Source: Haloplasmatales bacterium 4B
GTDB taxonomy: Bacteria > Bacillota_I > Bacilli_A > Haloplasmatales > Haloplasmataceae
Assembly: GCA_003586005.1 (NCBI GenBank)
Contig: NSKI01000013.1
Span: 1-57,324, forward strand
Length of the DNA: 57,324 bases
Direction of reading: 5' to 3'
The notes under the pieces were generated by a model. The model did not search any database, was not told where the DNA came from, and saw nothing but the letters and a program-made list of their open reading frames with translations. Within the stretch, counting starts at the first letter, position 1. Each line of letters begins with the position of its first letter. Both the position numbers and the translations under genes were made by a program. This document shows, one piece after another, positions 1 through 57,324 of this stretch.

Positions 1-962
1 GAAATAGGAGATGCACCAATAAACATTAGAGCCATAAATAGTAATTGAGTTGAATCAGAGATTTGACTCACATCCATTGTGCTAAAACCAGCGTTTCTAG
101 TTGTGAGCGACATAAAAAAACTATGAAAGATAATATCTATTATATTTTTATCAAATAAAAAATGATTTACTTCAAAAATAATAAATAAACTAGCTCCAAG
201 TAGATAGAGAAAGATGTGCATAGGAAATATTAATTTAACAAAAATCGAAAATCTAAATTTCTGCCCTCTAAATTTTGCTATAAAGTAATCCTTAGTTTCG
301 ACTAATACCCAATAACCTACTGAACCTAAAAAGATTAAAACCATAGCAATAGTTATCATAAAATAATCTTTGTTATTAGCGAATGAAATTAAAGAATCTC
401 CAAATATATCTAAACCACAATTTGTAAATAATGATATTGTATGAAAAAAAGCTTGAAAGAGCGATTCCTTAAAAGAATAGTAATTATTTAAGTAAAAGTG
501 AGTACTTAATAAGATATATCCGATAAATTCTATTGTTAAAATCAGTATTAGTACATCTTTTACTAGTCTAATTACCCCTCCAGCCTTTAATTGATTTTGG
601 TCAGTAACTACCATTGATCTTTCTTTAATTGATATTTTCTTACCAATAATAATCCAAATACCAGCAAGATATAACATAAGTCCTACCCCGCCAAATTGCA
701 TAATTAAAGCTAGAATTACAAGTCCGATTCGTGAAAATGTAGTTGAAATATTTATGGTAGTTAATCCAGTTACACTCATACCACTTGCAGATACAAATAT
801 TGCATCAATAAATGATAGCGACTGGTTATCTTGTAATGAAAATGGAAACATTAATAATAATGCTCCTATTATTGTAAATATTGCATAAAAAGAAACTATA
901 GTTCGTACATATGTGCCAAAGAAAAATTTTCTGGCTTTAGAGTTATATTTTAATTTAAACAT
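1..962 (-). CDS. TrkH/KtrB-family K+ transporter subunit (3' end outside window)
   Basis: Membrane subunit of a Trk/Ktr potassium uptake system, expected in the cytoplasmic membrane with a cytosolic KtrA/TrkA gating partner that is not visible here. About 320 residues are present and the C-terminus runs off the left edge. Several hydrophobic helices alternate with the P-loop filter segments of this superfamily: SASGMSVTGLTT near residue 60, FTNCGLDIFGDS in the middle and LTTRNAGFSTMD near the end. These glycine-centred filters identify the family. The start is an ATG preceded by AAAGGAA. It is divergent from nothing and lies downstream of the flavoprotein on the same strand, about 90 bases away. 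Whether it is KtrB or TrkH cannot be decided without the C-terminus; KtrB is more usual in Bacillota. Confidence 0.88.
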   Translation of the reverse strand, partial: MFKLKYNSKARKFFFGTYVRTIVSFYAIFTIIGALLLMFPFSLQDNQSLSFIDAIFVSASGMSVTGLTTINISTTFSRIGLVILALIMQFGGVGLMLYLAGIWIIIGKKISIKERSMVVTDQNQLKAGGVIRLVKDVLILILTIEFIGYILLSTHFYLNNYYSFKESLFQAFFHTISLFTNCGLDIFGDSLISFANNKDYFMITIAMVLIFLGSVGYWVLVETKDYFIAKFRGQKFRFSIFVKLIFPMHIFLYLLGASLFIIFEVNHFLFDKNIIDIIFHSFFMSLTTRNAGFSTMDVSQISDSTQLLFMALMFIGASPI

Positions 963-1050
963 TTTTATTTCCTTTTAATCTTATTATTAATACAAACTCA
1001 CTATTTTATCATGTTTTTTTTAAATTAAAATATTAATCTTCAAATTACAT

Positions 1051-2286
1051 TTAAACATTATTGCCAGCTGCATAACCAGTGGTTAGTGCAATTGTTATAT
1101 TATATCCACCCGTATATCCGTGTAAATCCAAAACTTCACCGATAAAAAAAAGTCCTGGTATTATTTTAGATTCCATTGTTTTTGGATTTATTTCTTTTAG
1201 TGAAACACCTCCACCTGTCACAAAAGCACTCTGGATAGGTTTTATTTCATGAACTTTAATTTCAAATTCTTTAAGCATTCGAACTATGTCATTAAGTTGT
1301 TTATTAGATAAATCAGATAATTTTAAAGTATCATCTATCATTAATTTATTAAATATATAATCTATTAATCGATTAGGTAATAAAGACTTTATAATCGTTT
1401 TTACATTTTTATGGGGGTTTATAACACGTTTATTTTTAATATCAGTAATTAATGATTCATAAGTTATCTCAGGTAAAAAGTCAACTTGTAATGTAGCTAT
1501 AGTATTCTTTTTTAAAAAATGATAGATAAATTGACTTAATTTCAGAGCTGCCGGACCACTTAAACCAAAATGGGTAATAATTAAATCATGGATATGATAT
1601 TTTACTACTTCGTTAAATTCATCTATTAAAGATAATTTTACATTCGTAAAAGATAATCCTTGAAGTAATTTTGAATTAATTAACGGATCATGTGAAATTA
1701 TTGGACTTTCTGTAGGAAATAAATCAGTAACTTCATGAGAAAATTTGTTCGCTATTTCATAACCAAAACCAGTTGATCCCGTTTGTGGGTAGCTTTTGCC
1801 ACCTGTTGCAATTACAACATTATAGCTCTTAAAATTCCCATTGGTTGTTTTTACTAATTTATAACCATCCATAATTTGAATGTCTTTCACTTCTGTTTGA
1901 TATAAGACATTTACTTTATTATTTTTAAGTTGAGCTTTAAGTACATTTATTATATCGATTGCATGGTCGCTTTTCGGAAATACTTTATCATCTCTTTCAA
2001 TTTTAAATTCAAGACCTAAACCTTTAAAATAATTTAGTATATCATGCGGGCCAAATTGATTTAAGGAACTATATAAAAATCGACCATTTTTTACTGGTAA
2101 ATCTTTTATGAAATCATTACTTTCTTTTAAATTAGTTAAATTACAACGTCCTCCACCAGTAAGTTTTAATTTATTCCCAATATCTTCGTTTTTATCGATT
2201 AATAAAACCTTTTTACTTTGTTTACTAGCAGTAAGAGCGCACATAACACCAGCTGGTCCTGCGCCTATAATAATTACATTATGCAT
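1051..2286 (-). CDS. NAD(P)/FAD-dependent oxidoreductase, HI0933/YhiN (BaiN-like) family
   Basis: FAD-dependent flavoprotein of 411 residues, the usual length of the HI0933/YhiN family. It opens with the dinucleotide-binding motif GAGPAG (residues 8-13), followed by the family-specific stretch GNKLKLTGGGRCNLTN near residue 37. A second motif, VIATGGKSYPQTGSTGFGYE, lies near residue 158, and the C-terminal FAD segment contains GLFFIGEVLDLHGYTGGYN. The cellular reaction of most members is unsettled; database names such as aminoacetone oxidase or BaiN are transferred and should not be taken as function here. The first codon is the likely start because the Rossmann strand begins at residue 3 and an AGGTGAAAG-like site precedes it. 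It is transcribed toward the K+ transporter gene. Confidence 0.9.
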   Translation of the reverse strand: MHNVIIIGAGPAGVMCALTASKQSKKVLLIDKNEDIGNKLKLTGGGRCNLTNLKESNDFIKDLPVKNGRFLYSSLNQFGPHDILNYFKGLGLEFKIERDDKVFPKSDHAIDIINVLKAQLKNNKVNVLYQTEVKDIQIMDGYKLVKTTNGNFKSYNVVIATGGKSYPQTGSTGFGYEIANKFSHEVTDLFPTESPIISHDPLINSKLLQGLSFTNVKLSLIDEFNEVVKYHIHDLIITHFGLSGPAALKLSQFIYHFLKKNTIATLQVDFLPEITYESLITDIKNKRVINPHKNVKTIIKSLLPNRLIDYIFNKLMIDDTLKLSDLSNKQLNDIVRMLKEFEIKVHEIKPIQSAFVTGGGVSLKEINPKTMESKIIPGLFFIGEVLDLHGYTGGYNITIALTTGYAAGNNV

Positions 2287-2399
2287 ACTTTCACCTCATC
2301 TTATTTTTCAATCTCTATTATGTTTGTGTCAATAATTAAAATTTCTACTAAAAAATTATGTATTACCTAAAAAGTTGTGAGAAAAATAATATCAAGTAT

Positions 2400-2428
2400 T
2401 TGACTCAATCTTTTATATTATATATAAT
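2400..2428 (+). promoter_or_regulatory. sigma-A promoter of the DUF896 gene
   Basis: TTGACT at 2400-2405 and TATAAT at 2423-2428 are separated by exactly 17 bases, about 30 bases upstream of the start codon. No LexA-type box was noticed, although the B. subtilis relative ynzC sits next to SOS genes. Confidence 0.75.
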
Positions 2429-2459
2429 ATATCATATTATTAATAAATAGAGGTAGCTT

Positions 2460-2648
2460 ATGTTAACAAAAGAAAAAATAGATCGACTAAACTTCTTAGC
2501 TAAGAAAGCTAAAAAAGAAGCATTAACTGAAAAAGAAAAAATAGAACAAAAAAATTTAAGAGAAGAGTATTTGGCAAATTTTAGAGCTCATTTTCGTAAA
2601 AGGTTAGAAAATATAGAATTTGTTGATAACGACAAAATTATTCAGTAG
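2460..2648 (+). CDS. DUF896 (UPF0291, YnzC-like) small protein
   Basis: A 62-residue, highly charged, mostly helical protein matching the DUF896/YnzC family. It starts with LTKEKIDRLNFLAKKAK, has the typical second helix with LTEKEKIEQKNLREEYL, and carries the conserved YLANFRAHFRKRLENIE segment near residues 32-50. B. subtilis YnzC forms a two-helix hairpin; its molecular role is unknown. The gene has its own promoter and the ATG follows GAGGTAGCTT. Its last few codons overlap the end of a degenerate methyltransferase gene on the other strand. Family assignment is confident; no function can be given. Confidence 0.9.
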   Translation: MLTKEKIDRLNFLAKKAKKEALTEKEKIEQKNLREEYLANFRAHFRKRLENIEFVDNDKIIQ

Positions 2649-3289
2649 ATGCTACAAGGACTAATGCATATGACTCAGTTTCAATATAAGGGGAAAATTT
2701 AAAATCGCCATAAAATTGAATGTTTTTAAAACCACAATCAAGTAAGATATCATTTATTTCTGAAGCAAAAATAGGTGTAAGGTAAATGGTATTACTAATT
2801 TTATTATTATTTACTGTTAATACAGTATTAAAGGCGATTTTCTGCTTATTTGAATCATAATTATAATTTCTTTCAAAATGTAGTTTCGCCTTTTCATTGA
2901 TAATATCTGGTAATTTTTTAATTCCTTTTTTTATTATTCGATTATAATTAATTATTTGAATAATTATTTTTCCTTGTGAATTTAGTAGTGATTTTGTATT
3001 TTTGAAGAATAAAGCTAATTCATTTAATGATTCTAAATGGACAATAGAATTGCCTATACAATATATTAGATTTAATCTTTGCTGTTTTAATCATTGATTT
3101 GTCAATATCAAAAGCGGTAACAATGTAGCCTCTTTCATGAAGTTTAATCGCATAAGCACCTGTTCCACAAGCTATATCCAATATTTCTTGTGGGGGATTT
3201 TCGGCAATATTTTTAATAAAATTTAGTTGATTTTCCTTTGTTTGAAAAATATCATCATAATAATTGGATATCTATTCATAAAAATTCAT
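2638..3289 (-). pseudogene. degenerate class I SAM-dependent methyltransferase
   Basis: Reading the minus strand from an ATG at 3289 gives MNFYE, then an in-frame TAG (3274-3272), then ISNYYDDIFQTKENQLNFIKNI. The SAM-binding motif I follows as EILDIACGTGAYAIKL, then the motif II region TAFDIDKSMIKTAK. Near 3065 the frame breaks: the continuation LIYCIGNSIVHLESLNEL is found one frame over. A stretch equivalent to roughly 25-30 residues appears to be missing between motif II and this motif IV-like segment. The rest runs intact to TAA at 2638. A nonsense codon plus a frameshifting deletion make it non-functional unless both are sequencing errors. Intact relatives are small-molecule methyltransferases of unknown substrate. 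Confidence 0.85.
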
Positions 3290-3375
3290 TAGATAACATC
3301 CTTTTTAAAGATTATTTAATTCATTATTGGTAATATTATTAGTTAGATTAAGGATTTTATTAAAAGGTGATAATA

Positions 3376-3786
3376 ATGCAAAAGGTAAAGAATATAATGT
3401 TAATATTTATAGGTTTATTATTTTTTTTATTAGGTGTTATTGGATTATTTGTTCCGGTTATGCCTACAACAATTTTTTTAATTTTGTCAGGTATTTGTTT
3501 TATTAATAGCTCTGAATTATTATATGTACGCTTAATAAAATTAAAATATTTTGGCCCACATATAGAAAATTATATTGAGAGAAGAGTAGTTACAAAAAAA
3601 ATTAAAATGGGTAGTGCCATATTTTTAATTATTTCCTCGGTTGTAACTGTGATTTTTATAGTGAAAGTTTGGTATTTGCGGTTAATTCCTTTAGTTATAT
3701 TAATCATTTTTATATGGCATTTATCTACTTTAAAAGCAGTAAATACAACTGATGTTATTAAGAAATCTAATAAAGAGTTTGACTAA
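3376..3786 (+). CDS. DUF454 (YbaN-like) membrane protein
   Basis: Small inner-membrane protein of about 136 residues. The N-terminus matches DUF454/YbaN: a hydrophobic helix, then LGVIGLFVPVMPTTIFLILSG, a conserved region of this family, followed by a soluble loop containing HIENYIERRVVTKKIKMGS and two further hydrophobic helices at the C-terminus. No function is established for the family. An upstream in-frame GTG at 3367 is possible, but AAAAGGTG is spaced correctly for the ATG at 3376, which is preferred. It appears monocistronic. Confidence 0.85.
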   Translation: MQKVKNIMLIFIGLLFFLLGVIGLFVPVMPTTIFLILSGICFINSSELLYVRLIKLKYFGPHIENYIERRVVTKKIKMGSAIFLIISSVVTVIFIVKVWYLRLIPLVILIIFIWHLSTLKAVNTTDVIKKSNKEFD

Positions 3787-3885
3787 TGTTACTCTGCATT
3801 ATTTATGTTATTAACCAATGCGAAAAACATCTATGGTGCATTCTTAATTAATTCATAAATATGTTGATTTTAACTCGCTATTTTT

Positions 3886-3914
3886 TTGCTTTAACAAAAA
3901 TTATATAGTATACT
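3886..3914 (+). promoter_or_regulatory. probable sigma-A promoter of the P-loop gene
   Basis: TTGCTT (3886-3891) and TATACT (3909-3914) are separated by 17 bases. They lie upstream of a tiny ORF and the P-loop protein gene. Confidence 0.55.
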
Positions 3915-3936
3915 AATTATACTGGAGGCTGATATT

Positions 3937-3987
3937 ATGATATTAGCAAATTATAGACCTATAAAAACACGAAATATCTCTTTATAA
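3937..3987 (+). CDS. possible 16-residue leader peptide
   Basis: A 16-codon ORF (MILANYRPIKTRNISL) has a strong TGGAGG ribosome site 8 bases upstream and ends with TAA 21 bases before the next gene. It sits between a good promoter and the P-loop gene. It could be a translated leader that couples or attenuates expression, or the remnant of a longer gene. No secondary structure typical of attenuation was found between it and the next start codon. Translation is inferred only from the ribosome site. Confidence 0.3.
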   Translation: MILANYRPIKTRNISL

Positions 3988-4008
3988 AAAAATTATAAGG
4001 AGGGAAAA

Positions 4009-4671
4009 ATGAATATTAAAAACAATGTATTAAAAGAAAAGTTAAAAAATGTATACTTTATAGCTGGAACTAATTGCAGTGGAAAGTCTACAATGGCTAA
4101 ACAACTTAGTAAAAAATTTGATATGATTTTTTATAGTGCTGATGATTCCTATTGGAAACATAGGCAATGTAGTAATAAGAAAGATCAGCCCAATATGAAC
4201 CGTGAATTTCTCGGTTGGGATGAATTCTTTAATCGTGAACCAATTGATAAGGCAACATGGCTTCTTGAAAGTGAACTAGAGGAAATGGACTTCATCATTA
4301 TGGATTTAGTTCAATTAGCTCAAAAAGAAAATGCGAAAGTCATCGTTGACATTCATTGCATGCCTGAAATATTTGCCCAAATATCTGAATATAGACGGGT
4401 TATATTCTTGCTCGCAGAACCAGATTTAGTATTTAAAGAGTATTTTGACAGAGAGGATAAATCAGATGTTTATAACTGCATTTTAAAAAATACTACTAAT
4501 CCTGAAGAATCCTTATTAAATACTAGAAAACTTGCCAAAGAGATTGCCACTATGGAAACAAATAAGGTTCTTAATAGTGGGTTTAAATATTTAGTAAGAA
4601 CTGAAACAACTGATTTTTTAACACGTCAAAAATTAGTGATTGAACATTTTGGATTACAGGAAATTATTTAA
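4009..4671 (+). CDS. P-loop NTPase/kinase-like protein of unknown substrate
   Basis: A 220-residue cytosolic protein with a clear Walker A motif GTNCSGKST at residues 20-28 in the context VYFIAGTNCSGKSTMAKQL, typical of small nucleotide or metabolite kinases. A Walker-B-like strand AKVIVDIH lies near residue 115, followed by a kinase-like strand RRVIFLLAEPDLVFKEYFDRED near residues 129-150, where lid arginines are expected. The substrate cannot be named. The start follows AAGGAGGGAAAA, an excellent ribosome site. It has its own promoter and terminator and is preceded by a possible leader peptide, so it appears to be an isolated transcription unit. Confidence 0.7.
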   Translation: MNIKNNVLKEKLKNVYFIAGTNCSGKSTMAKQLSKKFDMIFYSADDSYWKHRQCSNKKDQPNMNREFLGWDEFFNREPIDKATWLLESELEEMDFIIMDLVQLAQKENAKVIVDIHCMPEIFAQISEYRRVIFLLAEPDLVFKEYFDREDKSDVYNCILKNTTNPEESLLNTRKLAKEIATMETNKVLNSGFKYLVRTETTDFLTRQKLVIEHFGLQEII

Positions 4672-4689
4672 ATGTGAATTGAGTTTTAA

Positions 4690-4727
4690 AAAGCAACCAT
4701 GATTTTTTTATGGTTGTTTTTTTATTT
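4690..4727 (+). terminator. Rho-independent terminator after the P-loop gene
   Basis: The arms AAGCAACCAT (4691-4700) and ATGGTTGTTT (from 4710) pair around a T-rich loop and are followed by a run of T. Confidence 0.85.
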
Positions 4728-4887
4728 TGAACCCCTTAATAATTCATATCATAATCTGTTTAGATAGTTAATAGTTTTAATATGAAATAGATTAACATCT
4801 TTTTTTACACAAATATTTAGGCTATTTCACCAAATAAATTTAATTTCATATTATATTATGGTTAAATTTAATAATAAGGAGTTACTT

Positions 4888-6759
4888 ATGAATCAAAAAA
4901 AACTTATTAAGTTGGTGAAAAATTTCATTTTTCTAAAACATAATGTGAAAGGTAAATATCTGATGATTAGTTTTAAAGATATAGATAACGATGGAATTGA
5001 AGAGATAATAGCTAGGTATTTTTTAAATGATGTTACAAATTTAATAATTTTAAAAAACTCAATCAATGGTTGGGAATTATTTGAAGAAGAATTTTTAGAA
5101 TTATACCCAGCATATATAAATGCGATTGATGGAAAATTGTGGGGTTATATAAACAATAAGGGGAAATTTATAATTAAACCTCAATTTGACTACGCAAGTG
5201 ATTTTGAAAATGGAAAAGCAATTGTTTTAATCAATAATTTATTTGCTTTAATTAATTCTGATGGTGAATACATTATAGAACCAACTTATATGTCAATGTC
5301 GTTTATTAATGAATCTCTAATAAAAGCAACTACTGATGAAGGAAGTGTGGTGATTGATGGAAAAGGTAAAATAATATCAAAAACATATGCCTATATAGGA
5401 ACCTTCAGTGATGATTTAGCTCAAGTCGCAAACAAAGATTTTATTTATGGTTATATAAATAAGAATGGAATTGAAATCATTCCCTTAGTATATCAAGAAG
5501 TATTCGATTTTGTTGATCAAAAAGCTATTGTTAAAGATTTTGAGAAATATAATTTAATTAATACATCTGGAGATATAATACATACTTATGATTACTACTT
5601 TGTAGGTTACTATAATGAAGGGTTAATGGCGTTTATAAAGTCACAAAATGGGTTATATGGCTTTATTAATGAATTAGGTGAAGTCATAATTAAACCACAG
5701 TATACAGATGTTTTTCCTTTTAAAAATAATATAGCGATAGTAAATATTGAAAAAGATTTAATAAATCATTATGGTATAATAAATAAATTTGGAGAAATAG
5801 TGGTTCCCCTAATTTATAACAATATTATTGACTTAAATGAAAATCGCTTTGCTCTTGGTAAAGCAATTCAGAACAATAAACCATTCTTAGGTTCTATATA
5901 TGCCGTTAGTGATAATTCAGGAAAAATTATAACAGATTTTATTTTTGATGAAGTAAATGAATATCTACATCATATCGCATCTGTTTCTAATTCATCAAAA
6001 ACATTTTTTATTGACTTAAATGGAAATCAAGTAAAAAGTTTGCCTATAGTAGATGGATTTGGGAAACTAGAAATAAAGAACTCTCTAATTTCAGCACAAA
6101 TTGATTATATAATATACTATTTAGATAAACTTGGTAATATAATTAATTATCCTAATTATATTATTCCAGGTAAGGATGAAGTTGATGTTATAATTAATAA
6201 ATATAAACCGAATAAAAATTATTTAGTTTATTATCCTCATTTTGAAAATATAATGATTTTCGCAAATACTAATCAATTATTAAAAAAATTATCTTTGGTT
6301 AGACCAATTCCTTTTCAAAGAACATACCGTTATTATGGAAATTTCACAATCAAATATGTTAAAAAAGATTTAATGGAAATACAATTTGATGGATATAAGT
6401 ATAATTTTGGATCCGCTCACTGCATTCCTTATCGACAATACGCTCACATTAATCTAATTACAGGTGATTTATATTCTTTAGAAGATTTATTTAAAGAAGA
6501 TGCTGATTATTCTCAAGAGTTGATTCTACATGTAAAGAGGCAAATAAAAAATGATAATAATATTTATTATTTACCAGGTAGTGATCTTTCAATAACAAAT
6601 GATCAATTATTTTATGTTACAAATGAAGCGATTCATTTATTTTATAATCCTTGTGAAATCGCTGCATATGTGACAGGGTATCCTGAGTTTATTATTAATT
6701 TTGAAGAGATAAATGAAATAATAAATAAAGACAGTGACTTTTGGAAGTCATTTCATTAA
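4888..6759 (+). CDS. WG-repeat protein with C-terminal DUF3298/RsiV-like domain
   Basis: About 623 residues with no signal peptide. After a short N-terminal region containing DIDNDGIEEIIA, a calcium-loop-like motif, come several WG/beta repeats of the form YGYIN..G..II.P.Y. Examples are WGYINNKGKFIIKPQFDYA, YGYINKNGIEIIPLVYQEV, YGFINELGEVIIKPQY and YGIINKFGEIVVPLIY, spread over roughly residues 90-320. The C-terminal 170 residues resemble DUF3298, a domain shared with RsiV and PdaC, including HINLITGDLYSLEDLF and the end segment IHLFYNPCEIAAYVTG. An in-frame ATG 30 bases earlier lacks a ribosome site; the ATG after AAGGAGTTACTT is chosen. The role is unknown; WG repeats usually serve as binding scaffolds. 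The patatin gene follows after 15 bases and is probably co-transcribed. Confidence 0.8.
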   Translation: MNQKKLIKLVKNFIFLKHNVKGKYLMISFKDIDNDGIEEIIARYFLNDVTNLIILKNSINGWELFEEEFLELYPAYINAIDGKLWGYINNKGKFIIKPQFDYASDFENGKAIVLINNLFALINSDGEYIIEPTYMSMSFINESLIKATTDEGSVVIDGKGKIISKTYAYIGTFSDDLAQVANKDFIYGYINKNGIEIIPLVYQEVFDFVDQKAIVKDFEKYNLINTSGDIIHTYDYYFVGYYNEGLMAFIKSQNGLYGFINELGEVIIKPQYTDVFPFKNNIAIVNIEKDLINHYGIINKFGEIVVPLIYNNIIDLNENRFALGKAIQNNKPFLGSIYAVSDNSGKIITDFIFDEVNEYLHHIASVSNSSKTFFIDLNGNQVKSLPIVDGFGKLEIKNSLISAQIDYIIYYLDKLGNIINYPNYIIPGKDEVDVIINKYKPNKNYLVYYPHFENIMIFANTNQLLKKLSLVRPIPFQRTYRYYGNFTIKYVKKDLMEIQFDGYKYNFGSAHCIPYRQYAHINLITGDLYSLEDLFKEDADYSQELILHVKRQIKNDNNIYYLPGSDLSITNDQLFYVTNEAIHLFYNPCEIAAYVTGYPEFIINFEEINEIINKDSDFWKSFH

Positions 6760-6774
6760 TAGTGAGGTGATATT

Positions 6775-7641
6775 ATGAAAGTGGATGCTTTTTTTGAAGG
6801 TGGAGGTATACTAGGAGTTAGTTTTATAGGTGCATACAAAGCTTTAACTGAAAGGGGAATTTGGATTGAAAAAGCTGTAGGTATTTCTTCAGGGTCATTT
6901 GTAGCCGCACTTGTTATTTGTGGATATACCGCCAATGAATTAATTGAAATGTTAAATACTAATTTTACTATATTTAAACAAAAAACGATAATTTCTGAAA
7001 AGAATTATCTTGGAAAACCCTTATCTATTTTACTTAAAAAAGGGATTTACGATAGTCAAGCAATCGAAGACTTTGTTGATAAAGCACTACAAAAAAAGGG
7101 AGTTCAATATTTTAATGATGTCACTTATAATGGTGAAAGCAACTTAAAAATTATCGCAAAAGATTTTACAAATAAAAGATTGTTATTATTACCTAATGAC
7201 TTACCTCAATATGACCATGATCCTGGTTGTTTTAAGATAGCTAAAGCTGTTAGGATGAGTTGTTCAATACCGTTTTATTACATACCCTATATATTAAAGT
7301 CTAGAAATAAAATTAATTATATTGTTGATGGAGGGATAATAAAAGATATTTCAACCTCTATTATTAATAATAATAATAAATTAACAAAATTAACATTGAG
7401 ATTTAAAATTAAGGATAAACGGAAAAAGTGGTTTGATAAAATTAATTCATCTAATAACATCGATTGTGCTAATGATAATAGGGAATATGAAAGGTTAATA
7501 ACCATTTTCCATGATGGTAAAATTAAACCAACTAGTTTTGATTTAAATAGAGAACAAATCATATATTTATATAACCAAGGTTATAAAGCGACTATTAAAT
7601 TTATTAATGATGAATTTTATAAAAAAAATCCTTGCAATTAA
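6775..7641 (+). CDS. patatin-like phospholipase
   Basis: Serine acyl hydrolase of 288 residues in the patatin/RssA family, probably cytosolic because no signal peptide is present. The oxyanion loop GGGILG (residues 9-14), the nucleophile elbow GISSG (Ser38) and the catalytic Asp in VDGG (Asp185) are all visible, so it should be catalytically competent. The likely substrate is a membrane lipid ester. It lies 15 bases after the WG-repeat gene, with a GAGGTGATATT ribosome site. The stop codon lies inside the terminator hairpin. Confidence 0.88.
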   Translation: MKVDAFFEGGGILGVSFIGAYKALTERGIWIEKAVGISSGSFVAALVICGYTANELIEMLNTNFTIFKQKTIISEKNYLGKPLSILLKKGIYDSQAIEDFVDKALQKKGVQYFNDVTYNGESNLKIIAKDFTNKRLLLLPNDLPQYDHDPGCFKIAKAVRMSCSIPFYYIPYILKSRNKINYIVDGGIIKDISTSIINNNNKLTKLTLRFKIKDKRKKWFDKINSSNNIDCANDNREYERLITIFHDGKIKPTSFDLNREQIIYLYNQGYKATIKFINDEFYKKNPCN

Positions 7642-7660
7642 TTTATAAAGGATTTTTTTC
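7621..7660 (+). terminator. Rho-independent terminator after the patatin gene
   Basis: AAAAAAAATCCTT (7621-7633) pairs with AAAGGATTTTTTT (7647-7659). The stem overlaps the last codons of the patatin gene. Confidence 0.85.
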
Positions 7661-7745
7661 ATAATAAATTATGATATAATAAATAAAACTTAAGATTTTA
7701 TTTGGAAAATGATTTAACTAAAATACTGTATAGGGAGTAATTAGA

Positions 7746-9047
7746 ATGAGAGACCAAATAAAAGAGCTCGTTAAATATTTTAGGAAAAATGAAAAGCCTA
7801 AACAAGAATTTAAATTAGGTGTTGAATTTGAGTATTTTGTTGTTGATGTGAATAGTTTAAAAGTAATAAGTTATGATGGGGATAATGGCTTAATGAATAC
7901 TTTTGAAGAACTTTTAAATAAAGGCTTTCAAGGTCTTTATGAAAATAAATTTTTATTGGGATTAAAGAAAAATGGCTCTACAATTACATTAGAACCAGGT
8001 AGTCAACTAGAAATCAGTATTAAGCCACATAAAAAAGTAAATGATATAGAAACAGAATATTTGGAGATATTATCTGATTTGTTGACAATATTAGAAGAAA
8101 AGGGACAAATGCTTTTAGCAACTGGATATCAAGTCCAAAATAAACTTGATGAAGTAAATATTATACCTAAAAAGCGATATGAGCATATGAGTAATTATTT
8201 AATTAAGAGAGGCTCAATGTCGATAAACATGATGAAACAAACTGCTTCAACACAAGTATGTATTGACTATGAAAGCGAAGAAGATTTTCAAGATAAATAT
8301 CGTATTCTATACACGTTAAGTCCAATATTTTATGCTTTTTTTGATAATTCACCTTTTTTTGAGGGGGATATTTATCCGAAAAACTGTATTCGTTCCCAGA
8401 TTTGGGATAATTGTGATAACGAACGTTGTAATATTATGGCAGAAGTATTAACAACGAATTTTAATTATGAGTCCTACGCTAAATTTATATTAAAACAAAA
8501 AGCAATTGTTTTTGAAAATAAATTTACAGATCAATTATTTACAGATTTATTTAATACATCTGATTATAAATCTAATGAACTTGAACATATGCTTTCTATG
8601 GTGTTTCCTGAGATTCGACTTCGTTCATTTATTGAAATAAGAATATTTGATTCTTTACCATATCCCTTTAATTTATCTTTAGCTGCTTTGATTAAAGGTA
8701 GCTTTTATAGTAGTGATAATTTAAAAGATTTATCTAAATTTATTAAAGAAATTAATTTTGAATCAGTATTGCAAGCTAAAAATAATATAATTGAAAAAGG
8801 GGTTCATACAATTTATAATGGACATCGAATTTATGAATTTATGAAATGTTTGCTTTCATTAGCAATTAAAGGGTTAGATGAAGAAGAAAGAAAATATTTG
8901 ATTCCAATTTCTCGTTTAATTCAATTAAAAATGAACCCAAAAGAATACACTACAAATTTAATTGATTTAGGGAAATTGAATGCCCTAAATTGGTGCATTA
9001 TAAATAAAAAAGGTTGGGAGAGTATAAAATGGATTCAAGCCGTGTAA
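7746..9047 (+). CDS. gshA: glutamate-cysteine ligase (GCS2-type)
   Basis: ATP-dependent ligase that joins L-glutamate and L-cysteine through the gamma-carboxylate, the first step of glutathione-type thiol synthesis in the cytosol. The 433-residue length fits. Family landmarks are LGVEFEYFVVD near residue 25, the glutamate/metal-site region TITLEPGSQLEISIKP near residues 80-95, TASTQVCIDY near residue 160 and the arginine-rich RLRSFIEIRIFDSLPYP near residues 295-311. An extended -10 (TGATATAAT, 7672-7680) lies upstream. The 3' end overlaps the next gene, an ATP-grasp ligase, by 19 bases, and a dehydrogenase follows, so the three are probably translated together. No classical gshB is visible in the window, so the overlapping ligase is the candidate for the second step. 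Confidence 0.85.
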   Translation: MRDQIKELVKYFRKNEKPKQEFKLGVEFEYFVVDVNSLKVISYDGDNGLMNTFEELLNKGFQGLYENKFLLGLKKNGSTITLEPGSQLEISIKPHKKVNDIETEYLEILSDLLTILEEKGQMLLATGYQVQNKLDEVNIIPKKRYEHMSNYLIKRGSMSINMMKQTASTQVCIDYESEEDFQDKYRILYTLSPIFYAFFDNSPFFEGDIYPKNCIRSQIWDNCDNERCNIMAEVLTTNFNYESYAKFILKQKAIVFENKFTDQLFTDLFNTSDYKSNELEHMLSMVFPEIRLRSFIEIRIFDSLPYPFNLSLAALIKGSFYSSDNLKDLSKFIKEINFESVLQAKNNIIEKGVHTIYNGHRIYEFMKCLLSLAIKGLDEEERKYLIPISRLIQLKMNPKEYTTNLIDLGKLNALNWCIINKKGWESIKWIQAV

Positions 9048-10360
9048 ATAATGAGTATATAAAAATTGTGAAAGAGAAAGTTATTTATGAGGATTATTTA
9101 AACACTATAAAAAAAGTTAGTGAATCTGATGCAAAATATAAAGGGAAGCCAATCCCCTTTTTATATCATCCATTATTTATTACTGAAAGTGATTTATTTA
9201 ATTTTAACAAACTTGTAAAAATAATGATGTCTATTTCTAATAAAGTTGTTGACCAGTATTTAAAATCACCTCAATTTAGAAATAAATTTGGATTTTCTAA
9301 ACTATTAGAAAGATTAATTTTAGCAGATCATGGCTATAAAACGAATATTCCTATGGGGAGATTTGATATCTTTTATAAAGATGGTAACTTTAAATTTTGT
9401 GAATTAAATACAGATGGATCATCAGCAATGAATGAAGATAATACTTTAGCACAGATTTTATTAAATACCAAATCGATTCAAAAAATGAAGGAAAAATATC
9501 AAATTGACTACTTAGATTCTATCAATTCATGGGTTGATGAAAGTCTTGAAATTTATCAGGAATACTCAAAATCACCAAGAAAACCAGTAGTGGGAATAGT
9601 TGATTTTAAAGAGAGTGGAACAACAGCTGAATTCGTAAAATTTAAGAAAGCATATATAAATAAAGGGTGTGATACATTTATAATTGATGCGCGTGATCTA
9701 AAATACAATAAAGGAAATCTTTACTATCAAAATAATAAACTTGATTTAATTTATCGACGTCTTGTCACAAGTGAATTAATTGAAAGAAGTGATGAGATTA
9801 AAGATTTAATTAACGCTATTTTAGATAATGCTGTTTGTTTAATTGGACCAATAAAGTCGCAGATTATGCATAACAAAATTATATTTAAAATTTTACATGA
9901 TGAGGATACACAAATTTTATTTAATAGAGAAGAAGTTCAGTTTATAAAAGATCATATACCTTACACACGTCTTTTTTCTGAAAGTTATAATAATTTTCAA
10001 GAAGTTTATGTAAATAAAGATAAATATATTATAAAACCGTATGATTTATACGGATCAAGAGGAGTATATGCAGGTTTAAGCTTTACTCAATCGCAATGGA
10101 AAGAAATATTAAATAAATGTTTTAATAATAATTATTTATTTCAAGAATATTTTTATCCTTATCAAAGAGAGTTCATTGAGTTTGCAGAAAAAAAGGTGCA
10201 AGTTAACTTATTTAGTTATATTACAGGCCTATTTGTTTATAACGAAAAATTATCTGGCTTATATACGAGAATTGGGAAAAATCATATTATATCCGGTTTG
10301 CATGGATATTACACTGTACCCAATTTAGTTGTCAAAGAAAAAGTGATTGGCGAGGTTTAA
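9029..10360 (+). CDS. ATP-grasp ligase, glutathionylspermidine-synthase-like
   Basis: A 443-residue cytosolic ligase. The segment FKFCELNTDGSSAMNEDNTL near residues 125-145 parallels the substrate-binding loop of glutathionylspermidine-synthase-like and type-2 ATP-grasp enzymes. LIYRRLVTSELIE, a conserved basic/acidic pair, follows near residue 240, and KYIIKPYDLYGSRGVYAG near residues 335-352 is the nucleotide lysine and glycine-rich loop. The start chosen is the ATG at 9029, 7 bases after GGGAG; an in-frame TTG 15 bases earlier has no better site. It overlaps gshA by 19 bases. From context it probably adds an amine or amino acid to gamma-glutamylcysteine, either glycine (an alternative glutathione synthase) or another partner. 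That function is inference; the family is moderately certain. Confidence 0.7.
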   Translation: MDSSRVNNEYIKIVKEKVIYEDYLNTIKKVSESDAKYKGKPIPFLYHPLFITESDLFNFNKLVKIMMSISNKVVDQYLKSPQFRNKFGFSKLLERLILADHGYKTNIPMGRFDIFYKDGNFKFCELNTDGSSAMNEDNTLAQILLNTKSIQKMKEKYQIDYLDSINSWVDESLEIYQEYSKSPRKPVVGIVDFKESGTTAEFVKFKKAYINKGCDTFIIDARDLKYNKGNLYYQNNKLDLIYRRLVTSELIERSDEIKDLINAILDNAVCLIGPIKSQIMHNKIIFKILHDEDTQILFNREEVQFIKDHIPYTRLFSESYNNFQEVYVNKDKYIIKPYDLYGSRGVYAGLSFTQSQWKEILNKCFNNNYLFQEYFYPYQREFIEFAEKKVQVNLFSYITGLFVYNEKLSGLYTRIGKNHIISGLHGYYTVPNLVVKEKVIGEV

Positions 10361-10362
10361 AA

Positions 10363-11334
10363 ATGAATTTAGGTTTAAGGAATTATGAAATTGACAGTTA
10401 TTGGGAAGAAAAGTTAACTGAATTGGCTAATAAATATGAAGATTTATCTATTATCTATCTTTATGGAAAGAATATGTTAAAGTTAGCTGATGTTGAAATT
10501 CTTATTACTTCAAGATTTTCACTTGAAGACTTAAAGAATGCAAATAAACTAAAAATATTAATCATTCCATTTACGGGGATAAATAGTCTTCCTATAGAAG
10601 AATTAAAAAAGAAGAATATAATTCTTGTAAATACACATGCTCATGCTTCAATTGTTAGTGAACGTGCTTTTACCTTAGGATTAAGTTTGTTGGGTAGAGT
10701 AGTTGAACTAGATAATCAATTGAGAAAAGGATTTTGGATTGGTTATAATCAAGATTCTAATTGGCTATCTATTAGAGGACTAAGATGTGGAATTGTTGGC
10801 ATGGGTGAAATTGGTTTGAATTTGATTAATTATTTAAGTCCTTTTAACAATAAAATTATAACTTTAGAACGTTATAAATATAAACTTCAAAACAGCAGTA
10901 ACATTGAATTTTTAGATAATATTTCTGAAGTATGTAAAAATTCAGATATTATCTTTTTGTCTCTTCCATTAACAAAAGAAACATTTAATATCATAGATAA
11001 AGAAATTTTATTTAAAATGCAAGGCAAATATCTTGTTAATGTTGGTAGAGGAGAATTAATTAAAGAAGAAGATTTATATTTAGCGTTAAAAAAGAATATT
11101 TTAAAGGGAGCAGCGCTTGATGTTTGGTATCAATATCCACAAAAAAATGAAAAAATAAATTTTCCTTCTAAATACCCTTTTCAAGAATTAAGCAATTTGC
11201 TTTTATCTCCTCATTGCTCAGGAAATGAGATTAATAGTAAAATAAATGTGATAAATGACATTGTTTATAATTTGAATAATTACCTCAGTGGTAAAGATTT
11301 AAATAACATTGTTAATTTTGATAAAGAATATTAA
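10363..11334 (+). CDS. D-isomer-specific 2-hydroxyacid dehydrogenase family protein
   Basis: NAD-dependent oxidoreductase of 323 residues. The Rossmann motif GIVGMGEIG lies near residues 144-152, the substrate arginine in VNVGRGELI near residue 230 and the catalytic histidine in SPHCSG near residue 285. The usual acidic residue after LDV (normally in EEP) is replaced: the sequence reads ALDVWYQYPQ, placing Tyr where the catalytic Glu is expected. It therefore belongs to a divergent subfamily and may act on an unusual substrate or be weakly active. It follows the ATP-grasp gene by two bases with a GGCGAGGT site, so it belongs to the gshA operon. A link to thiol metabolism is inferred from position alone. 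Confidence 0.78.
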   Translation: MNLGLRNYEIDSYWEEKLTELANKYEDLSIIYLYGKNMLKLADVEILITSRFSLEDLKNANKLKILIIPFTGINSLPIEELKKKNIILVNTHAHASIVSERAFTLGLSLLGRVVELDNQLRKGFWIGYNQDSNWLSIRGLRCGIVGMGEIGLNLINYLSPFNNKIITLERYKYKLQNSSNIEFLDNISEVCKNSDIIFLSLPLTKETFNIIDKEILFKMQGKYLVNVGRGELIKEEDLYLALKKNILKGAALDVWYQYPQKNEKINFPSKYPFQELSNLLLSPHCSGNEINSKINVINDIVYNLNNYLSGKDLNNIVNFDKEY

Positions 11335-11358
11335 TTAACTACATTTTCTACACGTCTA

Positions 11359-11387
11359 TTGAATATACATTTCAATAGAGCTATAAT
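11359..11387 (+). promoter_or_regulatory. sigma-A promoter of the TM2 gene
   Basis: TTGAAT (11359-11364) and TATAAT (11382-11387) are 17 bases apart, just upstream of the TM2-domain gene. Confidence 0.7.
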
Positions 11388-11419
11388 TATATTAATATTG
11401 AAATGGAAGGTGCGAAAAT

Positions 11420-11758
11420 ATGTTTTGTTGGAATTGTGGGAAAGAAATTGACACTAACGCTGTTGTGTGTGTTCATTGTGGAGTATCAGTTACAAAAATG
11501 AGAAAAGAAAATACTGATCCTCTAGCTAAATCTAAATTAGTTGCGGGACTATTGGGCATTTTATTAGGCGAATTTGGAGTCCATAATTTTTATTTAGGCT
11601 ATACTAAAAGAGGTTTAGCACAGTTGTTGTTAACATGTGTAGGCTGGATAGTAATTGTTGGACCAATTATCGCTTATGTTTGGGGCTTAGTTGAAGGGAT
11701 TCAAATCTTAACTGGTACAATTGATAAAGATGCTGATGGTCGATTGTTAAAAGAATAA
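11420..11758 (+). CDS. zinc-ribbon TM2-domain membrane protein
   Basis: A 112-residue membrane protein. The N-terminus is a short zinc ribbon, with CWNCGKEI and CVHCG giving two CxxC pairs at residues 3-6 and 17-20. After a basic linker comes a TM2 domain: two hydrophobic helices joined by the hallmark GEFGVHNFYLGYTKRGLAQL near residues 51-70. The second helix ends at GLVEGIQILTG. TM2 proteins are widespread in Bacillota without a firm function. It has its own promoter and terminator and is separate from the gshA operon. Confidence 0.88.
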   Translation: MFCWNCGKEIDTNAVVCVHCGVSVTKMRKENTDPLAKSKLVAGLLGILLGEFGVHNFYLGYTKRGLAQLLLTCVGWIVIVGPIIAYVWGLVEGIQILTGTIDKDADGRLLKE

Positions 11759-11777
11759 ATAAATTAAATACAAATAT

Positions 11778-11814
11778 AAAAAACTTCTAAAAATAATTTT
11801 TTAGAAGTTTTTTT
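11778..11814 (+). terminator. bidirectional terminator between the TM2 gene and ggt
   Basis: AAAACTTCTAAAAA pairs with TTTTTAGAAGTTTT across four bases, with A and T runs on both flanks. It can serve the TM2 gene and the convergent gamma-glutamyltransferase gene. Confidence 0.85.
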
Positions 11815-11833
11815 ATTTAACTCCACCAAATAT

Positions 11834-13447
11834 TTACCATGCCGCAATTGCACCATCACACCTTGATTCAGTTCCACCAACTAAAACTCCGGTTTTATTA
11901 TTTCGCCATATTATTTGACCACGACCAAAGCTACTAGTGTTATGTTCAATTTTGATTTGGTGACCTTTGGCAATTAGTGCATTAATTAAATCATTTGGCA
12001 TGGATTGTTCTACAGAAATTGAATTTTCTTTCAACCATTGCCAACGTGGTGCATCTAATGCCGCTTGAGGATTTAGCTTAAAGTCAATTGTATTCATTAA
12101 TACTTGCAAATGACCTTGAGGTTGCATAAAGCCACCCATAATACCAAATGATCCGACAGCTTCATTGTTTTTTGTTAAGAAACCGGGAATTATTGTGTGG
12201 TATGTTCTTTTTCCTGGTCTTAATACATTTTCATGATTTTCATTAAGTGAAAAATTATGACCACGATTTTGTAAAGCAATCCCTGTATTTGGTACTACAA
12301 GCCCTGAACCAAATCCCATGTAATTACTTTGAATATATGAAACCATATTACCATGGCTATCAGCGGTAGCTAAGTAAACAGTACCACCTTTTTGTGGATT
12401 TCCAACTTCTGGTAAAACAGCTGCGTCAGTGATTAGTTTTCTTCTTAATTTCCCGTATTCTTCACTTAATAAGTTAGATACATTCATTTTCATATTTTTG
12501 CTGTCAGTAATGTATTTTAGACCATCAACAAAAGCAAGTTTTATCGCCTCGATTTGCTTATGTATAGTTTCTGCATCATCTCGATTTGTGAAATAATCAT
12601 CTTTTAAGATGTTTAACCCCATTAATGTTACTAATCCTTGCCCATTTGGCGGAATTTCCCAAACATCAAATCCTTTATAATTTATCGAAATTGGTTCAAC
12701 CCATTGAGGATGATAATTTTCTAAATCACTTTTGCGAATATAACCAGAATAACATTTTGAAAAGGCATCAATTTTATCAGCTAATTCACCATGATAGAAA
12801 GCGATACCGTTTGTCTTAGCTATTAATTCTAAAGTTTTTGCATGATCATTTGACTTCCAGATTTCACCAGCTAACGGTGCTCTTCCAGATGGGGCAAATG
12901 TTTCAAACCAAGGTTTATATTCTTCTGATTTTAGATATTTTTGATAAATTATAAATGCGTTTTGCCAATTGAATGCAAGTGTAGGCGAAATAGGGAATCC
13001 TTCTTTTGCGTAGCTAATTGCAGGAGCTAAGACTTTTGTAAGTGGTAATTTTCCAAATTTTTGAGATAATTCTACCCAAGCTGAAACTACACCAGGAACT
13101 GTAACCGGGATAAAACCATAGCGAGGAATTTCCGTAATCCCTTGGTTTTTTAAGTTTTCGATTGTTAGAGACATAGGTGAGACACCGCTAGCATTTAGCC
13201 CATGAAGTTTCTTTTTTGTCCATACTAAAGCAAATGCGTCACCGCCAATACCATTTGAAGTAGGTTCAACAACTGTTAAACAACTTGCTGTAGCAATAGC
13301 AGCATCGATTGCGTTTCCGCCTAATTTTAAAATATCTAACCCAGCTTGAGCAGCAAGAGGTTGTGATGTCGCTACCATACCTTTTTTTCCATATGTTACG
13401 GTTCTTCTTGAGTTATATGGGTAGCCCATTGGGTTATTATCAAACAT
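11834..13447 (-). CDS. gamma-glutamyltransferase, cytosolic YwrD-like type
   Basis: Ntn-hydrolase that cleaves gamma-glutamyl bonds of glutathione and related peptides. The 537-residue precursor carries GGNAIDAAIATASCLTVVEP near residue 43 and the autoprocessing threonine in KGGTVYLATAD (Thr356), which becomes the N-terminal nucleophile of the small subunit. SNYMGFGSG and the glycine-rich GIMGGFMQPQGH segment follow. There is no signal peptide, so it resembles B. subtilis YwrD rather than secreted GGT. A strong promoter and a GGAGGT site precede it. Its closeness to gshA suggests recycling or degradation of an intracellular gamma-glutamyl thiol. A CcpN-like motif lies upstream of its promoter. 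Confidence 0.9.
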   Translation of the reverse strand: MFDNNPMGYPYNSRRTVTYGKKGMVATSQPLAAQAGLDILKLGGNAIDAAIATASCLTVVEPTSNGIGGDAFALVWTKKKLHGLNASGVSPMSLTIENLKNQGITEIPRYGFIPVTVPGVVSAWVELSQKFGKLPLTKVLAPAISYAKEGFPISPTLAFNWQNAFIIYQKYLKSEEYKPWFETFAPSGRAPLAGEIWKSNDHAKTLELIAKTNGIAFYHGELADKIDAFSKCYSGYIRKSDLENYHPQWVEPISINYKGFDVWEIPPNGQGLVTLMGLNILKDDYFTNRDDAETIHKQIEAIKLAFVDGLKYITDSKNMKMNVSNLLSEEYGKLRRKLITDAAVLPEVGNPQKGGTVYLATADSHGNMVSYIQSNYMGFGSGLVVPNTGIALQNRGHNFSLNENHENVLRPGKRTYHTIIPGFLTKNNEAVGSFGIMGGFMQPQGHLQVLMNTIDFKLNPQAALDAPRWQWLKENSISVEQSMPNDLINALIAKGHQIKIEHNTSSFGRGQIIWRNNKTGVLVGGTESRCDGAIAAW

Positions 13448-13471
13448 ATTTACCTCCGAAGATTTTCTTTT

Positions 13472-13500
13472 ATATTAAAGCATTTCTAATTAAGAGTCAA
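13472..13500 (-). promoter_or_regulatory. sigma-A promoter of the gamma-glutamyltransferase gene
   Basis: On the minus strand, TTGACT (13500-13495) and TAATAT (13477-13472) are separated by 17 bases, 25 bases before the start codon. Confidence 0.8.
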
Positions 13501-13526
13501 TATCTACTTATATATAAAAAGATGAT

Positions 13527-13539
13527 TAGTATAACACAT
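13527..13539 (-). promoter_or_regulatory. CcpN-like operator, distal copy
   Basis: On the minus strand the motif reads ATGTGTTATACTA. This fits the TRTGHYATAYW consensus that I recall for B. subtilis CcpN. It is identical over 13 bases to the copy at 13653 and lies 27 bases upstream of the ggt -35 box. Confidence 0.5.
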
Positions 13540-13609
13540 ATATTTATATTCTGGGAAATACATGAATAAGTAGATTGAAAAATAATTTAATAAAATATAT
13601 TATTATTTG

Positions 13610-13638
13610 TTTACAATATTTAGGTTTTTATATATAAT
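13610..13638 (+). promoter_or_regulatory. sigma-A promoter of the ccpN-ppdK operon
   Basis: TTTACA (13610-13615), a 17-base spacer and TATAAT (13633-13638). The transcript should start near 13645, just before the proximal CcpN-like operator. Confidence 0.75.
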
Positions 13639-13652
13639 ATACTATATAGAAA

Positions 13653-13665
13653 TAGTATAACACAT
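13653..13665 (-). promoter_or_regulatory. CcpN-like operator, proximal copy
   Basis: Same 13-base motif and orientation as the distal copy. It is placed about 8-20 bases after the predicted transcription start and directly before the ccpN ribosome site. The two copies are 126 bases apart, close to 12 helical turns. Confidence 0.55.
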
Positions 13666-13677
13666 TAAAGAGGTGAG

Positions 13678-14313
13678 ATGATGATAAAACTAAATAATAG
13701 ATTAAAACAAATTATTGAAATAGTGAGAAAGCAACAACCAGTAACAGGTGAACAAATCGCTACTCAATTATCTCTAACTAGAGCAACTTTGAGACCAGAC
13801 CTTGCGATTTTAACAATGTCAGGTATTTTAAGTGCTAAACCTAAAGTGGGTTATTTTTACTCGGGTATTGATGAGGATTTACTAGTATCTACAAAGTTAA
13901 AAGAAAAAACAATCGAAGATGTAATGAGTTTACCTATTATGGTAAACGAAGACACATCAGTATACAATACAATAGTTACGATGTTTTTAGAGGATGTTGG
14001 TAGCATTATTGTGATAAATAATGGCTATTTATCAGGAATTGTATCAAGAAAAGACATGTTAAAGGCAGCGATGGGTGGAGGGGATATTAATAAAATACCT
14101 GTTGGTATTATTATGACAAGAATGCCAAATGTAGTTTATGCTTACCCAGATGATTTGGTTATAGTTGCATCAGAAAAAATTATCGATCATGAAATTGATT
14201 GTTTGCCTGTTGTAGTAAAAGAATCGGTAAGCTCTAAAGATTATTTTAAAGTAATAGGAAGAATAACAAAAACAAATATTACTAAATTATATGTTGAACT
14301 AGCTGGAGATTAA
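13678..14313 (+). CDS. ccpN: CcpN-type transcriptional repressor (HTH plus two CBS domains)
   Basis: DNA-binding regulator of 211 residues. The N-terminal winged helix contains QPVTGEQIATQL and the nearly invariant LTRATLRPDLAILTMSG near residues 28-44. Two CBS domains follow: one around EDTSVYNTIVTMFLEDVGSI...GIVSRKDMLKAAMG, the second after the linker VPVGIIMTRMPNV. Domain order and motifs match CcpN/YqzB closely. In B. subtilis CcpN represses gluconeogenic genes according to the ATP/ADP state. Here it heads an operon with the PPDK regulatory protein and ppdK, ten bases before the next gene. It probably controls this operon, itself included, through the 13-base motifs upstream. A second in-frame ATG at 13681 is equally possible as start. 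Confidence 0.9.
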   Translation: MMIKLNNRLKQIIEIVRKQQPVTGEQIATQLSLTRATLRPDLAILTMSGILSAKPKVGYFYSGIDEDLLVSTKLKEKTIEDVMSLPIMVNEDTSVYNTIVTMFLEDVGSIIVINNGYLSGIVSRKDMLKAAMGGGDINKIPVGIIMTRMPNVVYAYPDDLVIVASEKIIDHEIDCLPVVVKESVSSKDYFKVIGRITKTNITKLYVELAGD

Positions 14314-14322
14314 GGAGGATTT

Positions 14323-15156
14323 ATGGATAAGAATCTAATTATTTACGTTATATCTGATTCAATTGGTGAAACAGGTGAACAAGTTGCTAAAAGTGTTATT
14401 AGTCAATTTGAAATTGAAAATTACGAAATTAAAAAATTTTCACATGTTTTAGATATTGATTATATAACAGAAATTTTACATTCAGCAAATAAAACTAATA
14501 GTATAATTATCTATACATTAGTTGAACTAAGCCTTGCAATTTATGTAAAACAGTTTTGTGAAGGGAATTCAATTCCTTATTTTGATCTTTTGACTCCACT
14601 ACTTAACGCGATTGCTTTTAGAACAAATTTAACGCCACTTCGAGAACCGGGGATTAATCGAATGTTGGATGAAAAGTATTTTAAAAGGGTTGAAGCAATT
14701 GAATTTGCGGTAAAGTATGATGATGGAAAAGATCCAAAGGGAATTTTAAAAGCTGATATAGTTTTAATTGGTGTTTCTAGGACTTCAAAGACACCTTTAA
14801 GTATGTATTTAGCTAACAAAAATTTGAAGGTTGCTAATGTTCCATTAGTTCCAGAAGTTCCTATACCAAAAGAACTATACGATATACCTGTTAAGAAAAT
14901 AATTGGCTTAACTAATACACCAGAAAAACTTAACATTATTAGACAGGAAAGGCTTAGAGCCTTAGGATTATCAGGATATGCTAGTTATGCTTCAATGGAA
15001 AGAATTCTAGAAGAGATTGACTATAGTGAAGAGATTATGAAAAAAATTGGTTGTCCGATAATTGATGTTTCGTCTAAAGCAATAGAAGAAACTTCGGGAT
15101 TAATATTAGATATTTTAAAGTGTAATGGGATACATATTTTAAAAGATAGTTTTTAA
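14323..15156 (+). CDS. pyruvate, phosphate dikinase regulatory protein (kinase/pyrophosphorylase)
   Basis: Bifunctional regulator of the DUF299/YqfL family, 277 residues. It inactivates PPDK by ADP-dependent phosphorylation of a threonine next to the catalytic histidine and reverses this by phosphate-dependent dephosphorylation. The nucleotide-binding loop GVSRTSKT is at residues 150-157 and the N-terminal signature SDSIGETGEQVAKS at residues 11-24. LTNTPEKLNIIRQERLRALG near residue 205 is also characteristic. It lies between ccpN and ppdK, as in many Bacillota, with an AAGGAGGA site and an 18-base gap to ppdK. The target Thr is present in the PPDK motif GGMTSHAA. Confidence 0.93.
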   Translation: MDKNLIIYVISDSIGETGEQVAKSVISQFEIENYEIKKFSHVLDIDYITEILHSANKTNSIIIYTLVELSLAIYVKQFCEGNSIPYFDLLTPLLNAIAFRTNLTPLREPGINRMLDEKYFKRVEAIEFAVKYDDGKDPKGILKADIVLIGVSRTSKTPLSMYLANKNLKVANVPLVPEVPIPKELYDIPVKKIIGLTNTPEKLNIIRQERLRALGLSGYASYASMERILEEIDYSEEIMKKIGCPIIDVSSKAIEETSGLILDILKCNGIHILKDSF

Positions 15157-15174
15157 TAGGAGGAAGATAAATTT

Positions 15175-17802
15175 ATGGGAAAGTATGTTTTAAACTTTAG
15201 TCAAGGATCTAAAGAGATGAAAAGGGACCTAGGGGGGAAAGGAGCTAGTTTAGCAGAGATGACAAAAATTGGTTTACCTGTTCCACCAGGATTTACGATT
15301 ACAACTCCTGCTTGTTTACAATTTTATGAGAATAATCAAAAATTATGGGATAAAATTAAAACAGAGATTATACTTGAGTTAGAGGGACTAGAAAAAGTTA
15401 ATCAAAAGGGTTTTGGGGACCCAGTAAATCCGCTTCTTATTTCAGTAAGATCAGGCGCTGTTATATCTATGCCTGGAATGATGGATACAATCCTTAATTT
15501 AGGACTAAACGATGAGACTGTTATTGGTTTGGCAAACGCTACAAATAATCCCCGCTTTGCTTATGATAGTTATCGACGCTTTATTCAAATGTTTTCAGAT
15601 GTTGTTATGCAAATTCCTAAATATTTATTTGAACAAGTATTAGATAAGATAAAATTGCATAAAAATTATCAATCAGATATTGAACTTACAGAAGATGACT
15701 TACTTCAGGTAGTTTTAGAATATAAAAAAATTTATAAAAAAGAGTTGGGATTTGATTTTCCTATAGACCCACTAGAGCAACTATTTTTAGCAGTTGAGGC
15801 AGTATTTAAATCATGGAATAATCCACGAGCTATTATATATCGTAATATAAATGATATTCCCCATGATCTAGGAACAGCAGTTAATATTCAATCTATGGTA
15901 TTTGGGAATATGGGGGAAACAAGCGGTACAGGTGTTGCCTTTACTAGAAATCCATCTACTGGTGAAAACAAATTATTTGGTGAATTCTTAGTTAATGCTC
16001 AGGGTGAAGATGTTGTAGCGGGAATAAGAACTCCAAAATCAATTAATGAATTACAAGAATTTTTACCAGAAGTCTATAATCAATTTATTGATATTACTAA
16101 TATTCTAGAAAATCATTATTCAGATATGCAAGATATTGAATTCACGATTGAAAAAGGAAAATTATATATATTGCAAACTCGAAATGGTAAAAGGACCGCA
16201 AATGCGGCAATTAATATCGCAGTTAGTCTCGTTTTAGAAAATAAAATAAGTAAAGACGAAGCTATTATGCGAGTTGACCCTAAGCAATTAGACCAATTAT
16301 TGCATCCAAATTTTAATGAAACAGAAATGAAGCAAGTAAAAGTATTAACTAGTGGATTACCTGCTTCCCCAGGAGCTGCCTCAGGAAAAATTTATTTTAC
16401 AGCGGAGGATGTTGTTAGCGCGAAGGAAAGAGGAGAAAAATCTATTTTGGTCCGTCAAGAAACTTCTCCAGAAGACATTGAAGGAATGCTTTATGCTGAA
16501 GCAATTTTAACAAGTCGTGGTGGTATGACAAGTCACGCTGCGGTTGTAGCAAGAGGAATGGGAAAATGTTGTATTGCTGGGTGTTCAGAATTAATAGTAG
16601 ATGAAGTGGCAAAGCAATTAACAATTGGAGACTTAATTTTAAATGAAGGAGATATTATTTCTTTGGATGGAATAAATGGTAATGTTTATCTTGGACATTT
16701 AAGCACAGTTGATGTTGAAATGACAGGTAACTTTGGTTTATTTATGAGTTGGGTTGATAATTATAAATTGCTAAAGGTTAGAGCGAATGCTGATACACCG
16801 ACTGACGCTGAAATAGCTGTTACTCTAGGTGCAGAGGGCATAGGTTTATGTCGTACTGAACACATGTTTTTTGACGAAGAAAGAATTTTTCATGTTCGAA
16901 AAATGATCTTAGCCAAAACAAAAGACGAAAGACAAATCGCCTTAGATAAATTATTAGATATGCAAATAGCAGATTTCGTAGGGATTTTTAAGAAAATGGA
17001 AGACAGGCCTTGTACTATACGCCTTCTTGATCCTCCTTTACATGAGTTTTTACCTAAAAAAGATGAAGATATTAAAAAATTAGCAAATGATATGCAAATT
17101 TCTGAAGCTGAAATTTATAAAAGAATTGTTGATTTACAAGAATTTAACCCGATGTTAGGTCATAGAGGTTGTAGATTAGCTATTACATATCCCGAGATAT
17201 ATTTAATGCAAACAGAGGCAATAATTGAAGCTTGCTTACAAATAAAAGATCATAAAATTACTCCTGAAATTATGATTCCATTAATAGCTGATAAAATTGA
17301 GTTTAAATCTATAAAAGATGAATTAAAATCAAAAATTAAACAAATTTTAACTGATAAAAATGAGGATTTAAACTATTTAATTGGTACAATGATTGAGGTA
17401 CCTAGAGCAGCATTATGTGCTGATGAAATTGCTGAAGAAGCAGAGTTCTTTAGTTTTGGTACAAATGATTTAACTCAATTAACTTATGGTTTCTCAAGAG
17501 ATGATAGTAATATCTTTTTAAAAGAATACTTAAACAAAAATATTCTACCAAAGGATCCATTTCAAGTTTTAGATCAAAAAGGTGTAGGAAAGTTAATGGA
17601 TATCGCTATAAACGCAGGAAAGAAAACTAATCCATTATTAAAAATCGGAATATGTGGAGAACATGGTGGAGAACCGTCATCAGTTGAATTCTGTCATAAA
17701 CTAGGACTAAATTATGTTTCCTGCTCTCCATATAGAGTGCCAATTGCTAAATTAGCAGCAGCACAAGCAGCTATTAAAGGAGAGGATCATGATAGAATAT
17801 AA
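15175..17802 (+). CDS. ppdK: pyruvate, phosphate dikinase
   Basis: Interconverts pyruvate, ATP and phosphate with PEP, AMP and pyrophosphate, in the cytosol. At 875 residues it has the normal length. The N-terminal ATP-grasp half begins with GGKGASLAEMT (about residue 22) and contains SVRSGAVISMPGMMDTILN. The phosphohistidine domain holds GGMTSHAAVVARG with His454. The C-terminal PEP/pyruvate TIM barrel has EGIGLCRTEHMFF, GTNDLTQLTYGFSRDD and CGEHGGEPSS. All catalytic regions are intact. In an amino-acid fermenter it can either make PEP for gluconeogenesis or spare ATP with pyrophosphate; CcpN control favours the gluconeogenic role. Its 3' end overlaps the next gene by 14 bases. Confidence 0.96.
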   Translation: MGKYVLNFSQGSKEMKRDLGGKGASLAEMTKIGLPVPPGFTITTPACLQFYENNQKLWDKIKTEIILELEGLEKVNQKGFGDPVNPLLISVRSGAVISMPGMMDTILNLGLNDETVIGLANATNNPRFAYDSYRRFIQMFSDVVMQIPKYLFEQVLDKIKLHKNYQSDIELTEDDLLQVVLEYKKIYKKELGFDFPIDPLEQLFLAVEAVFKSWNNPRAIIYRNINDIPHDLGTAVNIQSMVFGNMGETSGTGVAFTRNPSTGENKLFGEFLVNAQGEDVVAGIRTPKSINELQEFLPEVYNQFIDITNILENHYSDMQDIEFTIEKGKLYILQTRNGKRTANAAINIAVSLVLENKISKDEAIMRVDPKQLDQLLHPNFNETEMKQVKVLTSGLPASPGAASGKIYFTAEDVVSAKERGEKSILVRQETSPEDIEGMLYAEAILTSRGGMTSHAAVVARGMGKCCIAGCSELIVDEVAKQLTIGDLILNEGDIISLDGINGNVYLGHLSTVDVEMTGNFGLFMSWVDNYKLLKVRANADTPTDAEIAVTLGAEGIGLCRTEHMFFDEERIFHVRKMILAKTKDERQIALDKLLDMQIADFVGIFKKMEDRPCTIRLLDPPLHEFLPKKDEDIKKLANDMQISEAEIYKRIVDLQEFNPMLGHRGCRLAITYPEIYLMQTEAIIEACLQIKDHKITPEIMIPLIADKIEFKSIKDELKSKIKQILTDKNEDLNYLIGTMIEVPRAALCADEIAEEAEFFSFGTNDLTQLTYGFSRDDSNIFLKEYLNKNILPKDPFQVLDQKGVGKLMDIAINAGKKTNPLLKIGICGEHGGEPSSVEFCHKLGLNYVSCSPYRVPIAKLAAAQAAIKGEDHDRI

Positions 17803-18301
17803 AATGGAAAATATAAATGATGTAATTCAAGTTGGTTTTATCTTCTCATACCCACCATCAATTGCGGAAAAAGGTAAATCTAATAAAATAATGAATAGTC
17901 AGCTAAATCATTTATTATGTAAATTAAATCGTAAATATGATCAACTTTTTCCAAACTGCAATTATAATGTTTATCCTATCACTTATGCTTATTCAAACTC
18001 CCTTCAAGTAAATGGCGCGATTGATTTAAATTTAATTAGTCAAGAAAATAATTTGAAGAGAATTAAAACGGATTTAAAAGGTGTAAATATTATAATTTGT
18101 TTTGGGGAAAAAGCACATTTTGCGCTAAAAAAAGTGATTGAAGTTTATGATTTTAATATTAGAATAATTAAAGCTAAAAATATGAACCAACCATATTGCA
18201 GAAGTATAAAAAAATTAGATGAAAAAACTTCAGTAAGAGTTAGGTCTAATTTTAAAGTCTTAGATATTTACAAAGAAATAGAAAAACAATTAAATATTTA
18301 A
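17789..18301 (+). CDS. unknown protein, distantly uracil-DNA-glycosylase-like
   Basis: A 170-residue cytosolic protein without a family I can name. An N-terminal motif VGFIFSYPPSIAEKG, a central segment TYAYSNSLQVNGAIDLNL and a strand-helix unit VNIIICFGEKAHFALKKVIE near residues 106-125 resemble the fold pattern of the uracil-DNA-glycosylase superfamily, but catalytic motifs are not clear. The ATG is preceded by AAAGGAGAGG and overlaps the end of ppdK by 14 bases, so it is translationally coupled to that operon. A terminator follows at once. Position suggests co-expression with PPDK, which gives no obvious functional clue. Confidence 0.6.
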   Translation: MIEYKMENINDVIQVGFIFSYPPSIAEKGKSNKIMNSQLNHLLCKLNRKYDQLFPNCNYNVYPITYAYSNSLQVNGAIDLNLISQENNLKRIKTDLKGVNIIICFGEKAHFALKKVIEVYDFNIRIIKAKNMNQPYCRSIKKLDEKTSVRVRSNFKVLDIYKEIEKQLNI

Positions 18302-18309
18302 CTAATTTA

Positions 18310-18341
18310 AAAAGCTAGAAATTTTATTCTAGCTTTTCATT
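18310..18341 (+). terminator. terminator of the ccpN-ppdK operon (bidirectional)
   Basis: AAAAGCTAGAA (18310-18320) and TTCTAGCTTTT (18327-18337) are a perfect 11-bp inverted repeat. The T run is short; it also serves the convergent small gene. Confidence 0.8.
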
Positions 18342-18348
18342 TATAAAA

Positions 18349-18606
18349 CTATGTTATAGGTGGTTTCTTGTTGATAACCTTTCCAGTTACATCTCCTGCA
18401 TTGAATATACCAATTGTGATACCGCCTACAATTACAGCTTCTTTTATAGCCTCTTGCATGTCACCGTCAAATACCAAAGCATTAAAAATATTTAAAACAA
18501 TAACTGTAATAAATGATAGGAGGGGTATTAGCGCTTTGTATATTTTTTTCTTGTATGTATTTGTAATCCCCATAGATAGTGCCACAACATAATAGATTTC
18601 AATCAT
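18349..18606 (-). CDS. small membrane protein, possibly holin-like
   Basis: An 85-residue protein with two or three hydrophobic helices: the N-terminal IEIYYVVALSMGI, then LIPLLSFITVIVLNIFNALVF, then EAVIVGGITIGIFNAG. A short basic tail, KVINKKPPIT, follows. The pattern of an EAIKEA segment followed by a glycine-rich helix resembles small phage-type holins, but no lysin or other phage gene is nearby, so the name is tentative. A strong AAAGGAGA site lies 5 bases before the ATG. The overlapping plus-strand frame of similar length has no ribosome site and is ignored. Confidence 0.65.
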   Translation of the reverse strand: MIEIYYVVALSMGITNTYKKKIYKALIPLLSFITVIVLNIFNALVFDGDMQEAIKEAVIVGGITIGIFNAGDVTGKVINKKPPIT

Positions 18607-18726
18607 AAAATTTCTCCTTTCCTAAGTAAAATTATTTTTATACTACTTCATTCTATATTTATGGGTAATTCAATTATAATATTCATTAATTTTTACCACT
18701 TTACATGAATTCACTAATGATAATTA

Positions 18727-18755
18727 TTGTCAAAGCTATTAAAACATGTTATAAT
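18727..18755 (+). promoter_or_regulatory. sigma-A promoter of tnaA
   Basis: TTGTCA (18727-18732) and TATAAT (18750-18755) are 17 bases apart. No TnaC-like leader peptide with a crucial Trp codon was found before tnaA. Confidence 0.75.
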
Positions 18756-18759
18756 ATTA

Positions 18760-18773
18760 TGAAAGCGTTTTTA
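18760..18773 (+). promoter_or_regulatory. cre-like site (CcpA) at tnaA
   Basis: TGAAAGCGTTTTTA differs from an optimal cre by one base at the right arm. It starts 5 bases after the -10 box, over the predicted transcription start, a repressing position. Confidence 0.6.
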
Positions 18774-18790
18774 AAGTAAAGGAGATAATA

Positions 18791-20176
18791 ATGGAAAAGA
18801 AATATGTAGCGCCACCATATCGAATTAAAATGGTGGAACCAATTAAAATGACTACTAAAGAAGAAAGAATTGAGAAATTGAAAAATGCTGGATACAATCC
18901 TTTTTCACTGCGTAGTGAAGATGTATATATTGATTTATTAACTGATAGTGGAACTGGAGCAATGAGTCAATTCCAATGGGGAGCTTTAATGCAAGGTGAC
19001 GAAGCATATGCTGGAAGTCGCAGTTTTTTTCGTTTTGAGGGTGTTGTAAAAGATATCACAAATTATCAATATGTTATTCCTGCTCATCAAGGTAGGGGTG
19101 CTGAACAAGTTGTCTTACCACAATTAATTACTAAAAAAGGTATGTATTTTTTTAGCAACATGCATTTTGATACAACTCGTGCTCATGTTGAATTAGCCGG
19201 TGGTCGTGCAGTCGATGTGGTTATTGATGAGTGTTTTGATACAGTTAATTTTCATCCTTTTAAAGGGAATTTCGATATTGAAAAACTAGAAAAAGAGATA
19301 ATTGAAAAAGGACCAGAAAACATTGCTGGAATTATTATGACAATTACAAATAATTCTGCTGGTGGTCAACCTGTGAGTATGGAAAACTTAAGAACAGTTA
19401 AAGAAATTGCTGTTAAATACAATATAAAAACAATAATTGATGGTGCGAGATATGCGGAAAATGCCTTCTTTATTAAAGAACGTGAAGAAGGATATCAAAA
19501 TAAAAGTATTAAAGAAATTGCTCATGAAATGTTTAGTTATGCTGATATTCTCTTGATGAGTGCTAAAAAAGATGGATTAGTTAACATGGGAGGAATTATT
19601 GCTATAAAAGATGATTTTGATTTATATCAAAAATGCCGAACTTATATCGTTCCTATGGAAGGATTTCCTACTTATGGAGGTCTAGCCGGTCGTGATTTGG
19701 AAGCACTTGCTGTAGGACTTGAAGAAGCATTAGATGAGGACTACTTACGTCATCGAATAGATCAAGCTCGTTATTTAGGCGATAAGTTAATTGCAGGTGG
19801 GGTGCCTATTCAATATCCAGTAGGTGGACATGCGGTCTTCGTAGACTGTAAAAAGATTTGCCCACATATTCCTTTTAATGAGTTTCCAGCTCAAGCAGTT
19901 TGTAATGAGGTATATATTGAAGCAGGTGTAAGGGCTGTTGAGGTTGGATCGTTTTTACTTGGTCGTAACCCAGATACTTTGGAAAACCTTGAAAGTCAAC
20001 TTGAATTTATGCGATTGACAATTCCAAGACGTACTTATACATACGCTCATCTAGACGTAGTAGCTGATGCCGTAATTTCTGTATATAACCGTAGAGAAAC
20101 TTTGGTTGGTCTAGATTTTGAATATGAACCACCAGTTTTGCGTCATTTTACAGCTCGATTAAAACCTATTAAATAA
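18791..20176 (+). CDS. tnaA: tryptophanase (tryptophan indole-lyase)
   Basis: PLP-dependent beta-eliminating lyase that splits tryptophan into indole, pyruvate and ammonia. The 461-residue sequence has [12 protein letters not shown] near residue 50, the phosphate-binding AHQGRGAEQ near residue 97 and the PLP lysine in MSAKKDG (Lys260). Its relative, tyrosine phenol-lyase, is disfavoured: the residues here are [17 protein letters not shown] and [12 protein letters not shown], which follow tryptophanase, whereas tyrosine phenol-lyase has TTTRYH, AVTVNLAGGQ and RSMERG in these places. The gene is monocistronic, with its own promoter, cre-like site and terminator. It opens the run of amino-acid fermentation genes. 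No tryptophan permease adjoins it. Confidence 0.9.
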
Positions 20177-20191
20177 AAAATATTAAATGTT

Positions 20192-20232
20192 AAAACATGT
20201 TTCAATATCTATATCGAAACATGTTTTTAATT
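20192..20232 (+). terminator. tnaA terminator
   Basis: AAAACATGTTTC (20192-20203) and GAAACATGTTTT (20216-20227) form a perfect 12-bp stem followed by T-rich sequence. Confidence 0.85.
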
Positions 20233-20277
20233 TTGCCTATTTATTACAAAAATAAGTAATAATTGATAAAATATTGA

Positions 20278-20306
20278 TTGACTTTGAATAACAATAATGA
20301 TAAAAT
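20278..20306 (+). promoter_or_regulatory. sigma-A promoter of the lysine fermentation operon
   Basis: TTGACT (20278-20283), a 17-base spacer and TAAAAT (20301-20306) lie upstream of the cre-like site and the lysine riboswitch. Confidence 0.8.
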
Positions 20307-20312
20307 TACATC

Positions 20313-20326
20313 AGAAAACGCTTACA
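20313..20326 (+). promoter_or_regulatory. cre-like site (CcpA) at the lysine operon promoter
   Basis: AGAAAACGCTTACA has the CG-centred pseudo-palindrome of cre sites and covers the predicted transcription start. Confidence 0.6.
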
Positions 20327-20336
20327 AATAATTGTG

Positions 20337-20498
20337 GGTAGAGGTGCACTAAAAATGCATACATCATAAGAGGACTGGAACTTTTGAGGATGATGGAAGA
20401 TTTATAGTGCCGAAACGAATAAATGGGCCAGACATATATTCGTTGGAATTTCTTTGTATGGAAGAATTCTGTCATTGATTAATCAATGGAGCGCTACC
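20337..20498 (+). promoter_or_regulatory. lysine riboswitch aptamer (L box)
   Basis: All five helices of the lysine aptamer can be drawn. P1 pairs GGTAG (20337-20341) with CTACC (20494-20498). P2 pairs GCACTA (20346-20351) with TAGTGC (20405-20410), with an upper stem CATCAT/ATGATG. P3 pairs AACGAAT (20414-20420) with ATTCGTT (20438-20444). P4 is GAATTTCTT with AAGAATTC, and P5 is CATTGATT with AATCAATG (20473-20488). The conserved junction strings AGAGGTGC, GCCGAA, CTGTCA and GGAGCG are present. CTGG at 20375-20378 in the P2 loop can pair with CCAG at 20428-20431 in the P3 loop, the known kissing interaction. It precedes a lysine degradation operon, not a biosynthesis or transport gene. Confidence 0.93.
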
Positions 20499-20533
20499 GG
20501 TTAAACATATTTTTTATGTTTAGCCGGTTTTTT
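20496..20533 (+). terminator. riboswitch expression-platform terminator
   Basis: ACCGGTTAAACAT (20496-20508) pairs with ATGTTTAGCCGGT (20516-20528), followed by TTTTT. The first three bases, ACC, are also the last three of the aptamer P1 3' strand, so P1 and the full terminator compete. This arrangement favours read-through when lysine is bound. Confidence 0.9.
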
Positions 20534-20558
20534 AGTTACATTAGAAAGGGTGAGTTAA

Positions 20559-20942
20559 TTGAATGAAGTTATGATTAGACTTAGAATGAGCACAAGTGAT
20601 GCTCATTACGGTGGTGGACTAGTTGATGGAGCTAGAATGTTAGCATTATTTGGGGATGTTGCTACTGAATTATTAATTAGACTTGATGGTGATGAAGGTC
20701 TCTTTAGAGCTTATGAATCAGTTGAGTTTTTAGCACCAGTTTATGCTGGCGATTTTATTGAAGCTACTGGGAGAATAATTAACCAAGGAAATACATCAAG
20801 AAAAATGGAATTTATTGCTAAAAAAGTTATTGTTCCTAGACCAGATGTTAATGATTCAGCATGTGATGTTCTAAGTAATCCAGTTATCGTGTGCAAAGCT
20901 ATTGGAACATGTGTTGTTCCAAAAGAAAAAAAACGTAAATAG
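20559..20942 (+). CDS. kal: 3-aminobutyryl-CoA ammonia-lyase
   Basis: Hotdog-fold enzyme that removes ammonia from L-3-aminobutyryl-CoA to give crotonyl-CoA, a late step of lysine fermentation. The 127-residue sequence shows the family's [35 protein letters not shown] beginning near residue 8 and [23 protein letters not shown] near residue 50. The start is a TTG, 5 bases after GGGTGAG; the next in-frame ATG (20571) lacks a site. It is the first gene behind the lysine riboswitch, and kce follows after ten bases. Confidence 0.92.
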
Positions 20943-20952
20943 GGGGATTTTT

Positions 20953-21768
20953 ATGGAAAAATTAATTATTACTGCAGCTATTTGTGGAGCTGAAGTAACA
21001 AAAGAACATTGTTCTTGCGTACCATATACAATTGATGAAATTGTTCGCGAAGCAAAAAGTGCCTATGAGGCAGGAGCAAGCATTATTCACTTACATGTAA
21101 GAGAAGATGACGGGACACCTACGCAAAGTAAAGCAAGATTTAAGTTGGCAATTGATGCAATAAAAGAACAATGTCCCGATGTCATTATTCAACCGTCTAC
21201 TGGAGGGGCTGTAGGAATGTCAGCAGATGAGCGATTACAACCTACAGAATTAAACCCAGAAATGGCTACTCTAGATTGTGGTACTCTAAATTTTGGTGGT
21301 GATGATATATTTGTTAACACTGAAAATGATATAATTGAATTTGCTAAAAGGCTACAATTTAGAAATATTAAACCTGAACTAGAATGTTTTGAAAAAGGCC
21401 ATATTGATTCAGTTTTAAGATTACATAAAAAAGGGTATATTAGCGGACCATTACACTTTAGCTTTGTTTTAGGAGTAAACGGTGGTATGAGTGGAGAATT
21501 AAGAGACTTTCTTTTTATGAAGGAATCACTTCCTCAAGATGCAACATTTTCTGTTGCTGGAATCGGTCGTTATGAGTTTCCTCTAGCAACAGCTGCAATT
21601 TTAAGTGGTGGTCATGTCCGAGTTGGATTAGAAGATAATATATATTTACAAAAAGGTATTTTAACAAACTCTAATGGGGAGTTAGTTGAAAAAATTGTAA
21701 GAATAGCTAATGAATTAGGAAGAGAAATTGCCTCACCTGACGAGGCTCGAAAAATTTTAGGAATTTAG
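20953..21768 (+). CDS. kce: 3-keto-5-aminohexanoate cleavage enzyme (BKACE family)
   Basis: Zn-dependent TIM-barrel enzyme that converts 3-keto-5-aminohexanoate and acetyl-CoA to 3-aminobutyryl-CoA and acetoacetate. The protein is 271 residues from the ATG that follows AGGGGGAT; an upstream in-frame ATG inside kal has no site. Zinc ligands are visible in IIHLHVR (His-x-His, about residues 46-48) and in the later ELECFEKGH segment. The family strings IIQPSTGG and SVAGIGRYEFPLATAAI (about residues 81 and 211) are present. It sits between kal and kdd, the usual gene order of lysine-fermenting anaerobes. Confidence 0.94.
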   Translation: MEKLIITAAICGAEVTKEHCSCVPYTIDEIVREAKSAYEAGASIIHLHVREDDGTPTQSKARFKLAIDAIKEQCPDVIIQPSTGGAVGMSADERLQPTELNPEMATLDCGTLNFGGDDIFVNTENDIIEFAKRLQFRNIKPELECFEKGHIDSVLRLHKKGYISGPLHFSFVLGVNGGMSGELRDFLFMKESLPQDATFSVAGIGRYEFPLATAAILSGGHVRVGLEDNIYLQKGILTNSNGELVEKIVRIANELGREIASPDEARKILGI

Positions 21769-21781
21769 AGGAGGAAATTAA

Positions 21782-22816
21782 ATGAGAAAAGGTAATAAAT
21801 TTGGAGTTCATCGAGTAATAGAACCAGCTGGGGTTTTACCTCAAGCTGCCCAAAAATTAGATAATGCGATGGAGATTTATAGTAATGAAATTTTAATTGA
21901 TGTTTTAACTTTGAATATTGACTCTGCAAGTTTTACACAAGTAAAAAAAGCATGTAATAATGATAAAAATCAAATGAAAGAGATGATTTTGGGAATCGTT
22001 TCTGAACGAGGAAAAATGCAAAATCCCGTAACTGGTTCAGGTGGAATGTTAATTGGAAAAGTTAAAGAAATTGGACCAGACTTTCCAGATAAAAACTTAA
22101 AAGTTGGTGATAAAATAGCGACACTTGTTTCATTAACTTTAACACCATTAAAAATTAACCAAATTAAAGACATAAAAATAGATGCTGATCAAGTCGATGT
22201 AGACGCACAAGCAATTCTTTTTGAATCTGGAATTTATTCAGTTATACCAAATGATATGCCTGAAAAATTAGCACTTGCTGCATTAGATGTCGCAGGAGCA
22301 CCTGCTCAGGTTGCTAAATTAGTAAAAGAAGGCAATAGTGTAGCTATAGTTGGTGCTGGTGGTAAATCAGGGATACTATGTTGTTATCAAGCAATGAAAA
22401 ACGCTGGACCAAATGGTAAGGTTATTGCTATTGTTCGTGGTGAGAAACATAAACAAGATTTATTAGATTTAGGAGTAACAACAGATATTGTTTTGGCTGA
22501 TGCGACAAATGGGATTGATGTATACGAGAAAGTGCTTGCAGTAAATAATGGTGAACAAGTAGATGTAACCATCAACGTTGTTAATGTTCCTAATACAGAA
22601 ATGTCTTGTATTTTAATTACTAAAGAAACTGGAATTGTCTATTTCTTCTCTATGGCTACTTCATTTACTAAGGCAGCCTTAGGAGCAGAAGGCATTGGTA
22701 ATGATGTAACAATGCTAATTGGGAATGGCTACTCTAAAAATCATGACTTGATTACTTTGGACATTTTAAGAGAATCAGCTGTTATTCGTAAGGTATTTGA
22801 AGATAAATATCTTTAG
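21782..22816 (+). CDS. kdd: L-erythro-3,5-diaminohexanoate dehydrogenase
   Basis: NAD(P)-dependent oxidative deamination of 3,5-diaminohexanoate to 3-keto-5-aminohexanoate. The 344-residue protein has the N-terminal family sequence GVHRVIEPAGVLPQAAQKLDN (residues 8-28). Its nucleotide-binding motif VAIVGAGGKSGILCCYQA is near residues 187-204, with the conserved VTGSGGMLIGKV near residue 79. It follows kce by 13 bases with GAGGAGG. It supplies reduced NAD(P) to the fermentation and lies after the two aminomutases in the pathway although before them in the operon. Confidence 0.94.
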   Translation: MRKGNKFGVHRVIEPAGVLPQAAQKLDNAMEIYSNEILIDVLTLNIDSASFTQVKKACNNDKNQMKEMILGIVSERGKMQNPVTGSGGMLIGKVKEIGPDFPDKNLKVGDKIATLVSLTLTPLKINQIKDIKIDADQVDVDAQAILFESGIYSVIPNDMPEKLALAALDVAGAPAQVAKLVKEGNSVAIVGAGGKSGILCCYQAMKNAGPNGKVIAIVRGEKHKQDLLDLGVTTDIVLADATNGIDVYEKVLAVNNGEQVDVTINVVNVPNTEMSCILITKETGIVYFFSMATSFTKAALGAEGIGNDVTMLIGNGYSKNHDLITLDILRESAVIRKVFEDKYL

Positions 22817-22827
22817 GAGGAAGAAGT

Positions 22828-24069
22828 ATGTTAAAAGTTAATAAAGCATATATTGAAAGAAAAAAAGAATATTTCCCTAATGTAACTGATGCTGAATGGG
22901 AAAATTGGCACTGGCAAGTTAGAAATAGGATTACTTCTATTGAAGAATTGCAAAAATATATTAAATTAAGTAATGATGAAATTGGTGCTATCGAAAAAGT
23001 TCTTGGGAAATTTAGAATGGCAATAACTCCATACTATCTTACATTAATGGATCCGTTAGATCCTAGATGTCCAGTAAGAATGCAAGCAATTCCAACAATA
23101 AATGAATTGCAAGTTGGGACCCATGATTTTGTTGACCCACTTAATGAAGAAGTTGATTCTCCAGTTAAGGGGTTAACACATCGTTATCCTGATCGTGTTT
23201 TATTTTTAATTACGGATATGTGTTCAATGTATTGTCGTCATTGTACGCGTAGGCGTTTTGCAGGACAGACTGATAATGAAGTTTCAAAAAACCGAATTGA
23301 TGAAGGAATTGAATATATTAGAAATCATCAAGAAGTTAGAGATGTATTGCTTTCAGGTGGAGATGCACTATTAGTAAGTGATGATAAAATAGAGTACATC
23401 TTAAAAAAACTAAGAGAAATTTCCCATGTTGAGGTTATTCGTTTTGGAACCAGAACTCCTGTTGTTATGCCACAAAGAATAACAGATAACCTAGTTAATA
23501 TGCTTAAAAAATATCATCCAATTTGGGTAAATACTCACTTTAATCATATAAAAGAAATAACTATTGAATCGAAGAAAGCAATTGATAAAATGGCTGATGC
23601 TGGAATACCTCTTGGAAATCAATCAGTTCTTTTAAAGGGAGTTAATGATTGCGTTCACGTTATGAAAGAACTTGTTCAAAACTTAGTAGCAATTCGTGTT
23701 CGTCCATATTATATTTATCAATGTGATTTATCAATGGGAATAGAACATTTCAGAACACCAGTTTCCAAAGGGATAGAAATTATTGAAGGTTTAAGAGGTC
23801 ATACCTCAGGTTATGCAGTTCCTACTTTTGTGGTAGATGCACCGGGTGGTGGTGGGAAAATTCCTGTCATGCCACAATATTTAATTTCTCAATCACCTGG
23901 AAAAATTGTACTTCGAAATTTTGAAGGTAATATTTCAACATATTATGAGCCAGAAACGTATCGTGACGAATGTAATTGTGAGCATTGTCAATCACATAAA
24001 GAAAGAGACTCAATTGGAGTTTCTCGACTATTGCATGGTGAGCAGTTAAGTTTAGAATTTAAGGATTAA
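22828..24069 (+). CDS. kamA: lysine 2,3-aminomutase
   Basis: Radical SAM, PLP-dependent enzyme that converts L-lysine to L-beta-lysine, the entry step of the pathway. It has 413 residues. The 4Fe-4S cluster cysteines are Cys132, Cys136 and Cys139 in CSMYCRHC. Downstream are SGGDALLVSDDKIE, the glycine-rich PLP region VDAPGGGGKIPVMPQY and the C-terminal zinc-binding ECNCEHCQSHK. All expected cofactor residues are intact. It starts 11 bases after kdd with AGGAGG. Position within the kam cluster behind the lysine riboswitch makes a catabolic role certain and argues against use for beta-lysine osmolyte or EF-P modification. Confidence 0.96.
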   Translation: MLKVNKAYIERKKEYFPNVTDAEWENWHWQVRNRITSIEELQKYIKLSNDEIGAIEKVLGKFRMAITPYYLTLMDPLDPRCPVRMQAIPTINELQVGTHDFVDPLNEEVDSPVKGLTHRYPDRVLFLITDMCSMYCRHCTRRRFAGQTDNEVSKNRIDEGIEYIRNHQEVRDVLLSGGDALLVSDDKIEYILKKLREISHVEVIRFGTRTPVVMPQRITDNLVNMLKKYHPIWVNTHFNHIKEITIESKKAIDKMADAGIPLGNQSVLLKGVNDCVHVMKELVQNLVAIRVRPYYIYQCDLSMGIEHFRTPVSKGIEIIEGLRGHTSGYAVPTFVVDAPGGGGKIPVMPQYLISQSPGKIVLRNFEGNISTYYEPETYRDECNCEHCQSHKERDSIGVSRLLHGEQLSLEFKD

Positions 24070-24079
24070 GTAATATTAT

Positions 24080-25090
24080 ATGATTGATTTATTAACACCA
24101 TATAAAACCATATCTATAGTTGGAATGGCTAAAAATGTTGGGAAAACCACCACACTAAATTATATACTTAAAAGTTTTTTTCAAATAAAAAAAATTGGAT
24201 TAACATCAATTGGTATGGATGGGGAACTTAAAGATACTGTAACAAGTACTATGAAACCAAGGATATATATTGAATCAGGAACAATTGTTGCTACTTCTGC
24301 TAGATGTCTTAGTAATTGTGATTTTACTATACAAATTCTTGAAACAACAAATATTTCTACACCGTTAGGAGAAATAGTTATTGTAAAAGCATTAAGTGAT
24401 GGGTATGCTTTAGTTGCTGGACCTAGTTATAATAAACAAATTCGCGGAATTTTTGATATTTTTTTAAAGTATGGTGTAGATAAAATATTAATTGATGGAG
24501 CAATAAATAGAATGTCTAGCGCCGATAGTTATATTAGTGAAGCTACTATTTTATGCACTGGTGCAAGTTATTCAAGCCAGATTAATAATGTAGTTGCTAA
24601 CACAAGTCATTTTGTTGACTTACTAAGTTTAAATGTTATTGATAATTTCACTGAAAAATTAGCAAATAAATTAATGACGGAAGCACAAGTAAGCTTAATT
24701 TATGATGATTTTAGTTTTAAAAAATTAACAATGAAAACGGCATTAAATTCTTCAAAAAAAATTGTTTTTGAAATAAATGAAAATGTTAGGTTTTTAGTTT
24801 TAAGAGGTGCGTTAACTACAGAATTAGTAAATGAATTAGTTCAAAATCGTCAAAAAATCAAACAATTAACGATAGTTGTTAGTCACGGAACAAAATGCAT
24901 CTTTGACTATAAAGCAAGTGAAAATTTAAAAAAATGTAACATTAATATTAAAGTTTTAGCAAAAACTAATTTACTATGTTTAACTATAAACCCTACTTCA
25001 CCATTTGGTTATACATTTAATGAAAAAGAATTTTTAAGCAGTTTACGAGAAAAAATTAATATTCCAATTTACAACGTGATGAGGGATTGA
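24080..25090 (+). CDS. kamB: KamB-type lysine 5,6-aminomutase reactivase subunit (inferred)
   Basis: A 336-residue cytosolic protein with an N-terminal P-loop GMAKNVGKTTT (about residues 14-24) followed by SIGMDGELKDTVTSTMKPRI. Genes of this type stand between kamA and kamC/kamD in lysine-fermenting bacteria and are annotated as KamB, a presumed partner in reactivating the B12 aminomutase. Direct biochemical proof is limited as far as I know. It begins 10 bases after kamA, has only a weak ribosome site (AAGTAATATT) and ends two bases before kamC. This suggests tight coupling of the two reactivase genes. Confidence 0.82.
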   Translation: MIDLLTPYKTISIVGMAKNVGKTTTLNYILKSFFQIKKIGLTSIGMDGELKDTVTSTMKPRIYIESGTIVATSARCLSNCDFTIQILETTNISTPLGEIVIVKALSDGYALVAGPSYNKQIRGIFDIFLKYGVDKILIDGAINRMSSADSYISEATILCTGASYSSQINNVVANTSHFVDLLSLNVIDNFTEKLANKLMTEAQVSLIYDDFSFKKLTMKTALNSSKKIVFEINENVRFLVLRGALTTELVNELVQNRQKIKQLTIVVSHGTKCIFDYKASENLKKCNINIKVLAKTNLLCLTINPTSPFGYTFNEKEFLSSLREKINIPIYNVMRD

Positions 25091-25091
25091 C

Positions 25092-26519
25092 ATGAATAAA
25101 TTTGTATCTAAAAATGTATGTGATGTAATTGGTTTTTCATATTTAATGAGTCAATTAACAATAACTAGTCCATACGGATATAATTATATGGAAAAAAAAT
25201 TTAATAATATTGAAATAAATAAAGCAAAATTAGAAACAGAATATAGTTTAATTTATCAATTTATTGATATTTTACCCAATAGTCAAAAACTAGAATTAAA
25301 TTTAAGCAAGTTTAAAGATATAACGCATACTTTAAAATACTGTGTTAAAGGTAAAGTGTTAGATATTGTTGAGTTATATGAAGTGAAAATTCAAGCTATT
25401 CTTATGAATGAGTTAAGCGATTTATTAAAAAATTTAAATATAAATTCGCTTAAATTAGAAAGTTGCTTCAAGATTATAGAAATATTATCTCCAGATTCTA
25501 ATATTACTAATGATTTTTATATTTATCCATGTTACTCAAAAAAATTAAAATCTATTCGTGAAGAAAAAAGAAGAATCGAACATGAGTTTTATAAAACAAC
25601 AGATGAGGTTTTACGTGAAGAATTAAAATCCAAACGATCAAAATATGTAATTTTAGAAGCTGAAGAAGAGTTAGATGTCAGAGTAAAATTATCAACAAAA
25701 CTAAAGCAGTTGCTTGATATTATGATTGAAAACAGTATAGTAATAGGTCATCTTGATTTTTTAATCGCTAAAGCTAGACTTGCAAAAATATATTCTGGGA
25801 CCAAACCTATTTTAACTAAATCAAATTTGCGTTTTGTAGAAATGAGTAATCCCTATACAAAAGAAGAAGTAGAAAATTCAGGTAATCACTATAAAAAAAA
25901 TTCAATTGATATGAATGAGGGGACAACTATAATTACTGGTGCAAACATGGGTGGAAAATCTTCGATAATTAAGACAATAGCTTTAAATGTTTTACTAAGT
26001 CATATGGGTTTCTTTGTTTTTGCTAAAAAAGCTGAAATTCCAATATTTTATGGTATTGAATATATTAGCGGGGATTCCTTAGACTCAATGCATGGATTAA
26101 GCTCATTTGGTTTTGAAATAGTTAAATTAAATGAAGCAATCGCAAAAATTAAAAGTAATAAATATCTTGTATGTGTTGATGAATTTGCTCGTTCAACAAA
26201 TCCAAGTGAAGGACAGAAATTTGTTAAAGCCTTTGTGGAGTTCTCAAATAAATTTAATTCAATTACTATTTTGTCAACACATTATGATGGTGTATATGTT
26301 AAGAATATAAATCATTATCAAATTGTTGGGTTAAAGGAAAATGAGTTCGTCAAATCTATTAACGATATTAACAAATTGATGGATTATTCTTTAAAAAAAG
26401 TTTCCTATCTTAATGAAGTACCTAAAGAAGCTTACAAAGTATCGTTATTACTTAATATCGATAATGATTTTAAACAATATTTAGATAAGTGCTATATGGA
26501 GAGTGATAATATTGAATAA
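25092..26519 (+). CDS. kamC: KamC, MutS-related ATPase (aminomutase reactivase)
   Basis: A 475-residue protein whose C-terminal half is a MutS-type ABC ATPase. The Walker A motif TGANMGGKSSIIKTIALN is near residue 279, followed by the loop STNPSEGQKF and Walker B YLVCVDEFARS near residue 357. There is no mismatch-recognition domain. In lysine fermenters this gene accompanies kamB and kamD and is thought to help replace inactivated cobalamin in lysine 5,6-aminomutase. The N-terminal 250 residues are largely helical and unlike DNA-repair MutS, so it should not be annotated as mismatch repair. It overlaps the start region of kamD. Confidence 0.85.
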   Translation: MNKFVSKNVCDVIGFSYLMSQLTITSPYGYNYMEKKFNNIEINKAKLETEYSLIYQFIDILPNSQKLELNLSKFKDITHTLKYCVKGKVLDIVELYEVKIQAILMNELSDLLKNLNINSLKLESCFKIIEILSPDSNITNDFYIYPCYSKKLKSIREEKRRIEHEFYKTTDEVLREELKSKRSKYVILEAEEELDVRVKLSTKLKQLLDIMIENSIVIGHLDFLIAKARLAKIYSGTKPILTKSNLRFVEMSNPYTKEEVENSGNHYKKNSIDMNEGTTIITGANMGGKSSIIKTIALNVLLSHMGFFVFAKKAEIPIFYGIEYISGDSLDSMHGLSSFGFEIVKLNEAIAKIKSNKYLVCVDEFARSTNPSEGQKFVKAFVEFSNKFNSITILSTHYDGVYVKNINHYQIVGLKENEFVKSINDINKLMDYSLKKVSYLNEVPKEAYKVSLLLNIDNDFKQYLDKCYMESDNIE

Positions 26520-28071
26520 ATTAGGATTAGATTGGCAACTAGTAGAAGAAGCAAGGAATCATGCTAAAGAAATCGCATATTTTACACAAGCGTTCATTGA
26601 TAAACATACAACAGTTACAGTTGAAAGAGCAGTATGTCGATTAATAGGTATTGATGGTGTAGATGAAATGGGGATACCCCTTGCAAATATTGTTGTTGAC
26701 CATATAAAAGAAAATGGGAATCTAGGAAAAGGTGTATGCTATTATTTAGGCAACACAATGATTGAAACAGGGTTAACACCACAAAAAATAGCTGAAGAGG
26801 TTGCGTTTAATAAATTAGATTTAACAAAATTACCCGGTAACGACATTTTTGATATTCGGGTAAAAATTGAACCGGTTGTAAAAAAGTATTTACGTATAAT
26901 AAAAGAAAACAAATTACAAAGAGATGAATATCTAAAACAATATGGCGAGAAATCTGGTCCAGAATTATATGTTATCGTTGCAACAGGTAACATTTATGAA
27001 GATGTAACTCAGGCAGTAGCCGCTAGTAAACAAGGAGCAGACATTATAGCTGTAATTCGCTCAACAGGACAGTCGCTATTAGATTATGTACCCTATGGAG
27101 CTACGACAGAAGGCTTTGGTGGGACTTTTGCAACACAAGAAAATTTTCGGATAATGAGAGAAGCTTTAGATGAAGTTGGAAAAGATTTAGGAAAATATAT
27201 TAAACTTGTAAATTATGCATCAGGATTATGCATGCCTGAAATTGCTGCTATGGGTGCTTTAGAACGACTTGATGTAATGTTGAATGATTCTTTATATGGC
27301 ATATTATTTAGAGATATAAACATGAAACGGACCTTTATTGATCAATATTTTTCACGGGTAATTAATAGTTATGCTGGAATAATTATAAATACTGGTGAGG
27401 ACAATTATTTAACCACTTCTGATGCTGTTGAAGAAGCCCATACGGTTTTAGCATCTCAATTTATTAATGAACAATTTGCAGCACTTGCTTATTTGCCAGA
27501 AAAATTACAAGGTTTAGGACATGCATTTGAAATTAATCCAGAAGTTGAGAATGGGTTTTTATATGAGGTAGCACAAGCGCAAATGGCAAGAGAAATTTTT
27601 CCAAATGCACCTTTGAAATATATGCCGCCAACTAAATTTATGACGGGGAATATTTTTAAAGGACATGTTCAAAATGCTTTATTTAATATAACTACAATTT
27701 TAACTAATCAAAAAATTCATTTGTTAGGGATGTTGACTGAAGCAATACACACTCCTTTTATGTCAGATCGTGCTTTAGCAATTGAAAACGCTAATTATAT
27801 ATTTAATACGATGAAAGATATAAGTAATGAAATTGAGTTTAAAAAAGACGGAATTATTCAAAATAGAGCTCGTGAAGTATTAGAAAAAGGTAATAATTTG
27901 CTATCTGAAATCGCTAAAGAAGGTATCTTTGAGACTATTGAAAAAGGAATATTTGCAGGAATAAAGCGGCCTCAAAATGGGGGAAAAGGCTTAGAAAATG
28001 TTTTTGTTAAGTCTGAAACCTATTTTAACCTTGTTTTAGAATTAATGATAGAAGAATTGAAGGAGGAGTAG
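26512..28071 (+). CDS. kamD: lysine 5,6-aminomutase alpha subunit
   Basis: Large subunit (about 519 residues) of the B12- and PLP-dependent enzyme that moves the terminal amino group of beta-lysine to give 3,5-diaminohexanoate. Family segments include VERAVCRLIGIDGVDEMGIPLANIVVDH near residue 35, YVIVATGNIYEDVTQAVAASKQGADIIAVIRSTGQSLLDYVPYG near residues 146-190, and APLKYMPPTKFMTGN near residue 365. The chosen start is the TTG at 26512, spaced properly after GGAGAG. A GTG at 26503 is in frame but too close to it. The first bases overlap the end of kamC. Confidence 0.94.
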   Translation: MNKLGLDWQLVEEARNHAKEIAYFTQAFIDKHTTVTVERAVCRLIGIDGVDEMGIPLANIVVDHIKENGNLGKGVCYYLGNTMIETGLTPQKIAEEVAFNKLDLTKLPGNDIFDIRVKIEPVVKKYLRIIKENKLQRDEYLKQYGEKSGPELYVIVATGNIYEDVTQAVAASKQGADIIAVIRSTGQSLLDYVPYGATTEGFGGTFATQENFRIMREALDEVGKDLGKYIKLVNYASGLCMPEIAAMGALERLDVMLNDSLYGILFRDINMKRTFIDQYFSRVINSYAGIIINTGEDNYLTTSDAVEEAHTVLASQFINEQFAALAYLPEKLQGLGHAFEINPEVENGFLYEVAQAQMAREIFPNAPLKYMPPTKFMTGNIFKGHVQNALFNITTILTNQKIHLLGMLTEAIHTPFMSDRALAIENANYIFNTMKDISNEIEFKKDGIIQNRAREVLEKGNNLLSEIAKEGIFETIEKGIFAGIKRPQNGGKGLENVFVKSETYFNLVLELMIEELKEE

Positions 28072-28074
28072 AAC

Positions 28075-28878
28075 TTGGGATATTCATTAGATAATAAAAA
28101 TTTTGACAAAACCTTAGATTTAACAAAAATAAAACCATATGGTGATACGATAAATGATGGAAAAATTCAATTAAGTTTTACTTTACCTATTCCAAATGAC
28201 GAAAAAGGAGAAATTTGTGCTAAAGAACTAGCTAATAAGATGGGACTATTAGATGTAACTGTTGTTCATAGTGAATCTTTAGATAAAAACTTTTCATTTT
28301 ATGTAGTGTATGGGAATTTAGTACATACAGTTGATTATTCACAAATTCATGTTGAAACAATTGATGACAATAAGTTAAGTATGAAAGAGGTTGAAGAATA
28401 CATAAACCTAAATATTGGTCGTGATGTTGTAGTTGTTGGTGCTTCAACAGGAACCGACGCTCATACAGTTGGAATTGATGCCATTATGAATATGAAAGGT
28501 TATGCTGGTCATTATGGCTTAGAACGTTATCATGGAATTGAAGCATATAATATGGGGTCTCAAGTAGAAAATGAGAAATTTATTGAAAAAGCAATTGAAA
28601 TGAATGCCGACGTATTGTTAGTATCTCAAATCGTTACGCAAAAGGATGTACATATAAACAATTTAACTAACTTAATCGAACTGCTTGAAGCAGAGGGAAT
28701 TCGTGATAAAGTTATTGTAATAGTCGGAGGTCCAAGAATAAGTCATGAATTAGCTAAAGAATTAGGGTATGATGCTGGTTTTGGAGTAAAAAAATTTGCT
28801 GAAGATGTTGCCTCTTATTTCGTTCAAGAGTTAGTAAATAGAAAATTAGTAAAGCGCAAACCTTTAGGTAGTAAATAA
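28075..28878 (+). CDS. kamE: lysine 5,6-aminomutase beta subunit
   Basis: Cobalamin-binding small subunit of 267 residues. The base-off B12 motif is TGTDAHTVGIDAI with Asp128 and His130 (DxHxxG), followed by the flavodoxin-like VLLVSQIV and KVIVIVGGPRISHELAKELG strands. The GYDAGFGVKKFAEDVAS end segment closes the Rossmann-like domain. It starts with TTG, 7 bases after AGGAGGAG, and lies three bases after kamD. It works only in complex with KamD and is the subunit that carries adenosylcobalamin. No cobalamin riboswitch or B12 synthesis gene occurs in the window. Confidence 0.95.
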   Translation: MGYSLDNKNFDKTLDLTKIKPYGDTINDGKIQLSFTLPIPNDEKGEICAKELANKMGLLDVTVVHSESLDKNFSFYVVYGNLVHTVDYSQIHVETIDDNKLSMKEVEEYINLNIGRDVVVVGASTGTDAHTVGIDAIMNMKGYAGHYGLERYHGIEAYNMGSQVENEKFIEKAIEMNADVLLVSQIVTQKDVHINNLTNLIELLEAEGIRDKVIVIVGGPRISHELAKELGYDAGFGVKKFAEDVASYFVQELVNRKLVKRKPLGSK

Positions 28879-28895
28879 TAATTTTGGAGGGAAGC

Positions 28896-29672
28896 ATGAA
28901 CAATCTTCTTTTAGATGTAAACGAAAAAATTGCGACAATTACTTTTAATCGTCCAGAATCATTAAATGCTTTAAATATTGAAACATTATCCGAAATAGAT
29001 AAAGTAATAGAAGATATTAAAAATAACGAAAATATTGAAATTGTCATTTTTACAGGCACTGGTAAAGCATTTATTGCTGGTGCTGATATAAGTGAAATGG
29101 CTAATATGAACGAATTTGAAGCTAAAGAATATGCCAAATTAGGTGCAACTATTTTTCGTAAAATTGAATTACTTGAGAAAATTACCATAGCTTGTATTAA
29201 TGGTTATTGTCTTGGTGGCGGTAATGAATTTGCAATGGCTACTGATTTACGTATTGCTTCAGAGCATGCTAAATTTGGACAACCAGAAGTATCTTTAGGA
29301 ATTATACCAGGTTTTTCAGGTACACAAAGGTTACCTAGATTAATTGGTGTAACAAAGTCAAAGGAATTATTATATACAGGTAAAATAATTGATGCTAATG
29401 AGGCAAAATTAATTGGTTTAGTTAATCAAGTAGTTTCTCATGAATTATTATTTGAATCTACACTTAATTTAGCAAAAACAATTCTTAAAAATTCGCAACT
29501 CGCTGTTAGAATAGCAAAAAAAGTTGTTAATGAAGGCATAGATTCACCACTGGATGACGCAATTAAATTAGAAAACACGTATTTTTCACAACTTTTTTCT
29601 ACCTTTGAACAAAAAGAAGGTATGCAAGCATTTTTAGAAAAACGAAAAGCTAATTTTAGAAAGGAGGAATAG
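28896..29672 (+). CDS. crt: enoyl-CoA hydratase (crotonase)
   Basis: Crotonase-fold enzyme of 258 residues. The oxyanion-hole segments are GKAFIAGADISEMANMNEFEA near residue 57 and ACINGYCLGGGNEFAMATDLRIAS near residue 95. The catalytic glutamates occur in QPEVSLGIIPGFSGTQRL. The ATG follows TTGGAGGGAAGC; the TTG inside that site is not the start. In this operon it most likely hydrates crotonyl-CoA, the Kal product, to 3-hydroxybutyryl-CoA, with hbd next. A butyryl-CoA dehydrogenase with Etf, the usual fate of crotonyl-CoA in lysine fermenters, is absent from the window. Confidence 0.88.
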   Translation: MNNLLLDVNEKIATITFNRPESLNALNIETLSEIDKVIEDIKNNENIEIVIFTGTGKAFIAGADISEMANMNEFEAKEYAKLGATIFRKIELLEKITIACINGYCLGGGNEFAMATDLRIASEHAKFGQPEVSLGIIPGFSGTQRLPRLIGVTKSKELLYTGKIIDANEAKLIGLVNQVVSHELLFESTLNLAKTILKNSQLAVRIAKKVVNEGIDSPLDDAIKLENTYFSQLFSTFEQKEGMQAFLEKRKANFRKEE

Positions 29673-29673
29673 A

Positions 29674-30513
29674 ATGAAAGTATTAATTATTGGTTCAGGT
29701 ACAATGGGAAGAGGAATAGCTCAAGTTATTGCAAAATCAGGCATTAAAGTTATATTAAATGATTTAAACGAACAATTATTATCTAATTCCATAAAAGTAA
29801 TTTCGAATGACTTGGCTAAATTAGTGAACAAAGGAAAAATTACTGAAGATGTAAAAGCAGGAATACTAGCTAATATTACAACCACCATTGATTTTAATAC
29901 TGCTAAAAATGTTGATCTTGTAATTGAAGCCGCAGTAGAAAATATTGATATTAAAAAACAGCTATTTAAACAACTCGATTTAGTTATAAATCCTCAAGCA
30001 ATTCTTGCTACCAATACATCTTCGTTATCAATTACGGAAATCGCTACAAGTACTAGTCGACCTGACCGAGTTATTGGTATTCATTTTTTTAACCCAGCCC
30101 CAGTAATGAAGTTAGTTGAAGTGATTAAGGGATTAACTACAAGCGAGGATACATTTAATTTAGTAAGTGAATTTGTTTCTAGTATTAACAAAGAACAAGT
30201 AAATGTATCAGAAGCTCCAGGATTTGTAGTTAATCGCCTATTAATTCCAATGATTAATGAAGCTATTGGAATTTACTCAGAAAGAGTCGCTACTATCGAA
30301 GACATTGACAAGGCAATGATGTTAGGAGCGAATCATCCAATAGGACCTTTAGCTTTAGCAGATTTAATTGGTATCGATGTTGTTTTGGCGATAATGGAAG
30401 TATTATATGCTGAATTTTCTGAAGATAAGTATCGTCCACACCCATACTTAAGAAAAATGGTGAGAGCAGGAATGCTTGGTAGAAAAACTAAAAAAGGGTT
30501 TTATAATTATTGA
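29674..30513 (+). CDS. hbd: 3-hydroxybutyryl-CoA dehydrogenase
   Basis: NAD(P)-dependent dehydrogenase of 279 residues linking 3-hydroxybutyryl-CoA and acetoacetyl-CoA. The Rossmann motif GSGTMGRGIAQ is at residues 7-17. The catalytic histidine lies in GIHFFNPAPVMKLVEVI near residue 138, followed by the conserved SEAPGFVVNRLLIPMINEA. GANHPIGPLALADLIGID and the C-terminal GRKTKKGFYNY are typical. It starts one base after the crt stop with AAGGAGGAAT. With crt it can oxidise crotonyl-CoA toward acetoacetyl-CoA, or run in reverse to make butyrate precursors. Confidence 0.93.
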   Translation: MKVLIIGSGTMGRGIAQVIAKSGIKVILNDLNEQLLSNSIKVISNDLAKLVNKGKITEDVKAGILANITTTIDFNTAKNVDLVIEAAVENIDIKKQLFKQLDLVINPQAILATNTSSLSITEIATSTSRPDRVIGIHFFNPAPVMKLVEVIKGLTTSEDTFNLVSEFVSSINKEQVNVSEAPGFVVNRLLIPMINEAIGIYSERVATIEDIDKAMMLGANHPIGPLALADLIGIDVVLAIMEVLYAEFSEDKYRPHPYLRKMVRAGMLGRKTKKGFYNY

Positions 30514-30527
30514 TTTGGAGGGAATGT

Positions 30528-31175
30528 GTGAATAAATTCATTGATGTTGAGCTATTTAAATCACATTGCAGAGATGGTATGTCTATTATGGTTGGTGGAT
30601 TCATGGCTGTAGGTACAGCGGAAATACTAATTGATGCATTAGTAGAGACAAACGTCAAGGATCTTACTATTATTTGCAATGATGCAGGTTTTGAAGATAA
30701 AGGCGTTGGAAAGCTGATCTGTAATAATCAAGTTAAAGTATTAATTTCTTCGCATATAGGTTTAAATCCTATCGCTGGAAAAATGATGTCAGAAGGTAAA
30801 ATGGAGGTTACTTTAACTCCTCAAGGAACTTTAATTGAACAAATACGAGCTGGAGGTGCTGGACTTGGTGGCGTGTTAACAAGAACAGGACTTGGCACTA
30901 TGGTTGAAGAAAATAAACAAAAGGTAATCGTTGACGAAAAAGAATATTTATTAGAAAAGCCATTAAAAGCAGATATGGCAATTATACGTGGTTCAAGAGT
31001 TGATAAGTATGGAAATGTTTTTTATAATGCCACTACTCAAAATTTTAATCCGATGATGGCAATGGCTGCTAATAAAGTTTATGCATGGACTGAAGAACTA
31101 GTAGAAGAAATCCATCCCAATCATGTTATGACTCCACATATATTTGTAAATTATATAGTAAGGGAGTCATGGTAA
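30528..31175 (+). CDS. atoD: acetoacetate/butyrate CoA-transferase, alpha subunit
   Basis: Subunit A of a 3-oxoacid CoA-transferase, 215 residues. The N-terminal [24 protein letters not shown] is typical, as are [24 protein letters not shown] near residue 105 and [16 protein letters not shown] near residue 150. The GTG start is 5 bases after GGAGGGAAT; an earlier in-frame TTG overlaps hbd and has no site. With AtoA it activates the acetoacetate released by Kce, using butyryl-CoA or another acyl-CoA as CoA donor, in the cytosol. This is the step that normally releases butyrate in lysine fermentation. Confidence 0.93.
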
Positions 31176-31176
31176 T

Positions 31177-31827
31177 ATGAATGTTAAGGAAATAATCGCT
31201 CGAAGAGTAGCAAAAGAGTTAAATGATGGTGATATTGTAAACTTAGGAATTGGTCTCCCAACTTTAGTAGCTAATTACGTCCCTAAAAATATTAATGTCT
31301 ACTTTCAATCAGAAAATGGTTTTATTAATTTGGGACCAAAACCTAATGATGATGAAATTGACTTAGATCTAACTAATGCTGGTGGACAACCTGTCACGAT
31401 TTTACCTGGTGGAGCTTTTTTTGATAGTTCTATATCTTTTTCAATAATTCGTGGTGGTCATGTTGACTTAACAGTATTGGGATCTTTGGAAGTTGATGAA
31501 AAAGGGAATATCGCCAATTGGATAATTCCTGGTAAAATGGTTCCGGGAATGGGGGGAGCAATGGACTTATTAGTAGGCGCTAAAAAAGTCATTGTTGCAA
31601 TGTCACATACTAATAAGGGAAAACCTAAAATCTTAAAAGAATGTACACTTCCTTTAACTGCTAAAGGTGAAGTGGATATGATTTTTACCGAAATGGGGGT
31701 AATTGAAGTTACAAAGGAAGGATTAAAGTTAGTCGAAATTAATCCGATGTATACAATTGAAGAAGTACAAAATGCAACTGATGCAGCTTTGATTATTCCG
31801 GAAAACTTAAAATTAATGGAAGTATAG
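31177..31827 (+). CDS. atoA: acetoacetate/butyrate CoA-transferase, beta subunit
   Basis: Subunit B of the CoA-transferase, 216 residues. The catalytic glutamate that forms the acyl-CoA thioester is Glu46 in [12 protein letters not shown]. The segments [40 protein letters not shown] and [30 protein letters not shown] follow the family pattern. It begins one base after atoD and is the last gene of the lysine operon. A hairpin without a clear T run lies just downstream. Confidence 0.94.
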
Positions 31828-31831
31828 TTAA

Positions 31832-31876
31832 AATTTAAAAATATCGAATGATAATATCATTAGGTATTTTTAAATT
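31832..31876 (+). terminator. hairpin at the end of the lysine operon, possible terminator
   Basis: AATTTAAAAATA (31832-31843) pairs with TATTTTTAAATT (31865-31876), with an inner AATGAT/ATCATT stem. There is no proper T run after it, so termination may be partial. Confidence 0.5.
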
Positions 31877-31886
31877 GGGAAATAAA

Positions 31887-31895
31887 TGCTATAAT
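31887..31895 (+). promoter_or_regulatory. extended -10 promoter of the arginine/ornithine operon
   Basis: TGCTATAAT is an extended -10 element. No good -35 box stands 17 bases upstream, where the hairpin of the preceding operon lies. Confidence 0.6.
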
Positions 31896-31900
31896 AACAA

Positions 31901-31914
31901 TGTATGCGTTTACA
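31901..31914 (+). promoter_or_regulatory. cre-like site (CcpA) at arcA
   Basis: TGTATGCGTTTACA matches a cre site with one mismatch in the left arm. It begins 5 bases after the -10 box, the same geometry as at tnaA. Confidence 0.6.
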
Positions 31915-31947
31915 AATTATGCTAAAAGTAAATAAGGATGTGAAACA

Positions 31948-33171
31948 TTGAATATTTTAAATGTAAATTCAGAAATCGGAAAATTAAAAAAGGTTTTATT
32001 ACACCGACCTGGTAAAGAATTAGAAAATTTAAATCCAGAATGGCTAGAAAGGTTATTGTTTGATGATATTCCTTGGTTAGAACTTGCTCAAAAAGAACAT
32101 GATGAATTTGCTAATTTATTTCGAAAAAATGATGTGGAAGTTGTTTATTTAGCAGATTTAATTTCTGAAACATTGAATCAAAGTAAAGAGCTTAAACTAC
32201 AATTTATTAGTCAATTTCTTAATGAGGCGCATGTTGTTAGTGAAACTTTAAGACTAGTTGTAACTGAATATTTAAATTCTTTTGATAGTACGAAAGAAAT
32301 GATTGAGAAAACAATGGCAGGTATTCGTAAAAATGAAGTGCCAAATTGGACTAAAAGAACACTAACCGATTATATTGGTGATTATCCATTTGTGTGCGAC
32401 CCAATGCCAAATTTGTATTTTACTAGAGATCCTTTCAGTACAATAGGTAATGGGATTTCAATGAGTAAAATGTTTACTGTTACACGTAGTAGAGAGACAA
32501 TTTACTCTGATTATATATTTAAATACCATAATCAATATAAAAATAAGCTTAATTATTATTATGATCGAAACCAACCTTTTTCACTTGAAGGAGGAGATAT
32601 CTTAGTTTTATCAGATAAAATTCTAGCTGTTGGTGTTAGTCAAAGATCACATCCAATCGCTATTGAGGCTTTCGCAAAAAATTTACTTTATAAATACAAC
32701 ACTAATTTTGAAACTATATTAGCTTTCGATATACCAAAGAGTCGTGCTTTTATGCATTTAGATACTGTATTTACTAGAGTAGATTATGATAAGTTTACTT
32801 TACATAACAAAATGGATAATCCTTTTAAAGTATATGAACTAACAAAAGACTCTAATAGAGTTGGAAAACTAAAAGTTAAACAAATTTATGACAAGTTAGA
32901 CAATATTTTGTCAAAATATTTAGATCAATCCGTAAAATTAATACCTTGTGGTGGTGGCGATGAAATCATTTCAAGTAGAGAACAGTGGAATGATGGTGCT
33001 AACACTCTTGCTATTGCTCCAGGTGAAGTAATAGTTTATGCTAGAAATTATGTAACAAATTCGATTCTTGAAAGTCATGGAGTAAAAGTTCATGCAATCG
33101 CTTCTAGCGAGTTATCTAGAGGACGTGGAGGACCTAGATGTATGAGTATGCCTTTATTAAGGGAAGATTAA
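31948..33171 (+). CDS. arcA: arginine deiminase
   Basis: Hydrolyses arginine to citrulline and ammonia in the cytosol. The protein has 407 residues, the usual length. It begins with [41 protein letters not shown]. The guanidino-binding motif [14 protein letters not shown] lies near residue 158, [12 protein letters not shown] near residue 212, [11 protein letters not shown] near residue 271 and the catalytic Cys398 in [13 protein letters not shown]. The TTG start is 8 bases after AAGGATG. It is the first gene of an operon that carries arginine through ornithine to central metabolites. No ArcD antiporter or ArgR gene is present in the operon. Confidence 0.97.
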
Positions 33172-33196
33172 TAATATAATATTGTGGAGGAAAAAA

Positions 33197-34192
33197 ATGC
33201 CGGTAAATGTACGTGGAAAAAGTTTTTTAACATTATTGGATTACAGTCCAAAGGAAATTATGTATTTATTAGATTTAGCGATGAATTTAAAGAAAGTAAA
33301 ACAAACAGGTTATGAAGGACCAAAATTAAAAAGTAAAAACGTTGCTCTCTTATTTGAAAAAGATTCAACAAGAACACGTTGTGCTTTTGAAGTAGGTGCT
33401 TATGATTTAGGGATGAATGTAACTTATTTAGGTCCAACAGGAAGTCAAATGGGTAAAAAAGAAAGTATTGCTGATACAGCTAGAGTATTAGGAAGAATGT
33501 TTGATGGTATTGAATATCGTGGCTTTAAGCAAGAAACTGTTGAAGATTTAGCTAAACATTCTGGAGTACCTGTTTGGAATGGATTAACTGACAAATATCA
33601 TCCTACACAAATTCTTGCTGATTTTATGACAATTTTAGAGCATAAAGGAACTTTAAAAGGTGTTAAATTCGCTTATCTTGGAGATGCAAGAAACAACATG
33701 GGAAATTCGTTAATGGTAGGAGCAGCAAAAATGGGACTAGATTTTAGAGCTGTTGCACCTAAAGAATTATGGCCAGAAGCTGAGTTAGTTAAAAAATGCC
33801 AAGAAATAGCTTTAGAAAATGGTGGCAAAATAACTTTGACTGAAAATGTACTAGAAGGAACAAAAGGTGTTGATGTAGTTTATACTGATGTTTGGGTTTC
33901 TATGGGTGAAGCTGAGGAAGTTTGGGAGAAAAGAATTAAATTATTGAAACCATATCAAGTAAATATGGAATTAATTAATAATGCAGATAGTGAAGTAATA
34001 TTTATGCATTGTTTGCCTGCATTTCATGATACTTTGACCACTGTTGGAAAACAAATCTATGATAAATTTGGTCTAAATGGTATTGAAGTAACTAATGATG
34101 TGTTTGAATCTAAACATTCTGTAGTATTTGATGAAGCAGAAAATCGACTTCACACTATTAAAGCTGTAATGTTAGCAACAATTGGAGGATAA
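33197..34192 (+). CDS. arcB: catabolic ornithine carbamoyltransferase
   Basis: Phosphorolysis of citrulline to ornithine and carbamoyl phosphate; 331 residues. The carbamoyl-phosphate loop [10 protein letters not shown] is near residue 57, the HPTQ motif occurs as [10 protein letters not shown] near residue 135 and the ornithine loop as HCLPAFHD near residue 270. The ATG after GTGGAGG is the start. It lies between arcA and arcC, as in arginine deiminase operons, so it works in the catabolic direction. Confidence 0.96.
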
Positions 34193-34195
34193 AAG

Positions 34196-35128
34196 ATGTC
34201 AAGAATAGTAGTTGCATTAGGTGGTAATGCTTTAGGAAAAACACCACTTGAACAACAAGAGTTGGTAAAAAATACCGCCAAATCAATAGTAGAACTAATC
34301 GCTAAAGGGAACGAAGTTATTATCACACATGGTAATGGCCCACAAGTGGGAATGATTAATCTGGCATTTTCAGCAGCTAGCTTAAGTGATTGCAAAACAC
34401 CTGAGATGCCATTCCCTGAATGTGGTGCTATGAGCCAAGGCTATATTGGATATCATTTACAAAATTCGATATTAGAAGAACTAAATAAAAGAAAAATAGA
34501 TAAAAAAGTTGCAACAGTAATTACTCAAGTGATTGTTGATCAATTTGACCCAGCATTTACTGTACCAACAAAGCCAATAGGGTCATTTTATAGTGAAGAG
34601 GAAGCAAAGATAATTGCTAAGGAAAAAGGATATGTCTTCAAAGAAGACTCGGGTAGAGGTTACCGTCGAGTAGTAGCAAGCCCTAAACCAGTTGATGTTG
34701 TTGAAAAGGATGTTGTAAAAACATTAGTTGATTATGGACATATTGTTATTACTGTAGGTGGAGGTGGCATTCCGGTAGTATTAGATGGAAATTCCTTAAA
34801 AGGTGTACCTGCAGTAATTGATAAAGATTTTGCAAGTGGTAAAATAGCAGAAATCTTAGAAGCTGATTATTTATTCATTTTAACAGCAGTAGATAAAGTT
34901 TCACTTAATTTTAATCAACCAAATCAAATTAATTTAGATGAAATCACTGTCGAATTAGCCAAAAAGTATATAATGGAAAATCAGTTTGGAACAGGTAGTA
35001 TGTTACCAAAAATTGAAGCAGCAATAAATTTTGCATCTTCAAAAAATGGTAGAACTGCTGTTATTGCCTCATTAGAAAAAGCGATGGATGCTTTAGAGGG
35101 CAATAGCGGAACTAAAATTACTTTATAA
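34196..35128 (+). CDS. arcC: carbamate kinase
   Basis: Converts carbamoyl phosphate and ADP to ATP, ammonia and CO2, the energy-yielding step of the arginine deiminase pathway. The 310-residue amino-acid-kinase-fold protein begins with IVVALGGNALGKTPLEQQ. It has VIITHGNGPQVG near residue 43, the substrate loop DSGRGYRRVVASPKP near residue 155 and VGGGGIPVV near residue 190. GTGSMLPKIEAAINFA lies near the C-terminus. It is spaced three bases after arcB and 17 bases before ord. Confidence 0.97.
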   Translation: MSRIVVALGGNALGKTPLEQQELVKNTAKSIVELIAKGNEVIITHGNGPQVGMINLAFSAASLSDCKTPEMPFPECGAMSQGYIGYHLQNSILEELNKRKIDKKVATVITQVIVDQFDPAFTVPTKPIGSFYSEEEAKIIAKEKGYVFKEDSGRGYRRVVASPKPVDVVEKDVVKTLVDYGHIVITVGGGGIPVVLDGNSLKGVPAVIDKDFASGKIAEILEADYLFILTAVDKVSLNFNQPNQINLDEITVELAKKYIMENQFGTGSMLPKIEAAINFASSKNGRTAVIASLEKAMDALEGNSGTKITL

Positions 35129-35145
35129 TATAAGGAGTTGATAGT

Positions 35146-36192
35146 ATGCGAAATAACTCTGTTAAAGTAGCAATATGGGGATTCGGAGCCATGGGTAGTG
35201 GAATGGCAAAAATGATACTTGATAAAAAAGGATTTGAAATCACAGGAATTTGTGACCTTAATCCTAATTATGTTGGTAAAAATATTTTTGATATTTTAGA
35301 GGTTGAACAAAAAGATCATCCTAGTGTATTTGTTAAAAATAATATAGATGAGGTTGTAACAGAAGACTGTGATATTGTTTTATTAGCTACGGATTCTTTT
35401 ACAAAAAAAGCTTTTCCTAAAATAAAATTACTACTAGAAAAAAAAGTAAATGTAATTTCAACTGCTGAAGAAATGGCATATCCAATGGCACAAAATCCTG
35501 ATTTAGCTAATGAATTAAATCAAATTGCTAAAGCGAACGGAGTAACAGTTATTGGTACAGGAATTAACCCAGGAATGATGATGGATTTATTAGTTGTATG
35601 TTTAACAGGTGTAATGAAAGATGTTGAAAAGATTACAGTTAAACGAGTAAATAGTTTATCACCATTTGGGAAAGCAGTTATGGAAGAACAAGGGGTTGGA
35701 ATAACTGTTAAAGAATTTACTGAAAGATTAAATAATAATGATATGGCTGGGCATGTAGGTTTTCATGAAAGTGTTAATATGATAGCGGATGCATTAAAAT
35801 GGAAAGTAGAGAAATTTGAACAACAAATGCAACCTATTATTACAGAGGTCGATAGGAAATCACCATATGGTTTTGCGAAGGCCGGAAATGTTTGTGGTGT
35901 TAGTATGACAAGTCAAGGTTATGTAGATGGTAAAGTTAAAATTGATATGTATCATCCGCAGCAAATTGAGCCTCAATATTCTGGAACAAATACTGGAGAT
36001 TATATAGAAATAGATGGAAGTCCAGTTGTTAATATGGCTATCAATCCTGAAATAGATGGAGGAATAGGCACAATAGCAATGTGTGTTAATATGATTCCCC
36101 ATGTAATAAATGCAAGGTCTGGTTTAAAAACAATGATTGATTTACCAGTTCCAAGAGCAATAATGGGTGATGTAAGAGAAATGATTGATTAA
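35146..36192 (+). CDS. ord: 2,4-diaminopentanoate dehydrogenase
   Basis: NAD(P)-dependent oxidative deamination of (2R,4S)-2,4-diaminopentanoate to 2-amino-4-oxopentanoate in oxidative ornithine degradation. The protein has 348 residues. The Rossmann motif GFGAMGSGMAKMI is near residue 12. STAEEMAYPMAQNPDLANELN and GTGINPGMMMDLLVVCLTG in the middle are characteristic of Ord and related dihydrodipicolinate-reductase-like dehydrogenases. AAGGAG precedes the start. Its 3' end lies 13 bases before ortA. Confidence 0.92.
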   Translation: MRNNSVKVAIWGFGAMGSGMAKMILDKKGFEITGICDLNPNYVGKNIFDILEVEQKDHPSVFVKNNIDEVVTEDCDIVLLATDSFTKKAFPKIKLLLEKKVNVISTAEEMAYPMAQNPDLANELNQIAKANGVTVIGTGINPGMMMDLLVVCLTGVMKDVEKITVKRVNSLSPFGKAVMEEQGVGITVKEFTERLNNNDMAGHVGFHESVNMIADALKWKVEKFEQQMQPIITEVDRKSPYGFAKAGNVCGVSMTSQGYVDGKVKIDMYHPQQIEPQYSGTNTGDYIEIDGSPVVNMAINPEIDGGIGTIAMCVNMIPHVINARSGLKTMIDLPVPRAIMGDVREMID

Positions 36193-36205
36193 AAGGAGGA
36201 TACTT

Positions 36206-36511
36206 ATGGTTGAGAAAGGTTCATGGGTACAAATTCATAAAATCATCTTAAACCCTAGTGAACGAGCTCCGCAGGTTCCTGATGATACTAAAAAAGTACC
36301 TCTTGAAATGTGGGTAAAAGGTTTTTTAATTGATTACGGTAGTATTGGCAAAATTGTAAAAATCGAAACTATTACAGGCCGAATTGAAGAAGGAGAACTA
36401 GTTCAGGTTAATCCTAGTTTTAAGCATAATTATGGTCACTTTGTACCTGAGATTTTAGCTATAGGACAAAAGGTTAAAAATTTTATGTATGGAGATGAAT
36501 TTGATGAATAA
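36206..36511 (+). CDS. ortA: 2-amino-4-oxopentanoate thiolase, alpha subunit
   Basis: Small subunit (101 residues) of the thiolase that cleaves 2-amino-4-oxopentanoate with CoA into acetyl-CoA and D-alanine. It shows KGSWVQIHKIILNPSERAPQVPDDTKKVPLEMWVKGFL, typical of OrtA. The ATG follows AAAAGGAGGA; an upstream in-frame ATG overlaps ord. The OrtA C-terminus overlaps ortB by eight bases, consistent with equimolar synthesis of the two subunits. Confidence 0.92.
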   Translation: MVEKGSWVQIHKIILNPSERAPQVPDDTKKVPLEMWVKGFLIDYGSIGKIVKIETITGRIEEGELVQVNPSFKHNYGHFVPEILAIGQKVKNFMYGDEFDE

Positions 36512-37922
36512 AGATATGTCTTATGAAAGTGTAATGGCACGGCGTAATGATATAATGAAAAAATCAGTAGGAATTGACTACGATAATTTTGAACTAGCAG
36601 GAATTGGTTTTGATTATGAAAAAATGATGGATGATACTTCACCATATACTCTAGATGAAATTAAAAAGATTCAAAATGAATATGGTGTGGGAAATACGCC
36701 TTTAAAAGAATTAAAGAATATGACAGATCTTTCTAGAAAACTTGCGCCTAAGGGAAAAGGTGCAAGAATTTTCGTGAAAGATGAAGCCTTAAATGATTCT
36801 GGTAGTTTTAAAGCTAGACGAGCAGCTCTTAGTTGCTACCACGCAAAAAAGCTTGGCTATAAAGGAATTATGGCTGCGACTAGTGGGAACTACGGAGCAG
36901 CAGTTGCTTCGCAAGCAGCAAAACATGGGTTAAAATGCATCATAGTGCAAGAATGTTTTGATTCAAGAGGAATTGGTCAACCTGAAATTATTGAAAAAGC
37001 ACGTAAATGTGAAGCTCTTGGTGCAGAAGTTGTTCAACTAACAGTTGGTCCAGAGTTATTTTATACATATTTAAAATTATTAGAAGAAACAGGTTATTTT
37101 AATGCTTCTTTATATTCTCCATTTGCGATAACTGGTGTTGAAACATTGGGTTATGAACTTGTGGAGCAATGTAGAAACCAAATTGGCAAGGAACCTGATG
37201 TTGTTGTTGTCACAAATGCTGGAGGCGGTAATTTAACTGGAACAGCTAGAGGGATTAATAAAGCAACAAATAAAAAAATTGAAATTATTGGAGCTAGTGT
37301 TAATTTAAAAGGATTACATATGGCAAGTGATTTTCAATTTAATCGTAAATCATTTACTACTGGGCACACTGGCTTCGGAATTCCATTTGCAACTTTTCCG
37401 GACCGTAGTGATGTCCCTAGATCAGCTGCACGCCCACTTCGATATATAGACCGGTATGTAACAGTTAATCAAGGTGAAGTATTCTTTATAACAGAAACAT
37501 TAACACTACTTGAAGGAATTGAACGTGGTCCAGCGGGTAACACATCACTTGCAGCAGCATTTAGTATTGCCCAAGAATTAAATGAAGATGAAATAATTGT
37601 CGTACAGGAGACAGAGTATACAGGCGCTGGAAAACATCATCAAGCTCAGCTATCATTCGCTAAAGAAAATGGTATTGAAGTTAAGTTTGGTAATCCTATT
37701 GATGAAGTACCTGGTAAAAATATTATTATTCCTGAACATCCTGGTTTAATTAAAGTTCATAATTTAGATTTATTTAAAATTAAAAAATCATGTATAAAAA
37801 ATCATGTTCAAAATAAAACAAATTTATCAGAAACAGATATTCAATTTTTAGTAGAAGAAGTTAATGAAACTAGAGATTTTGTGTTAGAGACGTTAAGTGA
37901 ATTAAGCATAAATACAGATTGA
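36504..37922 (+). CDS. ortB: 2-amino-4-oxopentanoate thiolase, beta subunit (PLP-dependent)
   Basis: PLP-dependent catalytic subunit of about 472 residues with a tryptophan-synthase-beta-like fold. The Schiff-base lysine is Lys103 in SGSFKARRA. The phosphate loop reads VVVVTNAGGGNLTGTARG, and the substrate loop TSGNYGAAVASQAAKHG resembles threonine synthase relatives. Four in-frame ATGs occur; the third, at 36504, is best spaced after GGAG. It follows ortA with overlap and precedes oraS by nine bases. The products, acetyl-CoA and D-alanine, link ornithine to energy metabolism. Confidence 0.93.
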   Translation: MNKDMSYESVMARRNDIMKKSVGIDYDNFELAGIGFDYEKMMDDTSPYTLDEIKKIQNEYGVGNTPLKELKNMTDLSRKLAPKGKGARIFVKDEALNDSGSFKARRAALSCYHAKKLGYKGIMAATSGNYGAAVASQAAKHGLKCIIVQECFDSRGIGQPEIIEKARKCEALGAEVVQLTVGPELFYTYLKLLEETGYFNASLYSPFAITGVETLGYELVEQCRNQIGKEPDVVVVTNAGGGNLTGTARGINKATNKKIEIIGASVNLKGLHMASDFQFNRKSFTTGHTGFGIPFATFPDRSDVPRSAARPLRYIDRYVTVNQGEVFFITETLTLLEGIERGPAGNTSLAAAFSIAQELNEDEIIVVQETEYTGAGKHHQAQLSFAKENGIEVKFGNPIDEVPGKNIIIPEHPGLIKVHNLDLFKIKKSCIKNHVQNKTNLSETDIQFLVEEVNETRDFVLETLSELSINTD

Positions 37923-37931
37923 GGTGATAAT

Positions 37932-38306
37932 ATGGAAAAATTAATGACTCGTAATGATGATTTTGAAATAAGAAGGAAACATTTAAAAAACTTGACTGAT
38001 GAAGAGTTAAAGCAACGATTCTGGAAACTAGCAGATGAGGTTGTTGAACCTTTAATAAAGCTAGCTAAAACGTATACATCACCTGCTATTGAAAGATCTG
38101 TCCTTTTACGGATGGGATTTTCTAGTATAGAAGCAAAAGCAATTGTTGATAAGGTAATTGATTTTGGTTTAATTAGTAAGGGTGCTGGTCATGTTGTTTA
38201 TAAAGCAGCAAATTTAAATGCAATTTCAATTAGAGAAGCTGGGCTTAAGTTAATTGAAGGTGAATTTTGGGAAGATATATTATCAAGTTTTGGGGTGAAG
38301 AAATGA
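37932..38306 (+). CDS. oraS: D-ornithine 4,5-aminomutase S subunit
   Basis: Small subunit, 124 residues, of the B12/PLP enzyme that turns D-ornithine into 2,4-diaminopentanoate. The family pattern LTDEELKQRFWKLADEVVEPLIKLAKTYTSPAIERSVLLRMGF occupies residues 20-62, and IVDKVIDFGLISKGAGHVVYKAA follows. A GAGGTGATAAT site precedes the start. The last codons overlap the start of oraE by ATGA, so the two are translationally coupled. Confidence 0.93.
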   Translation: MEKLMTRNDDFEIRRKHLKNLTDEELKQRFWKLADEVVEPLIKLAKTYTSPAIERSVLLRMGFSSIEAKAIVDKVIDFGLISKGAGHVVYKAANLNAISIREAGLKLIEGEFWEDILSSFGVKK

Positions 38307-40516
38307 TGAAACTTAATCCTAATGAAAAATTAGATATTAGAGAATTAATGAAAGATATTAAAAATTATAAACCCAAACGACGTGGGTGGACATGGCGAAA
38401 ACATGAACCAAATTTGTTAATGAATGGATATAAATATAGTGAAATATCTACACCCTTAAAAAATTCTGTTCCGTTACCAGCTGCTAAATATTTTAATGGA
38501 ATAGATCCGCAACCGCTTTCTGTTATTACAACAGAAATTGCTTCAGGACGATTTGAAGATGATATAAGAAGAATGCGTATGGCTGCTTGGCATGGTGCAG
38601 ATCATATCATGGTTATAAGAACAGCAGGTCAATCCCATTTTGATGGATTAATAGAAGGGTCTCCACAAGGTGTAGGGGGTATTCCTGTAACTCGTAAGCA
38701 AGTGCGTTTGCAACGCAAAGCTTTAGATTTAATTGAGGAAGAGGTTGGCAGACCAATAAATTACCATTCTTATGTTTCTGGTGTTGCTGGACCTGATATC
38801 GCTGTTATGTTTGCAGAAGAGGGAGTAAATGGTGCACACCAAGACCCACAATATAATATTTTATATCGTAATATTAATATGGTTCGCTCATTTGTCGACG
38901 CTGCTGAATCTAAAAAAATAATGGAATGGGCTGACATATTACAAATTGATGGAGCACATAACGCTAATGCAACAGCAAGAGATGCTTGGAAAGTTATGCC
39001 TGAATTATTGGTTCAACATGCTATAAACTGTGTTTTTTCAACTAAAGTAGGAATGAAAAAAGAAAATATTGCTTTATCAACTGTACCACCAACAGCAGTT
39101 CCTGCTCCAGATTTAAAAATTAATTTGCCTTATGCTGTAGCTCTTCGTGAGTTTTTCTCAGAGTATAAAATGCGAGCACAAATGAACACAAAATATATGG
39201 AATCTTCTACTAGAGAAGCTACAGTTACTCATGTATTAAATATGTTAATATCTAAACTAACAAGCGCAGATATCCAATCAACAATTACACCTGATGAAGG
39301 GCGAAATGTTCCATGGCATATGTATAATGTTGAAGCATGTGATACAGCTAAACAAGCACTTGTTGGTATGGATGGTTTACTTGAAATGGTTGAATTGAAA
39401 AATGAAGGCTATCTACGAGATAAATCAAGAGAGATAAAAGAAAGAGCTATTTTGTTCTTAGAAGAAATGCTTGAAAATGGTGGATATTTTGAATCAGTTG
39501 AAAAAGGTTTCTTTATTGATTCGGGTATTTATCCAGAAAGAAATGGCGATGGTATTGTTCGGAAGATTGATGGTGGTGTTGGTGTAAATACAGTCTATGT
39601 TAGAGATGAAGACTATTTTGCCCCGGTAACAGCTCACTTTGGAAACAATAATATTGCTCAATATAATAAAGATTCTGTTAATTGCCCTTCAGATTTAATC
39701 GGTGGTTCTACGTTTGAAGACTCTGACAAAATTATTTTTATTGATGAATTAGACGAGAATGACAATGTATATAATCGATTAGATGAAACGGAAAAATATC
39801 GATTATCTAATCTTGTTAAACCAGAAGTTGAATGGTTAGGTGATGGTACAGTTGTAGTTGATCTAGTTTTACCAACTGAAAAACGCCATGCAGAATTCGC
39901 CGCAATTGAAATTGGTAAGAAAATGAATTTGTCAGATGTAGAAGTAATACATCGAGAAATTTTACATCAAAGTGAGGCAACACGAATTCAAATCAAAGGT
40001 AGAGTTAATTTTGATATCGATTTAAATGAACTAGTTATACCAGAAGAACCTGAAGAGATGTCAGATGACGAAATTAGGAATTTTGTTAAAGAGAATCAAA
40101 TGAAAATTGTTGCTGGAACAGTTGGAGAAGATGAGCATTCTGTTGGAATGCGTGAAATTATTGATATTAAACATGGAGGAATTGAAAAATACGGAATTGA
40201 TTGTGTTTATTTAGGTACATCTGTGCCAATTGAAAAGCTTGTTGATGCCGCTATTGAGGCTAATGCTGATGCAATTTTGGCTTCAACAATTATTTCACAT
40301 GATGATATACATTATAAAAGCATGAAAAAATTGCATGAATACGCAATTGAAAAAGGAGTTAGAGACAAGCTTATTATAATTTTTGGCGGTACACAAGTTA
40401 ATAATGAACTTGCCAAAAACCAAGGCGTTGATGCTGGATTTGGAAGAGGTACTAAAGGAATTCATGTAGCTACTTTATTAGTAAAAAGGAAACAGGAATT
40501 AGGTTATGAAAATTGA
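38303..40516 (+). CDS. oraE: D-ornithine 4,5-aminomutase E subunit
   Basis: Large catalytic subunit of about 737 residues binding PLP and adenosylcobalamin. The N-terminal TIM barrel contains YKPKRRGWTWRKHEP and HGADHIMVIRTAGQSHFDGLIEGSPQGVGGIPVTRKQ near residues 94-130. The C-terminal Rossmann domain has the B12 motif VGEDEHSVGMREI (DxHxxG, about residue 610) and KLIIIFGGTQVNNELAKNQGVDAGFG. The preferred ATG overlaps the oraS stop; an upstream TTG inside oraS is rejected. Its C-terminal domain is homologous to KamE, so the window encodes two related but distinct B12 aminomutases. Confidence 0.95.
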   Translation: MMKLNPNEKLDIRELMKDIKNYKPKRRGWTWRKHEPNLLMNGYKYSEISTPLKNSVPLPAAKYFNGIDPQPLSVITTEIASGRFEDDIRRMRMAAWHGADHIMVIRTAGQSHFDGLIEGSPQGVGGIPVTRKQVRLQRKALDLIEEEVGRPINYHSYVSGVAGPDIAVMFAEEGVNGAHQDPQYNILYRNINMVRSFVDAAESKKIMEWADILQIDGAHNANATARDAWKVMPELLVQHAINCVFSTKVGMKKENIALSTVPPTAVPAPDLKINLPYAVALREFFSEYKMRAQMNTKYMESSTREATVTHVLNMLISKLTSADIQSTITPDEGRNVPWHMYNVEACDTAKQALVGMDGLLEMVELKNEGYLRDKSREIKERAILFLEEMLENGGYFESVEKGFFIDSGIYPERNGDGIVRKIDGGVGVNTVYVRDEDYFAPVTAHFGNNNIAQYNKDSVNCPSDLIGGSTFEDSDKIIFIDELDENDNVYNRLDETEKYRLSNLVKPEVEWLGDGTVVVDLVLPTEKRHAEFAAIEIGKKMNLSDVEVIHREILHQSEATRIQIKGRVNFDIDLNELVIPEEPEEMSDDEIRNFVKENQMKIVAGTVGEDEHSVGMREIIDIKHGGIEKYGIDCVYLGTSVPIEKLVDAAIEANADAILASTIISHDDIHYKSMKKLHEYAIEKGVRDKLIIIFGGTQVNNELAKNQGVDAGFGRGTKGIHVATLLVKRKQELGYEN

Positions 40517-41879
40517 TGCTTTAGTAGCTGAAATAGGCAGTACTACAACTGTAGTCAATGCTTTTGTTGGAATCCATAATGGGGAGCCACTTTTTCTTGG
40601 TCAAGGACAAGCACCAACTAGTGTTAATTTTGGTGATGTAAATATTGGCCTAAATCAAGCTATAGATAATTTAAAAGAAAATTTAGATACCGATTTAGAA
40701 ATACAAGAAATATTTGCAACTAGTAGTGCTGCAGGTGGATTAAAAATGACAGTTCATGGATTAGTTTACGATATGACTGTTAAAGCTGCTGAAGAAGCAG
40801 CTTTAGGTGCTGGAGCTAATATTCATTTAGTAACAAGCGGAAATCTTACTGAATATGATATTCAAAAAATCAAAAATATTAAACCTAATATTATCTTAAT
40901 TGCGGGTGGTGTAGATTATGGCGAAAAAGCAACAGCATTAAATAACGCTTATGAAATAGCTAGCTTGCAGTTAGATATACCAGTAATTTATGCAGGTAAT
41001 TGCACAAATCACTATGAAATTTCTGATATATTTAATAAATATAAGCAGGAACAATTTCTTCACATTACTGAAAATGTTTATCCAAAAATTGATGAATTGA
41101 ATGTTGAACCTACTCGCAAAATTATTCAGGATGTATTTGAAAAACACATAATTCATGCTCCAGGGATGAATTATGTAAGAGAAATGGTAAAAGAAAAAAT
41201 TATTCCTACACCGGGTGCTGTTATGCACGCTGCAAAATTACTTGAAAAAGAAATTGGAGATTTACTTATTTTTGATGTAGGTGGGGCGACAACAGACTTA
41301 CACTCGGTAACTAGTGGAAGTGATGAAATTAACCGAATTTTAATTAGTCCAGAACCCCATGCAAAAAGAACAGTAGAAGGCGATTTAGGAGTATATATAA
41401 ATAGACATAATATTATTAATATGATTGGGTTTGAACAACTTTGTAAAGATATAAAAACAACTAACGAAGAATTAACTGAAATTTTAAACAATTATGAAGC
41501 TATTCCAAAACTTAAACAGATTCCTTTAGTTGAAAGATTAACAAAAGAAGCATTAGTAAAAGCACTTAACAGGCATTGTGGAAGTTATCGTAATTTGTAT
41601 GGATCACAAGGTCGAGTAAGGGTGGCTCAGGGTAAAGATTTAACTAATATAAAATATATTATAGGGACTGGTGGTGCTTTAACAAGACTTCCAAATCGAT
41701 TTAAATTATTAAAAGAGTTAATCTTAAAACAAGATAGTATTAAATTAATGCCTACAAAAGACGTCGGTATTTTAATAGATAAAGATTATTTAATAGCCTC
41801 TTGTGGGGTATTATCTTTTAAATATCCAAATGAAGCATTAAAATTAATCAAAGTTAGCTTAGGATTGAAGGTGATGTGA
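40506..41879 (+). CDS. GlmL/MutL-like ornithine aminomutase reactivation protein
   Basis: A 457-residue protein of the actin/hexokinase ATPase fold. The phosphate-1 motif ALVAEIGSTTTVVNAF is near residue 5. A second motif, LLIFDVGGATTDLHSVTSG, lies near residue 256, and YIIGTGGALTRLPNRF near residue 383 is the adenosine motif. It is related to GlmL/MutL, which accompany glutamate mutase. Within ornithine operons such proteins are proposed to reactivate OraSE by exchanging damaged cobalamin. It overlaps oraE and orr at its two ends. It is unrelated to KamB/KamC, which accompany the lysine enzyme in this window. Confidence 0.87.
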   Translation: MKIDALVAEIGSTTTVVNAFVGIHNGEPLFLGQGQAPTSVNFGDVNIGLNQAIDNLKENLDTDLEIQEIFATSSAAGGLKMTVHGLVYDMTVKAAEEAALGAGANIHLVTSGNLTEYDIQKIKNIKPNIILIAGGVDYGEKATALNNAYEIASLQLDIPVIYAGNCTNHYEISDIFNKYKQEQFLHITENVYPKIDELNVEPTRKIIQDVFEKHIIHAPGMNYVREMVKEKIIPTPGAVMHAAKLLEKEIGDLLIFDVGGATTDLHSVTSGSDEINRILISPEPHAKRTVEGDLGVYINRHNIINMIGFEQLCKDIKTTNEELTEILNNYEAIPKLKQIPLVERLTKEALVKALNRHCGSYRNLYGSQGRVRVAQGKDLTNIKYIIGTGGALTRLPNRFKLLKELILKQDSIKLMPTKDVGILIDKDYLIASCGVLSFKYPNEALKLIKVSLGLKVM

Positions 41880-42943
41880 TGTATCCACAAATTTGTGTTA
41901 ATATTGAAAAGTTAAAACATAATACCAAAACACTTGTAAAAATGTGTATGGACAAGGGTATAACCTCTATTTTTGGCGTAGCAAAAGTTTTAAGTGGTGA
42001 TAAAACTATCACTAATGCTGTTATAGAATCAGGAATTACCCATATTGCTGATTCTAGGATTGAAAATTTACAACTATTCGAAACTTCTGAATTACCTAAA
42101 GTTTTGCTTAGATTACCAATGCTAAGTGAAGTCTACGCTGTTGTTAAGTATAGTGATGTATCATTAAACTCTGAAATTGAAACAATTAGAAAATTAAATG
42201 ATGCTGCAGCTAAAATAAATAAAATTCATCAAGTAATTTTAATGTTCGATTTAGGAGATTTACGCGAAGGAATTTGGTTTGAAAATGAATATTTAACAAT
42301 TGTAGAACAAATTTTAAAGTTAAAAAATATAAAATTATTAGGTATAGGCACCAATTTAACTTGTTATGGGACAATCATACCCAGTGCAGAAAATATTGGG
42401 ATTTTAAATGATATAAAAAAAATTATTGAAGATAAATTTTTAATACAACTTGAAATTATTTCGGGGGGAAATTCTTCAAGTTTACATTTTATCTTAAATA
42501 ATAATTTACCTAAAGTAATTAATAATTTACGATTAGGTGAGGCGATTTTTTTAGGACGCGAAACTGCTTATGGAAAAAACATTACAGATTTATATCATGA
42601 TATATTTACATTAAAAGCAGAAATTATTGAATTAAAATCAAAACCATCATTACCTATTGGGGAAACTGGTGTTGATGCTTTTGGGAATAAACCAATATAT
42701 GAAGATTTGGGGATTATAGATAGAGCCATAGTTGCTATTGGTAAACAAGATGTTTACCCAGGTAATATTTGGCCAATAGACAAAAATATTAAAATATTAG
42801 GAGCTAGTAGTGATCATTTAATAATTGATGTAACTAAAAGTAATTATAAATTGGGAGATATAATTTCTTTTGGTACTGGTTATGGAGGATTACTACAATT
42901 AATGACTTCTAAATATGTTAAAAAAGAATATGAATTTAAATAA
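41879..42943 (+). CDS. orr: ornithine racemase
   Basis: PLP-dependent fold-III racemase (alanine-racemase N-terminal domain, single-domain type), about 354 residues, that makes D-ornithine for OraSE. The PLP lysine is Lys36 in FGVAKVLSGDKTI. IADSRIENLQLF, MFDLGDLREG and SGGNSSSLHFIL follow, the latter two being phosphate- and substrate-site loops in this family. The ATG overlaps the preceding TGA stop, with GAAGGTGA just upstream. It ends the ten-gene arginine/ornithine operon and is followed by a strong terminator. Its presence completes the path from arginine to acetyl-CoA and alanine. Confidence 0.92.
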   Translation: MYPQICVNIEKLKHNTKTLVKMCMDKGITSIFGVAKVLSGDKTITNAVIESGITHIADSRIENLQLFETSELPKVLLRLPMLSEVYAVVKYSDVSLNSEIETIRKLNDAAAKINKIHQVILMFDLGDLREGIWFENEYLTIVEQILKLKNIKLLGIGTNLTCYGTIIPSAENIGILNDIKKIIEDKFLIQLEIISGGNSSSLHFILNNNLPKVINNLRLGEAIFLGRETAYGKNITDLYHDIFTLKAEIIELKSKPSLPIGETGVDAFGNKPIYEDLGIIDRAIVAIGKQDVYPGNIWPIDKNIKILGASSDHLIIDVTKSNYKLGDIISFGTGYGGLLQLMTSKYVKKEYEFK

Positions 42944-42946
42944 GAA

Positions 42947-42990
42947 AAAATTACCATCAATCTACTACATTGATGGTAATTTTATTTATT
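42947..42990 (+). terminator. terminator of the arginine/ornithine operon
   Basis: AAAATTACCATCAAT (42947-42961) and ATTGATGGTAATTTT (42969-42983) form a perfect 15-bp stem followed by T-rich DNA. Confidence 0.9.
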
Positions 42991-43091
42991 TAATTTTCTA
43001 TAAATATTAATCCTCATTAGGAAAAATTTGATCTATATTAATTAATCAAACAAATGCAAATTATATGTATCCAACTTTACTAAAGGAACAG

Positions 43092-43499
43092 AATGCTATT
43101 AGGAATTGACCCAAACATTGATTTACGGGATTATGACAATAAAGATGAATTTGACTTGGATGGTGATGGAGACTTAAAAGAACCTGATGGAATTATTGAT
43201 CATTTAATTGTCAACATCCAGTTACATGGAATGGTGGAATAGTAGCAAATTATTCTGATGTTCAAATCCACGATGCTGCATTTAGTTTACAAAAAACCGA
43301 AAATTTATATTTATATTTAGGTAAAAATTTCATATTTGACAATCATACAAAAAGACAAGGATTATTTTCTGATAGTTTTGATTATTCAAATCCAGCATTA
43401 CCAGACGCTGGACGTAATATACCTGAATTTGGTTTAAAAATAAGAGTAATTGGTGAAAGTGCTGACCGTTCTGTGGGTAAAATACTTATATTTAAATAA
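43092..43499 (+). pseudogene. remnant of an immune-inhibitor-A-type (M6) metalloprotease
   Basis: Two fragments in different frames resemble InhA peptidases. The first, from an ATG at 43092, reads GIDPNIDLRDYDNKDEFD followed by LDGDGDLKEPDGIIDHLIV. It matches the calcium-binding DVDGDG...EPDG.IDH region, then runs into stops. The second begins near 43212 with HPVTWNGGIVANYSDVQIHDAAFSL and continues to SNPALPDAGRNIPEFGLKIR and VIGESADRSVGKILIFK, ending in TAA at 43497-43499; this is the InhA C-terminus. The zinc HExxH domain, signal peptide and several hundred middle residues are missing. This is decay with at least one large deletion and a frameshift. The 70 bases before it show no further recognisable fragment. 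Confidence 0.78.
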
Positions 43500-43515
43500 A
43501 CTAGAGCCTAAAATA

Positions 43516-43529
43516 TGTTAACGCTTACA
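43516..43529 (+). promoter_or_regulatory. orphan cre-consensus site
   Basis: TGTTAACGCTTACA fits the cre pattern TGTNANCGNTNACA at every position. It lies just after the metalloprotease remnant, not next to a usable promoter, and may be left over from a deleted gene. Confidence 0.5.
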
Positions 43530-43558
43530 TTGATTAGAAAAACAAAAGCAAGAAATAT

Positions 43559-43597
43559 AAAAACGTATATATATTTTTATATATATACGTTTTTTCT
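43559..43597 (-). terminator. terminator of the Tyr/Gly/Arg-rich gene
   Basis: AAAAACGTATATATA and TATATATACGTTTTT form a symmetric hairpin flanked by A and T runs. It serves the minus-strand gene just upstream and could also work on the plus strand. Confidence 0.8.
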
Positions 43598-43602
43598 TAT
43601 TG

Positions 43603-43836
43603 TTAATATCTACCAAATGGTCTACGTCCGAAAAATCTTCTGCGTCCATAAAATGGTCTTCTGTAATAATATGGATAGCCATAATAAGGTCTTCTGTAAT
43701 AATATGGATAGCCGTAGCCATATCCATATCCGTAATATGGACGAGATAGACCTAACCCTAATGCTAATGGAAAGAAACGTTCGTCATTTTCATCTTGGTC
43801 ATATAGAATAGGGTATTCATAATCATAATACATCAT
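43603..43836 (-). CDS. Tyr/Gly/Arg-rich low-complexity protein
   Basis: A 77-residue protein with an acidic N-terminal third (MMYYDYEYPILYDQDENDERFFPLALGLGL shows the composition) and a C-terminal half built from Tyr, Gly, Arg and Pro. The tail contains YGYGYGYGYPYYYRRP and a repeated 11-residue unit of the type YYRRPYYGYPY, then RRRFFGRRPFGRY. The DNA shows the same tandem copy: a 26-base identity at 43655-43680 and 43688-43713. It has a good AAAGGAGAT site and its own terminator, so it is probably a real gene. The composition resembles small spore-coat or surface proteins of Bacillota, but this is only an impression. A CATAAATT element upstream resembles a sigma-E -10 without a convincing -35. 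Confidence 0.7.
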   Translation of the reverse strand: MMYYDYEYPILYDQDENDERFFPLALGLGLSRPYYGYGYGYGYPYYYRRPYYGYPYYYRRPFYGRRRFFGRRPFGRY

Positions 43837-43992
43837 TTTTATATCTCCTTTTTGTGATACTTACACAATAATTTATGATAGATGTATTGCTTTTGAATAG
43901 GCATATATAATTAAATATAATAAAATTATGAATATTATCTATTATTTGTGAAAATTTTAACATTTTTTTGGTAATTTTGTAAAAAGTATAAA

Positions 43993-44006
43993 AGAAAACG
44001 CTTTCT
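43993..44006 (+). promoter_or_regulatory. cre-like site (CcpA) at the branched-chain operon
   Basis: AGAAAACGCTTTCT is a near-perfect palindrome around CG and overlaps the expected -35 region of the promoter that follows. Confidence 0.62.
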
Positions 44007-44021
44007 TTTTTAGTGATTAAG

Positions 44022-44030
44022 TGTTATAAT
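44022..44030 (+). promoter_or_regulatory. extended -10 promoter of the branched-chain operon
   Basis: TGTTATAAT is an extended -10 element about 40 bases before the leucine dehydrogenase start. The -35 region is poor and is covered by the cre-like site. Confidence 0.65.
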
Positions 44031-44070
44031 TCTTATTGTAATAGAAATAAATACCGAGGAGGAATAATTT

Positions 44071-45132
44071 ATGAATAAGTTCGATTATATGTCTAAATAT
44101 GGTTACGAACAACTAGTTTATTTTTATGACAAAGAAACAGGCTTAAAAGGAATTACATGTATTCATGATACAACTTTAGGTCCTGCTTTAGGTGGAACAA
44201 GATTATGGAATTATGCAACCGAAGAAGAAGCAGTAGAGGATGTTTTAAGACTTGCTAGAGGAATGTCTTATAAAAATGCAGCTGCTGGGTTAAACCTTGG
44301 CGGAGGAAAAACTGTATTAATAGGTGATGCTAAAAAAGTAAAATCTGAAGCATATTTTCGCGCATTAGGTAGATACGTTCAATCATTAAATGGACGTTAT
44401 ATAACAGCAGAAGATGTTAACACATCTGTTGAAGATATGGATTATGTTATGATGGAAACAGATTATGTTACTGGTTTAAGAAAAACTTCTGGTGACCCGT
44501 CTCCATTTACCGCATATGGTGTTTATGTTGGTATTAAAGCTTCTTGTTATGAAAAATTTGGAAATGATTCTCTTAAAGGAATTAAGGTAGCAGTTCAAGG
44601 TGTTGGACATGTTGGATACTTTTTAATAAAACATTTAATTGAAGAAGGTGCAATTGTTACTATTGCTGATATTAATCAAGACAACATTAATAATATAACT
44701 AAAGAATTTGATGTTAAAGTAGTAGCACCTAATGATATTTATAGTGTAGAATGTGATGTATATGCTCCATGTGCTTTAGGCGCTACAGTGAATGATGATA
44801 CAATTAATCAATTTAAATGTAAAGTTATTGCTGGTTCTGCAAATAATGTATTAAAAGAAGCTCGACATGCTGATATGCTAGAAGCTAAAGGTATATTATA
44901 TGCTCCAGACTATGTTATTAATGCTGGTGGAGTTATAAATGTTTATCAAGAAATTATCGGTTATGATAGAGAAGAAGCATTAGTTAAAACAAAACGAATT
45001 TATGATCGTTTATTAGAAATATACAAAATAGCAAAAGAACAAAAAATTACTACAGCTAAAGCAGCTGATATTATGGCTGAAAATCGTATTAAATTAATGA
45101 AAAATGTAAGAAGTAATTATATTAAAAAATAA
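44071..45132 (+). CDS. ldh: leucine dehydrogenase
   Basis: NAD-dependent oxidative deamination of leucine, valine and isoleucine to their 2-oxo acids. The 353-residue sequence follows the Bacillus enzyme closely. It has [35 protein letters not shown] at residues 12-46, the catalytic lysines in [22 protein letters not shown] (about residues 61-82), [19 protein letters not shown] near residue 110 and the Rossmann motif [13 protein letters not shown] near residue 175. [13 protein letters not shown] is near the C-terminus. The symbol ldh here means leucine, not lactate, dehydrogenase. It heads an operon with a 2-oxoacid:ferredoxin oxidoreductase that takes the 2-oxo acids onward. Confidence 0.93.
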
Positions 45133-45146
45133 AGAAATTGGTGAAA

Positions 45147-45815
45147 ATGGAAAATAAATTGTATATCATCGTTGGACATTACGGAAGTGGGAAATCTGAA
45201 TTTTCAATTAATTTAGCTAAAAAGCTAAAAAAAGAGAAAAAAGAAGTTTGTCTCGCGGATTTAGATATTGTTAATACTTATTTTAGATCACGTGAAAAAA
45301 GAGAATCTTTAACTAGTTTAGGTATTGAAGTGGTTTCAGATACTTTAAATTCAGTTAAAGGCTTAGACATGCCTTTTATTTCACCTGCTATAAGAGGACA
45401 TATTGTTCATAAAAACAGCAATGTGATCCTTGATTGTGGTGGAGATAATGTTGGTGTTAGAGTATTAAAACAATTTGAAAATGAAATTGTTAATCGTGAA
45501 TATGAAATGCTAATGGTTATTAATGTCTTTCGTCCTGAAACAAGTAATGTAATGCAGATTTTGGAAATGAAGAAAAAATTGGAAAATGAAATTGGTTTAT
45601 CTGTTACTGGATATGTTAACAATAGTAATTTTCTAAGACAAACAACAGTCGATGATTTAATAATGGCTGATCAAATTATTAGTGAAGTTAGTGATATCAC
45701 TAATATACCAATTTTATATTTGTCAGCTTTGGAAAAAATAACAAAACAATTGCCTATAAACATTCGAGGTGAAAGATTAATTTTAAATCTTTCACTTCGT
45801 GATGATTGGTTTTAA
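45147..45815 (+). CDS. MinD/ParA-like P-loop ATPase of unknown role
   Basis: About 222 residues, cytosolic. The N-terminal P-loop GHYGSGKSEFSINLAKKL is followed by a switch-like VCLADLDIVNTYFRSREKR and VILDCGGDNVGVRVL near residue 95, the pattern of SIMIBI-class ATPases. Genes of this kind occur next to ferredoxin-dependent 2-oxoacid oxidoreductases; a role in cofactor handling is possible but unproven. The ATG is chosen; in-frame GTG and TTG codons 6 and 9 bases earlier are alternatives because the ribosome site is weak. It sits between ldh and the ferredoxin gene. Confidence 0.75.
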   Translation: MENKLYIIVGHYGSGKSEFSINLAKKLKKEKKEVCLADLDIVNTYFRSREKRESLTSLGIEVVSDTLNSVKGLDMPFISPAIRGHIVHKNSNVILDCGGDNVGVRVLKQFENEIVNREYEMLMVINVFRPETSNVMQILEMKKKLENEIGLSVTGYVNNSNFLRQTTVDDLIMADQIISEVSDITNIPILYLSALEKITKQLPINIRGERLILNLSLRDDWF

Positions 45816-45833
45816 ATCAAAGGAGGTATATTA

Positions 45834-46049
45834 ATGGCAAAAGGTAGAATCATTGTTGATGTTGATAGATGTAAAGGATGTGGACTATGTCTTGCAGTAT
45901 GTCCAAATAATTTGCTAGAATTAGATCAAAATAATGTCAACAAAAAAGGTTATCAACCTATGCGAATTCATACACCAGATAAATGTATCGGATGTGCTAA
46001 TTGTGCACTTATGTGTCCAGATGTAGTTATTACAGTGGAAAGATTATAA
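45834..46049 (+). CDS. 2-oxoacid:ferredoxin oxidoreductase, ferredoxin-like (delta) subunit
   Basis: A 71-residue protein with two 4Fe-4S motifs: CKGCGLCLAVCP (from residue 14) and CIGCANCALMCP (from residue 51). The pattern VDVDRCKGCGLC at the N-terminus matches KorD/VorD subunits encoded before the alpha subunit. It passes electrons from the TPP subunit to external ferredoxin. A strong AAAGGAGGTAT site precedes it, and the alpha gene follows after 19 bases. Confidence 0.92.
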   Translation: MAKGRIIVDVDRCKGCGLCLAVCPNNLLELDQNNVNKKGYQPMRIHTPDKCIGCANCALMCPDVVITVERL

Positions 46050-46068
46050 TGAGAGAGGAGAGAAAATC

Positions 46069-47139
46069 GTGGCTAAAGTAATGATGAAAGGGAATGAAGC
46101 TATGGCGCTTGCTGCCATTAAAGGTGGATGCAGAGCTTTTTTTGGTTATCCAATTACACCTCAAAGCGAACTTCCCGAATATTTAGCAAAGCATATGCAT
46201 GAATACGGAGGAGTATTTGTTCAAGCCGAGTCTGAAGTTGCTGCAATTAATATGGTTTATGGAGCAAGTGGAGCTGGAGCAAGAGTTATGACATCTTCTT
46301 CTTCTCCAGGAATTGCTTTAAAACAAGAAGGTATTACATATATGGCTGGTGCTGAATTACCAGCACTAATTATAAATGTTATGAGGGGTGGCCCAGGACT
46401 TGGTGGTATTCAACCTTCTCAAGCAGATTATAAACAAGTGACCCGAGGTGGTGGAAATGGGGATTATTATGTCCTAGCATTTGCTCCTGAAAATTTACAA
46501 GAAACTGTAGATATCATAAAAGAATCATTTGATTTAGCAGATATATACAGAAATCCAGTTATGATTGCTGTTGATGGACTTATTGGGCAAATGATGGAGC
46601 CAGTTGATTTAGATGCTCCAATCCCTCACAGAGATATTCCTAAAAAAACTTGGGCTACAATAGGTACTATGGGAAAGAGAGAACCAGTTAATGTTAACTC
46701 ATTGTTTTTGGATGCTCAAGATTTAGAAAACCATAGTTTTAAATTAGCAAAAAAATATAATGAAATAAAAGAAAAAGAGCAACGTTACGAATTAGTTAAC
46801 ATGGAAAATGCTGAACTTGTAATCGTAGCTTATGGAACTATGTCAAGAATAGTACGTAGTGCATTAGAGATGTTAAAATCTGAAGGCATTAACGTTGGTT
46901 TACTTAGACCAATTACTATATGGCCATATCCAGAAAAAGCATTTAAAGAAATACCTGAATCTGTTAAAGGGATTTTAACTTGCGAATTAAGTACTGGACA
47001 AATGATTGATGATGTAAAAATCGCAAATAATGGTAAATTACCAATTAGCTTCTTTGGAAGAACTGGTGGTATGCTACCTGAACCTGAAGAAATAGTGAAC
47101 GCAGTTAAAGAGATGTTAGGGGGTTTGAAAAATGAGTAA
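46069..47139 (+). CDS. vorB: 2-oxoisovalerate-type 2-oxoacid:ferredoxin oxidoreductase, alpha subunit
   Basis: A 356-residue subunit carrying the pyrimidine-binding and transketolase C-terminal-like domains. KGNEAMALAAIKGGCRAFFGYPITPQSELPEYLA opens the protein, then VQAESEVAAINMVYGASGAGARVMTSSSSPGIALKQEG, the conserved TPP and substrate core. ELVIVAYGTMSRIVRSALEML lies in the C-terminal domain. The GTG start is spaced after GAGGAGAG. The order delta-alpha-beta-gamma and the ldh neighbour favour branched-chain 2-oxo acids as substrates rather than 2-oxoglutarate or pyruvate. Confidence 0.9.
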   Translation: MAKVMMKGNEAMALAAIKGGCRAFFGYPITPQSELPEYLAKHMHEYGGVFVQAESEVAAINMVYGASGAGARVMTSSSSPGIALKQEGITYMAGAELPALIINVMRGGPGLGGIQPSQADYKQVTRGGGNGDYYVLAFAPENLQETVDIIKESFDLADIYRNPVMIAVDGLIGQMMEPVDLDAPIPHRDIPKKTWATIGTMGKREPVNVNSLFLDAQDLENHSFKLAKKYNEIKEKEQRYELVNMENAELVIVAYGTMSRIVRSALEMLKSEGINVGLLRPITIWPYPEKAFKEIPESVKGILTCELSTGQMIDDVKIANNGKLPISFFGRTGGMLPEPEEIVNAVKEMLGGLKNE

Positions 47140-47890
47140 AGTAGTATTTGAAAGATCTAATGGTTTATCAAAAAAAGAATTTTCATACTGCCCTGGTTGT
47201 ACACACGGTATTATTCACCGTTTAGTTGCAGAAGTACTAGTTGAATTAGATATATTAGATAAAACAATCGGTATTTCACCTGTTGGTTGTTCTGTTATGA
47301 ATTATGAATTTTTTAATTGTGATATGCAACAAGCCTCTCATGGTAGAGCGCCTGCTGTAGCAACAGGTATAAAGCGTGTAAGACCTGATAATATTGTCTT
47401 TTCATATCAAGGAGATGGAGATTTAGCTTCCATCGGAACAGCTGAAATTGTACATGCTGCTCATCGATCTGAAAATATTACAGTGATATTTGTTAATAAT
47501 GCAATTTATGGTATGACTGGTGGCCAAATGGCACCTACTACTTTAATTGGGCAAAAAACAACCACATCACCTTACGGTCGAGATGAAAAACATTCAGGAA
47601 AGCCAATTAAAATGTCTGAATTATTGGCAACAATTCCAGGAGCAAGTTTTATTGAAAGAGTTTCAGTTCATGACCCAGCAAATGTAAGAAAAGCTAAAAA
47701 AGCAATTAAAAAAGCTTTTGAAGTACAAATGCAAGGTAAAGGGTTCTCTTTAGTTGAATTTATTTCAACTTGCCCAGTAAACTGGGGGAAAACTCCTCAA
47801 AAGGCTTTAGAATGGGCAAAAGAAAACATGATTCCTTATTATCCACTTGGAAATTATAGAACGCCTGAGGAGGATGATAGTAATGATTAA
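47132..47890 (+). CDS. vorA: 2-oxoacid:ferredoxin oxidoreductase, TPP-binding beta subunit
   Basis: Thiamine-diphosphate-binding subunit, 252 residues. YCPGCTHGIIHRLVAEVL (from residue 19) is the conserved N-terminal cluster-near motif. GISPVGCSVM and the TPP motif YQGDGDLASIGTAEIVHAAHRSENITVIFVNN (GDG...NN, about residues 90-122) follow. NAIYGMTGGQMAPTT is characteristic. It overlaps the alpha gene by eight bases and the gamma gene by eight bases, showing a tightly coupled complex. Confidence 0.93.
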   Translation: MSKVVFERSNGLSKKEFSYCPGCTHGIIHRLVAEVLVELDILDKTIGISPVGCSVMNYEFFNCDMQQASHGRAPAVATGIKRVRPDNIVFSYQGDGDLASIGTAEIVHAAHRSENITVIFVNNAIYGMTGGQMAPTTLIGQKTTTSPYGRDEKHSGKPIKMSELLATIPGASFIERVSVHDPANVRKAKKAIKKAFEVQMQGKGFSLVEFISTCPVNWGKTPQKALEWAKENMIPYYPLGNYRTPEEDDSND

Positions 47891-48437
47891 TGAAAAAGTT
47901 ATTTGCGCTGGTTTTGGTGGACAAGGTGTAATGTTAATAGGTCAGTTATTGGCTTATTCTGCAAATGAAAAAAACTTAAATACCTTATGGTATCCTTCTT
48001 ATGGTCCAGAAACTCGTGGTGGGACTGCAAACTGTTCAGTTACAATTTCAGATGAAAAAGTAAACTCACCTGTTATTTCTCAAGCTAGCACAATATTTGT
48101 GTTAAATGGACCTTCTTTAGATAAATTTGAAGGTAAAGTCAAACCAAATGGAAACTTAATTATTAATTCTTCATTAGCTACTAAAAAAGTAAAGCGTAAT
48201 GATGTTAATGTCTATTATATACCAGCTAATGAAATGGCTGTTGAATTAGGTAATAGTAGAGTTACTAACATGATTATGTTAGGGGCTTATTTAGAAATCA
48301 CAAAATTGTTTGATAAAGAAGTTATTTTAAAAATATTAAGAAAATCATTTGGCGAAGCTAAAGCACACTTAATTGAAGTTAATGATCGTGCTATTGAAGC
48401 TGGTAAAAAATTCGTAAGAGATATGAAAGCTAATTAA
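47883..48437 (+). CDS. 2-oxoacid:ferredoxin oxidoreductase, gamma subunit
   Basis: A 184-residue subunit of the POR/KOR gamma family. CAGFGGQGVMLIGQLLAYSA (about residue 8) and WYPSYGPETRGGTANCSVTIS (about residue 38) are the CoA-side family motifs. The ATG after GAGGAGGATGAT is chosen over an earlier in-frame ATG inside the beta gene. It is the last gene of the branched-chain operon, before a terminator. The complex releases CO2 and makes branched acyl-CoA with reduced ferredoxin. Confidence 0.93.
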   Translation: MINEKVICAGFGGQGVMLIGQLLAYSANEKNLNTLWYPSYGPETRGGTANCSVTISDEKVNSPVISQASTIFVLNGPSLDKFEGKVKPNGNLIINSSLATKKVKRNDVNVYYIPANEMAVELGNSRVTNMIMLGAYLEITKLFDKEVILKILRKSFGEAKAHLIEVNDRAIEAGKKFVRDMKAN

Positions 48438-48439
48438 TA

Positions 48440-48484
48440 AAAAAAAGTCTTATTACATTTTATTTTGTAATAAGACTTTTTTTA
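48440..48484 (+). terminator. bidirectional terminator between the oxidoreductase operon and queF
   Basis: AAAAAAGTCTTATTACA pairs with TGTAATAAGACTTTTTT around a seven-base loop, with T runs on both strands. Confidence 0.9.
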
Positions 48485-48982
48485 TTAACGATTATCAATT
48501 TTCTCAGGATTCATATCATGTTGGAACAATCTTTTTTCAGCTAAATCAAAATATTTTGTATTTTTTTTTCCATAGTTGCAATAAGGATCGATAGAAATTC
48601 CACCTCTAGGTGTAAATTTACCCCATACTTCAATATATTTTGGATCTAAAAGTTTAATTAAGTCTTTCATAATGATATTTACAACATCCTCATGGAAATC
48701 TCCATGATTACGAAAGCTTAATAAATACAGTTTTAGTGATTTGCTTTCAACAAGGTGCATACCTGGAATATATGAAATATATATAGTTGCAAAATCAGGT
48801 TGTCCTGTTTTAGGACAAAGACTTGTAAATTCAGGACAATTAAATTTAACAAAATAGTCATTGTCTGGATGTTTATTTATAAAATTTTCTAAAACATCTG
48901 GATTGTATTCGTAATGGTATTTAACTTCTTGATTTCCCAATAGTGTAACACCTTGTAATTCATTATTATTTCTACCTGGCAT
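48485..48982 (-). CDS. queF: NADPH-dependent 7-cyano-7-deazaguanine reductase
   Basis: Reduces preQ0 to preQ1 in queuosine biosynthesis; cytosolic. It has 165 residues from the ATG that follows AGGAGGGTCC, the length of the unimodular B. subtilis QueF. An upstream in-frame start inside queT is rejected. The catalytic cysteine is Cys56 in [13 protein letters not shown], with the partner Asp63. The motif [21 protein letters not shown] (about residue 84) is the QueF signature. It lies 13 bases after queT and shares its preQ1 riboswitch. Confidence 0.96.
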
Positions 48983-48995
48983 AAGGACCCTCCTA

Positions 48996-49517
48996 CTACT
49001 TATTTTTTTTATATTTATCAAATGATATACCATGTTTATTTAATTGTTTAATCATTAATACACCAAATATCCCAGGTATAATTTGTCCAGCAATTAGTAA
49101 ACCTGCTATTATAAAATAGGTTACATCTTCTCCGAAAGATACTAAAATTGGTGTTAACCATATAGGAACAATCAATCCTGGTATAAAAATAATTGGTAGT
49201 GCGATAAACCAGTCATTTAGGTTTATTTTTTTAATAAAGAATACAGTTGAAGTGGTTAGTAAACCTACTAGAAAACCACCAACTATATCAGCAATACTGA
49301 AACTTATACCACCTAATAACATATTGCTTAACGAATTTGCTACGCCTAATGGTATTACTAAAAATGGAAAAATTGCTGGTAATGCATATAAAGTAGTTGC
49401 TATTCTTATTTGGAACATTCCAGAAGCAAATGCCTGTGTAGTGAACATAATTACAACATATATTGCAATTACCATAGCAGAAAATGTTAGTTTATTAATT
49501 TGGCTTTTAATATTCAT
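48996..49517 (-). CDS. queT: QueT-family queuosine-precursor transporter
   Basis: Integral membrane S-component-like protein of 173 residues with about five or six helices. The family pattern appears as [38 protein letters not shown] near the N-terminus and [33 protein letters not shown] in the middle. QueT proteins take up a queuosine precursor and work with an ECF energising module, which is not encoded here. The gene is the first behind a preQ1-I riboswitch, which supports the substrate class. Encoding uptake and queF together suggests that the cell can use imported preQ0. Confidence 0.92.
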
Positions 49518-49576
49518 AGTTTAGCTCCTTACTAAGCGGTTGTTTTGTCTAAGTTATCTATAAACATTTAGAATAT

Positions 49577-49613
49577 AAAAAAAGCCTAAAAGGCCTAAAT
49601 AATAGATTATTTA
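49577..49613 (-). terminator. attenuator downstream of the preQ1 riboswitch
   Basis: On the minus strand an AAATAA/TTATTT hairpin is followed by GCCTTTTAGGC, which folds into a short stem, and then seven T. It is a plausible but weak expression platform. Confidence 0.6.
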
Positions 49614-49614
49614 T

Positions 49615-49653
49615 CCTAGTTTTGTTTATAGACAGGATGGTTACGAACTGTCT
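49615..49653 (-). promoter_or_regulatory. preQ1-I riboswitch aptamer
   Basis: On the minus strand, GACAG (49652-49648) pairs with CTGTC (49635-49631). The loop between them reads TTCGTAACCATC, close to the conserved C-rich preQ1 loop. The A-rich 3' tail TATAAACAAAACTAGG (49630-49615) can enter the stem groove and form the H-type pseudoknot. It precedes queT and queF. Confidence 0.87.
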
Positions 49654-49667
49654 TATTACCTTGTATA

Positions 49668-49695
49668 GTATATCATATGATAAAAAAATACTCAA
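49668..49695 (-). promoter_or_regulatory. promoter of the queT-queF operon
   Basis: Minus-strand TTGAGT (49695-49690), a 16-base spacer and TATACT (49673-49668) lie directly before the preQ1 aptamer. Confidence 0.7.
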
Positions 49696-49776
49696 TATAA
49701 AAATATAAGGATTATCTTATTGTCACAATTTATTAAGATTTCATAAACTATAGTATAATTGAAATGAAGGTGAGCT

Positions 49777-50250
49777 ATGAATTATAATTTTACTCCCAAA
49801 GCCGCGTATGCGGAAATAAATGGTGGTCCACTTGCTCCACAAATAAAGGGGGAAGTTTATTTGGAAGAAGTAAGTGGTGGTGTAGTGGTTAATGTTTATG
49901 TTACAGGTTTACCAAACTATAAGTCAGGACAAAAACCAATTGGTCCTCACGGATTCCATATACATGAGAATGGAGATTGTACTATTGGTGATGAAAATGC
50001 CCCATTTCAAGCTGCAGGAGGACATTGGAACCCTACAAATCAACCTCATGGTAATCATGCAGGTGATTTTCCAGTTTTGTTTTCAAATAATGGAATATCA
50101 TATATGGAATTTTATACTAATAAATTTACTGTTGATGAAGCAGTAGGTAAGGCGATAATAATTCATGAAAATCCCGATGATTACATAACTCAGCCAGCAG
50201 GTGACGCTGGAAAACGATTAGCTTGTGGCATCATTAAAAAAATGACATAG
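49777..50250 (+). CDS. Cu/Zn superoxide dismutase family protein
   Basis: A 157-residue protein of the SodC family. Copper ligands are visible at His61 and His63 (GFHIHENGDC), His83 (GGHWNP) and His130 (IIIHENPDD). Zinc ligands are His83, His91, His94 and Asp97 (HGNHAGD). Cys68 and Cys150 can form the structural disulphide. All metal residues are intact, so it should be active. There is no signal peptide or lipobox, unlike most bacterial SodC and B. subtilis YojM, so it appears cytosolic. It is monocistronic with its own terminator and is the only oxidative-stress enzyme in the window. Confidence 0.92.
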   Translation: MNYNFTPKAAYAEINGGPLAPQIKGEVYLEEVSGGVVVNVYVTGLPNYKSGQKPIGPHGFHIHENGDCTIGDENAPFQAAGGHWNPTNQPHGNHAGDFPVLFSNNGISYMEFYTNKFTVDEAVGKAIIIHENPDDYITQPAGDAGKRLACGIIKKMT

Positions 50251-50253
50251 TTG

Positions 50254-50286
50254 AAAAACCCTGGTTTAACTTAACCAGGGTTTTTG
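50254..50286 (+). terminator. terminator of the superoxide dismutase gene
   Basis: AAAAACCCTGGTT and AACCAGGGTTTTT form a strong hairpin; it is symmetric but lies some 40 bases from the convergent topB end. Confidence 0.9.
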
Positions 50287-50322
50287 TACATAAAATCGGA
50301 TATCCTCGGGTGTTTGAAAAAT

Positions 50323-52500
50323 TTATTTTTTAACCTTAAAATTCTTTAATGCATCAGCTAAAGCTGAATTAACAGATACATCACTTTCTTTATTTATTTG
50401 ATTTATATATCTTGATACATCTTTTTTTGATAGATTATTTTTTTCTTGTTTTTTTCTTTCATTAAAAGTTGATAGCTTTTCTCTATGTCCGCATAAACAT
50501 ATAAAAATCTGATTATCACCATTACCTACTAATTCAAGTTTTTTATGACATTTAGGGCACCTAGCGTTTGTTAATTTAGCAATTGTTTTTCGATAACCAC
50601 ATTCTCTGTCTTGGCATACAAGTAATTTAGCATCTTTAGCTTGTACTTCAAGCATTAGTTTACCACAATTAGGACATTTTGTGTTGGTTAAATTATCATG
50701 TTTATATTTACTTTCGCTGTTTTTAATTTGTTTAACTACACTTATTGCATACTCTTTCATTTCTCCAATAAAATTATTTTTAGTTAAATTCCCTTTGGCT
50801 ATTAATGATAGTTTTTGCTCCCATTGAGCAGTTAACAAAGGTGATTTTAACTCATCTGGAACTAATTCAAGGAGCTGTCTGCCTTTTGATGTAGTGTAAA
50901 TATCTCTTCCACGTTTTTCTATTAGGAAAATATTAAATAATTTTTCAATTATATCAGCTCTTGTTGCTACTGTTCCAAGACCACCTGTTTCACCAATAGT
51001 TTTAATTAGGTCTGTATTATCACTATTCATATATTTCACTGGCTTTTCCATGGCTGAAAGTAATGTCCCCTCATTAAATAATGCCGGAGGTTTAGTCTCA
51101 CCTGAGGTTATTTGGATAGTATTAATAGTGATTATATCGCCTTTATTAAAATTAGGTAGTATTTGGTCATCAATATCATCGTCGGTTTGATTATTATAAA
51201 TGACCTTCCAACCATTATTTAAGATAATCTTACCTTTGGCAGTAAAGATCTCATTGCCTATAGCTGTTTTTAAAGTAATTTGCTCAAATTCATACGCTGG
51301 GTATAATACTGCTAAGAAGCGTTTAACAACTAAATCATAAATTTTCCTTTCTCGATCGTTTAAGGATGTTAAGACTATCATTTGTTCTGTAGGGATTATC
51401 GCATGATGATCACTTACCTTTTGATTATCAACAAATGAACGATTTGTTTTAATGGGTTTATTAATTATAGCATTAACTAAAGGGGTATATGATCCTATTT
51501 TAACTGCATGTAATCGATCTTTTAATGTGTCAATAATATCAGTAGTTATGTACCTAGAATCAGTCCTAGGGTAGGTTAATGCTTTATGACGCTCATATAA
51601 ACTTTGCATAATTGAAAGCGTTTCTTTAGCAGAGAAATTAAATAATTTATTAGCATCTCTTTGTAATTCTGTTAAGTCATAAAGCCCAGGTGAAAATGAT
51701 TTTTTATGACTTTTTGATATTTCTTCTACTATTGCGTTTTTATGTTGAATTGAATTTAAAATGTCTTCGCAATATTTCTTATCAAATGATTTTTGATCAT
51801 TTGCTTTTTTATTATTCCATACCAATTTTAAGTTTTTAGATATAGCAATTATGCCATAGTAATTTCTAGGTTTAAAATTTCTAATTTCTTTTTCTCTTTT
51901 TGCGATTATCGCAAGTGTAGGAGTTTGAACTCGCCCACAAGATAATTGAGCATTATATTTGGTTGTTAAGGCACGAGTTGCGTTTATGCCGACATACCAG
52001 TCAGCTTCAGCACGAGACTTGGCTGAATAATATAGATTTTCGTACATACGACCATCTTTTAATTTACTAAAACCATCACGGATTGCTTTATCTGTAACAG
52101 AAGAGATCCATAATCTTTTAAGTTTTTTTCTTACATTTGCCTTTTCAATTATCCACCTAGCAACAAGTTCTCCTTCACGCCCTGCATCAGTTGCGATTAC
52201 TATTTCGTTTACGTCTTTCCGATACATTAAGTTTTTAACAATTGAATATTGTTTAGCTGTTTTTGGTATCACTTCTAATTCAAGTTCGTTAGGTATAATT
52301 GGTAAATCATCTATATTCCATGATTTATATTTTGCTTTATATTTTTCAGGATTAGCAAGTGTTACAAGATGACCTAACGCCCAAGATACAATATATTGAT
52401 TTCCTTCTAAAAAACCATATTCTTTTTTATTACAACTTAAGACTCTTGCTATGTCTCTGGCCACAGATGGCTTTTCAGCAAGTACTAATATTTTACTCAT
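50323..52500 (-). CDS. topB: DNA topoisomerase III
   Basis: Type IA topoisomerase of about 725 residues that relaxes and decatenates DNA through a transient phosphotyrosine. The Toprim domain starts at ILVLAEKPSVARDIARVL and has ATDAGREGELVARW near residue 105. The active-site tyrosine lies in ALTYPRTDSRYI near residue 310. Two C-terminal zinc ribbons follow: CPNCGKLML...CQDREC and CPKCHKKLEL...CLCG, then a basic tail. The ATG after GGAGGAACAATTA is the start; an upstream in-frame ATG overlaps the ribosome site. The gene stands alone. Confidence 0.95.
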   Translation of the reverse strand: MSKILVLAEKPSVARDIARVLSCNKKEYGFLEGNQYIVSWALGHLVTLANPEKYKAKYKSWNIDDLPIIPNELELEVIPKTAKQYSIVKNLMYRKDVNEIVIATDAGREGELVARWIIEKANVRKKLKRLWISSVTDKAIRDGFSKLKDGRMYENLYYSAKSRAEADWYVGINATRALTTKYNAQLSCGRVQTPTLAIIAKREKEIRNFKPRNYYGIIAISKNLKLVWNNKKANDQKSFDKKYCEDILNSIQHKNAIVEEISKSHKKSFSPGLYDLTELQRDANKLFNFSAKETLSIMQSLYERHKALTYPRTDSRYITTDIIDTLKDRLHAVKIGSYTPLVNAIINKPIKTNRSFVDNQKVSDHHAIIPTEQMIVLTSLNDRERKIYDLVVKRFLAVLYPAYEFEQITLKTAIGNEIFTAKGKIILNNGWKVIYNNQTDDDIDDQILPNFNKGDIITINTIQITSGETKPPALFNEGTLLSAMEKPVKYMNSDNTDLIKTIGETGGLGTVATRADIIEKLFNIFLIEKRGRDIYTTSKGRQLLELVPDELKSPLLTAQWEQKLSLIAKGNLTKNNFIGEMKEYAISVVKQIKNSESKYKHDNLTNTKCPNCGKLMLEVQAKDAKLLVCQDRECGYRKTIAKLTNARCPKCHKKLELVGNGDNQIFICLCGHREKLSTFNERKKQEKNNLSKKDVSRYINQINKESDVSVNSALADALKNFKVKK

Positions 52501-52565
52501 TAATTGTTCCTCCATGTTTCTTCATCTTATCATATCATAATTTTTTAAAAAAATAAAATTTTATA

Positions 52566-52594
52566 TTGACATATTATGGCTATAGAGTTATATT
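52566..52594 (+). promoter_or_regulatory. sigma-A promoter of the GntR-ABC operon
   Basis: TTGACA (52566-52571) and TATATT (52589-52594) are separated by 17 bases, an almost ideal promoter. The operator palindrome begins two bases after it. Confidence 0.85.
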
Positions 52595-52596
52595 AA

Positions 52597-52634
52597 GTGT
52601 AGTAGTGTACTAATTTTATAGTACACTACTACAC
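52597..52634 (+). promoter_or_regulatory. operator palindrome for the YtrA-type repressor
   Basis: GTGTAGTAGTGTACTA (52597-52612) and TAGTACACTACTACAC (52619-52634) form a perfect 16-bp inverted repeat with a six-base spacer. Each arm contains two GTGTA-type half-sites eight bases apart. It covers the predicted transcription start, so binding would block transcription of the operon that encodes the GntR regulator. Confidence 0.8.
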
Positions 52635-52656
52635 ATTATGGAAAGGGTGTTAAAAT

Positions 52657-53346
52657 ATGTTTAAACTAATCAAAAAAGATTCTATTATCTTTAAACGCTA
52701 TATTACATATTCAATTATCTTTTATTCCGCATTAAACTTACTATTAAGTATGACTATTATTTATAGTAAGTTATCTCCTTGGAAATATCTTGTTTTATTG
52801 ACTTGGATTAAAAATGATATATTTTTGGGACTGTCTATATTTATCACAATAATTTTGTGCACAGTGTTTAATTATATTATTATTTTTAAAGAGAATTATC
52901 AGTTTACGTTGTCACTAAATGTAAGTAGGGGGAAAATATATTTTTCAAAAATTTTAACTGGTTATATTTTTAATGTTATGATAATATCGTTGTTTTTTTC
53001 AATCTATTACATAATTTATAAATTCTTAATTAAAGGCCTATTTTATTTATCAACAACAGATATAATTTTAATTATTGCTAATTTTTTAATTTTTACAATG
53101 ATAATTCATAACCTTGCATTATTTTCCCTAATATTAAAAAAAGCTAATCAACAAGTTAAAATTTTGTGTCTACTGTTTATATTATTTATCTATTCACTGA
53201 CTTTTTTTTATTTAGTGTTTAATTGTAACTTATATAACTTACACAGTTTTGAACCTCAGTATATAAATATTCTAATTCTCTTACTGTTTATTTTTATCAT
53301 CACTGTCTTCCTTAATTTTAAATTAGTAAAGCGAGTTGATGTATAA
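52657..53346 (+). CDS. ABC-2-like membrane protein, first gene of the operon
   Basis: A 229-residue membrane protein with about six hydrophobic helices separated by short loops, and no other domain. A cytoplasmic loop near residues 77-100 (FKENYQFTLSLNVSRGKIYFSKI) resembles the coupling loop of ABC-2-type permeases, where SLNVSRGKIY is typical of sequences preceding the next helix. It is followed without a gap by the GntR gene (stop and start overlap). The permease role and partnership with the ATPases downstream are inferred from context. The start follows GAAAGGGTG, eight bases away. Confidence 0.75.
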   Translation: MFKLIKKDSIIFKRYITYSIIFYSALNLLLSMTIIYSKLSPWKYLVLLTWIKNDIFLGLSIFITIILCTVFNYIIIFKENYQFTLSLNVSRGKIYFSKILTGYIFNVMIISLFFSIYYIIYKFLIKGLFYLSTTDIILIIANFLIFTMIIHNLALFSLILKKANQQVKILCLLFILFIYSLTFFYLVFNCNLYNLHSFEPQYINILILLLFIFIITVFLNFKLVKRVDV

Positions 53347-53708
53347 TGTTTAAGTTTTTAAATGACAAACCGATATTTATGCAAATTGTCGAAGATATTT
53401 TAACAAAAGTATTTCGAGAAGAAATTACATTAGGTGAAAAACTACCTAGTGTTAGAGAATTGGCAATTATGTACACAGTAAATCCTAATACAATTCAAAG
53501 GGTAATAAGTGAACTAGCTACTAGAGGGGTAGTAGAAATCGAAAGAGGAAAAGGTACTTATGTAACCAAAAAAATAGAGTTAATTATAAAATTAAAAGCA
53601 CAGGTTATCAAAAATGAAGTGGGTATATTTATAAATAAATTATTAAAAATGGGACTTAAAAAAACAGAAATAGTTGATGTTGTTAAAGCGGGTGATTTAT
53701 ATGATTGA
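53346..53708 (+). CDS. GntR-family transcriptional regulator, YtrA subfamily
   Basis: A 120-residue regulator with an N-terminal winged helix: PIFMQIVEDILTKVFREEITLGEKLPSVRELAIMYTVNPNTIQRVISELATRGVVEIERGKGTYVTKK is the GntR pattern over residues 9-76. The C-terminal part is only about 45 residues, the short dimerisation tail typical of the YtrA subfamily, which lacks a ligand-binding domain. YtrA-type repressors usually control ABC transporters, often induced by cell-envelope antibiotics. The perfect palindrome before the operon is its likely binding site, giving autorepression. It overlaps the following ATPase gene by eight bases. Confidence 0.92.
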   Translation: MFKFLNDKPIFMQIVEDILTKVFREEITLGEKLPSVRELAIMYTVNPNTIQRVISELATRGVVEIERGKGTYVTKKIELIIKLKAQVIKNEVGIFINKLLKMGLKKTEIVDVVKAGDLYD

Positions 53709-54417
53709 AATACTAAATTTGAAAAAAATGTATTCTAAAAAGGTTGTTTTAAACAATTTGAACCTTAGACTTCCTGATACAGGAATAGTTGGCATAATAG
53801 GTACAAATGGTAGTGGGAAAACAACGTTTTATAAGCTGTTAACAGGGCTCACCACAGTTAATTCAGGGAAAGTAGTAATCAACGACAAAACCATAATTAA
53901 ATCGAAGAAGAAGATAGTTGAAAAACCTTATAATTATATATCTTACTTCCCTGATGATAAAGTGTTTTATCACATTAAAGTAAGTGAGTTAATGGAAATA
54001 ACTTCTATGATGTATAGCGATTTTAATATTGAAAAGGCTAAGGAAATTCTTAATATATTTAGTATTAAACTAGATGAAAACATTGAAAATCTTTCAAAAG
54101 GACAAAAAATGGTAATAAATTTAACTTTAACAGTTTCAAGAGATACTGAAATTTATTTTTTAGATGAACCTTTTGATGGAATTGACATTGAGTTTCAAGA
54201 GCTAATATTAGCATCTATTAACAAATTTATTAATACAGACAAAAAATTACTTCTACTATCATCACATGAAATATTCGACATTGAAAGAATACTTGATGAG
54301 TATCTTATCTTAAATAATGGGTTATTAGTTGAATATAATAAAATGGAAAAATTAAATGAAAAGGGGATTTTACTTATAGATTATTTTATTGAAAGAATTG
54401 GAGGGTTAAGTAAATGA
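53701..54417 (+). CDS. ABC transporter ATP-binding protein (first of two)
   Basis: A 238-residue ATPase. Walker A is GTNGSGKTT near residue 37, the signature LSKGQKM near residue 134 and Walker B IYFLDEPFDGID near residue 154, followed by the switch SSHEIFDIER. All catalytic motifs are intact. The ATG at 53701 is preceded by GGGTGAT and overlaps the GntR stop. Among YtrA-controlled operons this corresponds to the YtrB-like ATPase. Substrate unknown. Confidence 0.92.
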   Translation: MIEILNLKKMYSKKVVLNNLNLRLPDTGIVGIIGTNGSGKTTFYKLLTGLTTVNSGKVVINDKTIIKSKKKIVEKPYNYISYFPDDKVFYHIKVSELMEITSMMYSDFNIEKAKEILNIFSIKLDENIENLSKGQKMVINLTLTVSRDTEIYFLDEPFDGIDIEFQELILASINKFINTDKKLLLLSSHEIFDIERILDEYLILNNGLLVEYNKMEKLNEKGILLIDYFIERIGGLSK

Positions 54418-54932
54418 AAAAATTATATATAGTGATGTGTATCGGCATATTTATTGTTATCTCATTGATTAATATTGTCCTTGTAAAATATGTTCCTATT
54501 AAATATGATCCATTTCCAAATACAGTATGTACTAAACAGATTTATAATTCTTTTATTAAAAATAATAATTTTCCTTATATTCAAGATGATTATTATGAAA
54601 CTGCAGATATATATAAATATATTTCAACAATTAATTTAGATGATAACATTGATAAATGCGATGAGCTAAATAATATAAAATCAATATATTATTTGAATAT
54701 TGATATTAAAAATGGAAATTTGGATGTCATTAATGTTGTTAAAGATTATAAATATAGAGTAGGTAAGATTACCATTAAAATATATAATCAAGAAGCCTTT
54801 GACTTATCACCTTTAAAAGAATTAAATAAAATATATAAAATCGTAGTTAGTGAAAGTTTTGTAGATTACGCAAAAAATAGAGAAGTTTTAACTTATTTAG
54901 AAGATAAAGGTTGCATATTGGAGGTATTATGA
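54414..54932 (+). CDS. membrane-anchored extracytoplasmic protein of unknown function
   Basis: A 172-residue protein with one N-terminal hydrophobic helix (about residues 4-24, VMCIGIFIVISLINIVLV) that may be an uncleaved anchor. About 145 polar residues follow, probably outside the membrane. The outer part shows short alternating hydrophobic strands with a leucine-rich-like end (AFDLSPLKELNKIYKIVVSE). No lipobox and no known domain were recognised. It starts on the ATGA overlap with the preceding ATPase and ends on an ATGA overlap with the next membrane protein. It is therefore an integral part of the transporter operon, perhaps as a sensor or binding partner. Confidence 0.7.
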   Translation: MKKLYIVMCIGIFIVISLINIVLVKYVPIKYDPFPNTVCTKQIYNSFIKNNNFPYIQDDYYETADIYKYISTINLDDNIDKCDELNNIKSIYYLNIDIKNGNLDVINVVKDYKYRVGKITIKIYNQEAFDLSPLKELNKIYKIVVSESFVDYAKNREVLTYLEDKGCILEVL

Positions 54933-55582
54933 GAAAATTTATAAATTTAGAGTTTAAAAATAATTGGATTTTACATATATCAATTTTTAGTATTTTTGTT
55001 TTTACTGTTTTAATAGGCAATTTATTAAAAATCGTTAATCCTTATTTCTATGTAAGAACAGAAAATTACCTATGGTTTATTACATTATGTTTCTTATTAA
55101 TGTTTTTACTGTTGGCTTTATTTCATGAATTTCGAAATGAAAAGTATGGATTGTACTTAATGTTGTCAGATAATCATTTTAAACAGTTTATCTCGAAATT
55201 AATTTTTCCTTATACTACAATATTAATTTATTACACCATTTTGAATTCATTTTTAAATTTAACAGAGGAAATAGAGAAAATAACGGTGAGATCAAGTGGT
55301 TTTCTAATGGATTCGGTTAGTTTATTTAATAACTTTCTTATTTTTCCAAGTTTGATTTTTTTACTAATCATCATATTTTTTAAATATTGTAAAAAGGATA
55401 TAAGCTTTATATATAAAATTATCTTTTTAGTTTTATTATTAAATTTTATCTACTTTTATATAAAAATTGAATTTGTTTTAAGTTTTGAAAAATCAACATA
55501 TTTATATGTTATGTCTTATATTTTATTTGATTCCTTGCTATTAAGTGCAGCATATTTATTCTTTTCTAAAATCGAAGCTTAG
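54929..55582 (+). CDS. ABC-2-like membrane protein (second of the operon)
   Basis: A 217-residue integral membrane protein with about six helices. A cytoplasmic loop near residue 62 (LFHEFRNEKYGLYLMLSDNHFKQFISKLI) again has the look of an ABC-2 permease coupling segment. The ATG is the one after TTGGAGGTATT and overlaps the stop codon of the preceding gene. The first and second membrane proteins of the operon share size and helix pattern and may form a heterodimeric channel with the two ATPases, which is inference. Confidence 0.75.
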   Translation: MRKFINLEFKNNWILHISIFSIFVFTVLIGNLLKIVNPYFYVRTENYLWFITLCFLLMFLLLALFHEFRNEKYGLYLMLSDNHFKQFISKLIFPYTTILIYYTILNSFLNLTEEIEKITVRSSGFLMDSVSLFNNFLIFPSLIFLLIIIFFKYCKKDISFIYKIIFLVLLLNFIYFYIKIEFVLSFEKSTYLYVMSYILFDSLLLSAAYLFFSKIEA

Positions 55583-55592
55583 GGGTGAAGAA

Positions 55593-56240
55593 ATGATAAT
55601 TTTAAACAACTTGTCAAAAATCTATAGTAAAAAAATTATCCTTGATAATATTAATTTTGAGTTTAAAAATTATGGGATTGTTGGTTTACTAGGTAAAAAT
55701 GGTGCAGGTAAAACAACTTTATTAAAAATAATATCGAATTTACGAAAACCTACAACAGGCGAAGTATTTGTAAAAAATAGCTTTTCAATGATGCCAGATG
55801 TTTTAGAGATTTATGATTATTCAATATTGGAGATGGCATCATTATATCAAACTTTTTATAAAGATTTTAATTATGATTTATTTATTTCCATAATTAATAA
55901 TGGAAAAATTGTTAAAGAAAAGTTGTTTTCTACTTTATCCAAAGGGCAACAGACATATGTTTGTTTAGCATTAACTATTTCAAGAGATGTTGATATTTAT
56001 TTATTAGATGAACCATTTTCAGGATTAGATGTAATTACCAGAAAGGAAATAATAAATAATATCATAAATAACATCAATACTTTAGAAAAATTAGTACTAA
56101 TTTCTAGTCATGATTTAAATCACTTGGAAAGACTCGCTGAAAATTTAGTTATTTTAAAAGACGGGAAATTAAAATTATATACATACGATGATATTTCAAA
56201 GTATGATACTATTAAAGAATTTTATAAATCAATAATCTAA
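55593..56240 (+). CDS. ABC transporter ATP-binding protein (second of two)
   Basis: A 215-residue ATPase. Walker A is GKNGAGKTT near residue 37, the signature LSKGQQT near residue 116 and Walker B IYLLDEPFSGLD near residue 137, followed by SSHDLNHLERLAENL. It resembles the first ATPase of the operon but is clearly diverged, so the pair are paralogues. The ATG after AGGGGTGAAG is the start; an upstream in-frame ATG lies inside the membrane protein gene. It ends the operon; no clear terminator follows before the next small gene. Confidence 0.92.
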   Translation: MIILNNLSKIYSKKIILDNINFEFKNYGIVGLLGKNGAGKTTLLKIISNLRKPTTGEVFVKNSFSMMPDVLEIYDYSILEMASLYQTFYKDFNYDLFISIINNGKIVKEKLFSTLSKGQQTYVCLALTISRDVDIYLLDEPFSGLDVITRKEIINNIINNINTLEKLVLISSHDLNHLERLAENLVILKDGKLKLYTYDDISKYDTIKEFYKSII

Positions 56241-56254
56241 ACGTTTATAATAGG

Positions 56255-56285
56255 TAATATATCAATGTGTGCATATCATATAGTA
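56255..56285 (+). promoter_or_regulatory. sigma-E-like promoter of the small YjcZ-like gene
   Basis: TAATATA (56255-56261), a 15-base spacer and CATATAGT (56277-56284) come within one base each of the B. subtilis sigma-E consensus as I recall it (kmATATT, CATACAnT). No good sigma-A promoter was seen here. Confidence 0.45.
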
Positions 56286-56309
56286 AATTAATATTAGGAG
56301 GGAAATTAT

Positions 56310-56426
56310 ATGAGTGAATCAGGATATGTAGCAACACCATTTGGAACTAATTACTCTATTATCTTAGTGTTATTTATTTTACTTGCTATCATTGGTTGTG
56401 TTTGTTATTCAGGATTGAGTTATTAA
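56310..56426 (+). CDS. small YjcZ-like membrane protein
   Basis: A 38-residue protein with a polar N-terminus (MSESGYVATPFGTNYS) and one hydrophobic helix with SIILVLFILLAIIGCVC. This matches the YjcZ-family pattern, in which FALIVVLFILLIIVG-type helices follow a glycine-rich start; the glycine-rich part is short here. YjcZ proteins of Bacillus are annotated as sporulation-associated. A TAGGAGGG site lies 7 bases before the ATG and a strong terminator follows, so it is likely a real gene. The sigma-E-like promoter supports a link to sporulation. Confidence 0.65.
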   Translation: MSESGYVATPFGTNYSIILVLFILLAIIGCVCYSGLSY

Positions 56427-56440
56427 TTGAAAAATAAGGT

Positions 56441-56468
56441 AAAGCCACAGTTTCTGCTGTGGCTTTTT
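56441..56468 (+). terminator. terminator after the YjcZ-like gene
   Basis: AAAGCCACAG (56441-56450) pairs with CTGTGGCTTT across a six-base loop, followed by T. Confidence 0.88.
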
Positions 56469-56556
56469 AACGTAATTATTATAAATGTATTTTAATAGTT
56501 TGCAAGGTTTGTTATAATATATTAATGAAGACAAAATTTTTAATAAAGGAGTACAT

Positions 56557-57324
56557 ATGAAAAAGTTATCAAATTTTGGAATGGCTACATTAATTTTGCA
56601 AACAATTGCCACATTTGGTCTAAATTGGTTGTACTTTTTAATATATTATCGTTTAGAAAAGTTTGCATTCTTAACAAATAATAAAGAAAATGTAGAAGAA
56701 TCCTATCTATATCTTTTTTTTAAAAAAAATGTTAAAGCTTTGTCTATTATTTCAATTTGCTTTTACTTCTTATTTTTATATTTTGTAGCAATGATCATGT
56801 TATTAAGTGTAGATGAGAACTTTTTTAATATTATAAACTTTAGTTTATTTGAATTTGTCTTGAATAATACTTTTTACTCAATTTTACTCGCAGTTGGTTT
56901 ATTTATTGTTATTACTTACTCATATAAAATTGTTATAAAAAATGTCTATAATACTATTTATAAAAATAATAATGAATACTTTAATAATTATAATGATATT
57001 GATTTTATAATTTTCGTTGTTCTTTCCATTATTTCTTTAGGTTGGCTGTATATTTTATATTTATTTACATTAGGAATATATGAATTTTATTTATTTATGA
57101 TTAATAAATTTATTAATAAATCTAAATATAACTTTAGCACTTTTGGGATTATTTCTATTTTTTTAATCATCTTTACTGATATAGTTGTATTATATTATAT
57201 AATTGAATTTCGGTTTTATATTAATCCAATTAGTGTTTATCTTTTGTTACTTTTTTTATTGAATCCCCTTTTGAATTATGGATTATATGAGATAAAAATG
57301 AGTTTATTTCTTGATTATCAATTT
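56557..57324 (+). CDS. multi-pass membrane protein (3' end outside window)
   Basis: At least 256 residues of an open frame that runs off the right edge. It contains about six hydrophobic helices separated by short lysine- and asparagine-rich loops, with a first helix GMATLILQTIATFGLNWLYFL near residue 8. A similar pattern appears twice: a loop with LGWLYILYLFTLGIYEFYL near residue 165 echoes the first helix region. This may point to two related halves, with the W-L-Y motif in both. No family could be named with confidence. An AAAGGAG site lies 7 bases before the ATG. Confidence 0.65.
   Translation, partial: MKKLSNFGMATLILQTIATFGLNWLYFLIYYRLEKFAFLTNNKENVEESYLYLFFKKNVKALSIISICFYFLFLYFVAMIMLLSVDENFFNIINFSLFEFVLNNTFYSILLAVGLFIVITYSYKIVIKNVYNTIYKNNNEYFNNYNDIDFIIFVVLSIISLGWLYILYLFTLGIYEFYLFMINKFINKSKYNFSTFGIISIFLIIFTDIVVLYYIIEFRFYINPISVYLLLLFLLNPLLNYGLYEIKMSLFLDYQF

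Follow-up and report, generated by a model that had tools for sequence, protein, structure and literature searches.

A candidate two-step glutathione cassette of anaerobic Bacillota, composed of a plant-type glutamate-cysteine ligase and a circularly permuted ATP-grasp ligase

The window analyzed here, a stretch of 57,324 nucleotides from Haloplasmatales bacterium 4B, carries a gene for glutamate-cysteine ligase (GCL) whose 3' end overlaps the start of a second ligase gene, with a dehydrogenase directly behind and one further gene of interest on each side:

6775-7641, plus strand: patatin-like phospholipase, upstream of GCL
7746-9047, plus strand: plant-type GCL of the GCS2 family, 433 aa (Pfam GCS2, 4.6e-29)
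9029-9047, plus strand: 19-base overlap of the GCL and ligase reading frames
9029-10360, plus strand: circularly permuted ATP-grasp ligase, 443 aa, a putative glutathione-synthase equivalent (AlphaFold2 model, Foldseek, invariant residues)
10363-11334, plus strand: D-2-hydroxyacid dehydrogenase, 323 aa (Pfam 2-Hacid_dh_C, 6.5e-39)
11834-13447, minus strand: gamma-glutamyltransferase (Pfam G_glu_transpept, 1.1e-154)

The layout given in the first-pass annotation, namely a GCL, a ligase overlapping it by 19 bases and a dehydrogenase starting two bases past the ligase stop, is confirmed. The mechanical reading frame of the ligase opens at a TTG (9014) and its homologues begin at the ATG at 9029, the start from which the 19-base overlap follows. 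The nearby gamma-glutamyltransferase had been described as cytosolic and, by eye, displays no obvious signal peptide. The order of patatin followed by the GCL-ligase pair is common to the window and its relatives G001, G003 and G006.

By its sequence, the window GCL is assigned to the plant type of the GCS2 family. It matches Pfam GCS2 with 102 bits against a cut-off of 21, and its profile matches the solved plant chloroplast GCLs over approximately 400 residues (E 1.2e-73). The nearest NCBIfam model is the plant-type TIGR01436, at 218 bits and thus under the equivalog cut-off of 463, and the second-best is EgtA.

The GCL and the ligase form a real conserved unit, with a linkage far above chance. 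Four of the seven further genomes in the window's family encode a relative of the ligase, and across all eight family genomes the GCL and ligase are either both present (five) or both absent (three). Beyond the family, relatives are found in named Tissierellia and clostridia, including Sporosalibacterium, Anaerosalibacter, [Clostridium] ultunense and Tepidimicrobium. In a sample of 291 genomes from the class of [C.] ultunense, the GCL is present in 30 and the ligase, counted by strong matches, in 20, every one of which also bears the GCL (hypergeometric 7.5e-24, uncorrected for phylogeny). As a rule the two genes adjoin or overlap, with a distance between -53 and +30 bases among 32 unfused pairs, and their sequence identities rise and fall together (mirror-tree r=0.93, with none of 5000 permutations as high). 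The two are moreover fused into single reading frames in the relative G003 (869 aa, L092:8985-11594) and in G217 (864 aa, L084:5962-8556), and these fusions stand far apart in the GCL tree. Four genomes in which the genes lie apart, Anaerosalibacter among them, retain both, and G582 combines the ligase with a stand-alone class-I (E. coli-type) GCL and has no plant-type GCL near the ligase.

A further arrangement is seen on plasmid pSRC2 of Selenomonas ruminantium (L105, 4885-9227), where a MATE transporter lies between the GCL and the ligase, the latter labelled a 'hypothetical protein'. The plasmid location suggests mobility and possible export, and the placement of the exporter raises the idea that the pair produces an exported or specialized gamma-glutamyl peptide rather than a bulk cellular thiol. 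This is improbable, as the pair is widely conserved, usually with no adjoining exporter, and among the known thiol routes tested no other was found.

Several neighboring genes and related loci were observed alongside these pairs. Upstream of the GCL, eight loci (e.g., L012:6077-6565) encode a YbaK-like aminoacyl-tRNA editing protein and four (L071:3513-4700, L069, L070 and L075) a cation diffusion facilitator, neighbors that bring cysteine and metal themes to the surroundings of the cassette. In four clostridial genomes that have no ligase, the gene immediately behind a diverged GCL, its start overlapping the GCL, encodes a glutamine amidotransferase of class II (GATase_4, EgtC-like; L156:1950-3957, L157:5247-7221, L158:5887-7975 and L159:5989-7966); these diverged GCLs make up one GCL clade and represent a separate gamma-glutamyl pathway. 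Genomes G134, G167, G220 and G267 (L152, L153, L154 and L155) have a GCL with no ligase or GshB detected, and may use gamma-Glu-Cys itself. Proteins of 826-861 aa (L087:4726-7311 and L094:5757-8237) resemble two tandem circularly permuted ATP-grasp units of the GSP_synth type.

The first-pass annotation had noted the absence of a standard gshB beside the GCL. In the window's genome, neither the GshB N-domain (PF02951) nor PF04262, the GCL domain of GshF and class-I GshA, was detected. The GshB N-domain is also absent from all 30 ligase-bearing genomes, and PF04262 from 29 of these, the sole carrier being G582 with its stand-alone enzyme. The ligase itself matches neither of the GshB domains, PF02951 and PF02955, and BshC of bacillithiol biosynthesis was detected in none of the 33 genomes tested, the window's genome included. 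The controls of the GshB, PF04262 and BshC searches gave matches where expected. Two weak PF02955 (GSH-S_ATP) matches in the window's genome proved to be YheC/D-like ATP-grasps and were rejected as GshB. In two similar clusters of this genome (L102:3422-5711 and L103:2156-4542), a YheC/D-like ATP-grasp lies beside a second ORF; that of L102 is an ATP-grasp resembling L-amino-acid ligases, and its L103 counterpart has a similar start.

The dehydrogenase is an accidental neighbor of the pair and unrelated to the conserved unit. It had been proposed to provide or consume the partner molecule of the ligase, and a three-enzyme pathway in which it supplies or consumes this partner, such as a D-hydroxyacid after the VanH-VanA model, would find support in its location in the window, two bases past the ligase on the same strand, and in its position adjoining the GCL-ligase pair in G001 and G003. 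The proposal is disfavored, however, by the distribution of the genes, which dissociate in both directions. Orthologues of 41-55% identity are present in G001, G002, G003, G004, G005 and G007, of which G002, G004 and G007 contain neither GCL nor ligase, while G006 has the pair and no orthologue; in those carriers from Clostridia that were tested, the closest proteins are distant paralogues, with approximately 25-32% identity across most of the sequence. In G002 (L162) and G007 (L163), the dehydrogenase lies directly 3' of the patatin gene. A tyrosine also occupies, as judged by eye, the usual position of the catalytic Glu (DVWYQYP), and the substrate loop bears NTHAHA. A role for the enzyme in a three-step pathway is thus very improbable. 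With its orthologue independent of the cassette, its assignment as VanH-like, to a D-lactate/glyoxalase route or as a formate dehydrogenase was likewise set aside. As an observation in its own right, the dehydrogenase belongs to an unusual subfamily that the window's family has conserved.

Since patatin and dehydrogenase are adjacent in G002 and G007, the pair appears to have been inserted between them, although the arrangement could also reflect loss of the pair from these two genomes. In a midpoint-rooted tree, the GCLs of the family to which the window belongs group within Tissierellales sequences (support 98/91). This favors acquisition by transfer, with Tissierellales as the probable source of the pair. 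The gamma-glutamyltransferase, previously suggested as a recycling enzyme, has a 66% identical copy in G002, where both thiol genes are missing, and is therefore not a dedicated partner. A gshB or gshF elsewhere in the genome, together with a trio that is not conserved, had been named as refuting the original proposal; the three-gene order is indeed not conserved, but the two-gene unit survives.

In Pfam, the window ligase alone matches CP_ATPgrasp_2 only (1.5e-5), at 24.5 bits where the curated cut-off is 32. No model of Pfam or NCBIfam names the ligase or is specific to its family, and a search of PDB sequences with the single protein returned nothing useful. The GSP_synth profile is matched by 22 of the 23 members of the ligase alignment, which makes its earlier description as glutathionylspermidine-synthase-like a fair one at the superfamily level; the best relatives score approximately 1e-15 against both GSP_synth and CP_ATPgrasp_2, and none of the 23 matches GSH_synth. 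An AlphaFold2 model built from the 23 sequences (pLDDT 88.6) finds its best solved folds, by Foldseek, in human, plant and yeast glutathione synthetase (GSS; 4e-18 for human to 1e-15), with the soybean homoglutathione synthetase among the top folds and with E. coli glutathionylspermidine synthetase GspS (6e-16) and YgiC behind GSS. Sequence identity is approximately 10-16% to the solved structures in this list and 12-16% to GSS. Profile alignment with hhalign gives 9e-7 against three eukaryotic GSS sequences, a value that gains from the use of three, and 1.3e-4 against the human sequence alone, compared to 7e-4 for GspS and 4e-4 for YgiC, while GshB (0.02) and Ddl (0.01) remain at control level.

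Residues R111, D113, E125, N127, S132, R244, K283, K336 and R414 are invariant in 22 diverse members of the ligase family. The first four align with R125, D127, E144 and N146 of human GSS, and S132, R244, K283 and K336 with S151, R267, K305 and K364, whereas R414 aligns with R450 in the global alignment only. Human N146, K305 and K364 likewise count among the catalytic residues. In work on the Trypanosoma brucei enzyme, R125 contacts the cysteine carbonyl and the equivalents of D127 and E144 magnesium, with S151 and R267 contacting the gamma-glutamyl moiety and R450 the glycine carboxylate (PMC2845819). Both GspS and YgiC share R111, D113, E125, N127, K283, K336 and R414 with the ligase. R414 was first read as evidence for glycine, and this was dropped because the Arg is also found in these two enzymes. 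The position of R244 is held by Thr in GspS and Lys in YgiC, and R244 thus leans toward GSS-like binding of the gamma-glutamyl group. The region of human E214 and N216, which also contact this group, has no counterpart among the conserved ligase residues, and the ligase alignment shows no conserved GGVA motif, the hallmark of the glycine loop in the eukaryotic enzymes. Taken by sequence and model, the ligase would share the fold and catalytic residues of GSS and stand apart from the GSH_synth family and its GGVA loop.

A product in which gamma-Glu-Cys is joined to a polyamine such as spermidine, in the manner of GspS or YgiC, draws on the GSP_synth matches, on the closeness of both folds and on the RefSeq label of E. 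coli YgiC as a peptide-spermidine ligase; it is nonetheless quite unlikely, for fold and profile match best to GSS, neither enzyme has R244, and these genomes would be left with no second ligase for glutathione. A non-glycine amino acid as acceptor, such as beta-alanine or serine, which would give a homoglutathione-like thiol, is also unlikely, if somewhat less so. The acceptor site is unlike that of eukaryotic GSS, with its GGVA loop unconserved, and the soybean homoglutathione synthetase, which uses beta-alanine as acceptor, is among the best folds, but most of the nearest fold relatives accept glycine and no gene for the biosynthesis of another acceptor was seen to travel with the pair. Taken more broadly, the prospect that the cassette produces an undescribed low-molecular-weight thiol of gamma-Glu-Cys and a non-glycine acceptor, which these anaerobic Bacillota would use as their main thiol, is rather unlikely.

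The favored reading is instead a two-step cassette for glutathione. The plant-type GCL would join the gamma-carboxyl of glutamate to cysteine, and the ATP-grasp ligase would then phosphorylate gamma-Glu-Cys at its cysteine carboxylate and transfer the resulting acyl phosphate to an amine; with glycine, the most likely acceptor, this would yield glutathione. The ligase is thus probably a glutathione synthase of EC 6.3.2.3, non-orthologous to GshB and GshF, drawn from the permuted ATP-grasp branch that includes GSS and GspS; linkage, co-occurrence, fusion, co-divergence, predicted fold, catalytic residues and the absence of GshB and BshC all argue for such a cassette. That gamma-Glu-Cys is the substrate is very likely, and glycine, the simplest acceptor, is proposed with moderate confidence. 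The suggestion of the first-pass annotation that the ligase acts as an alternative glutathione synthase or makes a different gamma-Glu-Cys amide stands as to a second ligase acting on gamma-Glu-Cys, given a pair that is widely conserved and twice fused, in a genome without gshB or a class-I GCL, with glutathione the likelier product.

No description of the GCL-ligase pair was found in the literature searched, which excluded most subscription journals. What appears new is that, in anaerobic Bacillota, a permuted ATP-grasp is paired or fused with a GCL of the plant type; the thiol could be new as well, should the acceptor not be glycine. Anaerobic Bacillota that have no gshB, gshF or bacillithiol genes would be scored as negative for thiol pathways, yet the cassette predicts glutathione or a close analogue in approximately 7% (20/291) of the sampled clostridial class, as well as in the window's lineage and in Selenomonas. 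Recruitments at the glutathione-synthase step are already known from GshB, eukaryotic GSS and the Ddl-like domain of GshF, and the ligase would, if the proposal is correct, add another ATP-grasp enzyme to this list.

Comparison with known systems places the cassette among several partial relatives. Like EgtA and the gamma-Glu-Cys system of haloarchaea, it would include an enzyme producing gamma-Glu-Cys, but the window GCL comes with a dedicated second ligase. The metabolic step proposed for this ligase is that of bacterial GshB, to which it bears at most generic ATP-grasp kinship. The idea of a GCL fused to an ATP-grasp, embodied in GshF (GshAB), is paralleled by the two fusions of this cassette, although GshF joins an E. 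coli-type GshA to a Ddl-like ATP-grasp, as opposed to a plant-type GCS2 and a permuted ATP-grasp. GspS and YgiC (GSP_synth, PF03738, matched by most ligase relatives) share with the ligase its fold, the Mg/ATP residues and an N-x-D signature; they differ in that the window ligase has a GCL partner, no amidase domain and, at the gamma-glutamyl position, the Arg that they lack, and its carriers contain no other glutathione synthase to supply GSH as a substrate. Eukaryotic GSS (human 2HGS, plant 5OES and yeast 1M0W) differs from the ligase in its E214/N216 and GGVA glycine loop and in the lack of a significant sequence match, but has the same permuted ATP-grasp fold in the predicted model, with catalytic residues and a gamma-glutamyl Arg and Ser in common, and it is the reaction of this enzyme that is proposed for the ligase.
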